A stretch of DNA of 64,000 nucleotides from Blastocystis hominis (Eukaryota > Sar > Bigyra > Opalinata > Blastocystidae): positions 340,001 to 404,000 of the forward strand of contig NW_013171865.1 of NCBI RefSeq assembly GCF_000151665.1, read 5' to 3'. Shown here in pieces: positions 1 to 64,000 of the stretch (within the stretch, counting starts at the first letter, position 1; each line of letters begins with the position of its first letter). Both the position numbers and the translations under genes were made by a program. The notes beneath the pieces were generated by a model. It did no database searches. It was not told the origin of the DNA and worked only from the letters and a program-made list of their open reading frames with translations.

Positions 1-1283
1 GAGTACACAACTAATTTTGCATAGAAAATGTAGGGGGGAGGAGCTCTTGCTCGTGCCATTCGCCAAGCCAAGCAGCCAATTATGAAGTATCTGTCGATTC
101 GAATGAAGGAATCCAATGTAAATTCTGTTCAAGAACTGCTTCCTACGAATGAGAATACGAATGCGAGCACACAGTCCATGGAGGTAAGGACTCAATCTCT
201 TCTAGAGATTAGAAATGGAAATTCATCCGTGTGAATCAAGTGAAGTCTTCTGTCGACGCAGTACTTGAGAATCTCCAACGTAGAACCGAAATCGTTTTGT
301 TTTCTTATTTTTTTTAGAAAGCTACGGCAAGGAGCAGGTATCCCGAGACACCCTCATCCCCTGCGTTCTACGAATTCCAGCATCGCTCGATATCCACGAC
401 AACCCGCTCGTCACTTCTTCCACTGTGATTCTTCAAACCAAAGCGTCTTGTCTCCCTCCTTTTTTCCTGATGGCCAAAACGAATCCTAAAGAACGCTTCG
501 ATGTGATCGACGCCACTGCTGCACCCGGAAACAAAACCACTTTCTTAGGCGATTTGCTTCGCGACCGAGGCACTGTCTTCGCATTCGACCGCGACGCAAA
601 GCGATTTCAGATTCTCTCGCAGCGCTGCGAGGCTTTCGGCAGCGGAAACGTCGTCGTTTTGCGGGTAGAATCACGGACAGATCGAATGCATTCACGGAAA
701 CTTTCTCGAAACGGATCCTTCCTCGCCCAAATTCCAAAACGTGAAGTGCATTCTGGTCGATCCTTCTTGCAGTGGCAGCGGAATGACGCATACGTCTCTC
801 GATATCACACCTCCATCTCGCCAGCGAATCCAGAGCCTGACCAAGTTTCAGTTGCAATGCATCGAGCACGCGGCGAAATTTCCATCGGTGCGTCGCATCA
901 GCTATTCGACGTGTAGTGTTTACAAGGAAGAAAACGAGGAGGTGGTTGCCAAGGCACTGAACAGCCTGGGTTCTGCTTGGGAACTGGAAGCGATTGCTCC
1001 AGAACTGGGTCGAGGAGGATTTGTGGTTGATGGTCTGAGTGAAGCGCAAGCTTCGTGCGTAGTTCGTTGTGAGAAGGAGGATGAAGAGATGGGTCAAGGC
1101 TTTTTTGTGTGCGTTTTTACCAGAAAAGATGGAAAGAGGGAAAAAGAGGGAAGTGAGGCGAAGAGTCGAGCGAGCAAAGTGAAAAAGATGGAGAAAGTGG
1201 TGAAGAAACCTGTGCTTCGCAGTGTATCGAAGAGTAAGAAGCGAGCACCCAGGCATGGAAAAAAGGTACCTTTGGTGAAATAG
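1..1283 (+). CDS. NSUN5: NSUN5/RCM1-type 25S/28S rRNA cytosine-C5 methyltransferase, 5' truncated
   Basis: SAM-dependent RNA m5C methyltransferase of the Nop2/Sun family; NSUN5/Rcm1 methylates one cytosine of large-subunit rRNA. Exons read here: up to 183, 213-279, 318-649 and 681-1283; the introns of 29, 38 and 31 nt all obey GT..AG. The joined protein has the family order: a GGG-containing N-terminal segment, FIRVNQVKSSVDAVLENL, the SAM-binding DATAAPGNKTT, AFDRDAKR, then ILVDPSCSGSGM with the catalytic Cys, and SYSTCSVYKEENEEVV with the second conserved Cys. A Lys/Arg-rich tail follows (about residues 1110-1280 nt). The true start lies left of the window. TAG at 1281 is followed 3 nt later by the poly(A) octamer. 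Family assignment is firm; NSUN5 rather than another Nop2/Sun member rests on the N-terminal GGG region and PSCSGSG context. Confidence 0.87.
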
Positions 1284-1286
1284 TAT

Positions 1287-1294
1287 TGTTTGTT
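1287..1294 (+). terminator. TGTTTGTT poly(A) element of NSUN5
   Basis: Exact octamer starting 3 nt after the TAG stop of NSUN5. Cleavage 4 nt before the octamer would fall inside the TAG and still give UAA after polyadenylation. Confidence 0.75.
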
Positions 1295-2580
1295 TAATAT
1301 AGTGGATAGAGAGAAATGGGTACGTAGAGCATGAAGCAAGGAATCACAAATACTGCAGAGAAAGCACATTATCAATTTGGTTTTATGATACAAAGAGGAC
1401 TGTGTTTCTATGGGTATCTATAGAGGGGTATATTCTTTGATGAATTGATAATGAAAATTGAGAAAAAAGCAATACTTTGATAACAGATAATTGTCATCAA
1501 ATTGGTAATAAAGAATGATATCCTTATTATTAATGTGATGATGGAGAATGATGACGACAATTGTGATTCCTTTGTCGTTGGATAATCCTCCAACCGAATT
1601 TGAGTCCTCAACTGCCCTTCCTTGATTAATCGATCGATAATTATCGGTCAGGAACCGGACTTCACACTAGCTTGCGCCAAAGTCACACTTCTAGTTGATA
1701 TTATTAGGATGACTCATTTTCACTGTTTTTTTAATTAGTATTTACATTGTACACCACAAATCCATTTTGCACTAAACGCACAATTGCAGCTCTAGTTTGA
1801 CAATCGTATCGAATGGTGCAGATCCACATTTATCACATTCGATTCAATATTAAATCTGAAAGAGAATAGTATCCATTCTCGTTAATCACTAATAAGAGTA
1901 TAATTCATATAAATATTACCATATGCTACATCTCAATCTATCTGAAGACAGTGACTAGTTGAAAATATGCCCAAATTGAATGTGTTTTACCAATGTTAAG
2001 AAGGTAATACGGTAATCAAATAGAGAAGAAATTCATTTTATTTTGGTAGTTTCTTTGTAACATATTATCATTACTAATAAACTCATCTAGAATTCTGGCA
2101 ATCAAACAAATTGTATTATGAAAATAAAACCATTATATATGTCTCATGGTATGGAAAAGGAATCGGGGTTTGAGGTTGATATTTGGAATTGATGTATTAC
2201 CAATCAATTTCCCATTTGTACTATAAATAAGATTGATAGTGAGAATGTGATTCTGAACATTGGTTCTCCACATCAAGGTTACACGATTCAAACGAAAATG
2301 AAAGATTGAAAATTAAATGGGAAAGCTGTTATCAAAACGACGAACAATACGATAATAGCAGAATTCGAGTATCGAAGTAACGAGAAAAAAAGACAATGTG
2401 AATTGTATTATGATTCAGGCGAATTATATTTTGATTCGGAATGTGATAATAATAACGAAAAGGATCCATCAATGATAGTCTCATATATATGGATGAGTAG
2501 ATTGATGGCATGGAGGTATAAACAAAAAGAGTTATAATTGGAATAATACTGATCATTCAATGTTATTAAAACATCTAGAT
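1295..2580. other. AT-rich spacer with a decayed MORN-like fragment
   Basis: About 1.3 kb, far richer in A and T than the flanking conserved genes. No intact gene. Short plus-strand stretches around 2150-2200 (YGKGIG) and 2390-2470 (CELYYDSGELYFDSE) recall the MORN units of the neighbouring MORN/LRR gene but are broken by stops, so they look like remnants. No RNA gene was recognised. Confidence 0.5.
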
Positions 2581-5082
2581 TCAATAATTCATATACTGAT
2601 TGATTTTTATAAGATCAGCGAGAATGGAAGAAACATCTATGAATCAAATCAAATCAAATCAATCAAACTATACTCGAAATTGATTTCGATCGAACACACT
2701 CGAATGAATCAGGTAGATTGACATTTTGAAGATTTGGAATATCTATATACTATCAATATTCAATATTCAATAATACTTTCCAATGTTACTACATAAGAAA
2801 AACGTAAACACTCACCTTGAGATTCAATGGATGTTAGATTTGGAAGATCTATACTCTATCATTCAAATCAGTTCATTATTACCTCGCATTACCAAGGAAC
2901 ATGCGTCATCATCAACCCTTCCTCGTAACGCACATTTACCGAGTTGAATGGATTGTAATGATAAAAGATCTATATCAATCATTTCATTCGAATTCATTCA
3001 ATACTCTCAATGATTGTTAATTTTGATTCATGGAATACTAGATTACCTAATGTAATGAATTGTAGATTTGGCAGATCTATGCATTACCCAAATATTCAAT
3101 ATCATATCAATACCTCGAATCACAAATGAACTACCATAAAAATTGTATGACCAATTTCCAATTGTACCAATTTGAATGGATCGTAATTGTGGACAATTCT
3201 TCAATTCAAAGTCTCCAGCAAAATCACTGAAACTATATTCACCAATTTGAATGGATTCCAATGATTCACAATTCAATATGTGGAATGATTTCGACTCATC
3301 ATTTCCAAACCAACTCTTTTTATGAGTAAACGATTTCTTACCGATTTTGATAGTTTTCAATCGATTCAATCCATCGATTTTGAATGCTTTCACTAATCCA
3401 AAACAATCATTGCCGATTTCGATTGATTCCAGACGAATGAAACGAGAGAAATCAAATACTGAATAATCAATCACATTACAAGTCCAATTTGGGATTATTA
3501 TCGATTTTACTGTTGAATCGATGGATTGAATGAAACCAATCTCATACACTGTTGGAAACAATAAATCACTAACATCTAAATGTAATTGATAACAAAAAGG
3601 ACTATAATTACCATTAACGACTGTGTGATATACAAGCTTTAATGAATCAGGAAGATCGACATTTTGAAGATTTGGAATATCTATATACTATCAATATTCA
3701 ATATTCAATAATACTTTCCAATGATATTACACGAGGATGATAAAAACTCTCTCCTTGAGATTCAATGGATGTTAGATTTGGAAGATCTATATTCTGTCAT
3801 TTCAAATCAGTTCATTATTACTTTGCATTATCAAGGAGCATGAGTCATCGTCGTCTCTTCCATATAGTGCACTTCTACCGAGTTGAATGGATTGTAATGA
3901 TAAAAGATCTATATCAATCATTTCATTCGAATTCATTCAATACTTTCGATTATTGTTGATAATGATCTACGGAATGTATCGTCACCTAATGTAATGAATT
4001 GTAGATTTGGCAGATCTATGCATTACCCAAATATTCAATATCATATCAATACCTCGAATCACAAATGAACTACCATAGAAATTGTATGACCAACTTCCAA
4101 TTGTACCAATTTGAATGGATCGTAATTGTGGACAATTCTTCAATTCAAAGTCTCCAGCAAAATCACTGAAACTATATTCACCAATTTGAATGGATTCCAA
4201 TGATTCACAATTCAATATGTGGAATGACTTCGATTCATCATCTCCATAATCATTCTTCATCTGAGTAAATGAATTGTTTCCGATTTTGATAGTTTTCAAT
4301 CGATTCAATCCATCGATTTTGAATGCTTTCACTAATTCAAAACAATCATTGCCGATTTCGATTGATTCCAAATTATACAACAATGAAACATCCCAATCAA
4401 CCAATACACAATTGTCACTCAGTTTCAAATGTTTCATTCCCATATTCATTGGCTTGCTTCCATCTCCTTCATATTTTTCATCAGTATCACTTTCAATTCC
4501 ATTATACCATTCACATTCATTCACTAATTTACCATATCGATCATACACTTTTCCAATTCCAAATCGATTATCATCACACCAATATCCTTCATATTCTATA
4601 CATCCATTATTATGATAACTCGTTCCATATCCAAATCGTTTCCAATTGATCATTATGCCCTTGAACACCAATATTCCATCATCATCATACATTTCACCAT
4701 ATCCAAATGGAATTCCAATTTTATCTTCTTTTTCGTTTTCTTTTTCTATCAATACCAAGCCTTCAAATCGACTTCCATGATCCAAATCCACGATTCCTTC
4801 TACTACTACTTCTATGGATTGTTCATCATTATATGAAATAGCACCAATTTGATGATTTCCAAACACTTTCAACACTTTCTGCTCATTGAGGACAAATCCT
4901 TGATTCATGAATACTCCATTATTGAATTGCAATACTACACATTCTCTATTACTCATAATGAGTAAAATCCAGCCATCCACTTTCATTTCTTCACTCAAGC
5001 ACGTCTGCACATTTTTAATAATGGAACTATCAACATGATAGTTACTAATAGCAGAATTGACAAAATCAGCAAGTCTTTGCAT
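2581..5082 (-). CDS. MORN/leucine-rich-repeat family protein A, multi-exon
   Basis: Lineage-specific protein of unknown function; no catalytic motif seen. Start ATG at 5082 is chosen because the paralogue at 35849 begins at the same residue (MQ..VDFVNSAISNYH). Exon 1 (4053-5082) encodes an N-terminal segment, about three MORN-like units (FGYGEMYDDDGI, FGYGTSYHNNGCIEYEGYW, FGIGKVYDRYGK) and LRRs of the form LESIEIGN.CF and LKTIKIGNNSF. After it come single LRR units on separate exons, each separated by a 32-37 nt intron (first one 4016-4052) beginning GTATTGA or GTAATAA and ending TAG, always in phase 1 so that a D or N codon is rebuilt before LP.L. A second copy of the LRR block lies within the gene at about 3043-3600. 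The last exon ends at TGA 2581. The base composition is strongly AT-rich compared with neighbours. Possible roles such as cortical scaffold or surface protein are guesses. Confidence 0.7.
2715..4370. repeat. Tandem direct repeat inside MORN/LRR gene A, about 720-bp units offset by 938-939 bp
   Basis: The segment at about 2715-3430 is nearly identical to that at about 3653-4370. Four anchors give the same offset: 2723/3661 (938), 2941/3880, 3072/4011 and 3382/4321 (each 939). The duplicated unit holds LRR exons and their introns, so the repeat number grew by whole-block duplication. Confidence 0.85.
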
Positions 5083-5199
5083 TTCAATCACCTAATATAA
5101 GAAAACCTAGCAATTTCTCTATATGCTTTTTTCTCCAATGTTGCCCGACATCATACAACTAGCATCATTATCTCTCGTTACTTATTTCTACAAACACTA

Positions 5200-8100
5200 T
5201 TAACTCACAAAAGTTAGAAAATCATGAAGATCCTCCTCTCTTATATTCTCATCCTTCAGCTTCGTTTGCAAATGCTTCATCATAAAGTACTTCACAGTGA
5301 CCGAATCCAAATTCAAGTTAATGTTAAACATGTCCGCAACTTCCTTTGCCCGACTTAACACAGATTCTGGAATCATTGAGAGTCTGGCTACATTCAATCC
5401 AAAACTCTCCGGACAGACTCCCTCAACCAGTTTGTATAAAAAGGTCACTCGATCCTGACCGTTCACTTGTTCCAAAAGATAGGACATATATCCAGTACTA
5501 ATCGAAGGATCGTTTACAAAGGAGGTGATAATAAAGTTATAATGCGTAGAAAAGAGGAGACGGCACTTCTTAATGTGCGACAAGTACTTCAGGACTGCAT
5601 AAACAATCGCAGATCCATCATAAGTGCTGGTTCCACGTCCCAGCTCATCGATGATTAGAAAACTGTCTTCTGTGCAGTTTGATAAAATCAGCGAAGTCTC
5701 GATGAGTTCTACATAGAACGTGGACTGGTTCGATAAAATCCGGTCTCTAGTCATCACAAAACAAAGCAGATATCGACTGCGCACCAATGCGAGTGAAAAT
5801 CCGATCCACTGGACTCAAACGCATGTAGGAAGCAGGAACAAAGCAGCCAATCTGAGCAAGAATAATGCTCACCGCAACTTGGCGCAGCAGAGTGCTCTTT
5901 CCGCCCATATTCGGACCTGTAATGATCTTGCAGCTCGCTACACAATTCAACTCTACTCGAAGTCGCTACCTGCGCTTCCTCCGAGCGAGATGTCGTTCGC
6001 AATGAAGTCGCCGTGGCTAAACGTGTTGATTACGCAGGGATGACGCGAGTTCTGAAGCTCGAGAACAGCGCTCGCCCCTCGGCCGCGTTCAACGAAAAGA
6101 GGACGCGCGCAGTCTCCTCGATTGTCCCCCACAGACGACGCAACGGCTAGGGATTGAAGAACGTCCAGCGTGGCCACGCAATTCACCATCTGTTTCCAAT
6201 GATCGTAGTGCTAAGCTCGAGAAACACATCCATCTCTACTTGATAGAATTTGGTAAACACCGTGGCCGTGCAATTCTTGAGAGCAGTTTGCTTTTTATCT
6301 TCGAGAACTTGCAGTCGAGCGAACTGCTCCTGGATGTAGGGAGTCCAGAAACGTTTGAAACCCTTCTTCCGCGATTTCAGCAGAAACTCCTTCGGCATGG
6401 CTCCGAGACTTTGACAGACCGATTCTGGGAACTGAAGTTGGAAGCGGTCCTTGTTACTTCCGAAATACTCGATCTTTCTACCAGAAAACGCAAACAGAAT
6501 GACTACTGGCAATGAAACCGGTTTCGAATCTCCTCGAGATAGTTCTCCAAGTTTCGCTGCGTGCTTTGAAGATCCATAGAAATCTTGTCCAGCTCTGGAT
6601 CCATTCCAGGCTTCGGCATGATAATTCCCTGCTCGATAGCGACCTCGTGATTGAAGGAATGATCAAAAAAGTCGAGCACACTGGTCATATCTGGGAATTC
6701 AAGTTTGTTCGTCGCAGAAGAGGATGAATCCAAAGAAGAAATCGTAAACAAACTCCGCAAAATCTCGGAGGAGAAGGACTCAGACACCGATTTGAAGGTT
6801 TTGAGGATCTGCTTCATTACCTCGATCAATTGCACAAAATCTTTGATCTTCCGCGTGTTGTATCTAGTGAAAACTTCTCCTCGGATCGTTACTTTTTGTC
6901 CTCGTAGTACTGCGCACGATTATCCGGATGCGCTTTGAGAATTACGCTCTGGCAATAATCATGAAGACGGCTGAGCAGTCTATCTACATCGACTATTCCT
7001 TTAAACGACGTCGTGATGAGTTGACTGATATGGGTCTTCGAAATCAATTCCTCCACAGCATCCAATCGTCTAATCGATTAGAAAGCACTTCAAAAGACGG
7101 ACTTGTTTATGGCGTCAATTTGATAAAGTGGCTTGCACAACCATTCTTTCAAAAGACGTTTTCCGAAGGGAGTCACTGTATGATCGATATACTGGAACAG
7201 CGAATTCGTGGATGGATTCGATGGGTCTGGAAGAATGTCAAGATTCCTCAGCGTTATCGCATCGAGAATCATGTTCGATTGGGTTGGCACTTCTTCCAAT
7301 TGATTCGAAATGAAGGGAACAAGCTGGTCTCGCTCTCGATCGATATTGTCAATCAGATAGAATTTATGTTGGCTCATGAGCAATCTGGCAACACAGCATC
7401 GATGCAAATAAGCAGAGCTCAAATACAACGCTGATAAAACTTGAGAGAAGGCTGGCTCTGGATGCTCGCGGTCCTTTACGATCATCTCTAACAGATCGGG
7501 CCATTCTCCCTTTGGCATCGAATCGTCGTCTGTGTCAAACAGATTGTTTTGTTTCACGAGTCGGAGCAGATGCTGCGGCTCGAATGACGACTGAGGATCC
7601 ACGAACGACAGCATTGCAGACGGGCATTCTCGGCGGAGGAGCTGGATCGTTCGGGAATGAAGCGCGTTCTTGTGAAGAATGAACTCGGTGGGAAGGAAGC
7701 GCAAAAGCTGCGTCCGAAGGGCGGTTCGCTGGTCGTCGTCGATAAACTGGCCGAGATAGAAATCGCCAAACACTACAAAGAAGGTAAAGAAAGGAGACTA
7801 CCTGTATCGACAATGCACAACCCAATCACGACAGCCGCATTCTTTCCTCCTTGAACCATTTTCTTTCCCTTTTCTTCGTCCTTTCCCAAATCTTCTTCTT
7901 CTGGACTTTCATCTTTTCGCTCTTCCACAATGGAGCAAAGGATGCGATGATCCTTCTGGTTGTAGATCTTGTCGACCGTTCCATGGCCTGCTACGCCGGG
8001 CGTGATGATGCTGCACACTTCTCTTCGGACTACTTGCGACTATGCGTTATTTCGCTCTCGATCAACGTGCTTTTTTCTCGGAGACTGCGTTTCTCTCCTT

Positions 8101-9555
8101 CATCTGCTGCGGAGTTTCCGTTTGCTCCACGCGCGCCACACGATAATTCGCATTGACGAGTTGATTACTGAATTTGCTGTAGGCCGCTTCAGGGAAACCA
8201 GCATGCGCAGTTTCTCCTTTCATATACACCAGATCGCAGACTTTCACTACGATATCGGCGTCCATGTGATAGGTTTCATAGAACTTTCCCACCTTCATAA
8301 GAAGGACACAATCGAACGCTTGCTGCTTCACGGCCCACCATTGCTTCATCCCGTTTGTACAACCCCTCAGATAGTCGGAAGGAACAAAAAGCGACGTGGG
8401 GTCGTATTTCGGATCGGAAGGAGAATGCTTATACTTGTCGCGTGGGTGAATCATCCATTCAGTGTTGTCGTGCGCATGTTCGCCTGCGTTTAGAATCACA
8501 GCTCCCTTCTTCTCCGATAGTTTCTCGTCATCTAACCCCGCTTCCGAAGTGCGTTGACGCTTTGGTGTGGATTTTGGAGTTGAAGAAGGTCTTGGAAGTT
8601 TGGATGGCGTGGAAACCGGCGAAGAGGAATAAGCAGAAATTGAAGGAGCGGGTCGTTTTGTGGGTGTACGAGGAACAGAAGGGGTGATGGCTGGTTTCGA
8701 AGGCGTTTTCTTTGAAAGAATCGGTGCATCCGAGTCCGAATCGGAATCGGAATCACTCACGATGAATCGACGGAGTTTCGCAATGGGAATGTCATCATCT
8801 TCGTCGTCGTCGTCGTCATCCTTGTCGTCGTTTGAATTGGGTTGGTAGGCATCGTCCGAGTCAGTCGACTTGCTGGTCTGGCTTTTCCGGCTTGATTTCA
8901 CAGGCTTTGGACTGTTCTTTATAATAGGTTGCTCTGGCGCTGAATGAGGCTGCTCTGGAGAATGCTGTGTGGGGATCTCCTGCTTTGATTCTGCTTTGTT
9001 TTCCGTTTCTATCTCCATTTTTAATTCGGGTTCTGTTTCCGGTTCGGGCTCCGGTTCTTGTTCCATTTTCTTGTTTGCAACATCCGAACCCTTCGCTTCA
9101 GACTCCACGATTTCATACTGCTCCTTTGTACTATCAATCCACTCAACTTCCCCATCATCATAACTACATAGCAGAGAACAGAGCAAATATACAGAACTTC
9201 GAGCTTCTCTTGCTGCTGAGATCGTATAGTGCCAGTATACCATTCATCATCCTTCGATTATGAGACAAGATCAACTCTTACATTGGGCCAATAGATACGA
9301 ATTCGTTTATTCACTTTACTGCTTTCAGACACTACACTCGTTGGAGAAGTTACCTCCTCCTTCTTCAAAAGTGGTTGTTTCGTTTCTTTCTCCGAATTCT
9401 GTATGCTCTTTACAGGAGATGAAGTAGAGGGAGTTTGTTGGCTCGGAGAAACTAATGATTCACTTGAGACTATCCAAATCAGTACCCTTCTTGGGACTTT
9501 TGAAAAAATCAAATAGCGTTTTCTTCTGAGGCGTCGATTTATTGCTTCTGACCAT
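5200..9555 (-). CDS. MSH6: DNA mismatch repair protein MSH6 (MutS-alpha subunit)
   Basis: Partner of MSH2 in recognition of mismatches and small loops. Start ATG 9555 opens with [18 protein letters not shown], a PCNA-binding motif like human MSH6 QSTLYSFF but with Lys at the usual Gln position. A Tudor-like domain follows ([15 protein letters not shown] then [10 protein letters not shown] after removing an intron), as in plant MSH6. Next come an acidic linker, the mismatch-binding MutS I domain with the Phe-x-Glu motif in [13 protein letters not shown], the lever/clamp domains, and the ATPase: Walker [10 protein letters not shown] near 5900 and signature [12 protein letters not shown] near 5640. 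Many introns of about 30 nt break the frame. The TAA stop at 5200 is followed by TGTTTGTA, one base off the poly(A) octamer. The upstream divergent neighbour is Nup155, 247 bp away. Confidence 0.93.
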
Positions 9556-9802
9556 TCTCAAAAGAAAAGAAAAGGAAAATGCAATTTTGGGTGGCTTTTG
9601 GCGGTAATTTAAATACATCGATTCTAGATTCTATCCATTGATTTGCAGCATTTCACCAGGTATCACGCCATCTTTCATACAGGTGACTCCATTTTACATT
9701 ATAGCACTATATCATAATTTAGTTTGCAATAATATGTCATATCAGAAGTGTTTGAATAACATCACAAATTCATCACTCTGAGTTGTCCTAACCATTTTTA
9801 CA

Positions 9803-12800
9803 ATGAAAAGGGGATGGCAAAGTGAAAGGTCAGAGAACGAGTTGAAACAAGAAGAGGAAGTGATAAACAATGTAGGAACGAGTAAAATCGAGTCTCATTT
9901 TGCAGCTCATGGAAGAAATTAGAAACACACCCGATTCTGTGGATGCTTTTATGTTAAGAACTGTTCCTGTTGAATACAACACAGAGTTAGAAAAGCAATG
10001 TAGAAATGGCGATTTGAGTTATGTTGCTCCTATTTACTTCGAATCATCTGTAGTTTTCCGTCGAGAAGTACATTTCCTTTCCTCCTGCAGTTCAGGAAAT
10101 ACAAACACAGTCAGGCTATATTCCAGAGTTTAATCTGCTCTATGTTCTGGGTGTCAACGACATTTGGTTCTGGGTTCTGGGTTCAAACAAGCACTGGATA
10201 TGTTATAGAGAGTTATTAGATCGTGTCATAAAGATTTGCTATTCAAATTATCCAGGACTTGTTGTTGTGACCAAATCGCAAATTGTTCTTCTGGAGCTTC
10301 AAGTGGATCGTTTCTCTGTGGCTGTTCCGAGACAAGTTTACAGCGAACCAATCCGTGGAGAGTCCGTGACGGACCTTCAGTACTGCAATGGTCATATATA
10401 CGTTGTCTTTCAAGATGGAACCATTAGCGAGTTCTGTCCTTCTGTCAGACGAACTTTCTTCAGTTTTCCTCTCTCTTCCGTGATTCCTCGGTCCTCCTCT
10501 TCGCCTATCCGACTCATGCGATACGACGAAGCGAGCAACTACCTCTACACCCTTCTAGAGAATGAGAGAATCTGCGTCTATGCGGTGAACGCGGACTCGC
10601 TGACACTGTTGGACACCATCGAGAATATCACCGAAGTCGCTCAAACCCCGATCCAATGCGCGTCCGATTGGACTCTAATCGGTTTGGATTTCCTCCCTTA
10701 CGGACTCTGTCCATTCCCTGTTCTCGTCGCCACGGCACGCAATGGAACGCGGTTTTTCCTTTGTGTGAAAGACGGCAAGCTCCAGCGCTCCCTCCTCCGC
10801 CTCAGCTCGCAGAACGGACTCACAGTGAACTCGACGGCGATCGTTGGAAGCACCTTCGTGCAGACCACTGCTGCCAATCAAGTCTTCTTTACCACGCGAT
10901 GTGCCAGTCCGCATCCCGTGTATCTCGAGGTCTCGGAGCTGCTGAAGGAGAAGTTCCCCGCGATCGAGCGTGTCTATTCCCTTCCGGAGCTCCAGATGCA
11001 TCGGAAATGCTCGCGCCATCGATGCGAACTTCGCTTTTGGTAGGCTTCAAGCAGCTTTTGCGATTTTAGCGGAATCCACAATCTCTTGTTTGACGACGTC
11101 GAGACGAAAATTCTGTTCGTGGGCTACGGGTTCGCAGCGATCGTGACCAAAGCGATCTATCACACGGCGATTCGCAACATCGCCGATGTCTCGCGAGCCT
11201 CGCCCATCGAAATCTTTGAGTCCTTCTTGGTTTCGGAGCTTCCAGATCCCTCGGAGCTTTCGGAACTTTCAAAGCTTTCAAAGATGGAATTGGACGCGAT
11301 TGCGTCGATCTCCTTCCCCTACACGCTCATCCAGCAAACCTTCGCGCGTCTGCTCGATCCGATTTGGAACCATCCTCTCTTTACGCTCTCCTCCTCGCTC
11401 ACCTTCTCTCAATCCATCATCGAGCGTCTTGCGAGCATTCTCCGCCAGTTCAAGCGCTTCTACGAATCACATTTCGATCTCAACTCCTCCGACGACTCCG
11501 CGTTGAATCCGCAGATTGGGAACGACTACCGTTTGCTCTGCAGACTGCAGGATATTTGCGGCCTCTCCCTTCACGTTCACCTCCACTCCTTCCATTCCCT
11601 CTAGTTGCTCGCTCTGGACTGCAGACCGCTCGTTCTCGTCGACAAGCGCTTGCTCTCGGTGCTGGCCAACGCCTCTCTGAAGATGTGCGTGCTGCGCCCC
11701 AACGCGCTTCGCTGCCTCGAGAAGACGGTTCTCCAACTGATCGAGCGCTTCTACATCCCGCGATGCTCCGACTACGACCAGTTCGAGAAGATCTGCGAGT
11801 CGCTTCAGCAGGAATGCGGAGACTTCTTCAGCCCCTGCGAGAAGCTCTTCATGGAGGCGCAGTTCTTGGTCCGAACGCCCGACGTCTCCGAGAACCAGCT
11901 CTCCTTCGCGGCCGACAAGCTGCAGCGGATCTTCGGGCTGACGCCCTTCTCCAAAGTGGATCGATTCGTTCGTCGTATCGAGCGGATTCTGCTTCCCGAC
12001 AGGCCCGAGCTCGCGATCCAAGTCTTCCTTCAAGGCGCGTCGCACATCCAGCTCGCGAACTGCAGCGACGGACCCAACTGCTCGAAGCTGCGCATGCTGG
12101 ACAACCAGAAAGCGGCTCGCGCTTCGCTCATCGCCGCGGCGCGCGCAGTCGTCGAGAGCACCATCGACGCGCCGTCTGCAATTTCGAATCTCCAGAAGTT
12201 CTGCGATCTGGCGTCGCAATCGTCGGTGTTTGATCTATTCAATTGGCTGATGGCGACGCATCGCGAAGATCTGCTGATTGAGCTGAAGCACAAAGAGCTC
12301 GAGCAGTTCTTGCTGCATCAGGATTTCTTCACATTGCAGCGACTCTACGTGCATCGAAAAGAGATCCGAAAGGCGATCCAGCTTCTCTACGAAGTCGCTG
12401 TGCTGTCGCATCACATCAATATCCAGCTAAACGAGCGAATCGAAGCGCTCAATCTCTGCATTCAGCTATTCGACCAGGTCGATTTGAGCTTGGAGCCGTT
12501 TTCGTACCCCGAATTAACGCTCCCCAACTTACGCCATCACTTGAATTACCTTCTGATTTGCTACGAAACCGGTCTGGACGCCGTCGATCTATCGCACTGC
12601 GACGAGCTGCTTCGGTCGTGCCGCGAGCGCCATCTCTACGATCTCGTTCTCTATCTGCTGCAGATTCAAAACGACAACGACGAGAAAGCCGTCAAGGACG
12701 CGTGGAACGACTTCATGAACGCGTGTTTCGACACGTACGCCATCGAGGACAGCGTGGCGCGCATTATTGAAACGATGGTTCGCCTCGCAGATGAAACGAT

Positions 12801-13119
12801 GATCCCTCTGGCGCTGATTTTAGAACGCGTGCTGATCGCTGGCTATCAAACTCCCGAGCGGATTGTGCGCGAGAGTGGATGCAGCGTGAGCTTCGTGACT
12901 CACCAGCTGCTCGAGCTTCTGCGGCTCCGTCTAGAAGAGGATTGGCGTTTGAAGGTCGCAGCGCTGACGTTGAAGTAGAAGCGAAGGATTGGATGCATGA
13001 TAGAGTTTATTCGCCGCCGATGCGATCGCTGTTGCAGGTCATCGAGGGCGATTTGGTCGCCATTCTGGAACACCAAGACGAAGCCAAGCAGCTCATCGAA
13101 CAGATCCACTCGTTGCTTT
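9803..13119 (+). CDS. NUP155: Nucleoporin Nup155/Nup170
   Basis: Large inner-ring scaffold nucleoporin: N-terminal beta-propeller, C-terminal alpha-solenoid. Start ATG 9803 (MKRGWQSERSENELKQEEE); a 34-nt intron leads into LMEEIRNTPDSVDAF. Further introns: GTCGAGAAG..GCAG near 10060-10090, 30 nt at 11041-11070, 30 nt ending 11604, and 32 nt ending 12978. Recognisable family segments are NLLYVLGVNDIWFW, the C-terminal LQRLYVHRKEIRKAIQLL with INIQLNERIEALNLC, and the closing VIEGDLVAILEHQDE. The reading frame has no stop before the TGTTTGTT at 13124; the next in-frame TGA (13131) overlaps the octamer. A T in codon position 1 at 13119 lies 5 nt before it, so the stop is probably UAA made by polyadenylation, giving C-terminus ..IEQIHSLL. 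Confidence 0.86.
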
Positions 13120-13123
13120 ATTC

Positions 13124-13131
13124 TGTTTGTT
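13124..13131 (+). terminator. TGTTTGTT poly(A) element of Nup155
   Basis: Lies inside the open frame of Nup155 and forms the left arm of an inverted repeat with 13134-13141. Confidence 0.75.
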
Positions 13132-13133
13132 GA

Positions 13134-13141
13134 AACAAACA
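13134..13141 (-). terminator. TGTTTGTT poly(A) element (minus) of the 13285-14585 gene
   Basis: AACAAACA on the plus strand, about 144 nt downstream of the TAA of the minus-strand gene; separated by 2 nt from the plus-strand octamer of Nup155. Confidence 0.6.
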
Positions 13142-13200
13142 CAAGCGAACATTCAGGATTTTGTTATGTCTTTGTTTTGATTTTCATTTATTTTGTGCTT

Positions 13201-13250
13201 TGTATTAATAATAATAACAGTAGTAATAGTAGTAATAATAATATTAATAA
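13201..13250. repeat. AT-rich trinucleotide microsatellite (AAT/AGT units)
   Basis: Imperfect run of taa, tag and taat units between the convergent genes Nup155 and the 13285-14585 gene, in the presumed 3'UTR of the latter. Confidence 0.8.
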
Positions 13251-13284
13251 CCTCATTACCATAAGTTATATCCTTCTTTCTGGT

Positions 13285-14585
13285 TTACTTCATATCAAGA
13301 ATCATGTTGATCATCGGCAGCACATCATCATTCAGCAACGCGTTCGATTTCAACTTGTTCGCCTCCATAAAGCTCACCACATTATTCAGATTATACGCCC
13401 ATCGTCTCTTCTGCACCTGCAGCGGAGCCGCTTTAAAGTGCGCCTTTTCCATGAACACCATATCGTAAATCTCCCGACACTCCACCACGTTATGCGGGAA
13501 CGGCGCCAGGCACGTCTTCGCGTTCTCCGGCGTGCACAGCACCGATTTCTGCAGATTTGACTGGGCATCGCGCAGGATCGGCTCCAGACGGTTATACACG
13601 GGGAGCTTCTGCAGAAGGACATCGATGGCGCTCAGCACGCGGCGGATGGACGCCACGACGAGGGTTGGGTTCTTTACCGCGTAGCGATAATCGCAGATCG
13701 TCCAGGTGCCGTCGTTGAGGAAGGTCTGCGATTCATGGTAGGATGGGTGAGTACGCTCATAAGGCGGTTCAGATCTCTCTGGAACTGCTGCTCTGCCGCT
13801 TCGGAGAGGGTGGGAATCAGGAACTTGATTGCTGACTTGAGGACATCGATCATGAAAAAAGAGTTCGTGGAGGGGATTAAAACGATGTTAAGAAGCAGTC
13901 CGTGATCGATGCAGTTCACTACGAGCTGGGAAGCCAACACACAGGCCTGGCAATAATCGCGAAGGTTATCGTCCTGATCAATGCCAAACTGGCTCAGACT
14001 ATTCAATAGCTCGAGAGTAAGGCTGCAGTATGACAAGAGACAAGAGAACAATACCTATGTTCGGGATTTTTCAGATAGACCTCGCGCAAATCGGATATGA
14101 TAGCGTTCATGATATCCTTTGTCTGCGTGGTTCCGTACTTAAGATCCTTCCACTTAGCAAACTCATTCTAAAATACCTCCCGTATCGCTATCCAGTCATT
14201 GGCGATCGTTTCCAGCACCTGACCCACGCTGTATGCGTTGCTCATAAATGCATCCTTCTCCAGACTGCTTTGAGGAACTAAATAAGTTCCCAGGTAGGGT
14301 TTCAGGTTAGCTAGTGTTTGCTCCGTTGAGTTCGTGATAAAAGATTGGTCGCGTGGAAGGTTGTACAGCGCGGCGAGGAGGTCATCTTGGTAACTACGAA
14401 ATGTGTTGCTCAGATCCATCAACGTAACATTCATAGTATCGTTGATGATGCTCGCGAGACATCTCCCATGGTAGAGAAGGGCATACACCAGAGCAACAAA
14501 TTGCTGTTCCTCCTCTTTGACTGTGGGCGGAATAATAGGTATCTACACGATATCTTTCCATCCGAAGCCCTACAGAATATGGCAT
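13285..14585 (-). CDS. Unrecognised helical protein of about 400 residues
   Basis: I do not recognise the family. Start ATG 14585 (MPYS) is joined through a 31-nt GT..AG intron to IPIIPPTVKEEEQQFVALVY. Further introns: a segment ending TAG near 14170 with an unclear donor (in-frame length), 32 nt between PEHS and LTLELLNSLSQFG, and 29 nt before TFLNDGTWTICDYRY. The last exon runs from about 13656 to TAA at 13285 and ends NMILDMK. The protein is leucine-rich and mostly helical, without signal peptide, transmembrane segment, Cys/His cluster or nucleotide-binding motif. It is convergent with Nup155 and co-oriented with VPS45. A subunit of a trafficking or actin-regulatory complex would fit its texture, but nothing in the sequence proves that. 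Confidence 0.7.
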
Positions 14586-14643
14586 ATCGCTTCAACTGTT
14601 AAAATAATGAAAGATAGAAAAAAGAAAAACGGATTTTGCACTC

Positions 14644-14651
14644 AACAAACA
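14644..14651 (-). terminator. TGTTTGTT poly(A) element (minus) of VPS45
   Basis: Exact octamer on the minus strand about 22 nt after the TAA of VPS45. Confidence 0.75.
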
Positions 14652-14672
14652 AAAACTCGTTAAAAAAGTGCC

Positions 14673-16592
14673 TTACAAACTCTTCATCGCGCGCATGAAC
14701 ATATCCGAATTCAACACATGCGTTCCTCCCAGCACCACCTGCATGGTTCCCTCGGCATTCCACTCGCTCACCACATGCGCCTCTTCATACGTGGTTCCGC
14801 CCACATAGAACACCACCACCACGCTCGGCGTGCCATTCCCGCTCGCGCCCTCGAAGGGATAGTCGGTCTCGCTCAGCTTGTTCTTCTTGATCTGCGCCAG
14901 CACGTCCTGCAGCAGCGGCTGATGCTGCGTGTAGATGTTGCTGTTCCCCTTGATCGACTTCGCCAGCCCCGACACCAGCCCGCCCAGCCCGCTCCCGCCG
15001 AACAGGTCGCCCGTTCGCTCGCCGGACGGGGAGAAGCTACGCGTGAGGGACCGTGGAAACGGGGAACCGAAGGAAGAGGTTGACGATGTTGAGCATGTCG
15101 TCGCTGATGCCGCGGTCGCGCAGCGCGGAGAGCACGGAGGAGAGCTTGCTGCCGGGCTTCTGCTCGTAGTGGAGCGCGTAGAGAACGGCGAGGCGGATGG
15201 CGTCCTCCTTGGAGGTCTGGAGGTGAGGAGAGAGGAGAAAGAGGGACGTTGGGGTCCTCGATGAGACGCATGAGCTCCTTGAGCTGGTTCGCGTGGTCGT
15301 TGCTGCAGGCCAGGCTTTGCTCGAGCGCGGAGATGGTGGTGAGGCCGTGCTGCTTCACGATGCGGCCCAGCTCCGACGCCAGCGAGATGTGTCGCTTCGC
15401 GGAGAGCTCGAGGAGCTTGTAGTCCTTGAACTCCTCCACGAAGGTCGCCATGTCGTTCTCTACGCCTCACTCGCTCCGCTCTCCCGCACTCAGCAGCTCG
15501 TCCTTGCGCTTGTCCGCCGCCGCGAAGGCGTCCGTCTGCTGCTTCACCGCCGTGTAGAGGTCGCCGAAGTTGTCCCACTTGTGCGCCTTCAAGAACTCGT
15601 CCGTCTGCGCGTTCAGCACGAACTCCTCCTCCTTTCCGCCGCTCGCCAGCTTCACGCGGTTGTTCCAGATCGGCATGAACTCGTGGATCATCCCCAGGTA
15701 CAGCCACTGCATCAGCAACGGCGTCACCGGGTCGCTCTTCCGGTCCATGATCACCAGCTGGCAGTTCCCGCGGTAATCGAACAGCGTGCCGCGCTGGTCT
15801 TCGCGCTCGATCTGGTGCAGCACCTCGCGCGCCAGGCGCCCGGCCGACTCCGAGCTGCTCTGGTAGCGGATGTAGGGACGCTGCTTGAGCGCCAGGCAGG
15901 CGGCCAGGATGCTCTACGCGGGAATGGAGGCGAGAAAGCGAACGTCGGTCGCCTGGCGGAACATCTGGTTCTCCGGGACCTTCCACTGCGAGGGCGCGCG
16001 GCACAGCTGCAGACCGTCCAGCAGGTTCAGCGTGTAGTGGTCCGTGTCGATCGGAATGAAGTCCCCGTAGAACTCGTGGATCTCCTTCACGCTGAAGTTC
16101 TCGTCCGCGCGCGCAAGCTCCTGGATATTGTCCTGGCGGCAGATGTTCGTGAAGTCTAGAGGCGTGAGCGGAGCGGAGCAGAGCAGTTGTACAGATATGG
16201 TACTCGCCGTACTTGGGCTTGCGGAGTTCGCTGCAGAGCAGTTTGATATTGCTATCCGTAGGACGGACAAACACAATAGCCTATGCAAATTAAATTCGAA
16301 CCCAAATAAACACAATCAAGTGCTTCATGTCCTCATGAGAACTTCCAAGCTTTTCAGTCAGGAAAACTAGAGAATCAGACGTCCAGAAAGATCAGAATAC
16401 CATCGTAATCAAGAATCTCGCTCTGCGAAAACGCAACAGAAATCGACTGCGTCTAGACATTAGCCTTCTGATCCACAAGAAACCTACCGTGTCATTATCC
16501 AGAATCAAAACTTTTGCTGTTCCCTTTTCTCTTCCTTGAAAGGTCAGCATCTTCTTTACATAGTTTCGGAAGGGTGTATATAAGTCAGCCAT
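14673..16592 (-). CDS. VPS45: Sec1/Munc18 protein VPS45
   Basis: SM protein that binds a TGN/endosomal syntaxin and promotes SNARE-driven fusion. Start ATG 16592: MADLYTPFRNYVKKMLTFQG, then KVLILDNDT. After introns of about 33-37 nt: TQSISVAFSQSEILDYD, VFLTEKLGSSHEDMKHL, IVFVRPTDSNIKLLCSEL, KPKYGEYHIYFTNIC and EIHEFYGDFIPIDTDHYTLN, which follow human VPS45 segment by segment. Downstream are QLVIMDRKSDPVTPLLMQW (core SM motif), SACSNDHA-like helices, and the C-terminal NIYTQHQPLLQDVL, VVVVFYVGGTTYEEAHVV and VLGGTHVLNS. The GC-rich 3' half contains several short introns. TAA is at 14673. VPS45 is preferred over Sly1 or Sec1 because of YTQHQP and GGTTYEEA. Confidence 0.92.
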
Positions 16593-16900
16593 TGTTGAAT
16601 AAGCAAATTAGTAACGCCAATCCCCAAATGCACAAGTAATTTGATCATCTAAAAGCTCCATGTGTACAGTGATTCCAATCTGCTTCATTATCAATAATTG
16701 GCTCATTCAATCCAAATCAATTTTCCTAGCGTTCCCTGCTGTCCAAATCAATTCCATTCCTTAATATTTCGATCCACTCTACTGCATCCTGCACTTTGTG
16801 TGGTGATTGAAATTTGCCATTTTGGGTCGTGGATCCTACACTCTTGTTGTCTTTCGTTCACTCCATCATTTACACAGTCTTTTGCCAATTCATTTATAAA
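16593..16900. other. Divergent intergenic region, VPS45 / IF-2
   Basis: 308 bp between two divergent start codons; must carry both promoters. No element I can name; moderately AT-rich, with no RNA gene seen. Confidence 0.5.
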
Positions 16901-18814
16901 ATGTTGGGTTTGAGTACACGACCCGTTTCTCTTCTCCAAGGGGGAACACGACTTCCACGGTTGATTGGAGTTCGTTTTTTGGGGAAACGGCGTGTGATTG
17001 TGGATGACTCTCTAAAGGATCTGACAAGTCGACCAACGAACTATGTTGAATTGAACCCATATAATAAAATACGAGTTATGTCCAAACGGTCCTATCTTCC
17101 GGTTTCACACATCTCAAAGGCGCTCTGTACAAGGGACAATGGTGATTTCCTATTGAAAGTACAGTTTCTTGCCTATTGTGAACGGTAGGATGAAGAGGGG
17201 CGTGTGCACCGGTTTTCTGACGAACGAGATATTATTATTCCCTACTCTATTGCGGAACCGTATTTGACTCGATGCAAGAAGCAGTGTCGCTGCGTAGAAA
17301 TCGATCCTGAAGTAGCTCCATCAACTCCTTCAAACATGGGCAACGTATTCTTGATTCTGGATGATCAGTAGCAGATGGTGAAGCGCCGGTCTGTCTTTAG
17401 TGTGATAGGTGAAATGGATCATGGGAAAACGACTTTGTTGGATACGTTTCTCCATACTTCCTATCAAAAGCAAGAATTTGGAGGAACCACGCAGATTATC
17501 CGAGCCAATGACATGCAGATCCCCTACAAAACAGCCTCAGGCGAGACTGCATTGCATCCCTGTACCTTTCTCGACACGCCTGGCCAATCTTGCTTTTCGT
17601 TTGTTTGTTTTCCTTGCGATTCAATCACGGATAGATTCGAGAAAATGGCAGCATTCTCTCGGACCTGGCGCTCTACATCGTGTCTTTGTACGAGGGACCT
17701 TCCGAGGAAGCTCGCTCCATCTTTCAGCAGATGAAAGAGAACAAAACGCCCGTGATCGTGGTGTTTACGAAGAGCGATTTGGTTTCGAATCTGCGGAGAG
17801 AGTCCGTGAAGCAGTCGATTCTCGAATTGGCTGCTTCGTTTCACGTTCCCATTTGTTTGTTCACACATCGACGTTGATTTGTAGTGGATATGCTCACTGT
17901 GAGCTGCGTTACCCACGAGGGAATCGAGCAGCTGCAGCAGCGATTGGTCGAATTGGGTCAACGGCAGCAGCCCAGCGTGCCCATCGATTGTCCTGCGGAA
18001 GCCACGGTGTTGGACAGTCTGGTGATTCCTTCGCAGGGCATTGTGTTCCGCGCGCTGGTCCAGCAGGGCTGTCTGTCGCTTCGGAACAACTTCATTTGTG
18101 GCATGTACACTGGACGAGTGCGAAATCTGATCGATCTGCACAGCAATCCGGTGCAGAAAGCGCTGCCCGGAATGGTGGTGAACGTTCTGGGCGCTCGAAA
18201 ATTGCCCGCGTTCTTGCGGAAGAAGCCGCAGCTGCTGCCTGCGGGCGATACGCTGTTTGTTCGAACACCTGATGAAATCAAAGCGATTTGGGATCAGCGA
18301 TTGCTGGAGTTTTCCTTCCGAGCCAGCGCAGGAAGAGGATTTGAATGAATCTGAGGGATTTAAGGAATCATTCGAATCATTCGAATCCAATGAGTCAATT
18401 CAAGGAAATGAAATGAATAAATTGGGTCAAAAGGACCAACAACCCTATCCAATGGAGTTTGAAAACGCGGAAGATCGTCCGGTTTTATCCAATCGGCGTG
18501 TGGAAATCATCGATGGAGAGGAGTATGTGGAGGTCAAATCGCAATCTGTGATCGCTGTGGCGGATAATGCGAACAGCATGGCGATTCTGCTTGACCAGCT
18601 GAATGCAAAGCCGAATATGAACATTGTTCGAACGCGTGTGGGTCAGATTACCGATAAGGAAATTCGGCTCTGCAGAGAATCCGACGTGAAGTTGGTGTCG
18701 TTCAATGTGGCTTTGCCTCCTAAGATCGTGCTGAGCGAGAAGAAGTTTATCTATTCGCGGTTGATGAACGAGCTGATTGATAAGTTGAACGTGGCATTTG
18801 GAAAGAAGGAGTAA
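16901..18814 (+). CDS. Mitochondrial-type translation initiation factor IF-2, divergent GTPase motifs
   Basis: GTPase that would bring initiator tRNA to the small ribosomal subunit in the mitochondrion-related organelle. Start ATG 16901: MLGLSTRPVSLLQGGTRL is Arg/Ser-rich without acids, as in an organelle presequence. Introns: 30 nt (17161-17190), 27 nt ending 17370, 32 nt (17603-17634), 30 nt (17855-17884). The GTPase has GEMDHGKTT (usually GHVDHGKT), GGTTQIIRA, FLDTPGQ (usually DTPGH) and FTKSD (usually NKxD). Domain II follows (GIVFRALVQQGCLSLRNNFI). Between 18250 and 18340 the frame changes once more, so one further short intron is likely; its borders are ambiguous. C-terminal IF-2 domains (GIVRTRVGQITDKEI-like) run to TAA 18812. 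Assignment is firm; GTPase competence is uncertain. Confidence 0.85.
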
Positions 18815-19056
18815 AGTCTTTTAGTGGAATGAATGTTTGATCGACAAGCCTTGAATCCATTATTATTATTATTATTATTATCTTCTTATCATCTTGTTCT
18901 TCATTATCATTACTACTATCCTATTGACGTCTCCTCTCTCCACTCATCTCACTCTTCTTCCCACTCCTCTTTCTGTTTCCATTCAACAAACATCCAACAA
19001 AGCATCCATACTAACGCACACACACAACAACTACTACATACATACATACACTCTCT
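18815..19056. other. Convergent 3' region with microsatellites, IF-2 / C2CD5
   Basis: 242 bp between two stop codons. Holds an (ATT)n run at about 18859-18882, CA/TACA-rich tracts near 19010-19050, and the minus-strand poly(A) octamer at 18985-18992. On the plus strand TGTTTGAT near 18834 is a near match that could serve IF-2. Confidence 0.7.
18985..18992 (-). terminator. TGTTTGTT poly(A) element (minus) of C2CD5
   Basis: Exact octamer on the minus strand, about 65 nt beyond the stop of the C2CD5-like gene. Confidence 0.7.
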
Positions 19057-22000
19057 CTACTCCTCTTCCAACAATGCCGCATCCCCCGAAATCGTAATCA
19101 TGCTATACGCCTTCTCCACATCCTCCTCCGCCGTCTCCTGCGGCAGAATCCGGAACGACAGCAACGCATTGCCTCCAATGCATCGCACATGCGCCTTCAC
19201 CACCGCCATCACTTCCAGAATAAACTTGTGATTGTAGTCGTTCATCGACGCCGTCTCCCACGTCTGCGCGCACTCCCGAATGAAGTGCAGCACCACCAAC
19301 CCGCAGTATTTCACCGCTCTATACCCGTTCACGCGCGTCAGCGGCGTGATGAACACGTACGACGGCGCGAATGGCCGCGGTTTTCCCGTCTCAATCGGCG
19401 GGAGACACAAATCCTCCTGCGACGACGCGAACGACCGCGTTTTCTCCACTTCGAGGAGCGGCAGCGGGGTATTTCCCGTCTGGGCGGGCAATGCCGAGCT
19501 GGCCTCGTTTCGCAGAGCGTAGTCCGCGGTTCTTCGCTGCACGATTTCGATGAAGCCCGTGAAATCGGAGGAAAACTCGCGGTGCTGCTCCATTTTGGAG
19601 AGAGCCTTGTTTTCCGCGGGGTCGTAGGCGATCAGCGCGGTGAGACAAATCTCCACGACATCTTCTCCCGGGAGACGGAGCTGGACGTCGAGTCCGAGGA
19701 GAGAGCAAGGGTGCATGCGCTGGACTTTGTAGCAGAGCCGATTGCACATGGAGCGAAGAAGATGGTTGAGGGAAGCCGACTCATCGGGGAGGTGGACGCG
19801 CTTGAGAAGAATGACGGGGCGATAGCCGCGAAGCGAAGGCGCGCAGTTCTGCAGCGTGTGGAAGCTGATTCTCTGGGGAGGGAGCCAGGGCACGAAGGTG
19901 TTCCGCATGTTCTCGTAGTTGTCGTCGGGCTCGATGACGCCTTTTTCGGGATGCACTTCGTTGAGAGTGGGCACGAAGTTGTCTTTAAATCTAGCGAGTC
20001 AGAGCGAAGCCAGCTCTGCAGCTACCTGGATCGATAGGAGTTCTTCTCTTTCCCCGTCGGCTCCATCGCGAGCTTGCTCTCCTTCGTGTCTTCCTCGCTG
20101 TCGTCGGAACTCGACGAGGACGACGACGAGGACGACGAGGAGGAGCTGTCTTCGGACGAACTGATCGAGTCGGAGTCCGACGACGACACGCTGTGGCAGC
20201 CCAGCGAGAGATCGCGCGAGTACCGTTCCTCGCTGAACTCGTGCGAATTGCTCCGCGAGGAATGCCCCAGCGTCTCCGAGCCGCGTCTCTCATCGTTCTC
20301 GCCTCCTCTTCCTCCTCGATCGACTTCTTCCTCTTCCTCCTCCTCTTCGTCTTCTTCCGGAACGCTCTCCATCAGCTTCGACCGCGCCGTGTAGCTCTGC
20401 CTCTTCTTCAGCTGCTGCTTCGACCTCTTCACCACGCGATGCTTGCGCTGCTTCTCGATCCGCGCCTTCTGCTCCGCCTGGTTCCGCTCCCACGCCGTCA
20501 TCGACTGGATCAGCAGCGGCTCCAGCACCTTCGCGCGGCTTTCCTGCAGCGATCGCAGATCTTGCTGCCCCTCAGTTTTCTCGTCCATTCCTACCGTCAC
20601 ATGCTCGTAATTCTCGCGGGACTCGTCCTTCGTCGGCGGGAACGGCGACCGAATGCTCACCGAGCCCGGCTCGGGCAGTCCGGGGATGTAAACCGCGGTT
20701 CCCGTGATGGTGGCGGCGAGCAGCGAGCCGCCGATTTCCATTTCAACGGAGAGGCCGAAGACGGCGTTGCAGCGCAAGCTCTGCAGTTTGACGAGCAGCT
20801 GGTTGTAGAGCCGGACCTCCACGAAGGGAAGAAGGCGGGAGATCTGGTTGGCGCCGTTCTCCCGCGTGTCGAGGTCCGTTTTCCTCTCGGTGACGCAGGA
20901 CTGGATGAACACGGGATCGCCGACCGTCTCGAGTCCCACGGGGATTTCGGAGGTCGACAGGACGAACTGGATGTGAGGAGACGACGAGAGAGAAGCGTAC
21001 GAAGGGGACGTAGCCTTCTCGGCAGCGACAGCAGCGAGACAACTGCATATCGCGGAAAAGCGTGTGGTGCTTCGAGGGGTCGATGTGGATCTACTCCTCG
21101 ACTCCATTCCATTCGGCTACCGCTTCGCACGAGCAGCGTGGCTTCTTGTGCGACTTCGCGCGCTTTCTACGCCTCACCCACCCTCGCGGACGTTACACTT
21201 CCAGCTTCACCGCGGTTCCTGTGGCGCTCAGAACGCAGACATCGTCGTGAATGCTGCACGTTTCGCGGTATCCCAGCACCAAATCGGCGCCAATTCGCAG
21301 CGTGTTGGCGCGAACTTCGTCGCGAAGCGCCTCCCACCAACTGTCACGTGTCTCCTTGTCGACGAGCGTGCTGTGGAGCTTTCCGAGGAACTTGACAGCG
21401 CGCGACGCCACGATGCCGCTGAAGGAGTAGCGGAAGGAGTCGGGGAGCTTTCGAAGCGAAATCAGCTCGATGGACTGCGCGTTGAGCGAGGGACTGGAGG
21501 TAAAAGAAGGGCGAATGAAGGGACAAGAGTTTGTCGGTGGAGTTCTTTTTGTCGTTCGACACGGTGTTGTAGAGACCGTACACGCGCGAGCTATTCGATC
21601 AAACCTCGGCAATGCCGGTACGTATCGATTCCCTTTCGCACGGACCGATCGCTCACATCTAGACTCGATTCGCCGACTGAACGCTACAGACGATGTCACG
21701 CGTCTGGATCTCGCAGACTTCGCGCAGGGGGCGATGATTGGGCGGGACTTCGATCTCCTTGCGATGCACCAACTCATCGATAGACGACATTTCGATCAGC
21801 GGGGAGTTCTTTCGACTCGGCTTGGCGATGCTCTGATCTCGCTTTTGAATGCTGCAATCAACGCAAATCAGCAAGCAAACATGCAGGCCGTTCCATACGC
21901 GCGGCCAACAATACCCGAGTCTCCTTCCATATCGAAGAATTGCTGGTAGCCAAACACGGCATTGGCGCCTCGCTTCTGCGCCTGCTTACCGACTTGACGA

Positions 22001-22792
22001 CGAAGCTGCATTCTATGAGTGAAATGGGAGGAGAGAAGCGACGATAAGTGATAGAGCTGCTTTTGACGCTTTTCGTTACTTTTTTGGGAGGATCGGAATC
22101 GATCTTCGAACTCGAATTCAGGGTCCACATCCACAACCAATGCTTCCACAAAACCGAGAATACTCATCATCTAAACGCCATTAGCAGGAAATGAGGAGTG
22201 GAGGTACTCGGTATTCTGCGATATCCGGACTGCTACTCGCAAAAATGAAAATACCCGGAGAACCTTCTTCAGATTGCTAGGCAAATAAGCCCTATTCGAC
22301 AGAGTTTTACATTCCTATCAACTTTTGCTTCTGAACTCACGGTAATATAGAGCTCGCCTCGAATGCCCTCCATTGTATCGTAAATTGGCATCCAACCATC
22401 AAAGTAGGGACTGAGCGAGTTATCATAATCGGAACGCATCACCATTGTGTTTAGATCAATGACTACTGTTCCGATTAGCGATCCCGCGCTATAAGTGTCG
22501 TGATCCATCACCTACTGATGAGGAACGCGATCGAGACGAACTTTAAATATGAGGGGAACGTCCTGGAGATTGCTTTCTTCCTCAATATCCCAACTCCACG
22601 ACTCATTTTCCCACTTTGGATTTAGACTATTTTCGATCACTTTTGTGACATGCGGCTCTTCAATTAAACTCACTTCCACAAAGCTGCAATCAATCGGGTT
22701 TCAAAAGAGTACCAATCCGTTGTTTTTCGTTTTCGATCAATGATAGGAAGACCACGCGCCTCGAGAACTCGGATATACAAACTAATGGGCAT
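19057..22792 (-). CDS. C2CD5: C2CD5/CDP138-like C2-domain protein
   Basis: In animals C2CD5 is a calcium- and phospholipid-binding C2 protein acting in vesicle insertion at the plasma membrane. Start ATG 22792 (MPISLYIRVLEARGLPI). The C2 domain continues with VEVSLIEEPHVTKVIENSLNP, W-rich WENESWSWD, VMDHDTYSAGSLIGTVVID and WMPIYDTMEGIRGELYI, close to human DHDTYSANDAIG..WFPIYDTIHGIRGE. Then the family-specific repeats: GFVEALVVDVDPEFE, GANAVFGYQQFFDMEGDSG, RDSWWEALRDEVRANT, IGADLVLGYRETCSI, LLPFVEVRLYNQLLV, and at the C-terminus VVKAHVRCIGGNALLSF plus ITISGDAALLEEE. A Ser/Asp/Glu-rich linker lies at about 20040-20400. It is broken by several ~30-nt introns. The start codon of the divergent isochorismatase gene is 110 bp away. 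Confidence 0.88.
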
Positions 22793-22902
22793 TCTTTCGT
22801 GCTCCCTATTCGAAAGTACAAAAAGTAAAAATCTGCACAAAGTTTGGAATTCCAGCTTTCGAGTTGGTCAATCAGTTGCCTTGGCTAAACTATTCTTTCC
22901 AA

Positions 22903-23534
22903 ATGTTTTCGAGGCTGCTGAACACCAATACTGCGTTCTTCATCTGTGATGTGCAGGGATGCTTTCTGAAATCTATTTTTGCGGTCGACGAAGTCATCCA
23001 TTCGACCTCTTTTCTCCTGAAAACTGCACGCGCGTTGGAGGTACCCTGCGTCATCACGGAGCAATACCCCGATAAGCTTAAACATACAGGTAGAGAGAAG
23101 AATCACGTTTTTTATGTCTAGTGGACTCTCTTTTGCCTCTGATCAACGAGACGGAAACCCAGAAAGCATTCCCCGTGTTTCCGAAGGTTGACTTCTCGAT
23201 GCTCACCCAAGACGTGAGAAATTATTTGCAATCGACTCTCCCCAATGTGAAGAATATAGTGCTGTGCGGAATGGAGACCCATGTGTGTGTGCTGCAGACG
23301 TGCTATGATTTGATGAACAGCGGCTACAAGGTTCATCTGTGTGTCGACGCAGTGAGCAGTCGCTCGCCTGTAGATCGCAAGGTCGCTTTGAACCAGTTGC
23401 AAAAGGATGGAGCCATTCTTACGACTACGGAAAACGTGGCTTTCCAGTTGATTGGCTCAAAGAACCACCCCCATTTCCGAGCAATATCGGCTCTTGTAAA
23501 AGAGAAGGAGCTTCCTAAGCAGTTGGATTATTAA
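22903..23534 (+). CDS. Isochorismatase-family hydrolase (ISOC1/2-like)
   Basis: Cysteine hydrolase fold. Start ATG 22903 (MFSRLLNTNTAFFICDVQ) supplies the conserved Asp in CDVQ. Then LEVPCVITEQYP, a 32-nt intron near 23089-23120 splitting the Val codon of HTVDSLLPLI, and IVLCGMETHVCVLQT with the catalytic Cys. VDAVSSRSPVDRKVAL and GAILTTTENVAFQLIG follow ISOC2 closely, including the cis-peptide region. About 200 residues, normal for ISOC. Substrate unknown. It has no obvious targeting peptide. It differs from the nicotinamidase at 32734, which is a separate subfamily. Confidence 0.9.
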
Positions 23535-23654
23535 GATTTAAATTGTGTATGATTTGTATGTTTGACAAACGTTTTTCAGCTGATTTTGTTCAAATAAGCA
23601 GGTGTATGATAATCATGACGGGTCGACCACTGTACGTTTCCCCATAGAATAATC

Positions 23655-26108
23655 ATGAGCAACTCGCATGATGATGAAACTGCTCTGTCCGATTCGGATT
23701 CTCAAGTAAGCCCATTTGTTTCCAAGGATTAACGTGTTTAGTATATTGAAGGATTTGAGGAGGAGGAAGACGGAATTCGGAATCCAGTAATACCGGCCTT
23801 TCTGAGCAAGACATATTCCATCATGCATAATGAAGATTTTAAGGATATTGTAACATGGGGTGAAAAGGGGGATTCAATTATTATTTTGAAGGTAGATTTG
23901 GACTCTATATTTTTTGGTTAACTGTTTAGGTTGATGACTTTTCCAAGAAGGTACTGCCCCTCTTTTTTAAGCATGGAAACTTTTCTTCTTTCGTACGACA
24001 ATTAAATATGTATGGTTTCCATAAGACGAGGCAGGGTACGGCTCGTGCTATGTGGATTTACTTGCAGATCCGAATTGGCGCGAATTTAGACATCCTCTGT
24101 TTAAAAAGGGCCACATCGAGTTACTTCCCTTGATCAAGAGAAAGAATAGCTCTGCCAAAGTGAAATCGGAGAAGCGTGAGCGTTGTAGGGGAGTCATCCC
24201 TGTTTCTAAGATCGTAGCTTCCAGCGCAGCAGACCACTCGCTCAGCGTGAGTGTGAAGAAGAGTCGAATCGATCGTGACATCTATCTTCGCGAGCTGACT
24301 CTTCTAAAGAAGCAGATATCGAACATGGAGTCGCGGTACAACAACGTTCTGAAGGAAAACCAATTTTTATGGAAGACTTTCATGAACAGCAAGAAGCAGC
24401 AAGACGAAATGAAGCGGCAGATGGAGCGAATCTGCAAGTTCATCAGCAAGCTGACCACGAGCAATCGCATCCTCGACAATTCCGACGATTTCAGTCAATA
24501 TGTTCGCTTTCTTCTTTCCTTCGATTCGTAGATGCTTCAAGACAAGCCGCCAGGCATGGACGCCTCGATGTCCCCCATGTTGATCGCTGGCGAGGACGGC
24601 ATTCTGACTCCTGAGCAATACAACGACACTCTAGAGTGCGTGTCCATTTCTTTTCTCATCGCTAGTTACCTTCAAATCAACTCAGTACCGCGCATGGACT
24701 CGCCTCGTCTTCGAATGCGATCCTCGCTGGACTATCCTCGTCCCGTCTTGAATCAGCGAATGCTCACCAACGGCTCCCACAGTTCCAATGGTTCCACTGG
24801 TCCCAACGGTCCCAACGGTCCCAATGGCCCCAATGGCTCCAACGCCTCCACTGGTCTCAGCGCTTCCAGCGCGATGCCCGGTCTTCCGGGTCCCAATGGG
24901 CTGAGCGGTCCCACGAACTCGCTGATGCATGTAGGCTCGCGGAGCCCGCGTAACCCGCAGCAAAACTCCATCGTGATTCCCTCCTTCTCTCCCTCCACGG
25001 GCGCGATCCCGGACACTTCCGGCTCCTGCGATGTGGACGATTTGAACGCGATCGACCTGACGGGCTCCTCCGTCTCGCTGGACCTCAACAACTCCATGGA
25101 CCCGCTCTTCTTCTCCTCCAAGAAGGCGCCCTCCTCGCCCATCCCCAAGCTGGATCTCGGCGAGCCGCTCATGCTGAGCACCAATTCCTCCGCGGCCAAC
25201 GACTATCTCGTGCTGGACACTTCCAAGCAGGCGCCGTTGCAAGTCTATCCCACGCAGCCCGCCGCCTCGGCCGCGCCGCTGCCCTCCACGCCGCAGAAGT
25301 CCAACCCCTCCGCGATGTTCGCTCCCGCCAGCGGCGCTGCGCTCGCCTCGCAGCCCCGAGCGCCCAATCCGCTGCAGATCCAGCCGCAGAATCCCAGCCA
25401 GTTGCAGTTGCAGCCGCAGGTCCAGGCGCAGTCCTCGCAGGCGTTTCTTCAGCCGCAAGCTCCGTCGCCGTTTCAGTTGCAGCCGCCAGCATCGCAGAGC
25501 GCGAGCCAGCTTCAGATCCAGCCCCAGCCCCAGCCTCAGGCGCAGACGCAGACGCAGGTTCAGGCGCAGACGCAGAGTCAGGCAGCACTGCAGACTTCAA
25601 CACAAGCAACGTCCCAGTTTCAGATCCAGCCTTCTTCGCAGTCTTTTCTGCAAACGCAGCTCCAGCCCCAATCGCAACTGCAATCCCAATTGCAATCCCA
25701 AATGCAATCCCAATTGCAATCCCAGCCCCAGACCCAGACCCAATCGCAGTCCCAGCTCCAGCCGATGCGTTCTCTCCAGGAGATGCCCTCGCTGGGCAGC
25801 ATGGCGGGGCTGCAGTCGGAGGTGCAGATGACGGACGGGCTGGGGTTTGAAGGCATGCAGTCGCCGAGCTGGATGCCGAATTTTGACGAAGAGCAGCCGG
25901 TCGAACTGCCGGCAGATTTGGATAAGAGCGAATTGATAAGGTAGGGATGGAGAGGAGCGTGCGACGTAGCTCGCTGCATAAAAACGTTCAAAAGGTGGAC
26001 GAGCGGAGCAACTCGCTTCGGAAGAGGTTGAGTCGGATGGAGACGGAACTGAGTTCTCCTTTCCTTGCGCAAAACATCGAGGATATGGAACAAAAGGGCA
26101 TGCTGTAG
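23655..26108 (+). CDS. HSF: Heat shock transcription factor (HSF)
   Basis: Sequence-specific activator of stress genes. Start ATG 23655 ([17 protein letters not shown]). After an intron comes the winged-helix DNA-binding domain: [66 protein letters not shown], then [15 protein letters not shown]. Introns of about 35-38 nt and 32 nt split it between ILK and VDD and after KTRQ. Next is a coiled coil of HR-A/B type (about 24260-24470), a Ser/Pro/Gly-Pro-Asn repeat, and a Gln-rich activation region (about 25360-25760). A final exon after a ~30-nt intron at 25942 carries a second coiled coil ([20 protein letters not shown]), ending TAG 26106. No exact poly(A) octamer was found just downstream. Confidence 0.93.
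25360..25760 (+). repeat. CAG/Gln-rich coding repeat in HSF
   Basis: Alternating Gln-Pro, Gln-Leu, Gln-Thr and Gln-Ser codons, including near-perfect repeats of caatcccaattg-type units at 25676-25720. Typical of a transactivation region. Confidence 0.8.
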
Positions 26109-26173
26109 AGGGTTAAAACTCTATTTTGTGAAATTATAAAGTGTTTGAGACATACGGAGTTCTGGAATGGCGG

Positions 26174-26189
26174 AAATCCCGCCGATTTT
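26174..26189. promoter_or_regulatory. 16-mer shared with the WD40 gene promoter (copy 1)
   Basis: AAATCCCGCCGATTTT lies 62 nt before the ATG of RRP5. The identical 16-mer at 44627-44642 lies 65 nt before the ATG of the WD40 gene. Here it is also the right arm of the inverted repeat GGCGG-aaatc-CCGCC. It resembles an E2F-type TCCCGCC core; function is inferred. Confidence 0.45.
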
Positions 26190-26251
26190 CCAATTCGGGA
26201 CTTGCTCAAATCCAACAAGGCACTCTTCCTTATTTAACATACGATTGCTCG

Positions 26252-29200
26252 ATGGCAAAAAAGGAAATCAGTGATAATTCTGTATGCTCGTTTTACTGGC
26301 GAATTATGGACTTAGGCAGAAAAGACTCAAAAGGGAGAAAAGCGTGATCAACCGACTGAGTCTGTATGTGTTGACCCTGTTGAGCATAATTTGTAGACAC
26401 GTTTCCCTCGTGGTGGAAAGGAGGAGTTCCTCAACGATCGAAAAAGGAAAAAGGTTGCGAACAGCAATGTACTATGCGGTGAAAAGTGCGTAAGATGCAG
26501 GAACTACTCTTCCGTCACAATAGTCCCAAAGAAAAGGCTAAGCCTGCTCCGAAAAATGAGAAACAGAAGAAGAAGGTCGATCCCAAGAAAATTAGTAGAC
26601 GTATTGGCGTGAGGTGAGGTGTAGAAGAGAATGACGTTATGAATGACCAGAACAAGGCCAAGAAGTCCGTGTCTCCTCTCACCTTCAGTCGCCTGAAGGT
26701 CGGAATGATGATGATGGGCTATATTCGTGGTGTGGATCGCGATCGTCTTTTAGTCGGTCTTCCGTTCGGTTTGGTGGGGTAGATTCTTTCTCTCTCCTTT
26801 CGATTCCCTCTAGAATCGTGAACAAGGCCGAGACAAGCGACACGTACCACGCGTTTGCAGAGAACGCGGTGACCGACGACGAGGAAATAGGTTCCACGTT
26901 CGACGAAATCGATCTCCGCTTGGTCTACTCCATCCACCAGCGCGTGATCGTCGTGATCACCGAGCTCTCCACGGTCGCAGCCGGGACTCTCTGTAAGAAA
27001 TAGAAGAACAACGTGCGCTTGGTGAACCTGTCGATGCGTCCCTCGCTTCTCTACCCCGATATCGTGTCCTCGAACCCCACCAAAACCATGTTTGCGAACT
27101 CGCTGATCCAGGGAGAAGTCGTGGGGAAGGAGGATTACGGCTACACCATCAATCTCGGATTTGCCGAGACGAAAGGTTTCTATCAGTGCGATCCCTCCGA
27201 GGTGCAACGTGCGTGCCAACGCGAAGCGATGAGTCGTAGTGCCCACCGGCGCGCAGCGATTGTTCCAGATCACCAAGATCGAGAGCCGCGTGGTGTATTT
27301 GCAGGACTGCAAGAGCAAGGGATCGGCGAAGTGCATCGAGAGTAGGCGTCGCTCGCAGAGAAACTCACACGCAGTGACCGACAACACGCCGATCTCCCAC
27401 TTGAAGGCGGGCTATCTCGTCAAGGCCATCGTGTTCGAGGTGAGTTGCGTTTGGACGTGTCCATCGTAGACCTTCGCTAAGGGGCTTCTCGTCCACGTGC
27501 ATCAGTTCGAAGCTCATGTCTGGTATCTCTCGCTCAAGCAACGCGTCGACGATTTGGCCGGCATGACCGCGGGAAAGACGATTAAGGCGCGCATCATCGC
27601 GATCGATTACGCAACGCGCCAGATCTACTTGAGTAACGTGGAAACCGTGATGAATCCCAACTACGTGCCGCAGTTCGAAGCGATCGGAACCGTCCATTCG
27701 GACGGCGAGGTGCTGTCGATCGACGAGAACCGCGGGATGCTGCTGAGTCCCAACGTCTACGTGCGGGAGAAGCAGCTGAGCGACCAGGAGGGCGCGAACG
27801 TGCAGAAGCTCTTCAAGACGGGGCAGGAAAACGTCTGCTATCGCATCATCGACCACGACCTGATCGACAATTTTGTCTTCGTACGCGCTGAGCGGGCGCT
27901 TCATGGATAGGCGGCGACGGCCCAGTCGATCGTGGAGTCTTCGATCTTGACGTACCACGACGTAAAGCCCGGCCTGATCACGCAGGCGGTGGTGACGCAG
28001 GTGCGTCAGAACTTCGTTCGTGTGACGCTGGGAGTGCAGGTAGAGGAGAGGATTGTTATGCATTGTTGTAGCTGCACGGCATAATCTATCAAGATCATAT
28101 GAGCGAGCTGCCGAAGGTGATGCAGCCGAGCAAGCTGTTCGAAGTGGACCAGACCATCAAGGTGCGCGTTCTGCACGTGGACGAAGAGAAACGGCTGATC
28201 TACTGCACGTGCAAGCGAAGCTTGCTGAAGGAGGACATCAACGTTCTGAGCGATCTGGCCTCGGTTTCCACCGATTTGATGTACCCGGGAACGTGCTTCG
28301 CGGTGAATCAATACGGCGTGCAGGTGAAATTCTTCAATAACATCTTCGGGTTCATCAGCAGCAGCGAGATGCAGCGTCGGCACATCGACTCGGAAGGCTT
28401 TGTGAAGGGTCGCGTGGTGCGCTGCCGCGTGCTTCGCGTGGACAAGGCGCGGAACCGCCTCGATGTGATTCCGTGGAGCGCGGGACAAGTGGAAGAATCG
28501 GAGGATGTGGTGGGTCTGGTGACGAGCGGAGTGGTGGTGAAGGAGAAGTACCACGTGACGATAAATCACGAGACGGTGATGGGCGTGGTGATCCACACCG
28601 AGAACGATTTGTACGGGTTTTTGCCGGTAGGATGCGACGCGAATGGATTGATTGAAGGCCAGCCAGATGGGCGATCACGCTTCGCTTCTGGATTCGCTGT
28701 ACTCGCTGTACAAGCACGGCGTGCGTGTGAATAAAGTGGGCTTGCTGCGTCCCCTCCACCGGCAATTCTACAGTTTTCTTTTGTTTTTTGAGAGAGATAA
28801 CGCATAGACAAGCTTCCGTTGTGGCTGCTCACCACGCAGCCCTCGCTGATCCACGCTTTGGAGACGAAGAATGTGCCGCGCTCGGTGGAGCAGGTGCAGG
28901 TCAATCAAACCTATTTCGGCTATGTGGCGTCGATCATGCAGTTCGGCGTCTTTGTGTCGTTTTTGGATACGCTGCAAGCGCTGGTGCCGCTGCGTTATTT
29001 GAGCTCGCGGTTTGTGAAGGACGCGAAGGATGTGGTGCGAGTGGGCCAAGCGGTGCGCGTGACGTGCACGGAGATAAAGGAGAAGAAGGTGGAGGCGAGC
29101 TTGCTAAACGCGAACGATGCGGAGACGGAGAAACTGTATATGCTGTCGCTGGAAGAGGAGCAGTTGCGACTGCTGGATCTTGGGAAAACGCTGGAATTGA

Positions 29201-32200
29201 ATGTAAGCGATGAAGAGGAAGAGAAAGAAGAGGAAGAGGAAGGAGAGGAGAATGAAGAAGAAGAAGAAGAAGAAGAGACTGGAGAGGAAGAAGAAGAGGC
29301 AAATAACACTTTGGAGAAGGAAGACGAAGAGGATGAAGAGAAAGACAGTGATGCTATGGAAGAAGAAGAAGAAGAAGAAGAAGAAGAAGATCAGCCGTTC
29401 GATTGGAAGGCCTGTCCTCTGGGAACGGTCTATGCGGGTCACATCAAGACGGTTCGTGATTACGGTGTGATCGTCGAGATGGAGAACGGATTCATCGGCT
29501 TCGCGCCCTCTCCGCTCCACACCGAGAACGTCTCTCTCACCGAAGGCACCGCCGTCACGGCGCGCATCCTCGATGTGAACGCCTCGCTGCAGCTCTACGA
29601 CGTCACGCTCTCCCAGCGCTTCCTCCCCGACTCCGCTTCTTCCGCTTCTTCCGCTCCCCTCGCTCCAGGCGAGTCCGTGCAAGGCACCATCGTCGTGCAG
29701 AAGCCCGACTACGTTGTTCTCGCGCTGAACACGCCCGCCAAATCGCTCGTCCTCGGCTCCATGACCTCTTTCAACAACGCCAAGCAGCCGTTCAGCGGTC
29801 TGAGTCTCGGCGACGAAGTCGACTGCACGCTGCTCTGCGCGCCGGGCGTCGGCGCCGCCGTCTGCGACCTCCGCAACGCGTTCAAAGACACGCTCAGCGC
29901 GGCGGACAGCGAGGCGATCCGCTCGTTCTTCGCGGACGTGAGCGTGGCCGATCTCTCCAGCAAGGCCGCGACGAAAAGCGCGGCGAAGGGCTCGTCGAAA
30001 GCGCGGCTGCTGAGCGATAAGGCGATGGAGCTGCCGCGCGAGCTGGTCGGGAAGAAGGTGGCGGTGAAGGTCGTGGAGATCACGCCGTCGGCGGTGTTCG
30101 TGGCGCTGCCGCAAGGCGTGGCGGAAGGGAACGGCGATCTGGGCGCGATCTGGGCGACGGACGTGGATGGGAAGAAGGAAGGGAAGTGGCCGAAGAACAT
30201 CGTGAAGGACGCGACGCTGGAGGCCAAGTGAGCGAGGCGGAATGGACTGACGCGTAGAATCATCCAGCGCGTTCCGAACTTTGACGGCGCTCCCAACCGA
30301 GCGGGCAGCCCTTCCTCCATGCTTCTTCTCTCGCTCCGCAAGGCCGATCTCGATCTCCCTGAGGTTCCGCTCCGCGTTTGCGCTCACGCCTAGGGCAAGA
30401 TCGTGGAGCGCGCCACCGTGGACTCCGTCGAACCGCTCCGCAAGCTGCGCGGAATCGTCCACCAAGCGACCGCGTCGCACGTCCTCGTCTACCTCGACAC
30501 CGGACTGATCGGCTCGGTGTGTCCCGCCGACGTCGACGACCTCGCCACGACCGACGAGCTGCCCTCCAAGTTCGCCGAAGGCGAGATCGTCGAGGGCACG
30601 GTGCTCGGGAAGACGCCCAGCGCGCGCCTCGTGCAGTTCTCGCTCTCGGAAACCCTGCCCGGAGACGCGAAGGTGCGCTGCGTGGTGACGCAGGAGGGCG
30701 AGGACCACGTGTTCGTGCAGTGCAGCGGGAACCGCGAGGGCATTCTGTACTCGACGGACGCGGCGAATCCGGAGGAGTGGAAGTCGTTCATGCTGCGGCC
30801 CTTCAAGAAGGGCACGGTCTTCGAGGGCACCGTGGTGAAGGAGATCCCGCCGCTGCCCGAGAGCTCGGCGAAGCTGGTGGTGACGCGGCGGTCCGACGTG
30901 GAGCACGTGCGGACGTTCGAGCTGAAGGAAGACACGCTGGTGCACGGGTTTGTCTCGCGCGTGGAGGAGAAGAAGGTGCTGGTGCGTCTGAACAACGACT
31001 GCGTGCGATCGATCCCGAAGCGATTCGCGTTCGACGACCCCTCGGCGCCGAACCATCTGCAGCCAGGCACGCTGGTGGTGAGCCGCGTGCTCAAGACGCG
31101 CAACGGGCAGATCGTGCTTTCCTTGCGCGTAGCTTCGATTCGAATGGCTGACTTCTAGCGAAGCGATCTGCAGGGCGAGAAACACTACACCTGGAAGACG
31201 ATCCAGCCCAACGTGATCGTGTCAGGCGTGGTGGACCGCGTGCTGCGACACGGCCTGCTCGTGGCCATCGACAACTCTCCGCTGAAGGCCTTCGTGGACC
31301 AGAAGGAATGCGCCGACTCTCCCATCGCCGACCTTTCTTCCGTCTACGCGGAGAACGACCGTGTCAAGCTCGTCGTGCTCCGCGTCGACGCCAAGAAGCG
31401 CCGCATCGACGCCTCCATGCGCGCCTCCCTTCTCCCCGCCGACACGCCCTTCGCCCTCGCCTCCGCGCTGTCTTCCTTCGCTCCCAACGCCTCCAACGAC
31501 GCCGACACGCCGCTCGCCGACGACGACGACGAGGATGATGCTGACGCGTTCGCCGCCGTCCCGGACTTCGACGAGTCCTCGCTGCAGCCAAAGGACACAA
31601 TGGACGCAACCGACGCAACCGACGCAATGGATGCAGAGCCAGCAGAGCCAGCAGGACTCATGGGATCTCTGGACGGGATGGAGGTCGAGGACGCGTTCGC
31701 TTCCTCCGCGCTGTCCGCCTCCACCGGCTTCGGCTGGGACGATTTCGCGGTGTCCCCCGCGGCGCCGTCGCTCTCTGCGTCCTCCGCGCCGTCCGCCTCG
31801 AAGCGTCCGCAGCTCCGCGAGGCGGAGATCGCGGCCAAGGAGCGCAGCCTGGCCTCGCAGTCGGCGCAGCCGGCATCAGAGGCGGACTTCGAGCGGCTTC
31901 TGGTGGGCCAGCCGACGTCCTCGGAGCTGTGGATCCGCTACGCGTCGTGGTTCCTCTCGCTGGGCGACGCGGCGAAGGCCCGCGCGGTGCTGCGCCGCGC
32001 GCTGCAGTCGGTGCCCGGCCACCTCGAGGACGAGCGAGCGAACCTCTGGCTGGCGCTGCTGAACCTGGAGAGCGAGTTCGGGGACGAGGCGGCGCTGCGC
32101 GACGTGTACAAAGAAGCGAGACAGGCGATGGAGCCGCGGCGCGCTGGGCTGCACCTCGCCGCGCTGCTCGAAGCCAAGCAGAAGTGGGCCGAGGTCTACT

Positions 32201-32676
32201 CCGTGTGGAAGCAGCTCGCCAAGGAGAACCGCGGGGATGTGAAGGTCTGGCTGGGGTGGTGCGAGTGCTTCCTGAAGCAGGGATTACCGCGGGAGAGCGG
32301 AGAGACGCTGCGGAGGGCGCAGGAAGCGGTAGGAAGGAGCGAGAAGGCGAGGCTGCTGAGCGGGTACGCGATCCTGCTGTATCGGTACAAGCAGAGGGAT
32401 CAGGGCCGAACGATTTTCGAGGATTTGGTGAGCAGTTTGAAAAATCGGCTCGATTTGTGGAATTTGTATGTGGACCAGGAGACGAAGGCGGGGAACGTGG
32501 AGTACGTGCGAGGACTGTTCGGAAGGATGGTGGAGCTGAAGATGTCGGTGAATAGTGCGAAGAGAGTGTTTAAGAAGTGGATTGCGTTCGAAGATGCTCA
32601 TGGCGATGAGGAGCATGCTGCGAAGGTGGAGGAGATTGTGCAGCAGTATATTGATCGTTTAACGACGAAGGAGTAG
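26252..32676 (+). CDS. RRP5: rRNA biogenesis protein RRP5/PDCD11
   Basis: Nucleolar scaffold for cleavages at both ends of ITS1: many S1 RNA-binding domains followed by HAT/TPR repeats. Start ATG 26252 (MAKKEISDNS); introns of 34 and 33 nt lead to AEKTQKGEKRDQPTES and TRFPRGGKEEFLND, the FPRGG box typical of RRP5. Further introns of 38, 30, about 36 and 30 nt follow in the first S1 domain (YIRGVDRDRLLVGLPFGLVG, then NVRLVNLSMRPSLLYP). Tandem S1 domains are visible around 27090, 27390, 27670, 28110, 28900, 29420, 30420 and 31190, for example EVVGKEDYGYTINLGF and GHIKTVRDYGVIVEME. An acidic Glu-rich insert spans 29200-29395. The C-terminal HAT repeats (SELWIRYASWFLSLGD, LFGRMVELKMSVNSAK) end at TAG 32674. 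This is the longest gene in the window. Confidence 0.93.
29200..29395 (+). repeat. GAA/GAG-rich acidic coding repeat in RRP5
   Basis: Glu-rich run with several uninterrupted gaa stretches (for example 29361-29390) between two S1 domains of RRP5. Confidence 0.85.
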
Positions 32677-32699
32677 AGAAGAGAGTATGTTTATGGGAG

Positions 32700-32707
32700 T
32701 GTTTGTT
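32700..32707 (+). terminator. TGTTTGTT poly(A) element of RRP5
   Basis: Exact octamer 24 nt after the TAG of RRP5 and 26 nt before the ATG of the next gene, so the spacer between the two genes is only 57 bp. Confidence 0.75.
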
Positions 32708-32733
32708 GCATTCATTTTGATTTGGCGTGGATC

Positions 32734-33709
32734 ATGGAGAGCTCGTTGTACGAGGAATATTCGAAACTGCTTCTAGAGCAGGGAGTCAAGTTCCAAGCGT
32801 TCGATTTGGAGTCGATTACCGAGAAGGACGTGCTTCTCATTATTGATTGTCAGAACGACTTCTTCCCGGAGGGAACGGTGGAGGACGGAGGTCGCTTCGG
32901 CGTGGATGTACTCTCCTCTCCATGTTTGCCTAAACTGTAGGATGGAGAGAAGATCGTTCCCTCTGTGAATCAGCTGATCGATGTGTTTGCGAAGAAGGGC
33001 GGTGTGATTGCTGCCACGAAAGATTTCCATTCCATTCACCATTGCTCCTTTACACCGAACGGAGGCGCGTTCCCTCCGCACTGCATTCAAGGAGCCAAAG
33101 GATCCGAGGTCCGTTCGGAAAAGGAACTTCATTTCTAGTTCCACAAGGAAATCGGTGCGAAACTGGCGGAGGCAAAGGCGCAGGGTGCCACCGTCCTCGT
33201 GGGATACAAGGGCATTGAAGATGCGCATGATTGCTTCAGTGCGTATCCCTATACCTCTGCGACCGGCAAGGAGCGATTTGGAGCCGATTTCGAGACGAAC
33301 GAGTGGTACAATTGTTTCGTTCTCGAGTCTTCTCGCGAGAACGAGACGATGGACTGCCACCCCGACGTGATGGCGATCTACAAGAAGAGATCGCTGATGG
33401 TAGGAAATGATGATGGTGTCGGTAAAGCGAAGAATGTGATCGGAGAACGCTTGTCTGAGCAGAGTCGTTTCATTGTGTGCGGCTTGGCATTCGATTACTG
33501 CGTGATCGACAGCGCGATCAATGTTCGGTAGGAGCGCCTGGAACGAGTGAAATGCAGCGAAAACACGCATCTTCCGGTGTTCATCGCCCATCCAGCGACG
33601 CGTGCGTCGCACATTCCGGGTGTGGGCGCATTCGGCAGCGGCTTTTTGAACAACCCGAAGGAACTGAGCGAGAAGCTCCAGAACTACGCGATAGCGATGA
33701 TTGATTTGT
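32734..33709 (+). CDS. PNC1: Nicotinamidase (PNC1-like) with inserted segment
   Basis: Hydrolyses nicotinamide to nicotinate in NAD+ salvage. Start ATG 32734 (MESSLYEEYSKLLLEQG). Motifs: LLIIDCQNDFFPEGT (catalytic Asp), KDFHSIHHCSF (metal-binding Asp and two His), FPPHCIQGAKGS (HCxxG), and CGLAFDYCVIDSA with the catalytic Cys. It closes with HPATRASHIPGVGAF. Introns lie near 32905-32940, 33105-33139 and 33526-33536. The segment between HCIQG and the Cys (about 100 residues, with DFETNEWYNCFVLESS) is longer than in small bacterial enzymes, as in yeast Pnc1. There is no stop before the octamer at 33714; T33709 in codon position 1 lies 5 nt upstream and would become UAA after polyadenylation, giving C-terminus ..IAMIDL. 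Confidence 0.87.
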
Positions 33710-33713
33710 TTTC

Positions 33714-33721
33714 TGTTTGTT
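33714..33721 (+). terminator. TGTTTGTT poly(A) element of nicotinamidase
   Basis: Exact octamer within the open frame; the next encoded in-frame stop is about 40 nt further on (33760). Confidence 0.75.
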
Positions 33722-33859
33722 GGAAAAAACGTGGAAACCGATCGTTCTTTGATTTGTTTTAAGTGGCGGCTTCCATCTTTGATTCGAGTGAAGCTGGGAA
33801 TTCGGCCTTTATCTCGATAGGTACAAGTAACAAGGTTTAAACACGTACTTTCTCAATTC

Positions 33860-34964
33860 ATGAAGGATTCGGTGAGTACGAAAGGGAACGAAGAGTGATA
33901 TATAGGGGACTCATGGAAAGAGAAATCAGAGGCGGTCAAAGAGCGGAGAGAGCAGTATATAACTCAACGCATTCCTGTACATAAACGATATACTCCCAAA
34001 ACATTTTTACAATCCCTACTTGCAGGGGGAGTTTCTGGTTGTATTGCAAAGACATGTATCGCTCCTCTAGAGCGAACCAAGATTTTGTTTCAAGTATTTC
34101 GTATTTCTGTGTTTCTGACTCCGTAGGTCTCGAATAAGCCATTTTCCCTGCGACTCGCAGGAAGGAAAATCGTTCAAGTTTACCACGAAGAAGGCTTCAC
34201 CCGCCTTTGGAAAGGCAACACGGCGACAATCCTGCGCGTTCTTCCTTATTCTGCGACTCAGTTCGCTTCCTTCCGCGGTTACTCTCATCTTGTCATGATC
34301 GACGAGTACACGCCACTTACTCCGCTTCAGCGTTTTCTGTCCGGTGCAGCAGCGGGTGCAACGGCCACAGTTCTGACATATCCTTTCGATTTTTTGCGAA
34401 CCCGCATGGCGATTCGTGAAGGCGAATCCACATATAAAAACATTCTAGTCGCCATAAAAAGCATCGTCCGCAGCGAAGTAGCGAGTTTCGCGAGGCTCTC
34501 ACCTAGGGCGTGATTACATTTTACTCAGGTCTGTACGCGGCGCTAATCGGCGTTTTACCGTATTCTGGAATCTCCTGGATGGTCATGGACACCACGCGTC
34601 AATTCTTTCAGGACTACGTGAATGATGGTCGGAGCGCATCGCCATTGCAGCGCATGGTCTGCGGAGCGACGGCGGCGATCATCGCGCAGACGTGTACCTA
34701 TCCGCTGGACATCGTGCGACGCCGAATGCAGAGCGAGGGGCTGGGGAATCATGGAAACCGGAGATATCGCAGCATTCTGGGGGTAGAAACGTGGAAACCG
34801 TGGAAACGTAGACGTTCCGAGTGATCGCGAAGGAAGAGGGAGTGCGGAGACTGTGGAAGGGAGTAACGATGAACTGGATCAAAGGACCGATCTCGATGGG
34901 GATTAGCTATGCGTGCTATGGAGCGATCGAGCATTGGTTTGGAGTGAGCAAGCTGCAGAATTGA
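33860..34964 (+). CDS. Mitochondrial carrier (SLC25 family, CoA/adenine-nucleotide type)
   Basis: Six-helix inner-membrane transporter. Start ATG 33860 (MKDSV), then a 30-nt intron to [17 protein letters not shown]. Three SLC25 signatures are visible: [16 protein letters not shown] and YPLDIVRRR, each after a helix with small residues ([40 protein letters not shown]). Introns lie near 34093-34126, 34478-34510 and 34780-34813. C-terminus KLQN, TGA 34962. The pattern [10 protein letters not shown] together with [15 protein letters not shown] resembles SLC25A16/A42 (CoA or related nucleotides); the substrate cannot be fixed from sequence. It would act in the mitochondrion-related organelle. Confidence 0.9.
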
Positions 34965-34988
34965 TTAGATGAGGATAAGGGTTGGGGT

Positions 34989-34996
34989 TGTTTGTT
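34989..34996 (+). terminator. TGTTTGTT poly(A) element of the carrier gene
   Basis: Exact octamer 24 nt after the TGA of the SLC25 gene. Confidence 0.75.
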
Positions 34997-35848
34997 TGAA
35001 AGATGTGATTGATGGTGATGTTGATACGAAATGTATCATTATAGTTCGATCATCCTTATTTCATGTTTAATATAATTCCTATAGCCATGGGTAGATGTCA
35101 ACATTCTTGTTGCTTTTATTTTTACTCAATGTACTTGTCAGATAATCTATGTATCTTTATATTATTTATGCTTGGGTAATAATATGTTCAAAGATAGCTG
35201 TTTCAAGTGTGGTTTCTGAAGCTGAGAATGGCAATAATCATGATAGTTTAGAGTTGTAGCTGGAGGATTTTGGTTGTTTGTTTCCTTACTATGACAAGCT
35301 ACTTTAATTTTTCTATTCATCAGATGCCCATAAATAGGGTGAAAAAATGTCACTACATTTCTATGAATGGAGAATACTTTTTAGAAATCACCATAAAGTC
35401 TCTCTGCAGGTTTTGTTATTCTTTCAATAAATAGTGGATTACGTGTCTGATGATCAATATATACATACACGAATAATAATATAATCATACTAACCACAAT
35501 AGTATTATCACTCAAATCAATGCTGAAAATAGTGCTTTCCATAAAATCTATTTATAGCCAAATGAATCAGTAATCCAAGTATCACGCTAATTACTGTATA
35601 ACGACTGTTAACGATACATCAACATGAATTACAATGTTAGTCGTATTCGGACTTTTGTATAGTAAGGAAATCTATCCAAAATGGTAAAATGGAAGATATC
35701 ATTCTTCGATAATATCACACCTGTTCATAATACCTAAAACCAATGTTTTTTTATTTACTAAATACTATAAACATACTTTCTACAACATACATTATAGCAA
35801 CAAGATCGGCTTCCAAATAAACTGCTTTCCCATTTTTTTCTTAATTCG
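34997..35848. other. AT-rich spacer upstream of MORN/LRR gene B
   Basis: About 850 bp with no coding capacity worth reporting and no RNA gene seen. Composition drops sharply to AT-rich right after the carrier gene. Confidence 0.6.
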
Positions 35849-38127
35849 ATGCAAAAGATTGTTGATTTTGTCAATTCTGCTATTAGTAACTATCATATTG
35901 ATAGATCCATAATTCAAAATGTGCAGGGATTCTTGGGTAAAGAATGGAAACCAAATGGCTGGATTTCACTCATATTGAGTAATAGAGAATGTATAGTATT
36001 GCAATCCAATAATGGAGTATTCATGAATCAAGGATTTGTACTCAATGAGCAGAGAGTGTTGAAAGTGTTTGGAAATCATCAAATTGGTGCTATTTCATAT
36101 AATGATGAACAATCCATCGTAGTAGAGGGAATCGTGGATTTGGATCATGGGACTCGATTTGAAGGATTGATATTGACAGAAAACGAGTTTGGAATTCCAT
36201 TTGGATATGGTGAAATGTATGATGATGATGGAATATTGGTGTACAAGGGCATAATGATCAATTGGAAACGATTTGGATATGGAACGAGTTATCATAATAA
36301 TGGATGTATTGAATATGAAGGATATTGGTGTAATGATAAGCGATTTGGAATTGGAAAAGTGTATGATCGAAAAGGTGAGTTTGTAAAAGAATGTGAATGG
36401 TACAATGGAATTGAATGTGATATTTATGAAAAATATGAAGGAAATGGAAAAAAACCACTGAATATCGGAATGAAACATTTGAAACTGATTAACAATTGTG
36501 TATTGGTTGATTGGGATGTTTCATTGTTCCACAATTTGGAATCAATCGAAATCGGCAATAATAGTTGTAGATCAGTACAAACATTCAAAATCGATGGATT
36601 GAATCGATTGAAAACTATCAATATCGGCAACTATTCATTTACTCAGATGAAAAAAAGACACTGGAACCTGGGGGATGCAAACAACAAATCGAAATCATTC
36701 CACATATTGAATTGTGAATCATTGGAATCCATTCAAATTGGTCGATACAGTTTTAGTGATTTTGCTGGCGACTTTGAATTGAAGAATCTACCACAATTAC
36801 AATCCATTCAAATTGGAACAATTGGAAATAAGTCACGCAATTTCTATTGGAGTTCATTTGTGATTCGAGGTATTGATATGATATTGAATATTTGGGTAAT
36901 GCATAGATCTTCCAAATCTGCAACATATTTTTATAGGCGGTTGGGCATTCTATTATTCCCAAACAACAATCATTGAAAGTATTGAATGAATTCGAATGAA
37001 ATGATTGATATAGATCTTCCGTCATTAAGATCTATTCGGTTAAGTTGGTGTGCATGCTGTAAAACCTTACATATAATCATGGAAAGTATTGAACAAATTT
37101 GAGTGAAATGATAGAAATAGATCTACCACAATTACAAAACATTAAACTTGATTGGTGGGCATTTGCTGGAAGAAAGAATGATGATTCGTGCTCTTTGATA
37201 ATGCGAAGTAATAATGAAATGATAAGTATTAACTGGTTGTAGATCTTCCAAAACTAACAAACATGCATACTGAGTACAATAACTTTTGTAATACTCGTTT
37301 AGTAACATTAGAAAGTATTTTTGATGGATTAAATATTATATTATTTAGATATTCCAAATCTTCAACAATACAATGAATCTTCTTCCTTTCGTAGAGTATT
37401 AGTTTCCTCTGTACATAGTATGTATATATATTATAATTGATCATTCCTAGATGTCAATCAAAAACTTGCTGTTCATTTTCCTAAGGTAACATATGATTAC
37501 AAATATATTCAACTTATTGATTCAACCGTAACTCTTATTATTCTTCCTAATTGGATCTGTAATGATATTGATTATACAATATTTGATTTCTCTCGATTTT
37601 CACGAGTTGAGTCAATCGAAATCGGCGATAATAGTTTTAGATCAGTACAAGCATTCAAAATCGACGGATTGAATCGATTGAAAAGTCTCAAAATCGGTAA
37701 GAGATCGTTTACTCATAAAAAGAGTTGGTTTGGAAAAGATAAATCAAAATCATTCCACATATTGAATTGTGAATCATTGGAATCCATTCAAATTGGTGAA
37801 TATAGTTTCAGAGATTTTGCTGGCGAATTTGAATTGAAGAATCTACCAAATCTGGCATCCATCAAATCTCAAAGATATAGTTTCTGCAAGCCTTGGTTAT
37901 TGACGTTGGAAAGTATTTTTGAATAGTGCATATTGGTAGTATTTAGATATTCCAAATTTGCAAAATGTCGAGCTACCTCATTCATTCAAGAATGTTCGAA
38001 GGAAATCAATTTCGAGTATTGTTTGATTAATTTGATTTGATTCATAGATGTTTCTTCTGTTCTGGCTAATTATGTTAGTTCTCATTTTTTTAAATGTTCG
38101 AAATGGGTATTATTCGTCCAGCAATAA
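35849..38127 (+). CDS. MORN/leucine-rich-repeat family protein B, multi-exon
   Basis: Paralogue of gene A (2581-5082), function unknown. Start ATG 35849 (MQKIVDFVNSAISNYHIDRS). Exon 1 (35849-36869) encodes the shared N-terminal segment, MORN-like units (FGYGEMYDDDGILVYKG, FGYGTSYHNNGCIEYEGYW, FGIGKVYDRKGE) and LRRs (LESIEIGN, LESIQIGRYSF). LRR exons follow: 36907-36978, 37014-37085, 37121-37207, 37243-37314, separated by introns 36870-36906 (37 nt), 36979-37013, 37086-37120, 37208-37242 (35 nt each) and 37315-37348 (34 nt), all phase 1. Later introns are 37913-37946 and 38016-38047; stop TAA 38125. The junction around 37349-37450 is unclear: a clean 30-40 nt intron does not restore frame, though a 59-nt one would. 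Gene B may therefore be slightly degenerate. AT-rich like gene A. Confidence 0.68.
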
Positions 38128-38316
38128 GTCATTATTCATAAACGTAATGTTGGTTTATTATTTACTCTGTTTTATCATACCAATTATATATATAATGAAC
38201 AATGGCTAATAATTGGAAAGGACAAATTGTACTAGATAAAATAATAATACACGATATAAAGGGAAGCATTGATTTCAGGAATTGACCAATCATATGAATC
38301 GCTATTTTTGATTCCC

Positions 38317-38341
38317 TAATAATAATAATAATAATAATAAT
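38317..38341. repeat. (AAT)n microsatellite
   Basis: About eight perfect AAT units in the AT-rich spacer. Confidence 0.9.
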
Positions 38342-38756
38342 TCAATCACAGGACATACCTGATTCATTATTTTTTGGGCTGATCCATTACACAATCTTTT
38401 ATATTCACTGATTTGATATTAAACAATTCTATTATATAGTATTGAAATCAATTTGTTGATATTTGTCTAAATACAAAAGAATAGATAAATTTGTATGTAA
38501 ATCAATCTCATTTTGTTAAACTCTAGCAATTCATCTGAAAATATACTCTCGCTACAGGCTTTTTGATTTTCAAGCAAGTAGTATATCGTAATCATCACAC
38601 TGCTACCCGTTTTATTTTAGACATCACTTTTTGTCAATCGAAAATGGTGGATTTTGTGTAGCTCCTATTTACGAATAAAGTGTTAAATAGTATAGGTGTG
38701 TACTCTTTTCTTTCAATTCATGGTATAGGCAACAGCATAATATATTATAAACAAAA

Positions 38757-38757
38757 T

Positions 38758-38789
<32 letters not shown>
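38757..38789. repeat. (TCAA)n microsatellite
   Basis: About eight perfect tetranucleotide units in the AT-rich spacer. Confidence 0.9.
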
Positions 38790-38792
<3 letters not shown>

Positions 38793-39651
38793 TTTAATAT
38801 CTGTATTATGACTCTTTTATTTGATTGTTATCGACACTACTATTCTGAGTGAATGAAAGTTGACTATGATCTTGTATTGTTTGAAATGATTAGCATCTCT
38901 GTAAATATAAAACAGACTGCACATATATGTTTTAATTATAGATTTATCACTTAAACATCATTCAGGTATGTCGATAGCGGATTTTCGAGGATTTTCGAGT
39001 TAGAGGTGTTGTAGTTCTGATTTGCAATCTTTCGCTTATAAGTTCTAACAATAAAACAGAATATTGTGATGAATTGACTATTTCGAGTAGTAGCTATGAC
39101 GTTTCATTTATGATTGTATTGGGTAAGTGTAAGTCGTAGTGTATTTGTAATATCAGGTGCTTATGTCATTAAATATTATGAGCAGTAGTGAAAAAATGGT
39201 CCAATGAATCAGTAGATACTGAAATGAAAAAGGTGCGCATTCTATTGGATTTATAATATCCCTGGTCTTAGACCATCTAAAGTGTTCCTCATTGTTCAAT
39301 TTGTATTGATTCCTTTTCATAGTTCAAGTATTAAGCTCGACAACAACTATGAATTATGAAATTATCACTGTTGACTTCTATCCAACACACTTAAAGAATT
39401 AAAACATTCTTATGACCTTTTTGTCCCCATCGATATGTTCCAACTTAAGCATGAGTGTTATAATGTTTGACATTCCTCATAATTTTGCCTAAATCGGTAA
39501 CACTATTGTTATTAATAGAATATTTACAATAGATTATCCATATTTCTTTGAGTTTTTCTTGATTTCCTGGATATTGGATTCGACCAACACAAAAATCTTC
39601 GAGATAATCACTGATATCCCGAAGCAAAAGTGAATGCATTCCCAAATATAG

Positions 39652-41744
39652 TCAATAAACGCAGTTATCCACTTTGATTTTTTTCTTTTTCCCATCAAAA
39701 AGAGATTTTACAAAAGGTTTGACCTTACCAAACTCCATAAAAGTGTTTTCAACTAACAAGAAAATCAAATTCTTCTTCTTCTTCGTCGTCGTCCTCCCCA
39801 TCTTCTGTAGATACAGAATCAGACTCCAATCCTTTATCAGCTTGCTGAACAGAAGACACGATCGATGCTCGACTCGCTGCGATCGACTTTTGAAATGATT
39901 TCTGAAACGAGCGACCAAACGATCCGAACGATGCGGAGGGAACTTGACTTCCCGCGCGAGAACGTGTGGATCCGCGCTGCTCGGCTCCGTCCTCGATAGG
40001 AATCATTAAGAGTCGTTTAATAAACGAGAGGAAGACTAAATCAAATCACAACAAAGCACAGCCAAAACCAAACGGAAAGTACCCGAGAGCGGCCAATCCC
40101 TCGATAATCAGCGAAAAAACGTACGCCAAAAACGCATCTGAAGTCTGCTGCGGCTTTTTCTCGCTCAGTACATCGATTTCTCCGCTGAGATAGCGAATCT
40201 ACGCATTCCAATCCCCTGCAAACGCCAACTTGTTCCTTGATCTCGTACGTTTTGTCGGATACATCGCGATTAAACTTGGTCCCCAGCTTTTTATTCAGCT
40301 TCAGCCGGCTTTCTGTGTCCTTCGTGTCGATCCCCTCCAATCTTCGCTTCATTTCCCTCCATCTCCCCTACGCTCCTCGCCAGATCCCTTCATTCCTTAA
40401 AAACTCGCTGCACTCCGAGTAACTTTTCTCATATTCGCTCTGCAATCGACGACTATTCTGCAGCACGCCCTGAATGAATTTCTCCACATCGCTGCTCGCC
40501 GTCGTTTCCCCGCGCATTTCTTCTTCGCCTTCCCACTCTCCCTCCAACCCGTGAACTCCTTCCTCCCCGCGGTTCCGACTTATTATCATACTCCCCGCGG
40601 TTGTCGTCGAGTCCACGCTCCCCGATCGGTATCCCTGCTTTCCCGCGGGAAACACACCACTCTGCGCGGTCTTCGCGGCTCCCGTCGACACGCGGGGAAG
40701 TGCGGGCGTTTCATCGGAGGACGTTTCGGCGTCACTGATCGCCTCCAATCCAAAACCGCGGGGAACGCGGTCCATTTCTTTGTCACTGGCGATGCTGGCG
40801 ATGCTGGCGGCACTTGACGCAGATAACCGCGAGGATCGAGACGCGGTGCGTTGAGGCTGGATTCCCGCGGGGATCACGGGTACCGTGGGGGTGCGAGGCG
40901 ATTCCGCGGGGAGGGAATCAGCGATGGGGAGTTTCTTTTCGAGGGGAGGAACGGGAGAAAGGGGAAGCGAGGCGGCGTGAGGGGAAGAAAGAGAAGCCGT
41001 GGAGGGCTGCGTGGACGGAGGAATGGGAGAAACGGGGAGAGGAGCGGATGCTGGAACAGAAACAGGAACAGGAACAGAAATAGGCATCGAAGTGGAAGCA
41101 GAAGCAGAGACAGAAGCAGAGGCAGAAGCAGAGGCCGAAGCGGAAGCAAGAGCAGGAGCGGGAGCGGGAATGGAGGCGGAAAGCGCGGGAGTGGAAGAAG
41201 CGGAATGGGGAGGAGGAAGCATGGAAGGGACGGAGGAGGAGGGAGGAAGCGAGGTGGAGAGGAGAGAGTCTTCCGCAGAGTCCACTGGGACGCCCTGAAA
41301 GGAGAACTTGGAGTAGATTGGGAGCTGGGAACGAGAGACGGTGGGAGGGTCTGCGGAATTGGAAGAGTGGGTGAGATCGGCAGGCGAAATGGTCTAGGAG
41401 AGGAAAATAGACAACACAAACTTGGTTTACTAGCTTGGACACTTCTACAGTACGCTGGGCGTGGTCCATGAAAAGCCGCATCTTTTTATCAGGAATTCCA
41501 TTTTCTAAAATGGATTTCAAAAAAGATTGGAACTTTTCGTAGCATTTGTAGACGCCGGCTTGCGTCCCTCACCTCGTTCGTCTGTAAAGCGTTTATCTTC
41601 ACTCTTTTCATCTGAAAGCGTTATGAAATACAATAAAAAACGATACATCGGTCCGATGGAGATGATCGAAACGGCATCGATTGGGAAGTCTGTGGTAAAC
41701 ACGCCATAGCCAAGAGGTACATAGATTCTGCGATGATCATCCAT
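39652..41744 (-). CDS. Unrecognised Ser/Ala/Pro-rich protein with hydrophobic C-terminal segment
   Basis: Probable start ATG 41744 (MDDHRRIYVPLGYGVF). The N-terminal part, YRFLLYFITLSD then VYKCYEKFQSFLKSIL, faintly recalls a PX-like fold (low confidence). A long low-complexity linker (about 40800-41300) holds alternating Ala-Ser and Pro-Val-Ser runs. Then comes a helical region (VEKFIQGVLQNSRRLQSEYE, RLKLNKKLGTKFNRDV) and a hydrophobic stretch DAFLAYVFSLIIEGLAALGY near 40100-40160. It ends with an acidic run (EDDDEEEEEFDF) and a basic tail KSLFDGKKKKIKVDNCVY, TGA 39652. At least five short introns are needed; several borders are uncertain. It lies between the AT-rich island and the eL13 gene. 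A membrane-anchored trafficking protein would fit, but this is inference. Confidence 0.55.
41094..41175. repeat. Hexanucleotide-type coding repeat (GCAGAA/GCAGAG units)
   Basis: Read on the plus strand as repeated gaagca/gcagag units; on the coding minus strand this gives Ala-Ser alternation in the linker of the 39652-41744 protein. Confidence 0.75.
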
Positions 41745-41764
41745 ACTTGGCCAAATACGATTTA

Positions 41765-41776
41765 AACAAACAAACA
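41765..41776 (-). terminator. Two overlapping TGTTTGTT poly(A) elements (minus) of eL13
   Basis: The plus strand reads AACAAACAAACA, giving two octamers offset by 4 nt about 35 nt after the TAA of eL13. Confidence 0.75.
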
Positions 41777-41811
41777 ATGAGCATGTCCTTGACTCCTCTA
41801 ACAACTTTCAT

Positions 41812-42462
41812 TTAATTGTCCTTCTCAGCAGCCTTGGCAGCACGCTTGGCACGCTTACCGAAGTTGTGGGCATCGCACAGAGCCTGTCTCAGTCCCATGA
41901 ACGCAGAGCGCTTCTTCAGCTCGGGAGTCACTTCCATGAACTCCACCTTCGGGGCGACCTTCTCAATCGGCAGGATGGTGCCGTTCAGCTGGGTGGCAGC
42001 AGCCATCTCCTCAGCAGTGGCCACTCCCTTCTCTCCCTTCACTCCGCGAGGGAACAGGATCAGCTTGCTCTTGTACGCGTTCAGACGCTCCACGTTCGCC
42101 TGCAGAGACTCCACGCAGCGGTTCACACGACGATGATCCACAGCAATACCAATGGTCAGAGCCTCACGGGGGTTGATTCCGGCCTCCTATTCCATTACAC
42201 ACCAAACCAAACCGAAACACACCTTCAGCTCTTGCAGAGTGAAACCACGACCCAGTCTGGTTTTCATGTTGTACTTCTGCGTAGAGCAGCGGACAACGGG
42301 ACGGAGCAGTCCAGCAGCGGGGCGAGGAGCGATCGCGGCAGCCTTTTCCTTACGGAGCAGTCTGCGGCGTCTCTTCTGTCCAGCCTGATCGAACCAGGTC
42401 TTCACACGACGATCCCAGTCCTTCTTAAAGTGAGCATTAGGTAAAACGTTGTTATGCTTCAT
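41812..42462 (-). CDS. RPL13: Ribosomal protein eL13
   Basis: Large-subunit ribosomal protein. Start ATG 42462: [20 protein letters not shown], then [36 protein letters not shown] and [13 protein letters not shown] single 36-nt intron follows, and exon 2 continues [35 protein letters not shown] and LILFPR. The length (about 204 residues) is normal. TAA 41812. The codon choice looks like that of a highly expressed gene, and the divergent neighbour is the ubiquitin-eS31 gene, another ribosomal component. Confidence 0.96.
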
Positions 42463-43247
<785 letters not shown>

Positions 43248-43286
43248 ATCATCAACTAGGAATTGGAGTCTCTGTTGATATAGTCT

Positions 43287-43294
43287 TGTTTGTT
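43287..43294 (+). terminator. TGTTTGTT poly(A) element of ubiquitin-eS31
   Basis: Exact octamer about 40 nt after the TAA. Confidence 0.75.
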
Positions 43295-43447
43295 ATGAGC
43301 TAGCATGGTTCTTGTTGTTTCTGAGAGGTGCAGAGAGTTGCTCATGTGATAAATGATTTGATATGAAACGGGAAAAGCGAGATTTTAGCGGACTTCGTTC
43401 GTTGATCCATTTTGTCAGATTCCAATAAGATAAACGATTGAGAGAAC

Positions 43448-44566
43448 ATGGCTGAGGAAGTTCAAAACCTGTGGGTGGGAGGATTCAATCCCAGTCTTTA
43501 CAAGCTCCTGGTGAACTCTTTTGAGAAGTATTGGGTTATTTCGTATCCTGCTAATTTTCGTAGCAAAGAATTTAAGACAGAAGTGACCTTGAATCAAAGT
43601 GAAGGTACAACGTATGAACGTATTCGTCAATTGCAGGAATGAGAATCGATTTCATAAAGCAGAAGGATGTAGAGCATGCTGAAATTATGGTGAACTGCTC
43701 CTGCTGGGATGATATCAAAGAGTGTGTTTTGGAAGTGGATTTTACCCTAGCTGCGACGTCGAAGCCTACGTCAAGAAGAATTTGGGTGATGTCATTCGTC
43801 CCTGCACGAAGCTCCATGTGAATCTCTACCTTGAAGTTCCCAAGGCCGAATATGAGAAGGAAGGCGGTTTTCCCCCTGACATTGGGTGACCACTAGATTC
43901 CTATCTAAAGAAAGTGGCTTCTGTCCATGAGTACATTCTCGCTGCTCCTTTCTACAAATACCTGAAAGCTCTGCAAGACGGGTCTCTCTCTTCCCTCTAC
44001 CCCAAGATCTTGAGTTTCTACCTCCACGAGCCCATGTACCACCCCTCCCTTTCCTCTCTCCTAGCTACATCATCCCCAAATCCACAAGCGTCTCCATCGT
44101 CTTCTCCATCAACGAAACCGACGACACGGACCGCTCGCTGATGCAGGTCTTCCTTCTGGAGTTCAGCGAAGCCAAGCGGACCGTTGTCGGCTCTCCTTCC
44201 GTCACCTTCTCGCGCGACGAGCCCAACGACATCCACGGAATGGTCAAGGAGAAGCCGTCGGTGGGGTTCCTCTCCTTCGGTATTTGATGTTTTGGGCGGA
44301 GGATGGATCGTAGCCTTCAACGAAGAAAACGTGGCGGGGAATCGCGCTGAGAAGGCCGCTGCGCTGCTCAGCTCCTTCCGCTTTTATTTGGATTATCATG
44401 TGAAGTCGAGCAAGACGTTCCTGCATGGGAGAATGCGAAATCGCGCGGAGCAGTGGAAGAATTGTAGGCTTTGGGAGCAATGTGGACTGTAGTGCTGAAG
44501 GAGGCGAAGTTCGAAGAAATGGAGGTCCAGAAGACGACAATTAGTGGCAAGACGTTCAAGCAGTGA
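43448..44566 (+). CDS. ARPC2: Arp2/3 complex subunit ARPC2 (p34)
   Basis: Core subunit that contacts the mother actin filament. Start ATG 43448 (MAEEVQNLWVGGFNPSLYKL). The N-terminal lobe is divergent (FKTEVTLNQSEG..., VEHAEIMVNCSCWDD). The C-terminal lobe is diagnostic: ASVHEYILAAPFYKYLKAL, SVSIVFSINETDDTDRS, LMQVFLLEFSEAKR, FSRDEPNDIHG, VGFLSFGIFD, then FYLDYHVKSSKTFLHGRMR and the terminal TTISGKTFKQ, matching human [20 protein letters not shown] and TITGKTF. Several ~30-nt introns (near 43598-43636, 43740-43770, 43887-43899, 44040-44067, 44465-44491) break the frame; some borders are approximate. TGA 44564. Its presence implies Arp2/3-driven actin nucleation in this organism. Confidence 0.92.
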
Positions 44567-44577
44567 GTGTGTTGGTG

Positions 44578-44612
44578 TGTTTGTTTGTTTGTTTGTTGAT
44601 TGTTTGTTTGTT
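44578..44612 (+). terminator. Cluster of six overlapping TGTTTGTT elements after ARPC2
   Basis: Exact octamers start at 44578, 44582, 44586, 44590, 44601 and 44605, made from (TGTT)n repeats 12 nt after the ARPC2 stop. Confidence 0.8.
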
Positions 44613-44626
44613 TTCAATCCATCCAA

Positions 44627-44642
44627 AAATCCCGCCGATTTT
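44627..44642. promoter_or_regulatory. 16-mer shared with the RRP5 promoter (copy 2)
   Basis: AAATCCCGCCGATTTT, identical to 26174-26189, 65 nt before the ATG of the WD40 gene. Function inferred from matched distance only. Confidence 0.45.
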
Positions 44643-44707
44643 TTGTAATATACACCACCGTATCTATTATTCTTTATTGTTCATACTATTCTTAATGCAT
44701 ATGTAAG

Positions 44708-47081
44708 ATGAAGAAGAGTAGCAGCGATCTGTTAATAGAAAAGGTGGAGGACGAGAGTCGGATGAGTCTGCTTTCAAGCAGTGGGATTCGCTCCGTATAC
44801 AATATCGTTCCTATTTCACGTTCAGCAACCGCTCATGGCTGTGGAAGAACATTTACCTGAACAGCTGCCTTCTCCCACTGTGGTTTGTCTATCCGATTTT
44901 CCTTCACTTCTGTAGCATGAAACAAGTATCGGAGTACAAAGAATGTCACCCATTTTGTGGGATGAAACTAGGAACTAGTATGTTAATGGGTTTCTGTGAC
45001 ACGCAGCTTTTGCTATGTAAATGCGGAGCATCAAATTTGTATATTAAACGCAGGCGACGAGTATAAGCTCCTTTTCTGTCTACGAGGGCATCATTCTCCG
45101 GTTTTACAGCTTCTTTTTTACACCCACTCGATTCTCCTGTCTTGCGGAACGGAGGGACTTTTTATATGGGATCTCGCTCGTAATGGAGCCTGTACTCATC
45201 TGTATTCATTTCATTTTTGTATCTCCTAATACAGAATCGCCGATTCTATATCTTGTATGTGTTTTATCCCCCCGAATTCTCTCCTGGCTTGCGGCACAAC
45301 AAGCGGATCGATCATCGTGTTGGATCCAGTCAACCAGTTCTGCCAAGTCGATCGACTCGAGTCGCAGTCCATCGCAATCACCTGTTTGCACGCAATCCCC
45401 GTACCTCCGTCTCGATTAGAGTCTCTCTCTCTAGTCTCAAAATCTGCTCGCAGCAGCAAGTCGAAATACAATGATCTATCTCTGGGATGTTCACTGCTAT
45501 TCTGCGTCCAGTTTTCACGATTCGCCGACGCTGCGAAGCACATTACGCGGACATCAAGGAGATGTCACGGCGCTCGCTTCGACCTCAAACGGAGAGTTCT
45601 TGTTTTCGGGAGGACGCGATCATTCCATTCGGTGTTGGAACACGATCGCTGGAAAGTTCGTTCGATTGGTGGAAGACGCGCACAACAACCTGTAGGGCTC
45701 TTTCTGGAATTCCACAAATAGCGGGAAACACCACGGGGAAATCACGCACCTGCTCTGCGTTCAGAACGATCAGAACCTGATCACTGTCTCCTTGGATGGC
45801 TCGGTGAAGCGATTCAAACTGGCTCCCTTCCCTGCAACAGCGTCTCCGGATGAATCGCCCGTCGAGGAGAGCATCGACGCGATTTTGTCGAGCGTGGATT
45901 CGTTCCTCTCCATTGACAATTTGCTCAGCTTCGACGCGGAGACTCCCTCGATGCTGAGTCCGCTCCACGCCTCGGAAGCTCCCTCCAGCAGCGAGCAGGA
46001 CACGCTCGAGCGAAGCTTCTGCTTGAACCAGTCGGTCGGCATTGCCCACGTCTGCTTCAACGCGGCTCGCTCGCTCCTCGCCGTCTCCTTCGCCACTCCC
46101 GCCATTTTTCTGCTCTCTGCGGACCGAATCGATTCCGATGCGTGGAGTTCGCCGCCTTTTTGGGTCCTGGAAGGCCACAGCGCCGCCGTGACCTGCTTCG
46201 CCGTGGACTCGCACTGCCATCTCGTCTCCGGCTCCACCGACCACCAGCTGCTTCGGCACGAATTCGCCTCCTTCGCCTGCACCGGCAGCCAGAATCTCCA
46301 GCGAGCCATCCATGCCATCTCCTGCGTCCATGAGTGGAGTTTTGTGGGGTCGTCCGACTACGCGATTCTCGCTTCCTCGCCCCAAGCGGAGGCCTTTCTG
46401 ACCGGCCATTGCGGCCAGATCACCTCGCTGGCGCTCGCGCGTTCCGACGGAATTCTCGTTTCCGGGAGTTTCGATGTGAGTGTTCCGCGGGAATCTGACC
46501 TCTAGGGCGCGGTCATGCTGCATTGCGTTCCGCGCGGAGATCGCAAAACCGAGGCTCCCTGTCACGTGTCGCGGCTCCACGAGGGAATCGTGACCTCGGT
46601 GGACGCCGCCTGCTTCGAGGGCGTTTCGCTGGTGATCTCGGGGGGCTCGGACCACTCCGTAATTCTCTACAAGCTGGAGAAAGCCTCGCTGCGGTGCCAG
46701 TGGACGGCGAAAGAGGCGCACGAGTCGGTGGTGACGGGCGTGATGCTGGGCGTGGGGATGGGGATGGGGATGGCGTACTCGGTGGGAAGGGACGGCGTGT
46801 TGGTGGTGTGGAACGAGGAGAACGGCGAGGTTGTGGGGCGGCTGCGGCACCATCGAGCGAAGATCGTGGGGCTGTGCCAGTCGCCGGATGGGCGGTTTGT
46901 GGCGACGGCAGCGGCGGATCGGAGCGTGTTTGTGTATGATGTGAGCAAGAAAATGAAGTGCGTGGAGAGGATTGAGACGGAGGAGGAGCCGTCGGCGCTG
47001 TCGTTCTTGAACGGGTCGATCGTTTGCGGGTTTGTGTCGGGGAATGTGAAGCTGTGGAGCGTGTCCGGACTGCTGCAGTAG
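44708..47081 (+). CDS. WD40-repeat protein with possible N-terminal F-box
   Basis: Beta-propeller protein of unclear partner. Likely start ATG 44708 (MKKSSSDLLIEKVEDESR). A following stretch (about 44770-44890) reads LRIQYRSYFTFSNRSWLWKN and looks like the second half of an F-box; this is tentative. WD repeats then appear: RGHHSPVLQLLFYTHSILLS with CGTEGLFIWDL, LRGHQGDVTALASTSNG with GGRDHSIRCWN, LEGHSAAVTCFAVDSH, LTGHCGQITSLALARSDG, RLHEGIVTSVDAA, GGSDHSVILYKL, and VGRDGVLVVWN through LSFLNGSIVCGFVSGNVKLW. A Ser/Glu-rich loop interrupts the propeller at about 45840-46010. Introns include 29 nt ending 45006 and about 30 nt ending 46506. TAG 47079. If the F-box is real, it would be a substrate adaptor of an SCF ubiquitin ligase. 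Confidence 0.75.
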
Positions 47082-47109
47082 TGGTCATGGAGTGTATCTT
47101 TGCGTTGTG

Positions 47110-47125
47110 TGTTTGTGAACAAACA
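47110..47125. terminator. Inverted-repeat poly(A) element shared by WD40 gene and tRNase Z
   Basis: TGTTTGT-GA-ACAAACA. The minus-strand arm (47118-47125) is an exact TGTTTGTT, 9 nt past the tRNase Z stop; the plus-strand arm is TGTTTGTG, 29 nt past the WD40 stop. Confidence 0.7.
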
Positions 47126-47133
47126 TGGGAAAG

Positions 47134-48524
47134 TCAGAGAGAAAGCGAGGTGAAGTCGTTCGCCACCACGACGCCTTCGCTGCCGAAACTTTGCTACGCC
47201 TCACGCCACGACATGGATCGTACCACCGCGAGCTCGCGCAATTCGCGCATTTCGGGACTGTCGAAGCGTTTGGAATTGGCCGGATAGCGACTCGAAATGT
47301 GCGTCAGCACCAAGCGCTTGGCTTCGCACTCCTTCGCGAACGCTCCGGCCATTCTCGCCGTGGAATGACCGCTCTCGCGAACGATCGCCTCGATGTCCTC
47401 CATCGAACGGCCGCCTATTTTATTAAACAAAAAAACAGCGATCTGAAGCGTACGAAGCTCTTTCTGAAGCGGAATCACAGTGGATTCGTGCACTAGCAAG
47501 TCTGTCTGTTTGAGTAAAGGAAGCATGGAGCGAGCATCGCTCGTGTCTCCTAAAATGGCGAATCGTTTTGTGTTTTTCTGTTCCGCGAAAAGCGTCGAAT
47601 CGAAGGGATCAATCGTGCAGTTTTCTCCCAGTACCACTTTCTTTCCCTGCTGAAGACGTTGAATCACATCCTGCTCCGTCACTCCGCACGTCGTTAGCAA
47701 TTTCGACGCGTTCTCCTGGTACAATTCGTGGATTTTCGCTTCATCCAGCTTCTCTAACGTCTCATCTTCGATCCAAAAAGCGACTAAACTGAGGCGGCGA
47801 AGTGTACGCAAAGCCGAAGCAATCGACGGTGTGCTTGATTTTGCCTGCTCGAACGCTTCCGAGCGTCGTCTACTTCGCAATGCACCCACATTTCAACTTC
47901 GCAGAGATCCCAGAAGCCGTCAGACGCGGGAAACAGAGGCGCCACCTGGATGCGCCGATCTTCGTAGTGCAAACGTGTGCTGTTTGATGCGTATTCGTCT
48001 AGGCGGGGATCGTTTTCATCAGAGAACAGCTCGTGAACTATGCAGGGACAGTTCGTCTTGGTGTCGGTTAATTGGAACACGGTTTTGAGATATTTCGCCA
48101 AACCGTAGGGACCATAGATTTCTACTGGAGCATAGGTCTGGTTGTTTTGTGTGCGACTGATTCCTGCGTCGCTCAAAAAGGCAGGAAGGCCATAAATATG
48201 ATCTCCGTGCATGTGCGTGATAAAAATCGTTGAAATACGCGAAGGACGGATGATTAGGTTCCGAATCCGTTCTCCACTTAACGAACTTTTCATTTCTCTC
48301 TGCAATCGGTACATCTGATGCGTTGTGACTACCAATAATGGAAAGCGACAGGAATTACTATCGCCACAGTCAAATAACCATTCTCCTGCTTTTAATCCAT
48401 TTCGGATCGTGACTACAATCGATTGAGCTACAGATAAGGAAAAACAGACATCCCCACTCGCTCTCACAATTGTCGATTTCTGAGATCCTGTACCGAGAAA
48501 CTGCAATTTTAGAGTCAGCGCCAT
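47134..48524 (-). CDS. ELAC1: Ribonuclease Z, short form (ELAC1-like)
   Basis: Metallo-beta-lactamase nuclease that removes the 3' trailer of pre-tRNA. Start ATG 48524: MALTLKLQFLGTGSQ. The zinc motif is HMHGDHIYGLPAFLSD, with GEWLFDCGDS before it. Later conserved parts: LGDTSDARSMLPLLKQTD and LLVHEST (motif with His), GHSTARMAGAFAKECEAK and LVLTHISSRY (last metal ligand). Introns occur near 47930, 47415-47470, and a 30-nt one at about 47194-47223 after RELAV; removing the last restores the family-typical end VVVANDFTSLSL with TGA at 47134-47136. Length about 390 residues, so short-form. No organelle presequence. Its start codon lies 29 bp from that of the Mis18 gene. Confidence 0.92.
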
Positions 48525-48553
48525 CCAAGAAACTCAATTCTCTGTTGACAATT
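48525..48553. promoter_or_regulatory. 29-bp bidirectional interval between tRNase Z and Mis18 start codons
   Basis: Only 29 bp separate the two divergent ATGs, so promoters or 5' leaders must overlap the neighbouring coding sequence. Confidence 0.7.
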
Positions 48554-49116
48554 ATGGCTTCCATCGTTTATCAGTGTAAGCGATGTAGCAATATGCTTAC
48601 GGATTCAAATTGTATCATAAATGAGAAGGACCAGCTGGTTTTTCTCTCAAGTACGTGCTTTGCTAGAAAATCATGATTCCTTAGAAATCGCAAATTCTAA
48701 AGTTGATACAGGGATTTGTTTGTCAACAGAACCCTTCGATTGTGATTGTAGCTATCGCGAAGTGTATTGCGGGAAAGTAAGTGTCAGAATCGATTTTTCC
48801 GACATAGTGCAATGAAAATATCGGTCGCTATTATATGGCAACAGTACCCCAGTTGGATTATCTTCGAAATCATTACTCGTTATGTAAAGACAAACTGTAT
48901 GAATACCGTATTCAGGATGTAGAACTTGAATTTCAGATTCAACATGAAAAACCAGGTAGGAGCTAAATTTCGCTTGAATGATTTTATTATATAGACAGAG
49001 TAACTTCATATTTTACGGGAATGGATGCTGAAAGAGCCGCTCATTTTGTGAAGGAGTTGCGCAACCTAGAAATGGAAATTCTCAAATTGAATGATAGGAT
49101 AGATCGTTTACAATAG
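48554..49116 (+). CDS. Mis18-domain protein (centromere/kinetochore licensing family)
   Basis: Mis18 proteins recruit machinery that deposits CENP-A at centromeres; they share the Yippee-type zinc fold. Start ATG 48554: MASIVYQCKRCSNMLTDS gives the first CxxC. Introns of 34 nt (phase 1), 31 nt and 39 nt are removed to join VFLSKIANSK, FDCDCSYREVYCGKCNENIG (second CxxC = CGKC), RYYMATVPQLDYLRNHYSL and LYEYRIQDVELEFQIQHEKP, then a C-terminal helix AERAAHFVKELRNLEMEILK ending DRIDRLQ, TAG 49114. The order CxxC, CxxC followed by GxxY.ATP.LDYLR and a terminal coiled coil is the Mis18 layout; about 160 residues. Yippee or cereblon-like proteins share the fold but lack this C-terminal coil. Confidence 0.72.
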
Positions 49117-49122
49117 TTGAAC

Positions 49123-49130
49123 TGTTTGTT
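49123..49130 (+). terminator. TGTTTGTT poly(A) element of the Mis18 gene
   Basis: Exact octamer 6 nt after the TAG. Confidence 0.75.
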
Positions 49131-49384
49131 GAACGAAGAGTTTGTCGATGTGCTTTTGAAAATAAGAGAAAATGGTGAAGCAAGGGTCTAGAGCTTTTTT
49201 CTTCTTCGAAATTTGAATAATGAGCGATCCTTCGCTCTACGAATGTTCTCTATTTTTTGCGATTCCAAAAATCTGTGGTTTTCTTCGCATATTTCTGGTT
49301 CTCAGTATTCATTACAGAAGCAGTTTATTTTGTACTAGCTTTCTGTCGAGAGTCAGCGCAATCCAAAATTCTTAATTGTCGGAA

Positions 49385-51231
49385 ATGTTTTCTCAAGGAC
49401 CGGGAAGATATGTTCCTTATGACTATATAGACTACCATGACATGGTCGATAATGTACTGGGTATTATTTTGTCGTTTAAGGGTGTAGGACCAAGATGAGG
49501 TTTTGAGGCGCCGTCGGAACTTTCGAACGAGCCACTTAGCTCCAAACTCTTATATTTACTCGGATCCATTGTTTGGTTCGAGCAGAGAGAATGGTATGGG
49601 GTTACACATGTATCCTAGCGATTCATCAAGTGCAATGTTTGATTCTCTTGAGGGATATCATGATATTCGCATGGATTCGAGTTTCTTGGTGGAAGAACGT
49701 AGTGCCCTACCAGATCTTCCGTCGTTTTATGATTCGAGCTCTTCGATGTTTCCGTATAACCATTATTCTACGGGTTCAACGCTTCATGCTGATTATCCCT
49801 TTGAAGATGCTCCGCTGTCTCTGGACCCTTTTGCACAGTCTTCAAATCGTTTTGGACACGATTCGGCGTACCATCTCTCGGATTCTCTATCGACGCATGA
49901 TTGCTTTTTGTCATCGGATTCCTCGTATTCTCATCACAGTTCCATGTCTTCTTCTCGTTTCAATGTGAATGCTCCCGAGTTCACTCCCTATTCTCGACCC
50001 AAACAAAAGGAAGATGTTTGCGCAATTCCAGAAAAAGGGGATATTTTGAATGATGAACGAGAAGAACCATTGGACGATTCTGTTGTGGATGAAACGCCCT
50101 CCATTGTGGATGAAACGCCCTCCATTGTGGATGAAACGCCCTCGCTGACAAAAGAACCTTCCAAAGAACCTTCCAAAGAACCTTCCAAAGAACCCATAAA
50201 TGAAACTTCCTCCAACGAACCAGTCGATGAAACTCCTGGAACACAATTCCCTCCCTCCGAAGAAACTCCCTCTCCCCCCTTGCAAGGAACCGGCTCTTTT
50301 GAAACTCCCTCGGAACGTCCAATCATTTCTTCGTCGCTTCCCTCCAAAGCGTCGAAGCGAAAACAACCCAAGTCCAAATCGCCCGCCATTTCTTCGTCGC
50401 TCCCGCCCTCCGTTTCCGCGACCGTTTCCGCGACCGTTTCATCGTCTTCGGCGAAACTCCCAATCAAAGTCAAAGAAAAAACGGTGAAACGAGAATCGAA
50501 AAAACGAGCGAAACTCTCCAACAAACCCAATAAACCCGTGAAATCGAGCGTTTCCCCTTCCTCCGTCCCCACTTCTTTATCATCTTCAACAACATCATCC
50601 ACATCATTAACATCATCATCATCATCTTCCTCTTCTTCCTCTTCATCGCTTCATCTCTCTCTCAGCTCCCTATTCCGCGCTCTTCTCGCTCGCGTTCTCT
50701 CCTGTATTCTCCCCACCCCGCCCTTCACTCCTAGGCGTGGTCTACTTGATGAAAATCCTCCACTTCACCGATTTCCACATGATCGGAGTGAATACGGTTT
50801 GCGCACTCGCCTTCCAAGTGGTACGCCAATCGATCGTCCTTCAGAATGTAGTCGATGCCAGTGCAGGGACGGCTCTTTCTTCTACTTTCATTGCTGTGCA
50901 CGAGCTGCAAAGAGCCCGAGCGATCTCCGTTTCTATTCATCGTAACGGGCGTTTTCATGGCTCTCACGCTGCTTTTGTTCTTCTCTGGGTTTGTCGGAGC
51001 GCCGAGTTATGTCTCTTGTATGGATCAAAGCGAAGAATGACGGGCAGATCTCTTCTATAACTTGCTGGCGTTCGTGATTCTGTCGCTTCGGCATCGTTCC
51101 TGCTTTGATGGGATGTTTGTGAGCGGATTTGTGATTCAAGTCTCTCTGATTTACATCTACATGCAGCACCGCAGCTTTGAAGTCTTCCTTCTCGCTCTCT
51201 CCTTCCTCGTGAATCTACTCTTCCAGTAGAT
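49385..51231 (+). CDS. Multi-pass membrane protein with long Ser/Pro/Glu repeat-bearing N-terminal region
   Basis: Not recognised. Start ATG 49385: MFSQGPGRYVPYDYIDYHDM; a 27-nt intron leads to DQDEVLRRRRNFRTSHLAPN. A disordered region rich in Ser, Asp, Tyr and His follows, with three copies of VVDETPSI-type and four of KEPS units (50083-50195) and a Lys-rich, Ser-rich tail. From 50745 the protein is hydrophobic: VVYLMKILHFTDFHMIGV, a 31-nt intron (50844-50874), GRLFLLLSLLCTS, FLFIVTGVFMALTLLLFFSG, a 30-nt intron (51017-51046) that removes an in-frame TGA, LFYNLLAFVILSL, FVIQVSLIYIYM and FEVFLLALSFLVNLLFQ; TAG 51229. Five or six transmembrane helices are likely. No signal peptide. It may be two genes fused by my splicing, but no start or poly(A) octamer separates the halves. 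Confidence 0.65.
50083..50195 (+). repeat. Tandem 21-nt (x3) and 12-nt (x4) coding repeats
   Basis: Three copies of a 21-mer with core GTGGATGAAACGCCCTC (about 50083-50145), then four copies of AAAGAACC(T/C)(T/A)(C/T)-type 12-mers (50151-50195). They encode VDETPSI and KEPS units. Confidence 0.85.
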
Positions 51232-51239
51232 TCCCTTTC

Positions 51240-51263
51240 CTCTTCTTCTTCTTCTTCTTCTTC
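51240..51263. repeat. (TTC)n microsatellite
   Basis: Perfect TTC run in the 40-bp spacer between the stop codons of two convergent genes. Confidence 0.85.
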
Positions 51264-51297
51264 ATCAATTTATCAATTCGAATCCTCCTTTCTTCCT

Positions 51298-51305
51298 TGT
51301 TTGTT
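51298..51305 (+). terminator. TGTTTGTT poly(A) element, plus strand (membrane protein gene)
   Basis: Exact octamer about 67 nt after the TAG at 51229; lies over the antisense 3' region of TRM1. Confidence 0.65.
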
Positions 51306-51319
51306 CGCTTCCCTTTTCC

Positions 51320-51327
51320 AACAAACA
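51320..51327 (-). terminator. TGTTTGTT poly(A) element (minus) of TRM1
   Basis: Exact minus-strand octamer inside the open frame of TRM1, 47 nt before the first encoded in-frame stop (51273). Confidence 0.75.
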
Positions 51328-51331
51328 CTCC

Positions 51332-53113
51332 AAAGCTCATTATCCATCTTCGATCGCTTCAAACTGCCGCGCGCCTTCGGACCCCAATTCGGCTCCGGAT
51401 TCCCAGGGAATCGCGCGAACTCGTACTCCTTCTTCATCTCCTCCAGCACCGTGAAGTCATACCTTCCACTCGCCGGCTCCGTCAGCCACTTCTTCACGAA
51501 CCCGTCCGGCAGCGCCTCCAGCCACTCCTTCTTCGCTTCTTTCTGGAACTGCTGGAAGTACGCGCGGAACATGTCGAACACCACCGCTCCCGGCGCGTCC
51601 GTCTTCAACGCCAGCGGATCGCAGTGGCTCTGCGAGGTCTGGTAGCCGGCCCGACGCAGCGCCGAGGCGATCTCGATGTACTTCGGCGCGGTCATTTTCA
51701 GCGTCGATGTCATGCCATGGAAGCTGTAATAGAAGGGAATCGGCAGCTCTTCTTTCATCTACGCTTCACTCCGCTCTCCCTCGCCCACAGCCGTCAGCAA
51801 GCCCAGCAGAATCGGATGGGTGGAGCAGAGGTACGAGCTCAATGCCAGCAATCCTTCGTCTTTCTCCACGTACAGCTTCGTCAGTCGGTCAATCGCCGCG
51901 TCCATCACTTGCGGATCGCACAGCGCGCCGCTGAACACCGGACCGCCCAGCTACACGTCAGGTCCTGGCGAGATTCCGACGCGATAGACGCCGTTGCAGA
52001 GCGGACAGTGCGAATCGACCTCGCAATTCGGCGGGTGGAACTTGCCTGGCTTCTCTTCTACCCTTCAAACCTCCCTGTGTGGGCACTGTGCGAACGGCCT
52101 AACGGCTGCAGCTGGTAGTGGTGGCAGTCGTTGCAGTAGTAGAGCAATGCCGAGTTCGAAGCGCACTGCTTAATCGCGGTTTTGGAGTCGTGACTGATTC
52201 GAAATCGCTCAAAACACATACATTCGAACGAAGCAACGCACATAGAAGTCGATTTGGAAGGCACCCAGCACTTCGATGGAGCGTCCGTACTTGGCTGCGT
52301 TCATCATGATGGTGTACAGCACGATTCGAACCGCCAGTTCGTGGCAAAAGGGGGTTTTCGGACAATTGGCGCCGTATTTCGTAAACACCACTTCCGGATG
52401 GTTGCCACACAGCACAGTGAGGTCGGTGCTGGTCACACAGAGCAAACCTCCGTCGCAGAGAGACTGCACGGCACCGTCCAGGAAGATACTGCACGATCCG
52501 TAGGGATCGAGATCGATCACATCGAAGCGGTTGTAGGAAGGGCTTCGATTCTGGTACATCACCATCGTGGCATCCCTTTGATTGAAGAGATCCGAAAGAA
52601 ATACGCTTGGTTCGGAACTACGCGGTCGGAGGTGATTTTGTTGTAAGCGAGATTATCCTTCATGCTTTCAACAGCTGCATCAGCGATATCGTTAATAATA
52701 ATGCGGCGAATATTCGGAATCTCCTTCCAGTAACGAATACTTCGCAGACCGGAGGCAGCCAATGCTTCCAGGATGTAGAGACCATCTTCTGCGAGATAGG
52801 GCTTTCCTTCTGCCTCGGCTACCTTTTTACGCTCTGCGATGATTCCTTCGTATCGCTTTGGCTTTTCTTGCTTAAGAGTTTCCATCTCTCGCTTTCGCAT
52901 TTCTCCAAACAAGGTAATCATCAAGATAGACAAATCTCGGTTTTTGACCTGAACCTAATTCATCATCGATCTATAAAAAGGAGTGCCTTGTTGTAGAACA
53001 CATCATTATTCTCAGGGAAGAGAATGGTTGCACTTCCCTCAGTAATGAACTTATATCCTTTCGAAAAATCCTTTGCAGCTATGACTTAATCACCTCTCTC
53101 AAACCCAACCCAT
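51332..53113 (-). CDS. TRM1: tRNA (guanine26-N2)-dimethyltransferase TRM1
   Basis: SAM-dependent enzyme making m2,2G26 in tRNA. Start ATG 53113; after ATGG a 31-nt intron gives MAAKDFSKGYKFITEGSA, then TILFPENNDVFYNK. The next junction, to VQVKNRDLSILMITLFGE, needs a 32-nt intron starting GC (52950-52981). Conserved segments: LEALAASGLRSIRYWKEI, INDIADAAVESMKDNL, RFDVIDLDPYGSCSIFLD (catalytic DPYG), LLCVTSTDLTVLCG and CHELAVRIVLYTI; a Cys/His region follows (YYCNDCHHYQ, HCPLCNGVYRVG), then LGGPVFSGALCD and PFYYSFHGMTSTLKMTAPK. The frame runs to TGA-less 51273, but the octamer at 51320-51327 suggests that the mature C-terminus is ..SKMDNEL, with T51332 (codon position 1) completed to UAA. Confidence 0.9.
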
Positions 53114-53246
53114 CGAGACGGAAGAAGTGGAAAACAGGTGTTTGCTTGGTATCGATCGAGCAGCTCTAGGGAATAAGAAGGATTTTCTTAGAAGGCACAA
53201 AGAACGTGTGAAGCGGCTCAGCAAACGCAAACAACCGAACATATGA

Positions 53247-53254
53247 AACAAACA
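53247..53254 (-). terminator. TGTTTGTT poly(A) element (minus) of TBC1D23
   Basis: Exact octamer in the open frame of TBC1D23, upstream of the encoded in-frame stop at 53218. Confidence 0.75.
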
Positions 53255-53258
53255 CCCG

Positions 53259-56054
53259 ATAAAAAGGTTCCAATTCGATTCATTATTTCATTCACTACAA
53301 ATATCGCGTAATCCACTTGAAGATAGATCTCTCCATTTGATCCATATCGAATGTGTATTATTTGTGGGGATGTAGCTGTGGTGTCTCCATTTTCTTCACT
53401 AACGAGGATGTTAACGTTCTGAACCTCCTGCAGAGGGATCACGCCTTTCACCACATACGACTCGCAGTGATTCCAATCGATTTCTTTCGCCTCGTCCACG
53501 CTACAGGATCCAAACCTTTCCAGCGACTCCACGATTCGGGAAACGATCTCCATTTCTCGCTGCTCGTCCACATCCAAACTGTCTTCTTCGGCATTCATTC
53601 CTTCTTCTTCTTCTTCTTCTTCTTCTAAGGAAATCGATTGTTGCGATGGAAGGATGTCTGTTGATTCCATGAATGGAGTTTTTGTTTCGTTGGTGTTTGA
53701 GGGGTCGGCGGAGTTTGGATCGTCGTTTTCACTCGTCGTTTCGGTGGTGATTTCTGATGAATCGGCGGGATTGGTCTCTTGGGGAGATTCAAGAGATTCA
53801 TTTTCGGTTTTCTCTCTTTCATGTTCTTCGCTTGCTGTGCCGTCACTTGTAGTATTTTCTTGTTCGTTTTCATCCTCGCAGCTTGTTTTGTCCTCATCCG
53901 TCCTTTCCTTTTTGATATCAGTGACACATTCATTTTCATTTTCGCATTCACATTCACATTTATCCTCAATCTCCTCTTCTTCTTCCTCCTCTTCCTCCTC
54001 CTCTTCTTCTTCTTCCTGCTCCTCTTGTTCTTCTTCCTCTTCCTCCTCTTCCTCCTCCTCTTGTTCTTCCTCCTCTTGTTCCTCCTGTTCCTCCTCTTCA
54101 ATCCTTTCCTCCACCTTCTGACTCTCTTCTGTTTTGCCCACTTCAACCACCGCAGCGGTCACCAACAACATATTCTTCCTCGTCAGAATCATCAAATACG
54201 TTCCCTTCAAAGCATCCGAACGACCCAAACTTTCATCCGTTTTCACCGCCAATTGAAGCGCCTCGATCTCCGCAAAATCCTGGCCGATTTCGCTCTCCGA
54301 AAGAACCCTCACCAAATGGGTATAAAGCAGCGAATTCACGATCGTTATCAGCTGCGCAGCGATCTGCGTACCGATCGAGCTGCGGTCGATTTCGGCCATC
54401 ATTCCGTCCAGACAGTTGTGAATCGCTTCAAAATACTTCTTCGAATGCGAGTCTTCAATGAACGACGCGTCTTCCTTCCGCGACGGAGCGACCAACACCA
54501 CCTTTTCCTCTTCAGCACTGGCACTCTTGTAATAATCGCTCGATGACGTGTTGGTATCGCTGCGCTGCTTCCAGCTTCGCCACCAAGTCCAGCCACCCAA
54601 CAACCCTCGAAGCGGTTTGATCGAGTTTTTGGGAGTCTGGTAGTCGTTCGATAGCAGAATGTCCAGCAGTTTCGGGAAGTCGGTCTTCGAGTCTTTCTCA
54701 TTCATCGCAATCGACACGAACGATCGCTGCGCCTTTTGGAAAACAAGCGAAACCAGACTGGCTTCGTTTTCAGAGTCGGAGAGAATGATGATTGGCTAGG
54801 AGTAAACTCAAACACGCTTTGCTACGTCCTGGTACGCAGAGCACATCTGCTGATACACATTTCCCTCGGTGTTTCCTGAACTGTAGGGCACGTGGATGTA
54901 ATGGATCCGCGTCGTCTGATCGGCGGAGAGAGTCGAGTAGAGAGTGGCTTCCACACAGCCATCCACTACACTGACAAAATCGTTCCGCGCAGCGACTTCT
55001 TTTCGAATATCCAGCACGATATAGGTCATACAGTTGGCTGTGTGGGAAGAAGGAAGCAGTTTCTTGTAGCGACTTTCCGTTGTGATGACTGGACCAATGA
55101 TCTGGAAATGAGAAACATCGCAAATCAAAGCAGTACATTCGAAAACGGTATAACCAGAGCAAATGGAACGCTTTGACATAGACAGGAAAAACAAGTATTC
55201 TAAGTCACGGAGAAAGTAAAGGACAGTACGACATAGGCCTGAGAGATCGAAGGAAGCGTGTTGATCATCATGGAAATGGAGGTTAGTGAAATCATCGTCA
55301 CGTTTTTCATTGCATCTCGCAGATAGGACTACATGGAGAATCGAAAAGGAATGAAAACATCGAATGAAGGAGATAGTGGAGAGGAGGAATGCAAGGAAAG
55401 AGTGTGAACTAACCAGAGCAATATCCACAACACAGAACGCTGCTGGTATCCTTGTAGAGGCTCGAGAAGAGCCCACAGCTGAGCAGAGTCAAGATAACTC
55501 GCAGGATCCACGACAAGAGTGCAGATTGTGTCTTCCCACCCATTGTACGCTGCATCGAGCTTGAGAGCCAGGGACGGATCGAAATAGAGAAGCAGCAGAC
55601 GGAAGAAATCACCGGAAAACTCAGCATTCTGAAGACACGCACTGTTCTTATCACTTATTGTGCATATCAAACGATCCTGCAGGAGCAGACGTAACGCAAA
55701 GGCATCTTTTGGAGTTTCGATAACATCCACAAAGGAATAGAGAATTCGTAATTGGGCGCTGTTGAGCATGTCGTTCTTCGTCGGTGTGAAGGCCAACTTG
55801 AGAAGTGTATCTTTCCCATCACAGCTGTGCTCTCCAGAAAGCGAGGATGATATGAGCGAATCAACAAGGTCATTTTCCGGAACGGGCGGTACTGTGATAT
55901 CTGGCTGCAGCTTAAACCAGTTCGTCCAGCGGGATTTGATGGCTTCAACCGACGTTCGCGCCGTTAGATTATCTGTAGAGGACGAAGTCGTTGAACTATC
56001 TAAGGAAGCCGTCGATGTAGGAAACGGCACTTGAACTTGAACCAGAGCATCCAT
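53259..56054 (-). CDS. TBC1D23: TBC1D23-like Golgi trafficking protein (TBC, rhodanese-like, C-terminal PH-like)
   Basis: In animals TBC1D23 bridges endosome-derived vesicles to golgins at the TGN; its TBC and rhodanese domains lack catalytic residues. Start ATG 56054 (MDALVQVQVPFPTSTASLD). The TBC part includes FFRLLLLYFDPSLALKLD, matching human FRLLIQYHEPELCSYLD. After introns: SYLRDAMKNVTMISLTSISM, a rhodanese-like region (MTYIVLDIRKEVAARND ... ASLVSLVFQKAQRSFVSIAM), a 30-nt intron before PIIILSDSENEA, then GTYLMILTRKNMLLV of the C-terminal domain. That domain is split by a roughly 150-residue acidic insert (about 53650-54110) before ESYVVKGVIPLQEVQNVNIL and VVNEIMNRIGTFL. The frame runs past the octamer at 53247; T53259 in codon position 1 is 5 nt before it, predicting UAA by polyadenylation. 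Confidence 0.78.
53650..54110 (-). repeat. Glu-rich low-complexity insert in TBC1D23
   Basis: CTC/TTC-rich on the plus strand; encodes long Glu runs and Thr/Ser/Asn/Glu-rich sequence on the coding strand, interrupting the C-terminal domain. Confidence 0.85.
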
Positions 56055-56218
56055 AATCGAATAAATGCACATCCATTGACAATATCCCTGTCATGCGAAT
56101 CATTGAAGAATATCCAATAAAGTCTTTTGTAAATAGACGGCATATAGAATCAAATGGAAAATAGTCATAAACTTGCTTCAAACAAACAGAAATTATCAAA
56201 GTTGAATGAAGAACTAGC

Positions 56219-56989
56219 ATGGATGCAAGTGAAGATTTAAGAGAACTTGAAGGGAGCGTAGAACTGACGAATGACTGGGAAAGTGATGATCTGGACTTTT
56301 CTAGCGATTTTGAAGTGGATAATTTGCAAGTGGAGGAAGGAACGGATAATTTTAAATCTCAAGAGTCTATCCATGCAAACTGCGTGGATCGTGAAACGTT
56401 TGAAAAAGAAAAGCAGGCATGGAAGGAGGCAATGGAGGAGATGTCCCAGCGCTTCAGTCGCGCGACTTCTATGCTGGACAGCATGAAGTCGATAGCTCTG
56501 CGAGATCAGGAGAGAATCGAAGAGCTAGAGAGAGAGAATCGGGAAATTATGCAATACAAAGAAACGTTCACTAGACTTCAACAGCAAATCGAAGGGCTGA
56601 ACACGCTCCTTTACGAATCAAACGAGGAGAGCGCCTCCTACAGACAAAAGATCAACGAACTGAAGGATAGGGTTGCAGAGTTGGAAGATAAACTATACGG
56701 ACCTACAAACTACTATTACCAAGAGTTTTTAAAGGTAGACGTAGTAAATAATAATAGTATATTGTAGTGCCAAGACGAAATTGAAAGTCTCACGAAGGAA
56801 TGTGACTCCTACAAGAACCAGCTCCACCAGGTGAAGGACATAATGCGAGACATGATTATCGAAAAGGAGAAGGGACCGACACAGGAGGATTTACTCAGAG
56901 AGCGCGAGAAGTTTGCCAAACAAGTATCTGCACTAGAGCGTCGTATTGAGCAATTGCAGGAAGAAAACGAAAAGCTTCAAGCAAAGTGA
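56219..56989 (+). CDS. Coiled-coil protein of unknown function
   Basis: Start ATG 56219: MDASEDLRELEGSVELTND, an acidic N-terminus of about 60 residues (DFEVDNLQVEEGTDNFKSQE). From about residue 62 to the end it is nearly continuous heptad coiled coil (ETFEKEKQAWKEAMEEMSQR, IEELERENREIMQYKETF, INELKDRVAELEDKLYG). A 33-nt intron (56735-56767) joins YQEFLK to CQDEIESLTKECDSYKNQ; the coil continues to ERRIEQLQEENEKLQAK, TGA 56987. About 245 residues, no other domain. A tether or cytoskeletal linker is plausible but unproven. Divergent from TBC1D23, 164 bp between start codons. Confidence 0.85.
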
Positions 56990-56994
56990 TAGAC

Positions 56995-57002
56995 TGTTTG
57001 TT
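56995..57002 (+). terminator. TGTTTGTT poly(A) element of the coiled-coil gene
   Basis: Exact octamer 5 nt after the TGA. Confidence 0.75.
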
Positions 57003-57013
57003 GAAAACACTTC

Positions 57014-57298
57014 TTACATTCTTAATAGCTTAAAGGTTGATCTGTGAAAAACGAGCTTAGCACGATATGAAAACTTGCTATATGGGCAAGGGACCCAATT
57101 CGACGTAGGGACACATAGGGGTGCGGTTTGCGGATTAGAAGGTCTGCAATTGGGATTTGACAGATACGGCAATTCTGAAGAGGAATTAATATCACTTCTT
57201 GTTTCGTCAGATATCACTTTGGTGCCGCTACCAACAGAGGGTACCATCGTAGAATACATAAATCTTGCATAGGGCAAGATATGACGACGCTTTTCCAT
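57014..57298 (-). CDS. Possible small protein of 94 residues, low confidence
   Basis: Uninterrupted minus-strand frame starting ATG 57298 (MEKRRHILPYARFMYSTM) and ending LLRM. No homology recognised. The same stretch on the plus strand also has an open frame (57075-57272) with a Gly-rich beginning and an acidic end (EGTIVEYINLA). Neither can be preferred on sequence alone; both could be spurious. Confidence 0.2.
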   Translation of the reverse strand: MEKRRHILPYARFMYSTMVPSVGSGTKVISDETRSDINSSSELPYLSNPNCRPSNPQTAPLCVPTSNWVPCPYSKFSYRAKLVFHRSTFKLLRM

Positions 57299-57916
57299 AT
57301 ATTGGTAAAATTACATTGAAACACATATAACGTCGCAAATAGTGGCTATTTTTGGATTTCATTCGATTTTCAAAATAATTTAAATCACATCTAAATTCTT
57401 TCTGCGTGTAATTACCTACTATTTATCGGATTCTTCAATAAAATCAGTGTTGATTATTAAAAAACAACCAATTAGAATAATTGTTAGGGACTTTAAATTG
57501 GTAAGTACAGGTTCCATTACACGGTCTTTGAGAACGAAGTATCAGCAATGTAGTCTTTCTTTGGCCTAAATTATGGAGTATACAAAATACTCTATTAAAT
57601 AGCAGTACAAAATTGTAATTAAGCTTTTTACAATACGCTATAATCTCCTCAGAGTCGTAATGAAACTCCCGACGTGAATTGATTGGCTATTTTATTTTTC
57701 AAAAACCTCAATTTAAAATAGACTTGGATATACGGACTTAATCATGATAGGAATAGAATAGCAGGCTTTGAAAAGGAATTTACCCCACCTTCCCACTGGC
57801 AACCTGGTAAATAATCCGAGACTAGAGTTATGCCCTATAATGTGACATAGTTACAACCGCTACAATCCCTCTTTCTATCTTACCCATTTTCAATCCCCAT
57901 TGTTTTCCTTTCCTAC
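57299..57916. other. AT-rich spacer between the coiled-coil and SANT genes
   Basis: About 620 bp without a credible gene. I looked for tRNA A/B boxes and for U2, U4, U5 and U6 signature strings and found none. Confidence 0.5.
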
Positions 57917-58451
57917 ATGGAAGAAGAGAAGAAGTTTGTTTCTAGAGAGGAATGGAGAAAGGAAATGCGGAAAACCTTCTGTAAGAAGGACATGATTGAC
58001 GAAGAAGGAAACTTGGTTAAAGAGTATCCTTTTTTATTTGGCTTCACCGCATAGGTATTTTCATTTGAAAAAATTAAAGACGTGGACCTTGGCTGAGGAA
58101 AAGCTGTTGATTGAAGGAATCCAGAAGTACGGAGTTGGCGAATGGGAGCGTATTCGCCGTGACTTTCTTTCTGACTGGGTATATAATCGATTACCGAAGT
58201 GGTTGCTTATTTCGTAGATTACGGAAGATATTCGATTAAAGGCTTGCAGACTGTTTGGAATTCAGAGAATAGAATTATACAATGGTTTTAAGGGTAGTCT
58301 CGATGAGATCAACGTTGTAGGTACTTTGCGTGGTTTGATCAACGTAGGAGTACGAAAAGAACAAAAAGATCGGAATGAAGGAAGGTCTGTGGGTAGGAAA
58401 CGTGTTAATCGACAAACGCTTTGGTTTATTATGCAAACAAAACTAAAATGA
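57917..58451 (+). CDS. SANT/Myb-domain protein
   Basis: Probable chromatin or DNA-binding protein. Start ATG 57917: MEEEKKFVSREEWRKEMR, ending exon 1 at EEGNLVK. A 31-nt intron leads to YFHLKKLKTWTLAEEKLLIE, and the SANT/Myb repeat reads WTLAEEKLLIEGIQKYGVGE with WERIRRDFLSDW (tryptophans conserved). A 39-nt intron follows, then ITEDIRLKACRLFGIQRIEL and YNGFKG. A 27-nt in-frame GT..AG segment (58293-58319) may be spliced or retained. The C-terminus is basic (VRKEQKDRNEGRSVGRKR). TGA 58449-58451 lies 1 nt before the octamer and overlaps the antisense end of the p300 gene. The exact family is not recognised. Confidence 0.75.
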
Positions 58452-61400
58452 CTGTTTGTTTAAAATCCTGTCCTTCCGAATACAAATATCATGGTCCACC
58501 TTGCAATTGCTATCCGTGCAGCTTTTCACATGCCTTTCCACAATCCTCACAAACAGTCGGCATAGTTTGCAACTCCCCTTCTCACAAACCGAGCTGTGCT
58601 GCACCATGGTCTTCATCAGCGAGCAGTAGGGCACCGCACACATCTCGCTATCGCACACAAAGCAATGCGTTAACGCCTGCAGCTGCGAGTCTCCCGGATT
58701 CCCCTGGAAGGTCTGCATGGAACGTCTTTCCCAGCCCTACGTCCATAAAGCAAACGTTTTCATCGCGCGCAAAGCCAGAAACAGCGATCGGCGTGAGCTC
58801 GTGCTCGTGGCTGTGCTTCTCGCGGCAGCTGTCGCACATGTCGTAATCGGGACACTTGTGGCAATGCCAGCGCGTGCCGGTGGTGATTTCGCGCATGCAG
58901 CGATTGCAGCTGTGGCCGTACTTGGGAATATCCGGGTTGAAACAGTGATAAAAGGCCATCATGGTGCTGTAGGAGGCGCGACGAAGCTACGATGAAGACA
59001 AAAGCGAGAGGAAACCTGATCGAACTCGTAGTGGTTTCCTTGGCACACGCTCAAAAAGGTCTGGCGATTCTCGAAAGAGCGAGTAATCATCGACTCGTTC
59101 CAGTCATGCTCGTCAAACCGAGTGGCTGGGATGCGCGTCGCGCTGGTTTGCAGCTCGCGAGAGAGATTGGAGAGACAGGCGAGACAGCAGAAGGGAGCCA
59201 TGAGAATGTTCTTCTCGGATCGATGCTTCACGGGAGAGGAAATCTTCTCTGGAAGCTTGAAGTGGACTTCATCGTCGATATACCGACCGCACCAATGACA
59301 CTGATGCTGCAGTTTGACCACCAAGAGACGATCTTTGTAGTCCTATGGCTCAGAAAAGCTTTTAGCAAACGACTTTGAGCGACTCGTACATCTTTGCGAA
59401 TAAAACGCCCTTCTTTGCTGCTCGTTTTCTCGTGGACGTAGAGGTCTATGATTGATAAAACATAGTCAAAACAATGAGATACATCCGATTCCACTTCATC
59501 CGTTTGCTCCAAGAGCGGCTTCACTTTCTGGACGTTCAGCAGCAAATTGCACTTCTCTTCGGAGTCCTGCACCCAGTGATCATCGCTGAATTGAGGCACT
59601 GCCAGCAACGCCACGTCATCCTTACTGCGATTGTAGTTTCCCTGCAAATACTCGTTCACCAGGTTGGAAACCTCCGTAACGATTCCCTGCTTGTGCGCAT
59701 TGGCCAGCATCTCGTGATACCAGTCTCCCAATCGCTTTTCATTCGGCGTTTGCTGCTCGAGAGGATGCGAGAAGCTAGAAACATTAGAGAGAACAATGGG
59801 GAGAGTACATGATGTAATCGTCTCCTTTCTTGGGAGGACACACCCAGATTAATGCCGATTTGAATCCGTGTTGCTTGACATAGGCGAAATAGCCGAGAAC
59901 CATTTCTTGGTAGATGGGTTTTCGATAGCGAGAGGGCGACAAGTAGCGAATACTATCCAGATACGAAATGTACGCGGTCTTTTCGTTGGGAGAGCCTTTT
60001 TCGGGACATTCGTAGACGTACATGATGAATAAAAGAACGTCCATGGAATCGATCTTCTGTGTGTGAGCGTGGATTATACAGAGAATGATACCTGGAACAG
60101 ACAAATGCATTTCACCCAATACGGCCATTTGGATATGAAAGAGCAGCCTTGGAAGTACTTTTGGAAGTTTTCCTTCATGGTCCACGTTTTTTTCTAGCAT
60201 CGTAATGGAGCAAACGAACGAAGTACCGAGTTTACAAGAACTCGAACGGATAATCCTTGGGGTACTTCGATTCGATCCAAGGTTGTGTTGAGGGATTCCG
60301 CCTCCGCTTTCTGCATGTCGATGACCAACTTCATGATTCGTTGCTCGATGTATCGACTCAGATCCGTCTCAAGGAAGTCTACAATCAATCAGAGTGCCCA
60401 ATCGCAAATGAAACTTTCTGCTCGAGGCAGCACGGCCGGAACGTTGACCCGAAGCCTCCATTCCGGATGGCTCTGCATACAAAAGGGACAAACAAACAAG
60501 CAGTGCTTGTCTCGCTCAGCAATTTTACTATTGAACAGTACGCAGATCGTGTGGAACTTCTTCTTGCACTGAAAGCAAGTCACCCAATCTTCGTCATACC
60601 GCGTCGTGTTCTTTTTTAACTGTAAATCCTTCTTCAGAACCACGCCATCTTCGCATTGAATCGTCTCATCGAGTTTCTTGTAACACTCTTCACACCAGAT
60701 GTGTTGTAATGTGGCGTGCAGATAGTATTTCTGATCCAGTTTAATCTTGCTATGGCAGGGACCAATGCAATGAAAGCATTGCGAGCGAAGACTGAAATGG
60801 CCACCTTCGCAGAGAGCACAAATCTGGCTTTGTTTCTGCGTGTATTCATCCTTTGCCCATTTATCGTTCCTCTCATGCTTTTCTAATTGGGAAAGAAACG
60901 AGCTCTGGATATTCAGAACATACTCCTGAATCGAAGGGTCCTACGATTCAACCCCAAACCCTTCCACGACCTTATTGAACGTCAAGCAATTCGTGAACAT
61001 CAGCATCACATCCTCTTTGAACGCGTCCAGACTGTGGTAGAACTTCCGCTTAACGCGATATTCAATGGTCTTCAGGCACATCGGATGCTCGATCACTTGG
61101 TAATAATCCTCACATCCCGGCCGTTTCACATCCACAGGAAGCTCAAACAGATGGCTTACACTACTTTCACACGTGATAACATCATCTACTCTGCTTTCTG
61201 CAGGTCCGCAAAAAGCGTTGGGATCGCGCGCTGCATATCCAAACTCCACCAAGGCGACTGGGCTTCGCGAATCAAGCGAACGCGTCGGTTCATCTTCCTG
61301 AGAGCAAACAAATCGAGTTTACTTCGCTGTTTGACATTAACTCAAAGTAGGAAGGAGTGAGATGGCGTCGATTCCTGTTGAGTGCCTTCTGCTGCTCGTG

Positions 61401-61816
61401 ATAATGTTTCGCAGCGTTGCAGAGAACGCAAGAAGGCGAGTGGCACTGCTGAATATGTGCAACAGCCTTGCGAAGGATGGCGCAGTCGGCGTTCTGAGAG
61501 TGAGAGGAGAGAACGCAAAAAAGCAAACGCTGCAAAGCGAGGGATTACAGCCACGAGCGTGTTCCAATAGATCGTGAAACCATCTGCAATCAATGTCAGT
61601 CTGATCGTGATAGAGACTTCGAAAGGCAACAAGACAGGACGATTTGCATGATTTCAAATGAATGAGTTCGTGGTAAATACGGAAATAGAGGATTTCACAA
61701 CTGCGAAAGGCTGTGAAGGGAGAGAAGGAAGACTGATTCTCCGCGACACGAAGAGACTGCGGAAGGAGATGCATTCGCTTGTTCTGAGAACGTTCAGCTT
61801 CTCCGTTTTCCGGCAA
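58443..61816 (-). CDS. CBP/p300-type (KAT3) histone acetyltransferase
   Basis: Transcriptional co-activator. Start ATG 61816 (MPENGEAERSQNKRMHLLPQ). TAZ1-type zinc region: HELIHLKSCKSSC and AVAHIQQCHSPSCVLCNAAK. Bromodomain: FELPVDVKRPGCEDYYQVIE with acetyl-lysine-reading Asn in LTFNKVV. RING/PHD-like Cys/His module: CFHCIGPCHSKIKL, WVTCFQCKKKFHTICVLF, FVCPFCMQ. HAT core: YLDSIRYLSPSRYRKPIYQE, LGYFAYVKQHGFKSALIW and CPPKKGDDYI, including the Trp (IWVCPP) and the Tyr in GDWYHEML that correspond to p300 W1436 and Y1467. Then ZZ zinc finger (HSCNRCMREITTGTRWHCHK, CDSCREKHSHEHE) and TAZ2 (CAVPYCSLMKTMVQHSSVC, CKLCRLFVRIVERHVKSC). All modules are present in the CBP/plant HAC order. TAG 58443. Several short introns. 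Confidence 0.9.
58453..58460 (+). terminator. TGTTTGTT poly(A) element of the SANT gene
   Basis: Exact octamer 1 nt after the TGA, lying inside the antisense 3' coding end of the p300 gene. The p300 gene itself has only the near match TGTTTGCA past its stop. Confidence 0.7.
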
Positions 61817-62257
61817 TTCACGTTTCTATTGATGAACAGAAGCACTCTCAACCACCAATTCATGACTGGGGCGCAATGATACAGAAGGGTACAGGCAATC
61901 ATTTAAAATCTTTGAAATCGAATCCACCAAAAATCTGTGTGCTTCCTCCGTCCCTCTTTCTCGACACTGCAATGTGAGAAAATAGAATACAGGAATACAA
62001 CATCCAAATAACTGGGGTATAAGCCAACGAAGAGATTTTGAATTTTGCCACTCTCGTTTCTAAATTTATCGTCATACACGTTTCGAACGATTTCAATCCT
62101 AAGTCAAATACGCAAAATCGATTCAAACACTTGGTTCCAAAATTGAGGATCAATGTTGTCTACACTGCTTCTCACACTCCCTGGAAGCATGGGCTGTCAA
62201 CAAAGTCACGCTTGTATAGTAACAAAAACAAAAAAACGAATAGTGTTTAAAACTGAT
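61817..62257. other. Spacer between p300 start and Hsp70 stop
   Basis: 441 bp, both flanking genes on the minus strand, so it should hold the p300 promoter and the Hsp70 3' end. No exact poly(A) octamer was found for Hsp70 (only T-rich TTGTTTTTG near 62217-62227). Confidence 0.5.

Positions 62258-64000
<1,743 letters not shown>

Follow-up and report, generated by a model that had tools for sequence, protein, structure and literature searches.

A Nup155-like gene and three other genes in a 64,000-nt stretch of the Blastocystis hominis genome (hereafter the window, whose coordinates are used throughout) very probably end in UAA codons that are completed by polyadenylation, with cleavage predicted to fall just upstream of the exact octamer TGTTTGTT. 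The poly(A)-made stop is itself a further example of a mechanism known from Blastocystis. The small new twist is the palindrome to which the octamer of the Nup155-like gene belongs; as half of that palindrome, the octamer may also serve the gene facing it.

A Nup155-like gene and its 3' end

The penultimate large exon of the gene (11605 to 12974, plus strand) encodes part of an alpha-solenoid, as judged from Pfam and Foldseek. This 457-aa exon matches the Pfam family PF03177 (Nucleoporin_C) only weakly (E = 9.7e-5; a score of 21.7 bits, below the curated cut-off of 25.9). A Foldseek search of the PDB with a low-confidence structure model of the exon (pLDDT 60.9) gave eight matches at E ≤ 0.001, all eight of which are Nup170 or nuclear pore entries, the best being Nup170 (E = 2.4e-6). 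Searches for relatives in other subtypes, meant to show whether the poly(A)-made stop of the Nup155-like gene is conserved, returned none from a protein search (residues 400 to 972 of the 987-aa query; 7,990 candidates scored), none from viral contigs, and nothing useful from sequence searches of the PDB. Contig C2 of the same genome carries a stronger Nucleoporin_C match (E = 5.3e-14); among the matches listed by that search, the window gene does not appear. Because the Pfam family takes in Nup133 as well, the C2 match and the window gene need not compete, and we keep the latter as Nup155/Nup170-like, its modeled alpha-solenoid appearing to be of that type.

We infer a 29-nt GT-AG intron at 12975 to 13003 (plus strand), which would bring the last exon into the frame of T13119. 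This frame was chosen despite alternative GT-AG choices around the site because it is the only one that scores clearly as coding over the last 60 nt (+12.1, versus +0.8 and -4.9 in the other two frames). The last coding stretch, 13004 to 13119, ends in ...IEQIHSLL plus a T and has no encoded stop; joined across the intron, the C-terminus reads ...LTLKVYSPPMRSLLQVIEGDLVAILEHQDEAKQLIEQIHSLL.

Given this intron, the frame stays open up to the exact octamer at 13124 to 13131 (plus strand), the putative poly(A) element of the gene, and no in-frame encoded stop precedes the predicted cleavage point. T13119, in codon position 1 of a TAT codon and the predicted last transcribed base, sits exactly 5 nt before the octamer, which places the octamer 4 bases downstream of the predicted cleavage point; these coordinates had been given exactly in an earlier, sequence-only reading of the window. 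We propose that cleavage of the pre-mRNA falls after U13119, which leaves four bases between the site and UGUUUGUU, and that the poly(A) tail would supply the rest of the UAA codon. Base 13120 is an A, so cleavage one base later, after A13120, would also yield UAA. With the codon completed by the tail, the mRNA would end with its stop codon and have no 3' UTR. Both the cleavage and the choice of this site over a downstream one are predictions. An in-frame encoded TGA at 13131 to 13133 overlaps the last base of the octamer and would be used only with downstream cleavage; reading through T13119 to this codon gives YSVC*, and since it lies only four codons on, nearly the same protein would be made by either route. 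A one-mismatch octamer, TCTTTGTT, at 13169 to 13176 (plus strand) is a possible alternative site downstream.

The same geometry at other gene ends

The sequence-only reading had also pointed to the same geometry (an open frame with a T in codon position 1 that precedes an exact octamer by exactly 5 nt) in three other genes, at 33709 (plus strand), 51332 (minus strand), and 53259 (minus strand), and all three were recovered. At 33709 to 33721, the geometry stands at the end of a nicotinamidase/isochorismatase-like gene (PF00857, E = 2.6e-9), with an encoded stop 17 codons later. At 51320 to 51332, it ends a Trm1 gene (PF02005, E = 2.1e-65), with an encoded stop 19 codons later; a plus-strand octamer at 51298 to 51305 faces this gene end. 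At 53247 to 53259, it ends a Glu-rich frame that is open for 512 codons, with an encoded stop 13 codons later and only an NCBIfam match far below the cut-off. The same tail-completed UAA would be formed in each of these genes.

Octamers in the sense orientation also occur inside genes that continue past them: at 17602, 17854, and 18254 (plus strand) in a translation-GTPase gene and at 60498 (minus strand) in a gene with a PHD finger (E = 1.9e-4, slightly short of the cut-off). Those at 17854, 18254, and 60498 lack the full geometry. The octamer at 17602 is a counter-example, having the full geometry (17597 to 17609, plus strand) while straddling a 5' splice site that we placed by eye; the GTP_EFTU domain runs on past it, with profile positions 4 to 83 before and 88 to 147 after. 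As this gene continues, the geometry predicts a poly(A)-made stop but does not decide it.

Octamer abundance and the role of chance

Exact octamers are abundant, with 31 in the window versus a mean of 2.4 in shuffles and 7,304 in the 18.7-Mb genome, or one per 2,561 bases; a count of 6,732 was published for ST7 (Gentekaki et al. 2017). T occupies position -5, the fifth base before the octamer, at 18 of the 31 window octamers. Genome-wide, T is found at -5 before 4,298 of 7,304 octamers (58.8%), at -6 before 3,329 (45.6%), and at -4 before 3,039 (41.6%), with TTTG microsatellites inflating the counts at all three positions. One run of overlapping octamers (TGTT repeats) lies in the window at 44578 to 44612 (plus strand), right after an encoded TGA, and such microsatellites inflate octamer counts as well.

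The chance of the geometry arising at random had been put at 1 in 12 per case, which was too generous. Since these cleavage sites generally favor T at -5, the chance is nearer 0.58/3 = 0.19, or about 1 in 5. At that value, four cases out of four have a P of about 0.0014, compared with 4.8e-5 at 1/12. Eight of the 31 window octamers can be placed in a sense coding frame without a prior encoded stop (the four proposed gene ends together with 17602, 17854, 18254, and 60498), the remaining 23 lying after an encoded stop or not being placeable. The probability that at least four of these eight have the geometry is 0.05 at 0.19 and 0.0026 at 1/12; for the actual five of eight, 17602 included, it is 0.009 and 0.00018, respectively. 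All of these window P values are rough, as the cases were chosen after the fact. For all four cases, UAA formation by polyadenylation is the most plausible reading, and their spacing is the published one; the odds attached to it had been overstated.

A palindromic double octamer

A second octamer, on the opposite strand at 13134 to 13141, forms with the one at 13124 to 13131 the palindrome TGTTTGTT-GA-AACAAACA, a feature on which the sequence-only reading had made no comment. Palindromes of this kind with a gap of 0 to 4 bases number 52 in the genome, versus 3.56 expected under strand independence and 0 for a reversed control pattern; with gaps of 0 to 30, there are 81 versus 3 in the control. 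Gaps of 5 to 30 account for 29 sites versus about 18.5 under independence, with microsatellite runs counted several times, so that the excess of palindromes sits at gaps of 0 to 4. In the examined sequence, AACAAACA with at most two mismatches follows 110 octamers at a rate of 3.4 per gap at gaps of 0 to 4 versus 1.07 at gaps of 10 to 79. When up to two mismatches were allowed across the genome, the counts were 373 versus 14 at gap 2, 249 versus 56 at gap 1, 218 versus 43 at gap 6, and 145 versus 78 at gap 12, so that the fall-off with gap is not clean, gap 6 being enriched as much as gap 1. The gap-6 enrichment is partly due to the four-base periodicity of the octamer, and several gap-6 places are in fact gap-2 sites (for example, C2:747479 and C38:388449).

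We analyzed 50 of the 52 palindromes counted in the genome, including that of the window. Removal of 4 microsatellite cases and 2 duplicates left 44 distinct elements with 88 ends. The palindromes do not form one repeat family, a possibility that we rejected because 44 of the 50 sites have unlike flanks after the microsatellites and duplicates are removed. Two pairs of palindromic junctions (L032/L060 and L038/L057) have near-identical flanks, which suggests duplication that included the gene ends.

Codon phase at palindromic and other octamers

If polyadenylation makes stop codons at -5, coding frames should be locked to that base, and at palindromic ends they are. With the coding frame called from bases -75 to -12 only, 31 of the 88 palindromic ends reach a score of at least 5, and A's added after base -5 make a stop in 20 of them; the other bases from -1 to -12 give a stop in 0 to 10 of the 31 (10 at -4 and at -8). 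The result is similar at scores of at least 3 (28 of 53 ends at -5; 1 to 13 at other distances) and at least 0 (35 of 69; 3 to 17). The T at -5 falls in codon positions 1, 2, and 3 at 21, 6, and 0 ends, respectively, at scores of at least 5 (n = 27; P = 2.9e-6 against one third), at 30, 11, and 3 ends at scores of at least 3, and at 36, 15, and 4 ends at scores of at least 0.

The phase signal is weaker at non-palindromic octamers. These contribute 98 ends, which are what remains of the 110 octamers in the examined sequence once palindromes, TGTT repeats, and one-sided ends are taken out. At scores of at least 0 (46 of the 98 ends), a stop is made at -5 in 15 of 46, with 3 to 12 at other distances, and the T lies in codon positions 1, 2, and 3 at 17, 4, and 8 ends (17 of 29 in position 1, P = 0.0045). 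Poly(A)-made stops are predicted at 20 of 31 palindromic versus 4 of 14 other ends at scores of at least 5 and at 28 of 53 versus 9 of 25 at scores of at least 3, these samples being too small and too differently drawn for a firm comparison. T at -5 is also somewhat commoner in palindromes (63 of 88 ends versus 56 of 98 others, P = 0.047).

The window and an adjacent 50 kb by themselves give 7 of 13 T-bearing non-palindromic ends in codon position 1 (P = 0.10). The distance scan of this 114-kb sample does not cleanly single out distance 5, and permuted octamers perform about equally. Of 19 cases at exact octamers, a stop is made in 6 at distance 5, in 7 at distance 4, and in 5 at distance 1; of 29 at permuted octamers, it is made in 6 at distance 5 and in 8 at distance 6. 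Octamers with one mismatch that lie close to coding frames in the same 114 kb (scores of at least 2) show no peak at distance 5, where 8 of 54 give a stop, compared with 5 to 9 at other distances. The 114-kb sample is too small to show the effect, and the larger palindrome sample was used for this reason. Judged by codon phase, the genome carries a mark of poly(A)-made stops at the distance reported from ESTs.

The base following the predicted cleavage point is biased as well. At this position, -4, G occurs most often (at 43 of 88 palindromic ends and 45 of 98 others) and A seldom (6 of 88 and 7 of 98), so that U^G looks like part of the cleavage site. The T at -5 and the G at -4 agree with the report of Li and Du (2014), in which the attachment base was U in transcripts and the next base was G in 35%.

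We also considered whether the last T of the octamer, which can complete a stop when followed by AA, GA, or AG, as at 13131, acts as a fail-safe linked to poly(A)-made stops. Such a link was not supported, either for ends with T at -5 (P = 0.66 for palindromic ends, 0.14 for others, and 0.08 for all) or for coding ends whose T lies in codon position 1 (P = 0.62, 0.23, and 0.68, respectively).

Putative two-way elements between facing genes

Coding-like frames with a score of at least 2 lie on both sides of 22 of the 44 distinct palindromes, on one side of 16, and on neither side of 6. T at -5 is present on both sides in 24 of the 50 palindromes, on one side in 21, and on neither in 5, and in 6 of the 44, the addition of A's after base -5 predicts a poly(A)-made stop on both sides. 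Among 60 coding-like ends, 24 have neither an encoded nor a made stop, many of the frame calls being uncertain. These palindromes look like two-way poly(A) elements that facing genes would share, in many cases with stops made by polyadenylation. We favor, with some reserve, the broader view that facing genes in Blastocystis commonly share one such element (TGTTTGTT, 0 to 4 bases, AACAAACA), on which the two mRNAs would end about 24 to 28 bp apart and at which encoded stops would most often be lost, sometimes in both genes at once.

At the window palindrome, the facing open frame (13285 to 13887, minus strand) ends in an encoded TAA that lies 139 nt before its would-be cleavage site, which would leave a 139-nt 3' UTR if the octamer at 13134 to 13141 were used, and the base at -5 on this side is G. 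Given the distance of the TAA and this G, use of the palindrome by the facing gene is only possible. At another palindrome (L037, plus-strand end), a frame with NSWGEYWGEEGW near its end, which by eye we take to be papain-like, contains an encoded TGA with its T at -5; polyadenylation there would turn UGA into UAA.

Alternative explanations for the Nup155-like gene end

The TGA at 13131 to 13133 could be the true stop of the Nup155-like gene, with cleavage downstream, for example, after 13164 as directed by TCTTTGTT. The codon is in frame after only four codons, and the one-mismatch octamer starts 36 bases beyond it, but we regard this explanation as unlikely given a perfect octamer at the standard distance upstream, a spacing that is the published norm, and the 13 to 19 codons of tail that the other three genes would gain. 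It is very unlikely that the T at -5 reflects a cleavage-site preference whose codon phase at these genes is accidental. Such a T does precede 58.8% of octamers whatever the frame, with G the commonest next base, and U is the attachment base reported from transcripts (Li and Du 2014); yet codon position 1 at gene ends is well above one third, and the mechanism has been documented from ESTs and RNA-seq in Blastocystis.

Scarcely credible is a plus-strand octamer that does not serve the Nup155-like gene at all, being a mere mirror half of the element of the facing gene or a chance hairpin. The palindromic form of the element would suit this, as would the gene-internal octamers that do not end genes; however, palindromes frequently have a T at -5 (63 of 88 ends), its phase is locked to the coding frames, and it is the facing side that has a G at -5.

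Implications and comparison with known systems

Completion of UAA by the poly(A) tail matters for annotation, as Blastocystis gene models err at the 3' end unless poly(A)-made stops are considered, and four likely cases occur in this window alone. A simple route to the loss of encoded stops is suggested by the palindrome: facing genes are squeezed onto a shared element that leaves hardly any space for either a stop or a 3' UTR. These gene ends also raise the questions of how translation terminates, and escapes nonstop decay, at a stop codon adjoining the poly(A) tail and of how gene-internal octamers are ignored.

The mechanism had been described as known in Blastocystis, and it is indeed published (Klimes et al. 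2014; Gentekaki et al. 2017). The fixed 5-nt spacing had been put down as worth recording; the same spacing, as four bases between site and motif, was already in print. In ST7, the cleavage site derived from ESTs lies four bases ahead of the motif, for which up to two substitutions were allowed, in 2,333 of 2,419 genes (Klimes et al. 2014, PMC4159000). Poly(A)-made stops are reported there for 372 ST7 genes, about 15%, and elsewhere for 1,693 ST1 genes, or 26% (Gentekaki et al. 2017). In an ST7 reporter, changing the motif and two upstream T's lowered expression 324-fold (PMC6395660). The cases described here are like these published ones in the octamer, the four-base spacing, and the U+AA outcome, though the passages on the published ones do not name the genes of the window. 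The palindromic pairing of the octamer seen here, and the convergent sharing proposed from it, are not mentioned in the main texts of Klimes et al. (2014) and Gentekaki et al. (2017) and were not found by our literature searches in Blastocystis.

Mitochondrial stops completed by polyadenylation in mammals, dinoflagellates, and Diplonema are alike in taking part of UAA from the tail (PMC4159000). They differ in being organellar. To our knowledge, they are not directed by a downstream GU octamer. Inverted repeats are also reported at poly(A) sites in yeast, where they are AT-rich or rich in A/T tracts (PMC6420913), whereas the palindromes described here have an exact GU octamer on each strand, 0 to 4 bases apart. 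A poly(A) region common to facing genes in Arabidopsis (PMC3032780) resembles the two-way element proposed here.
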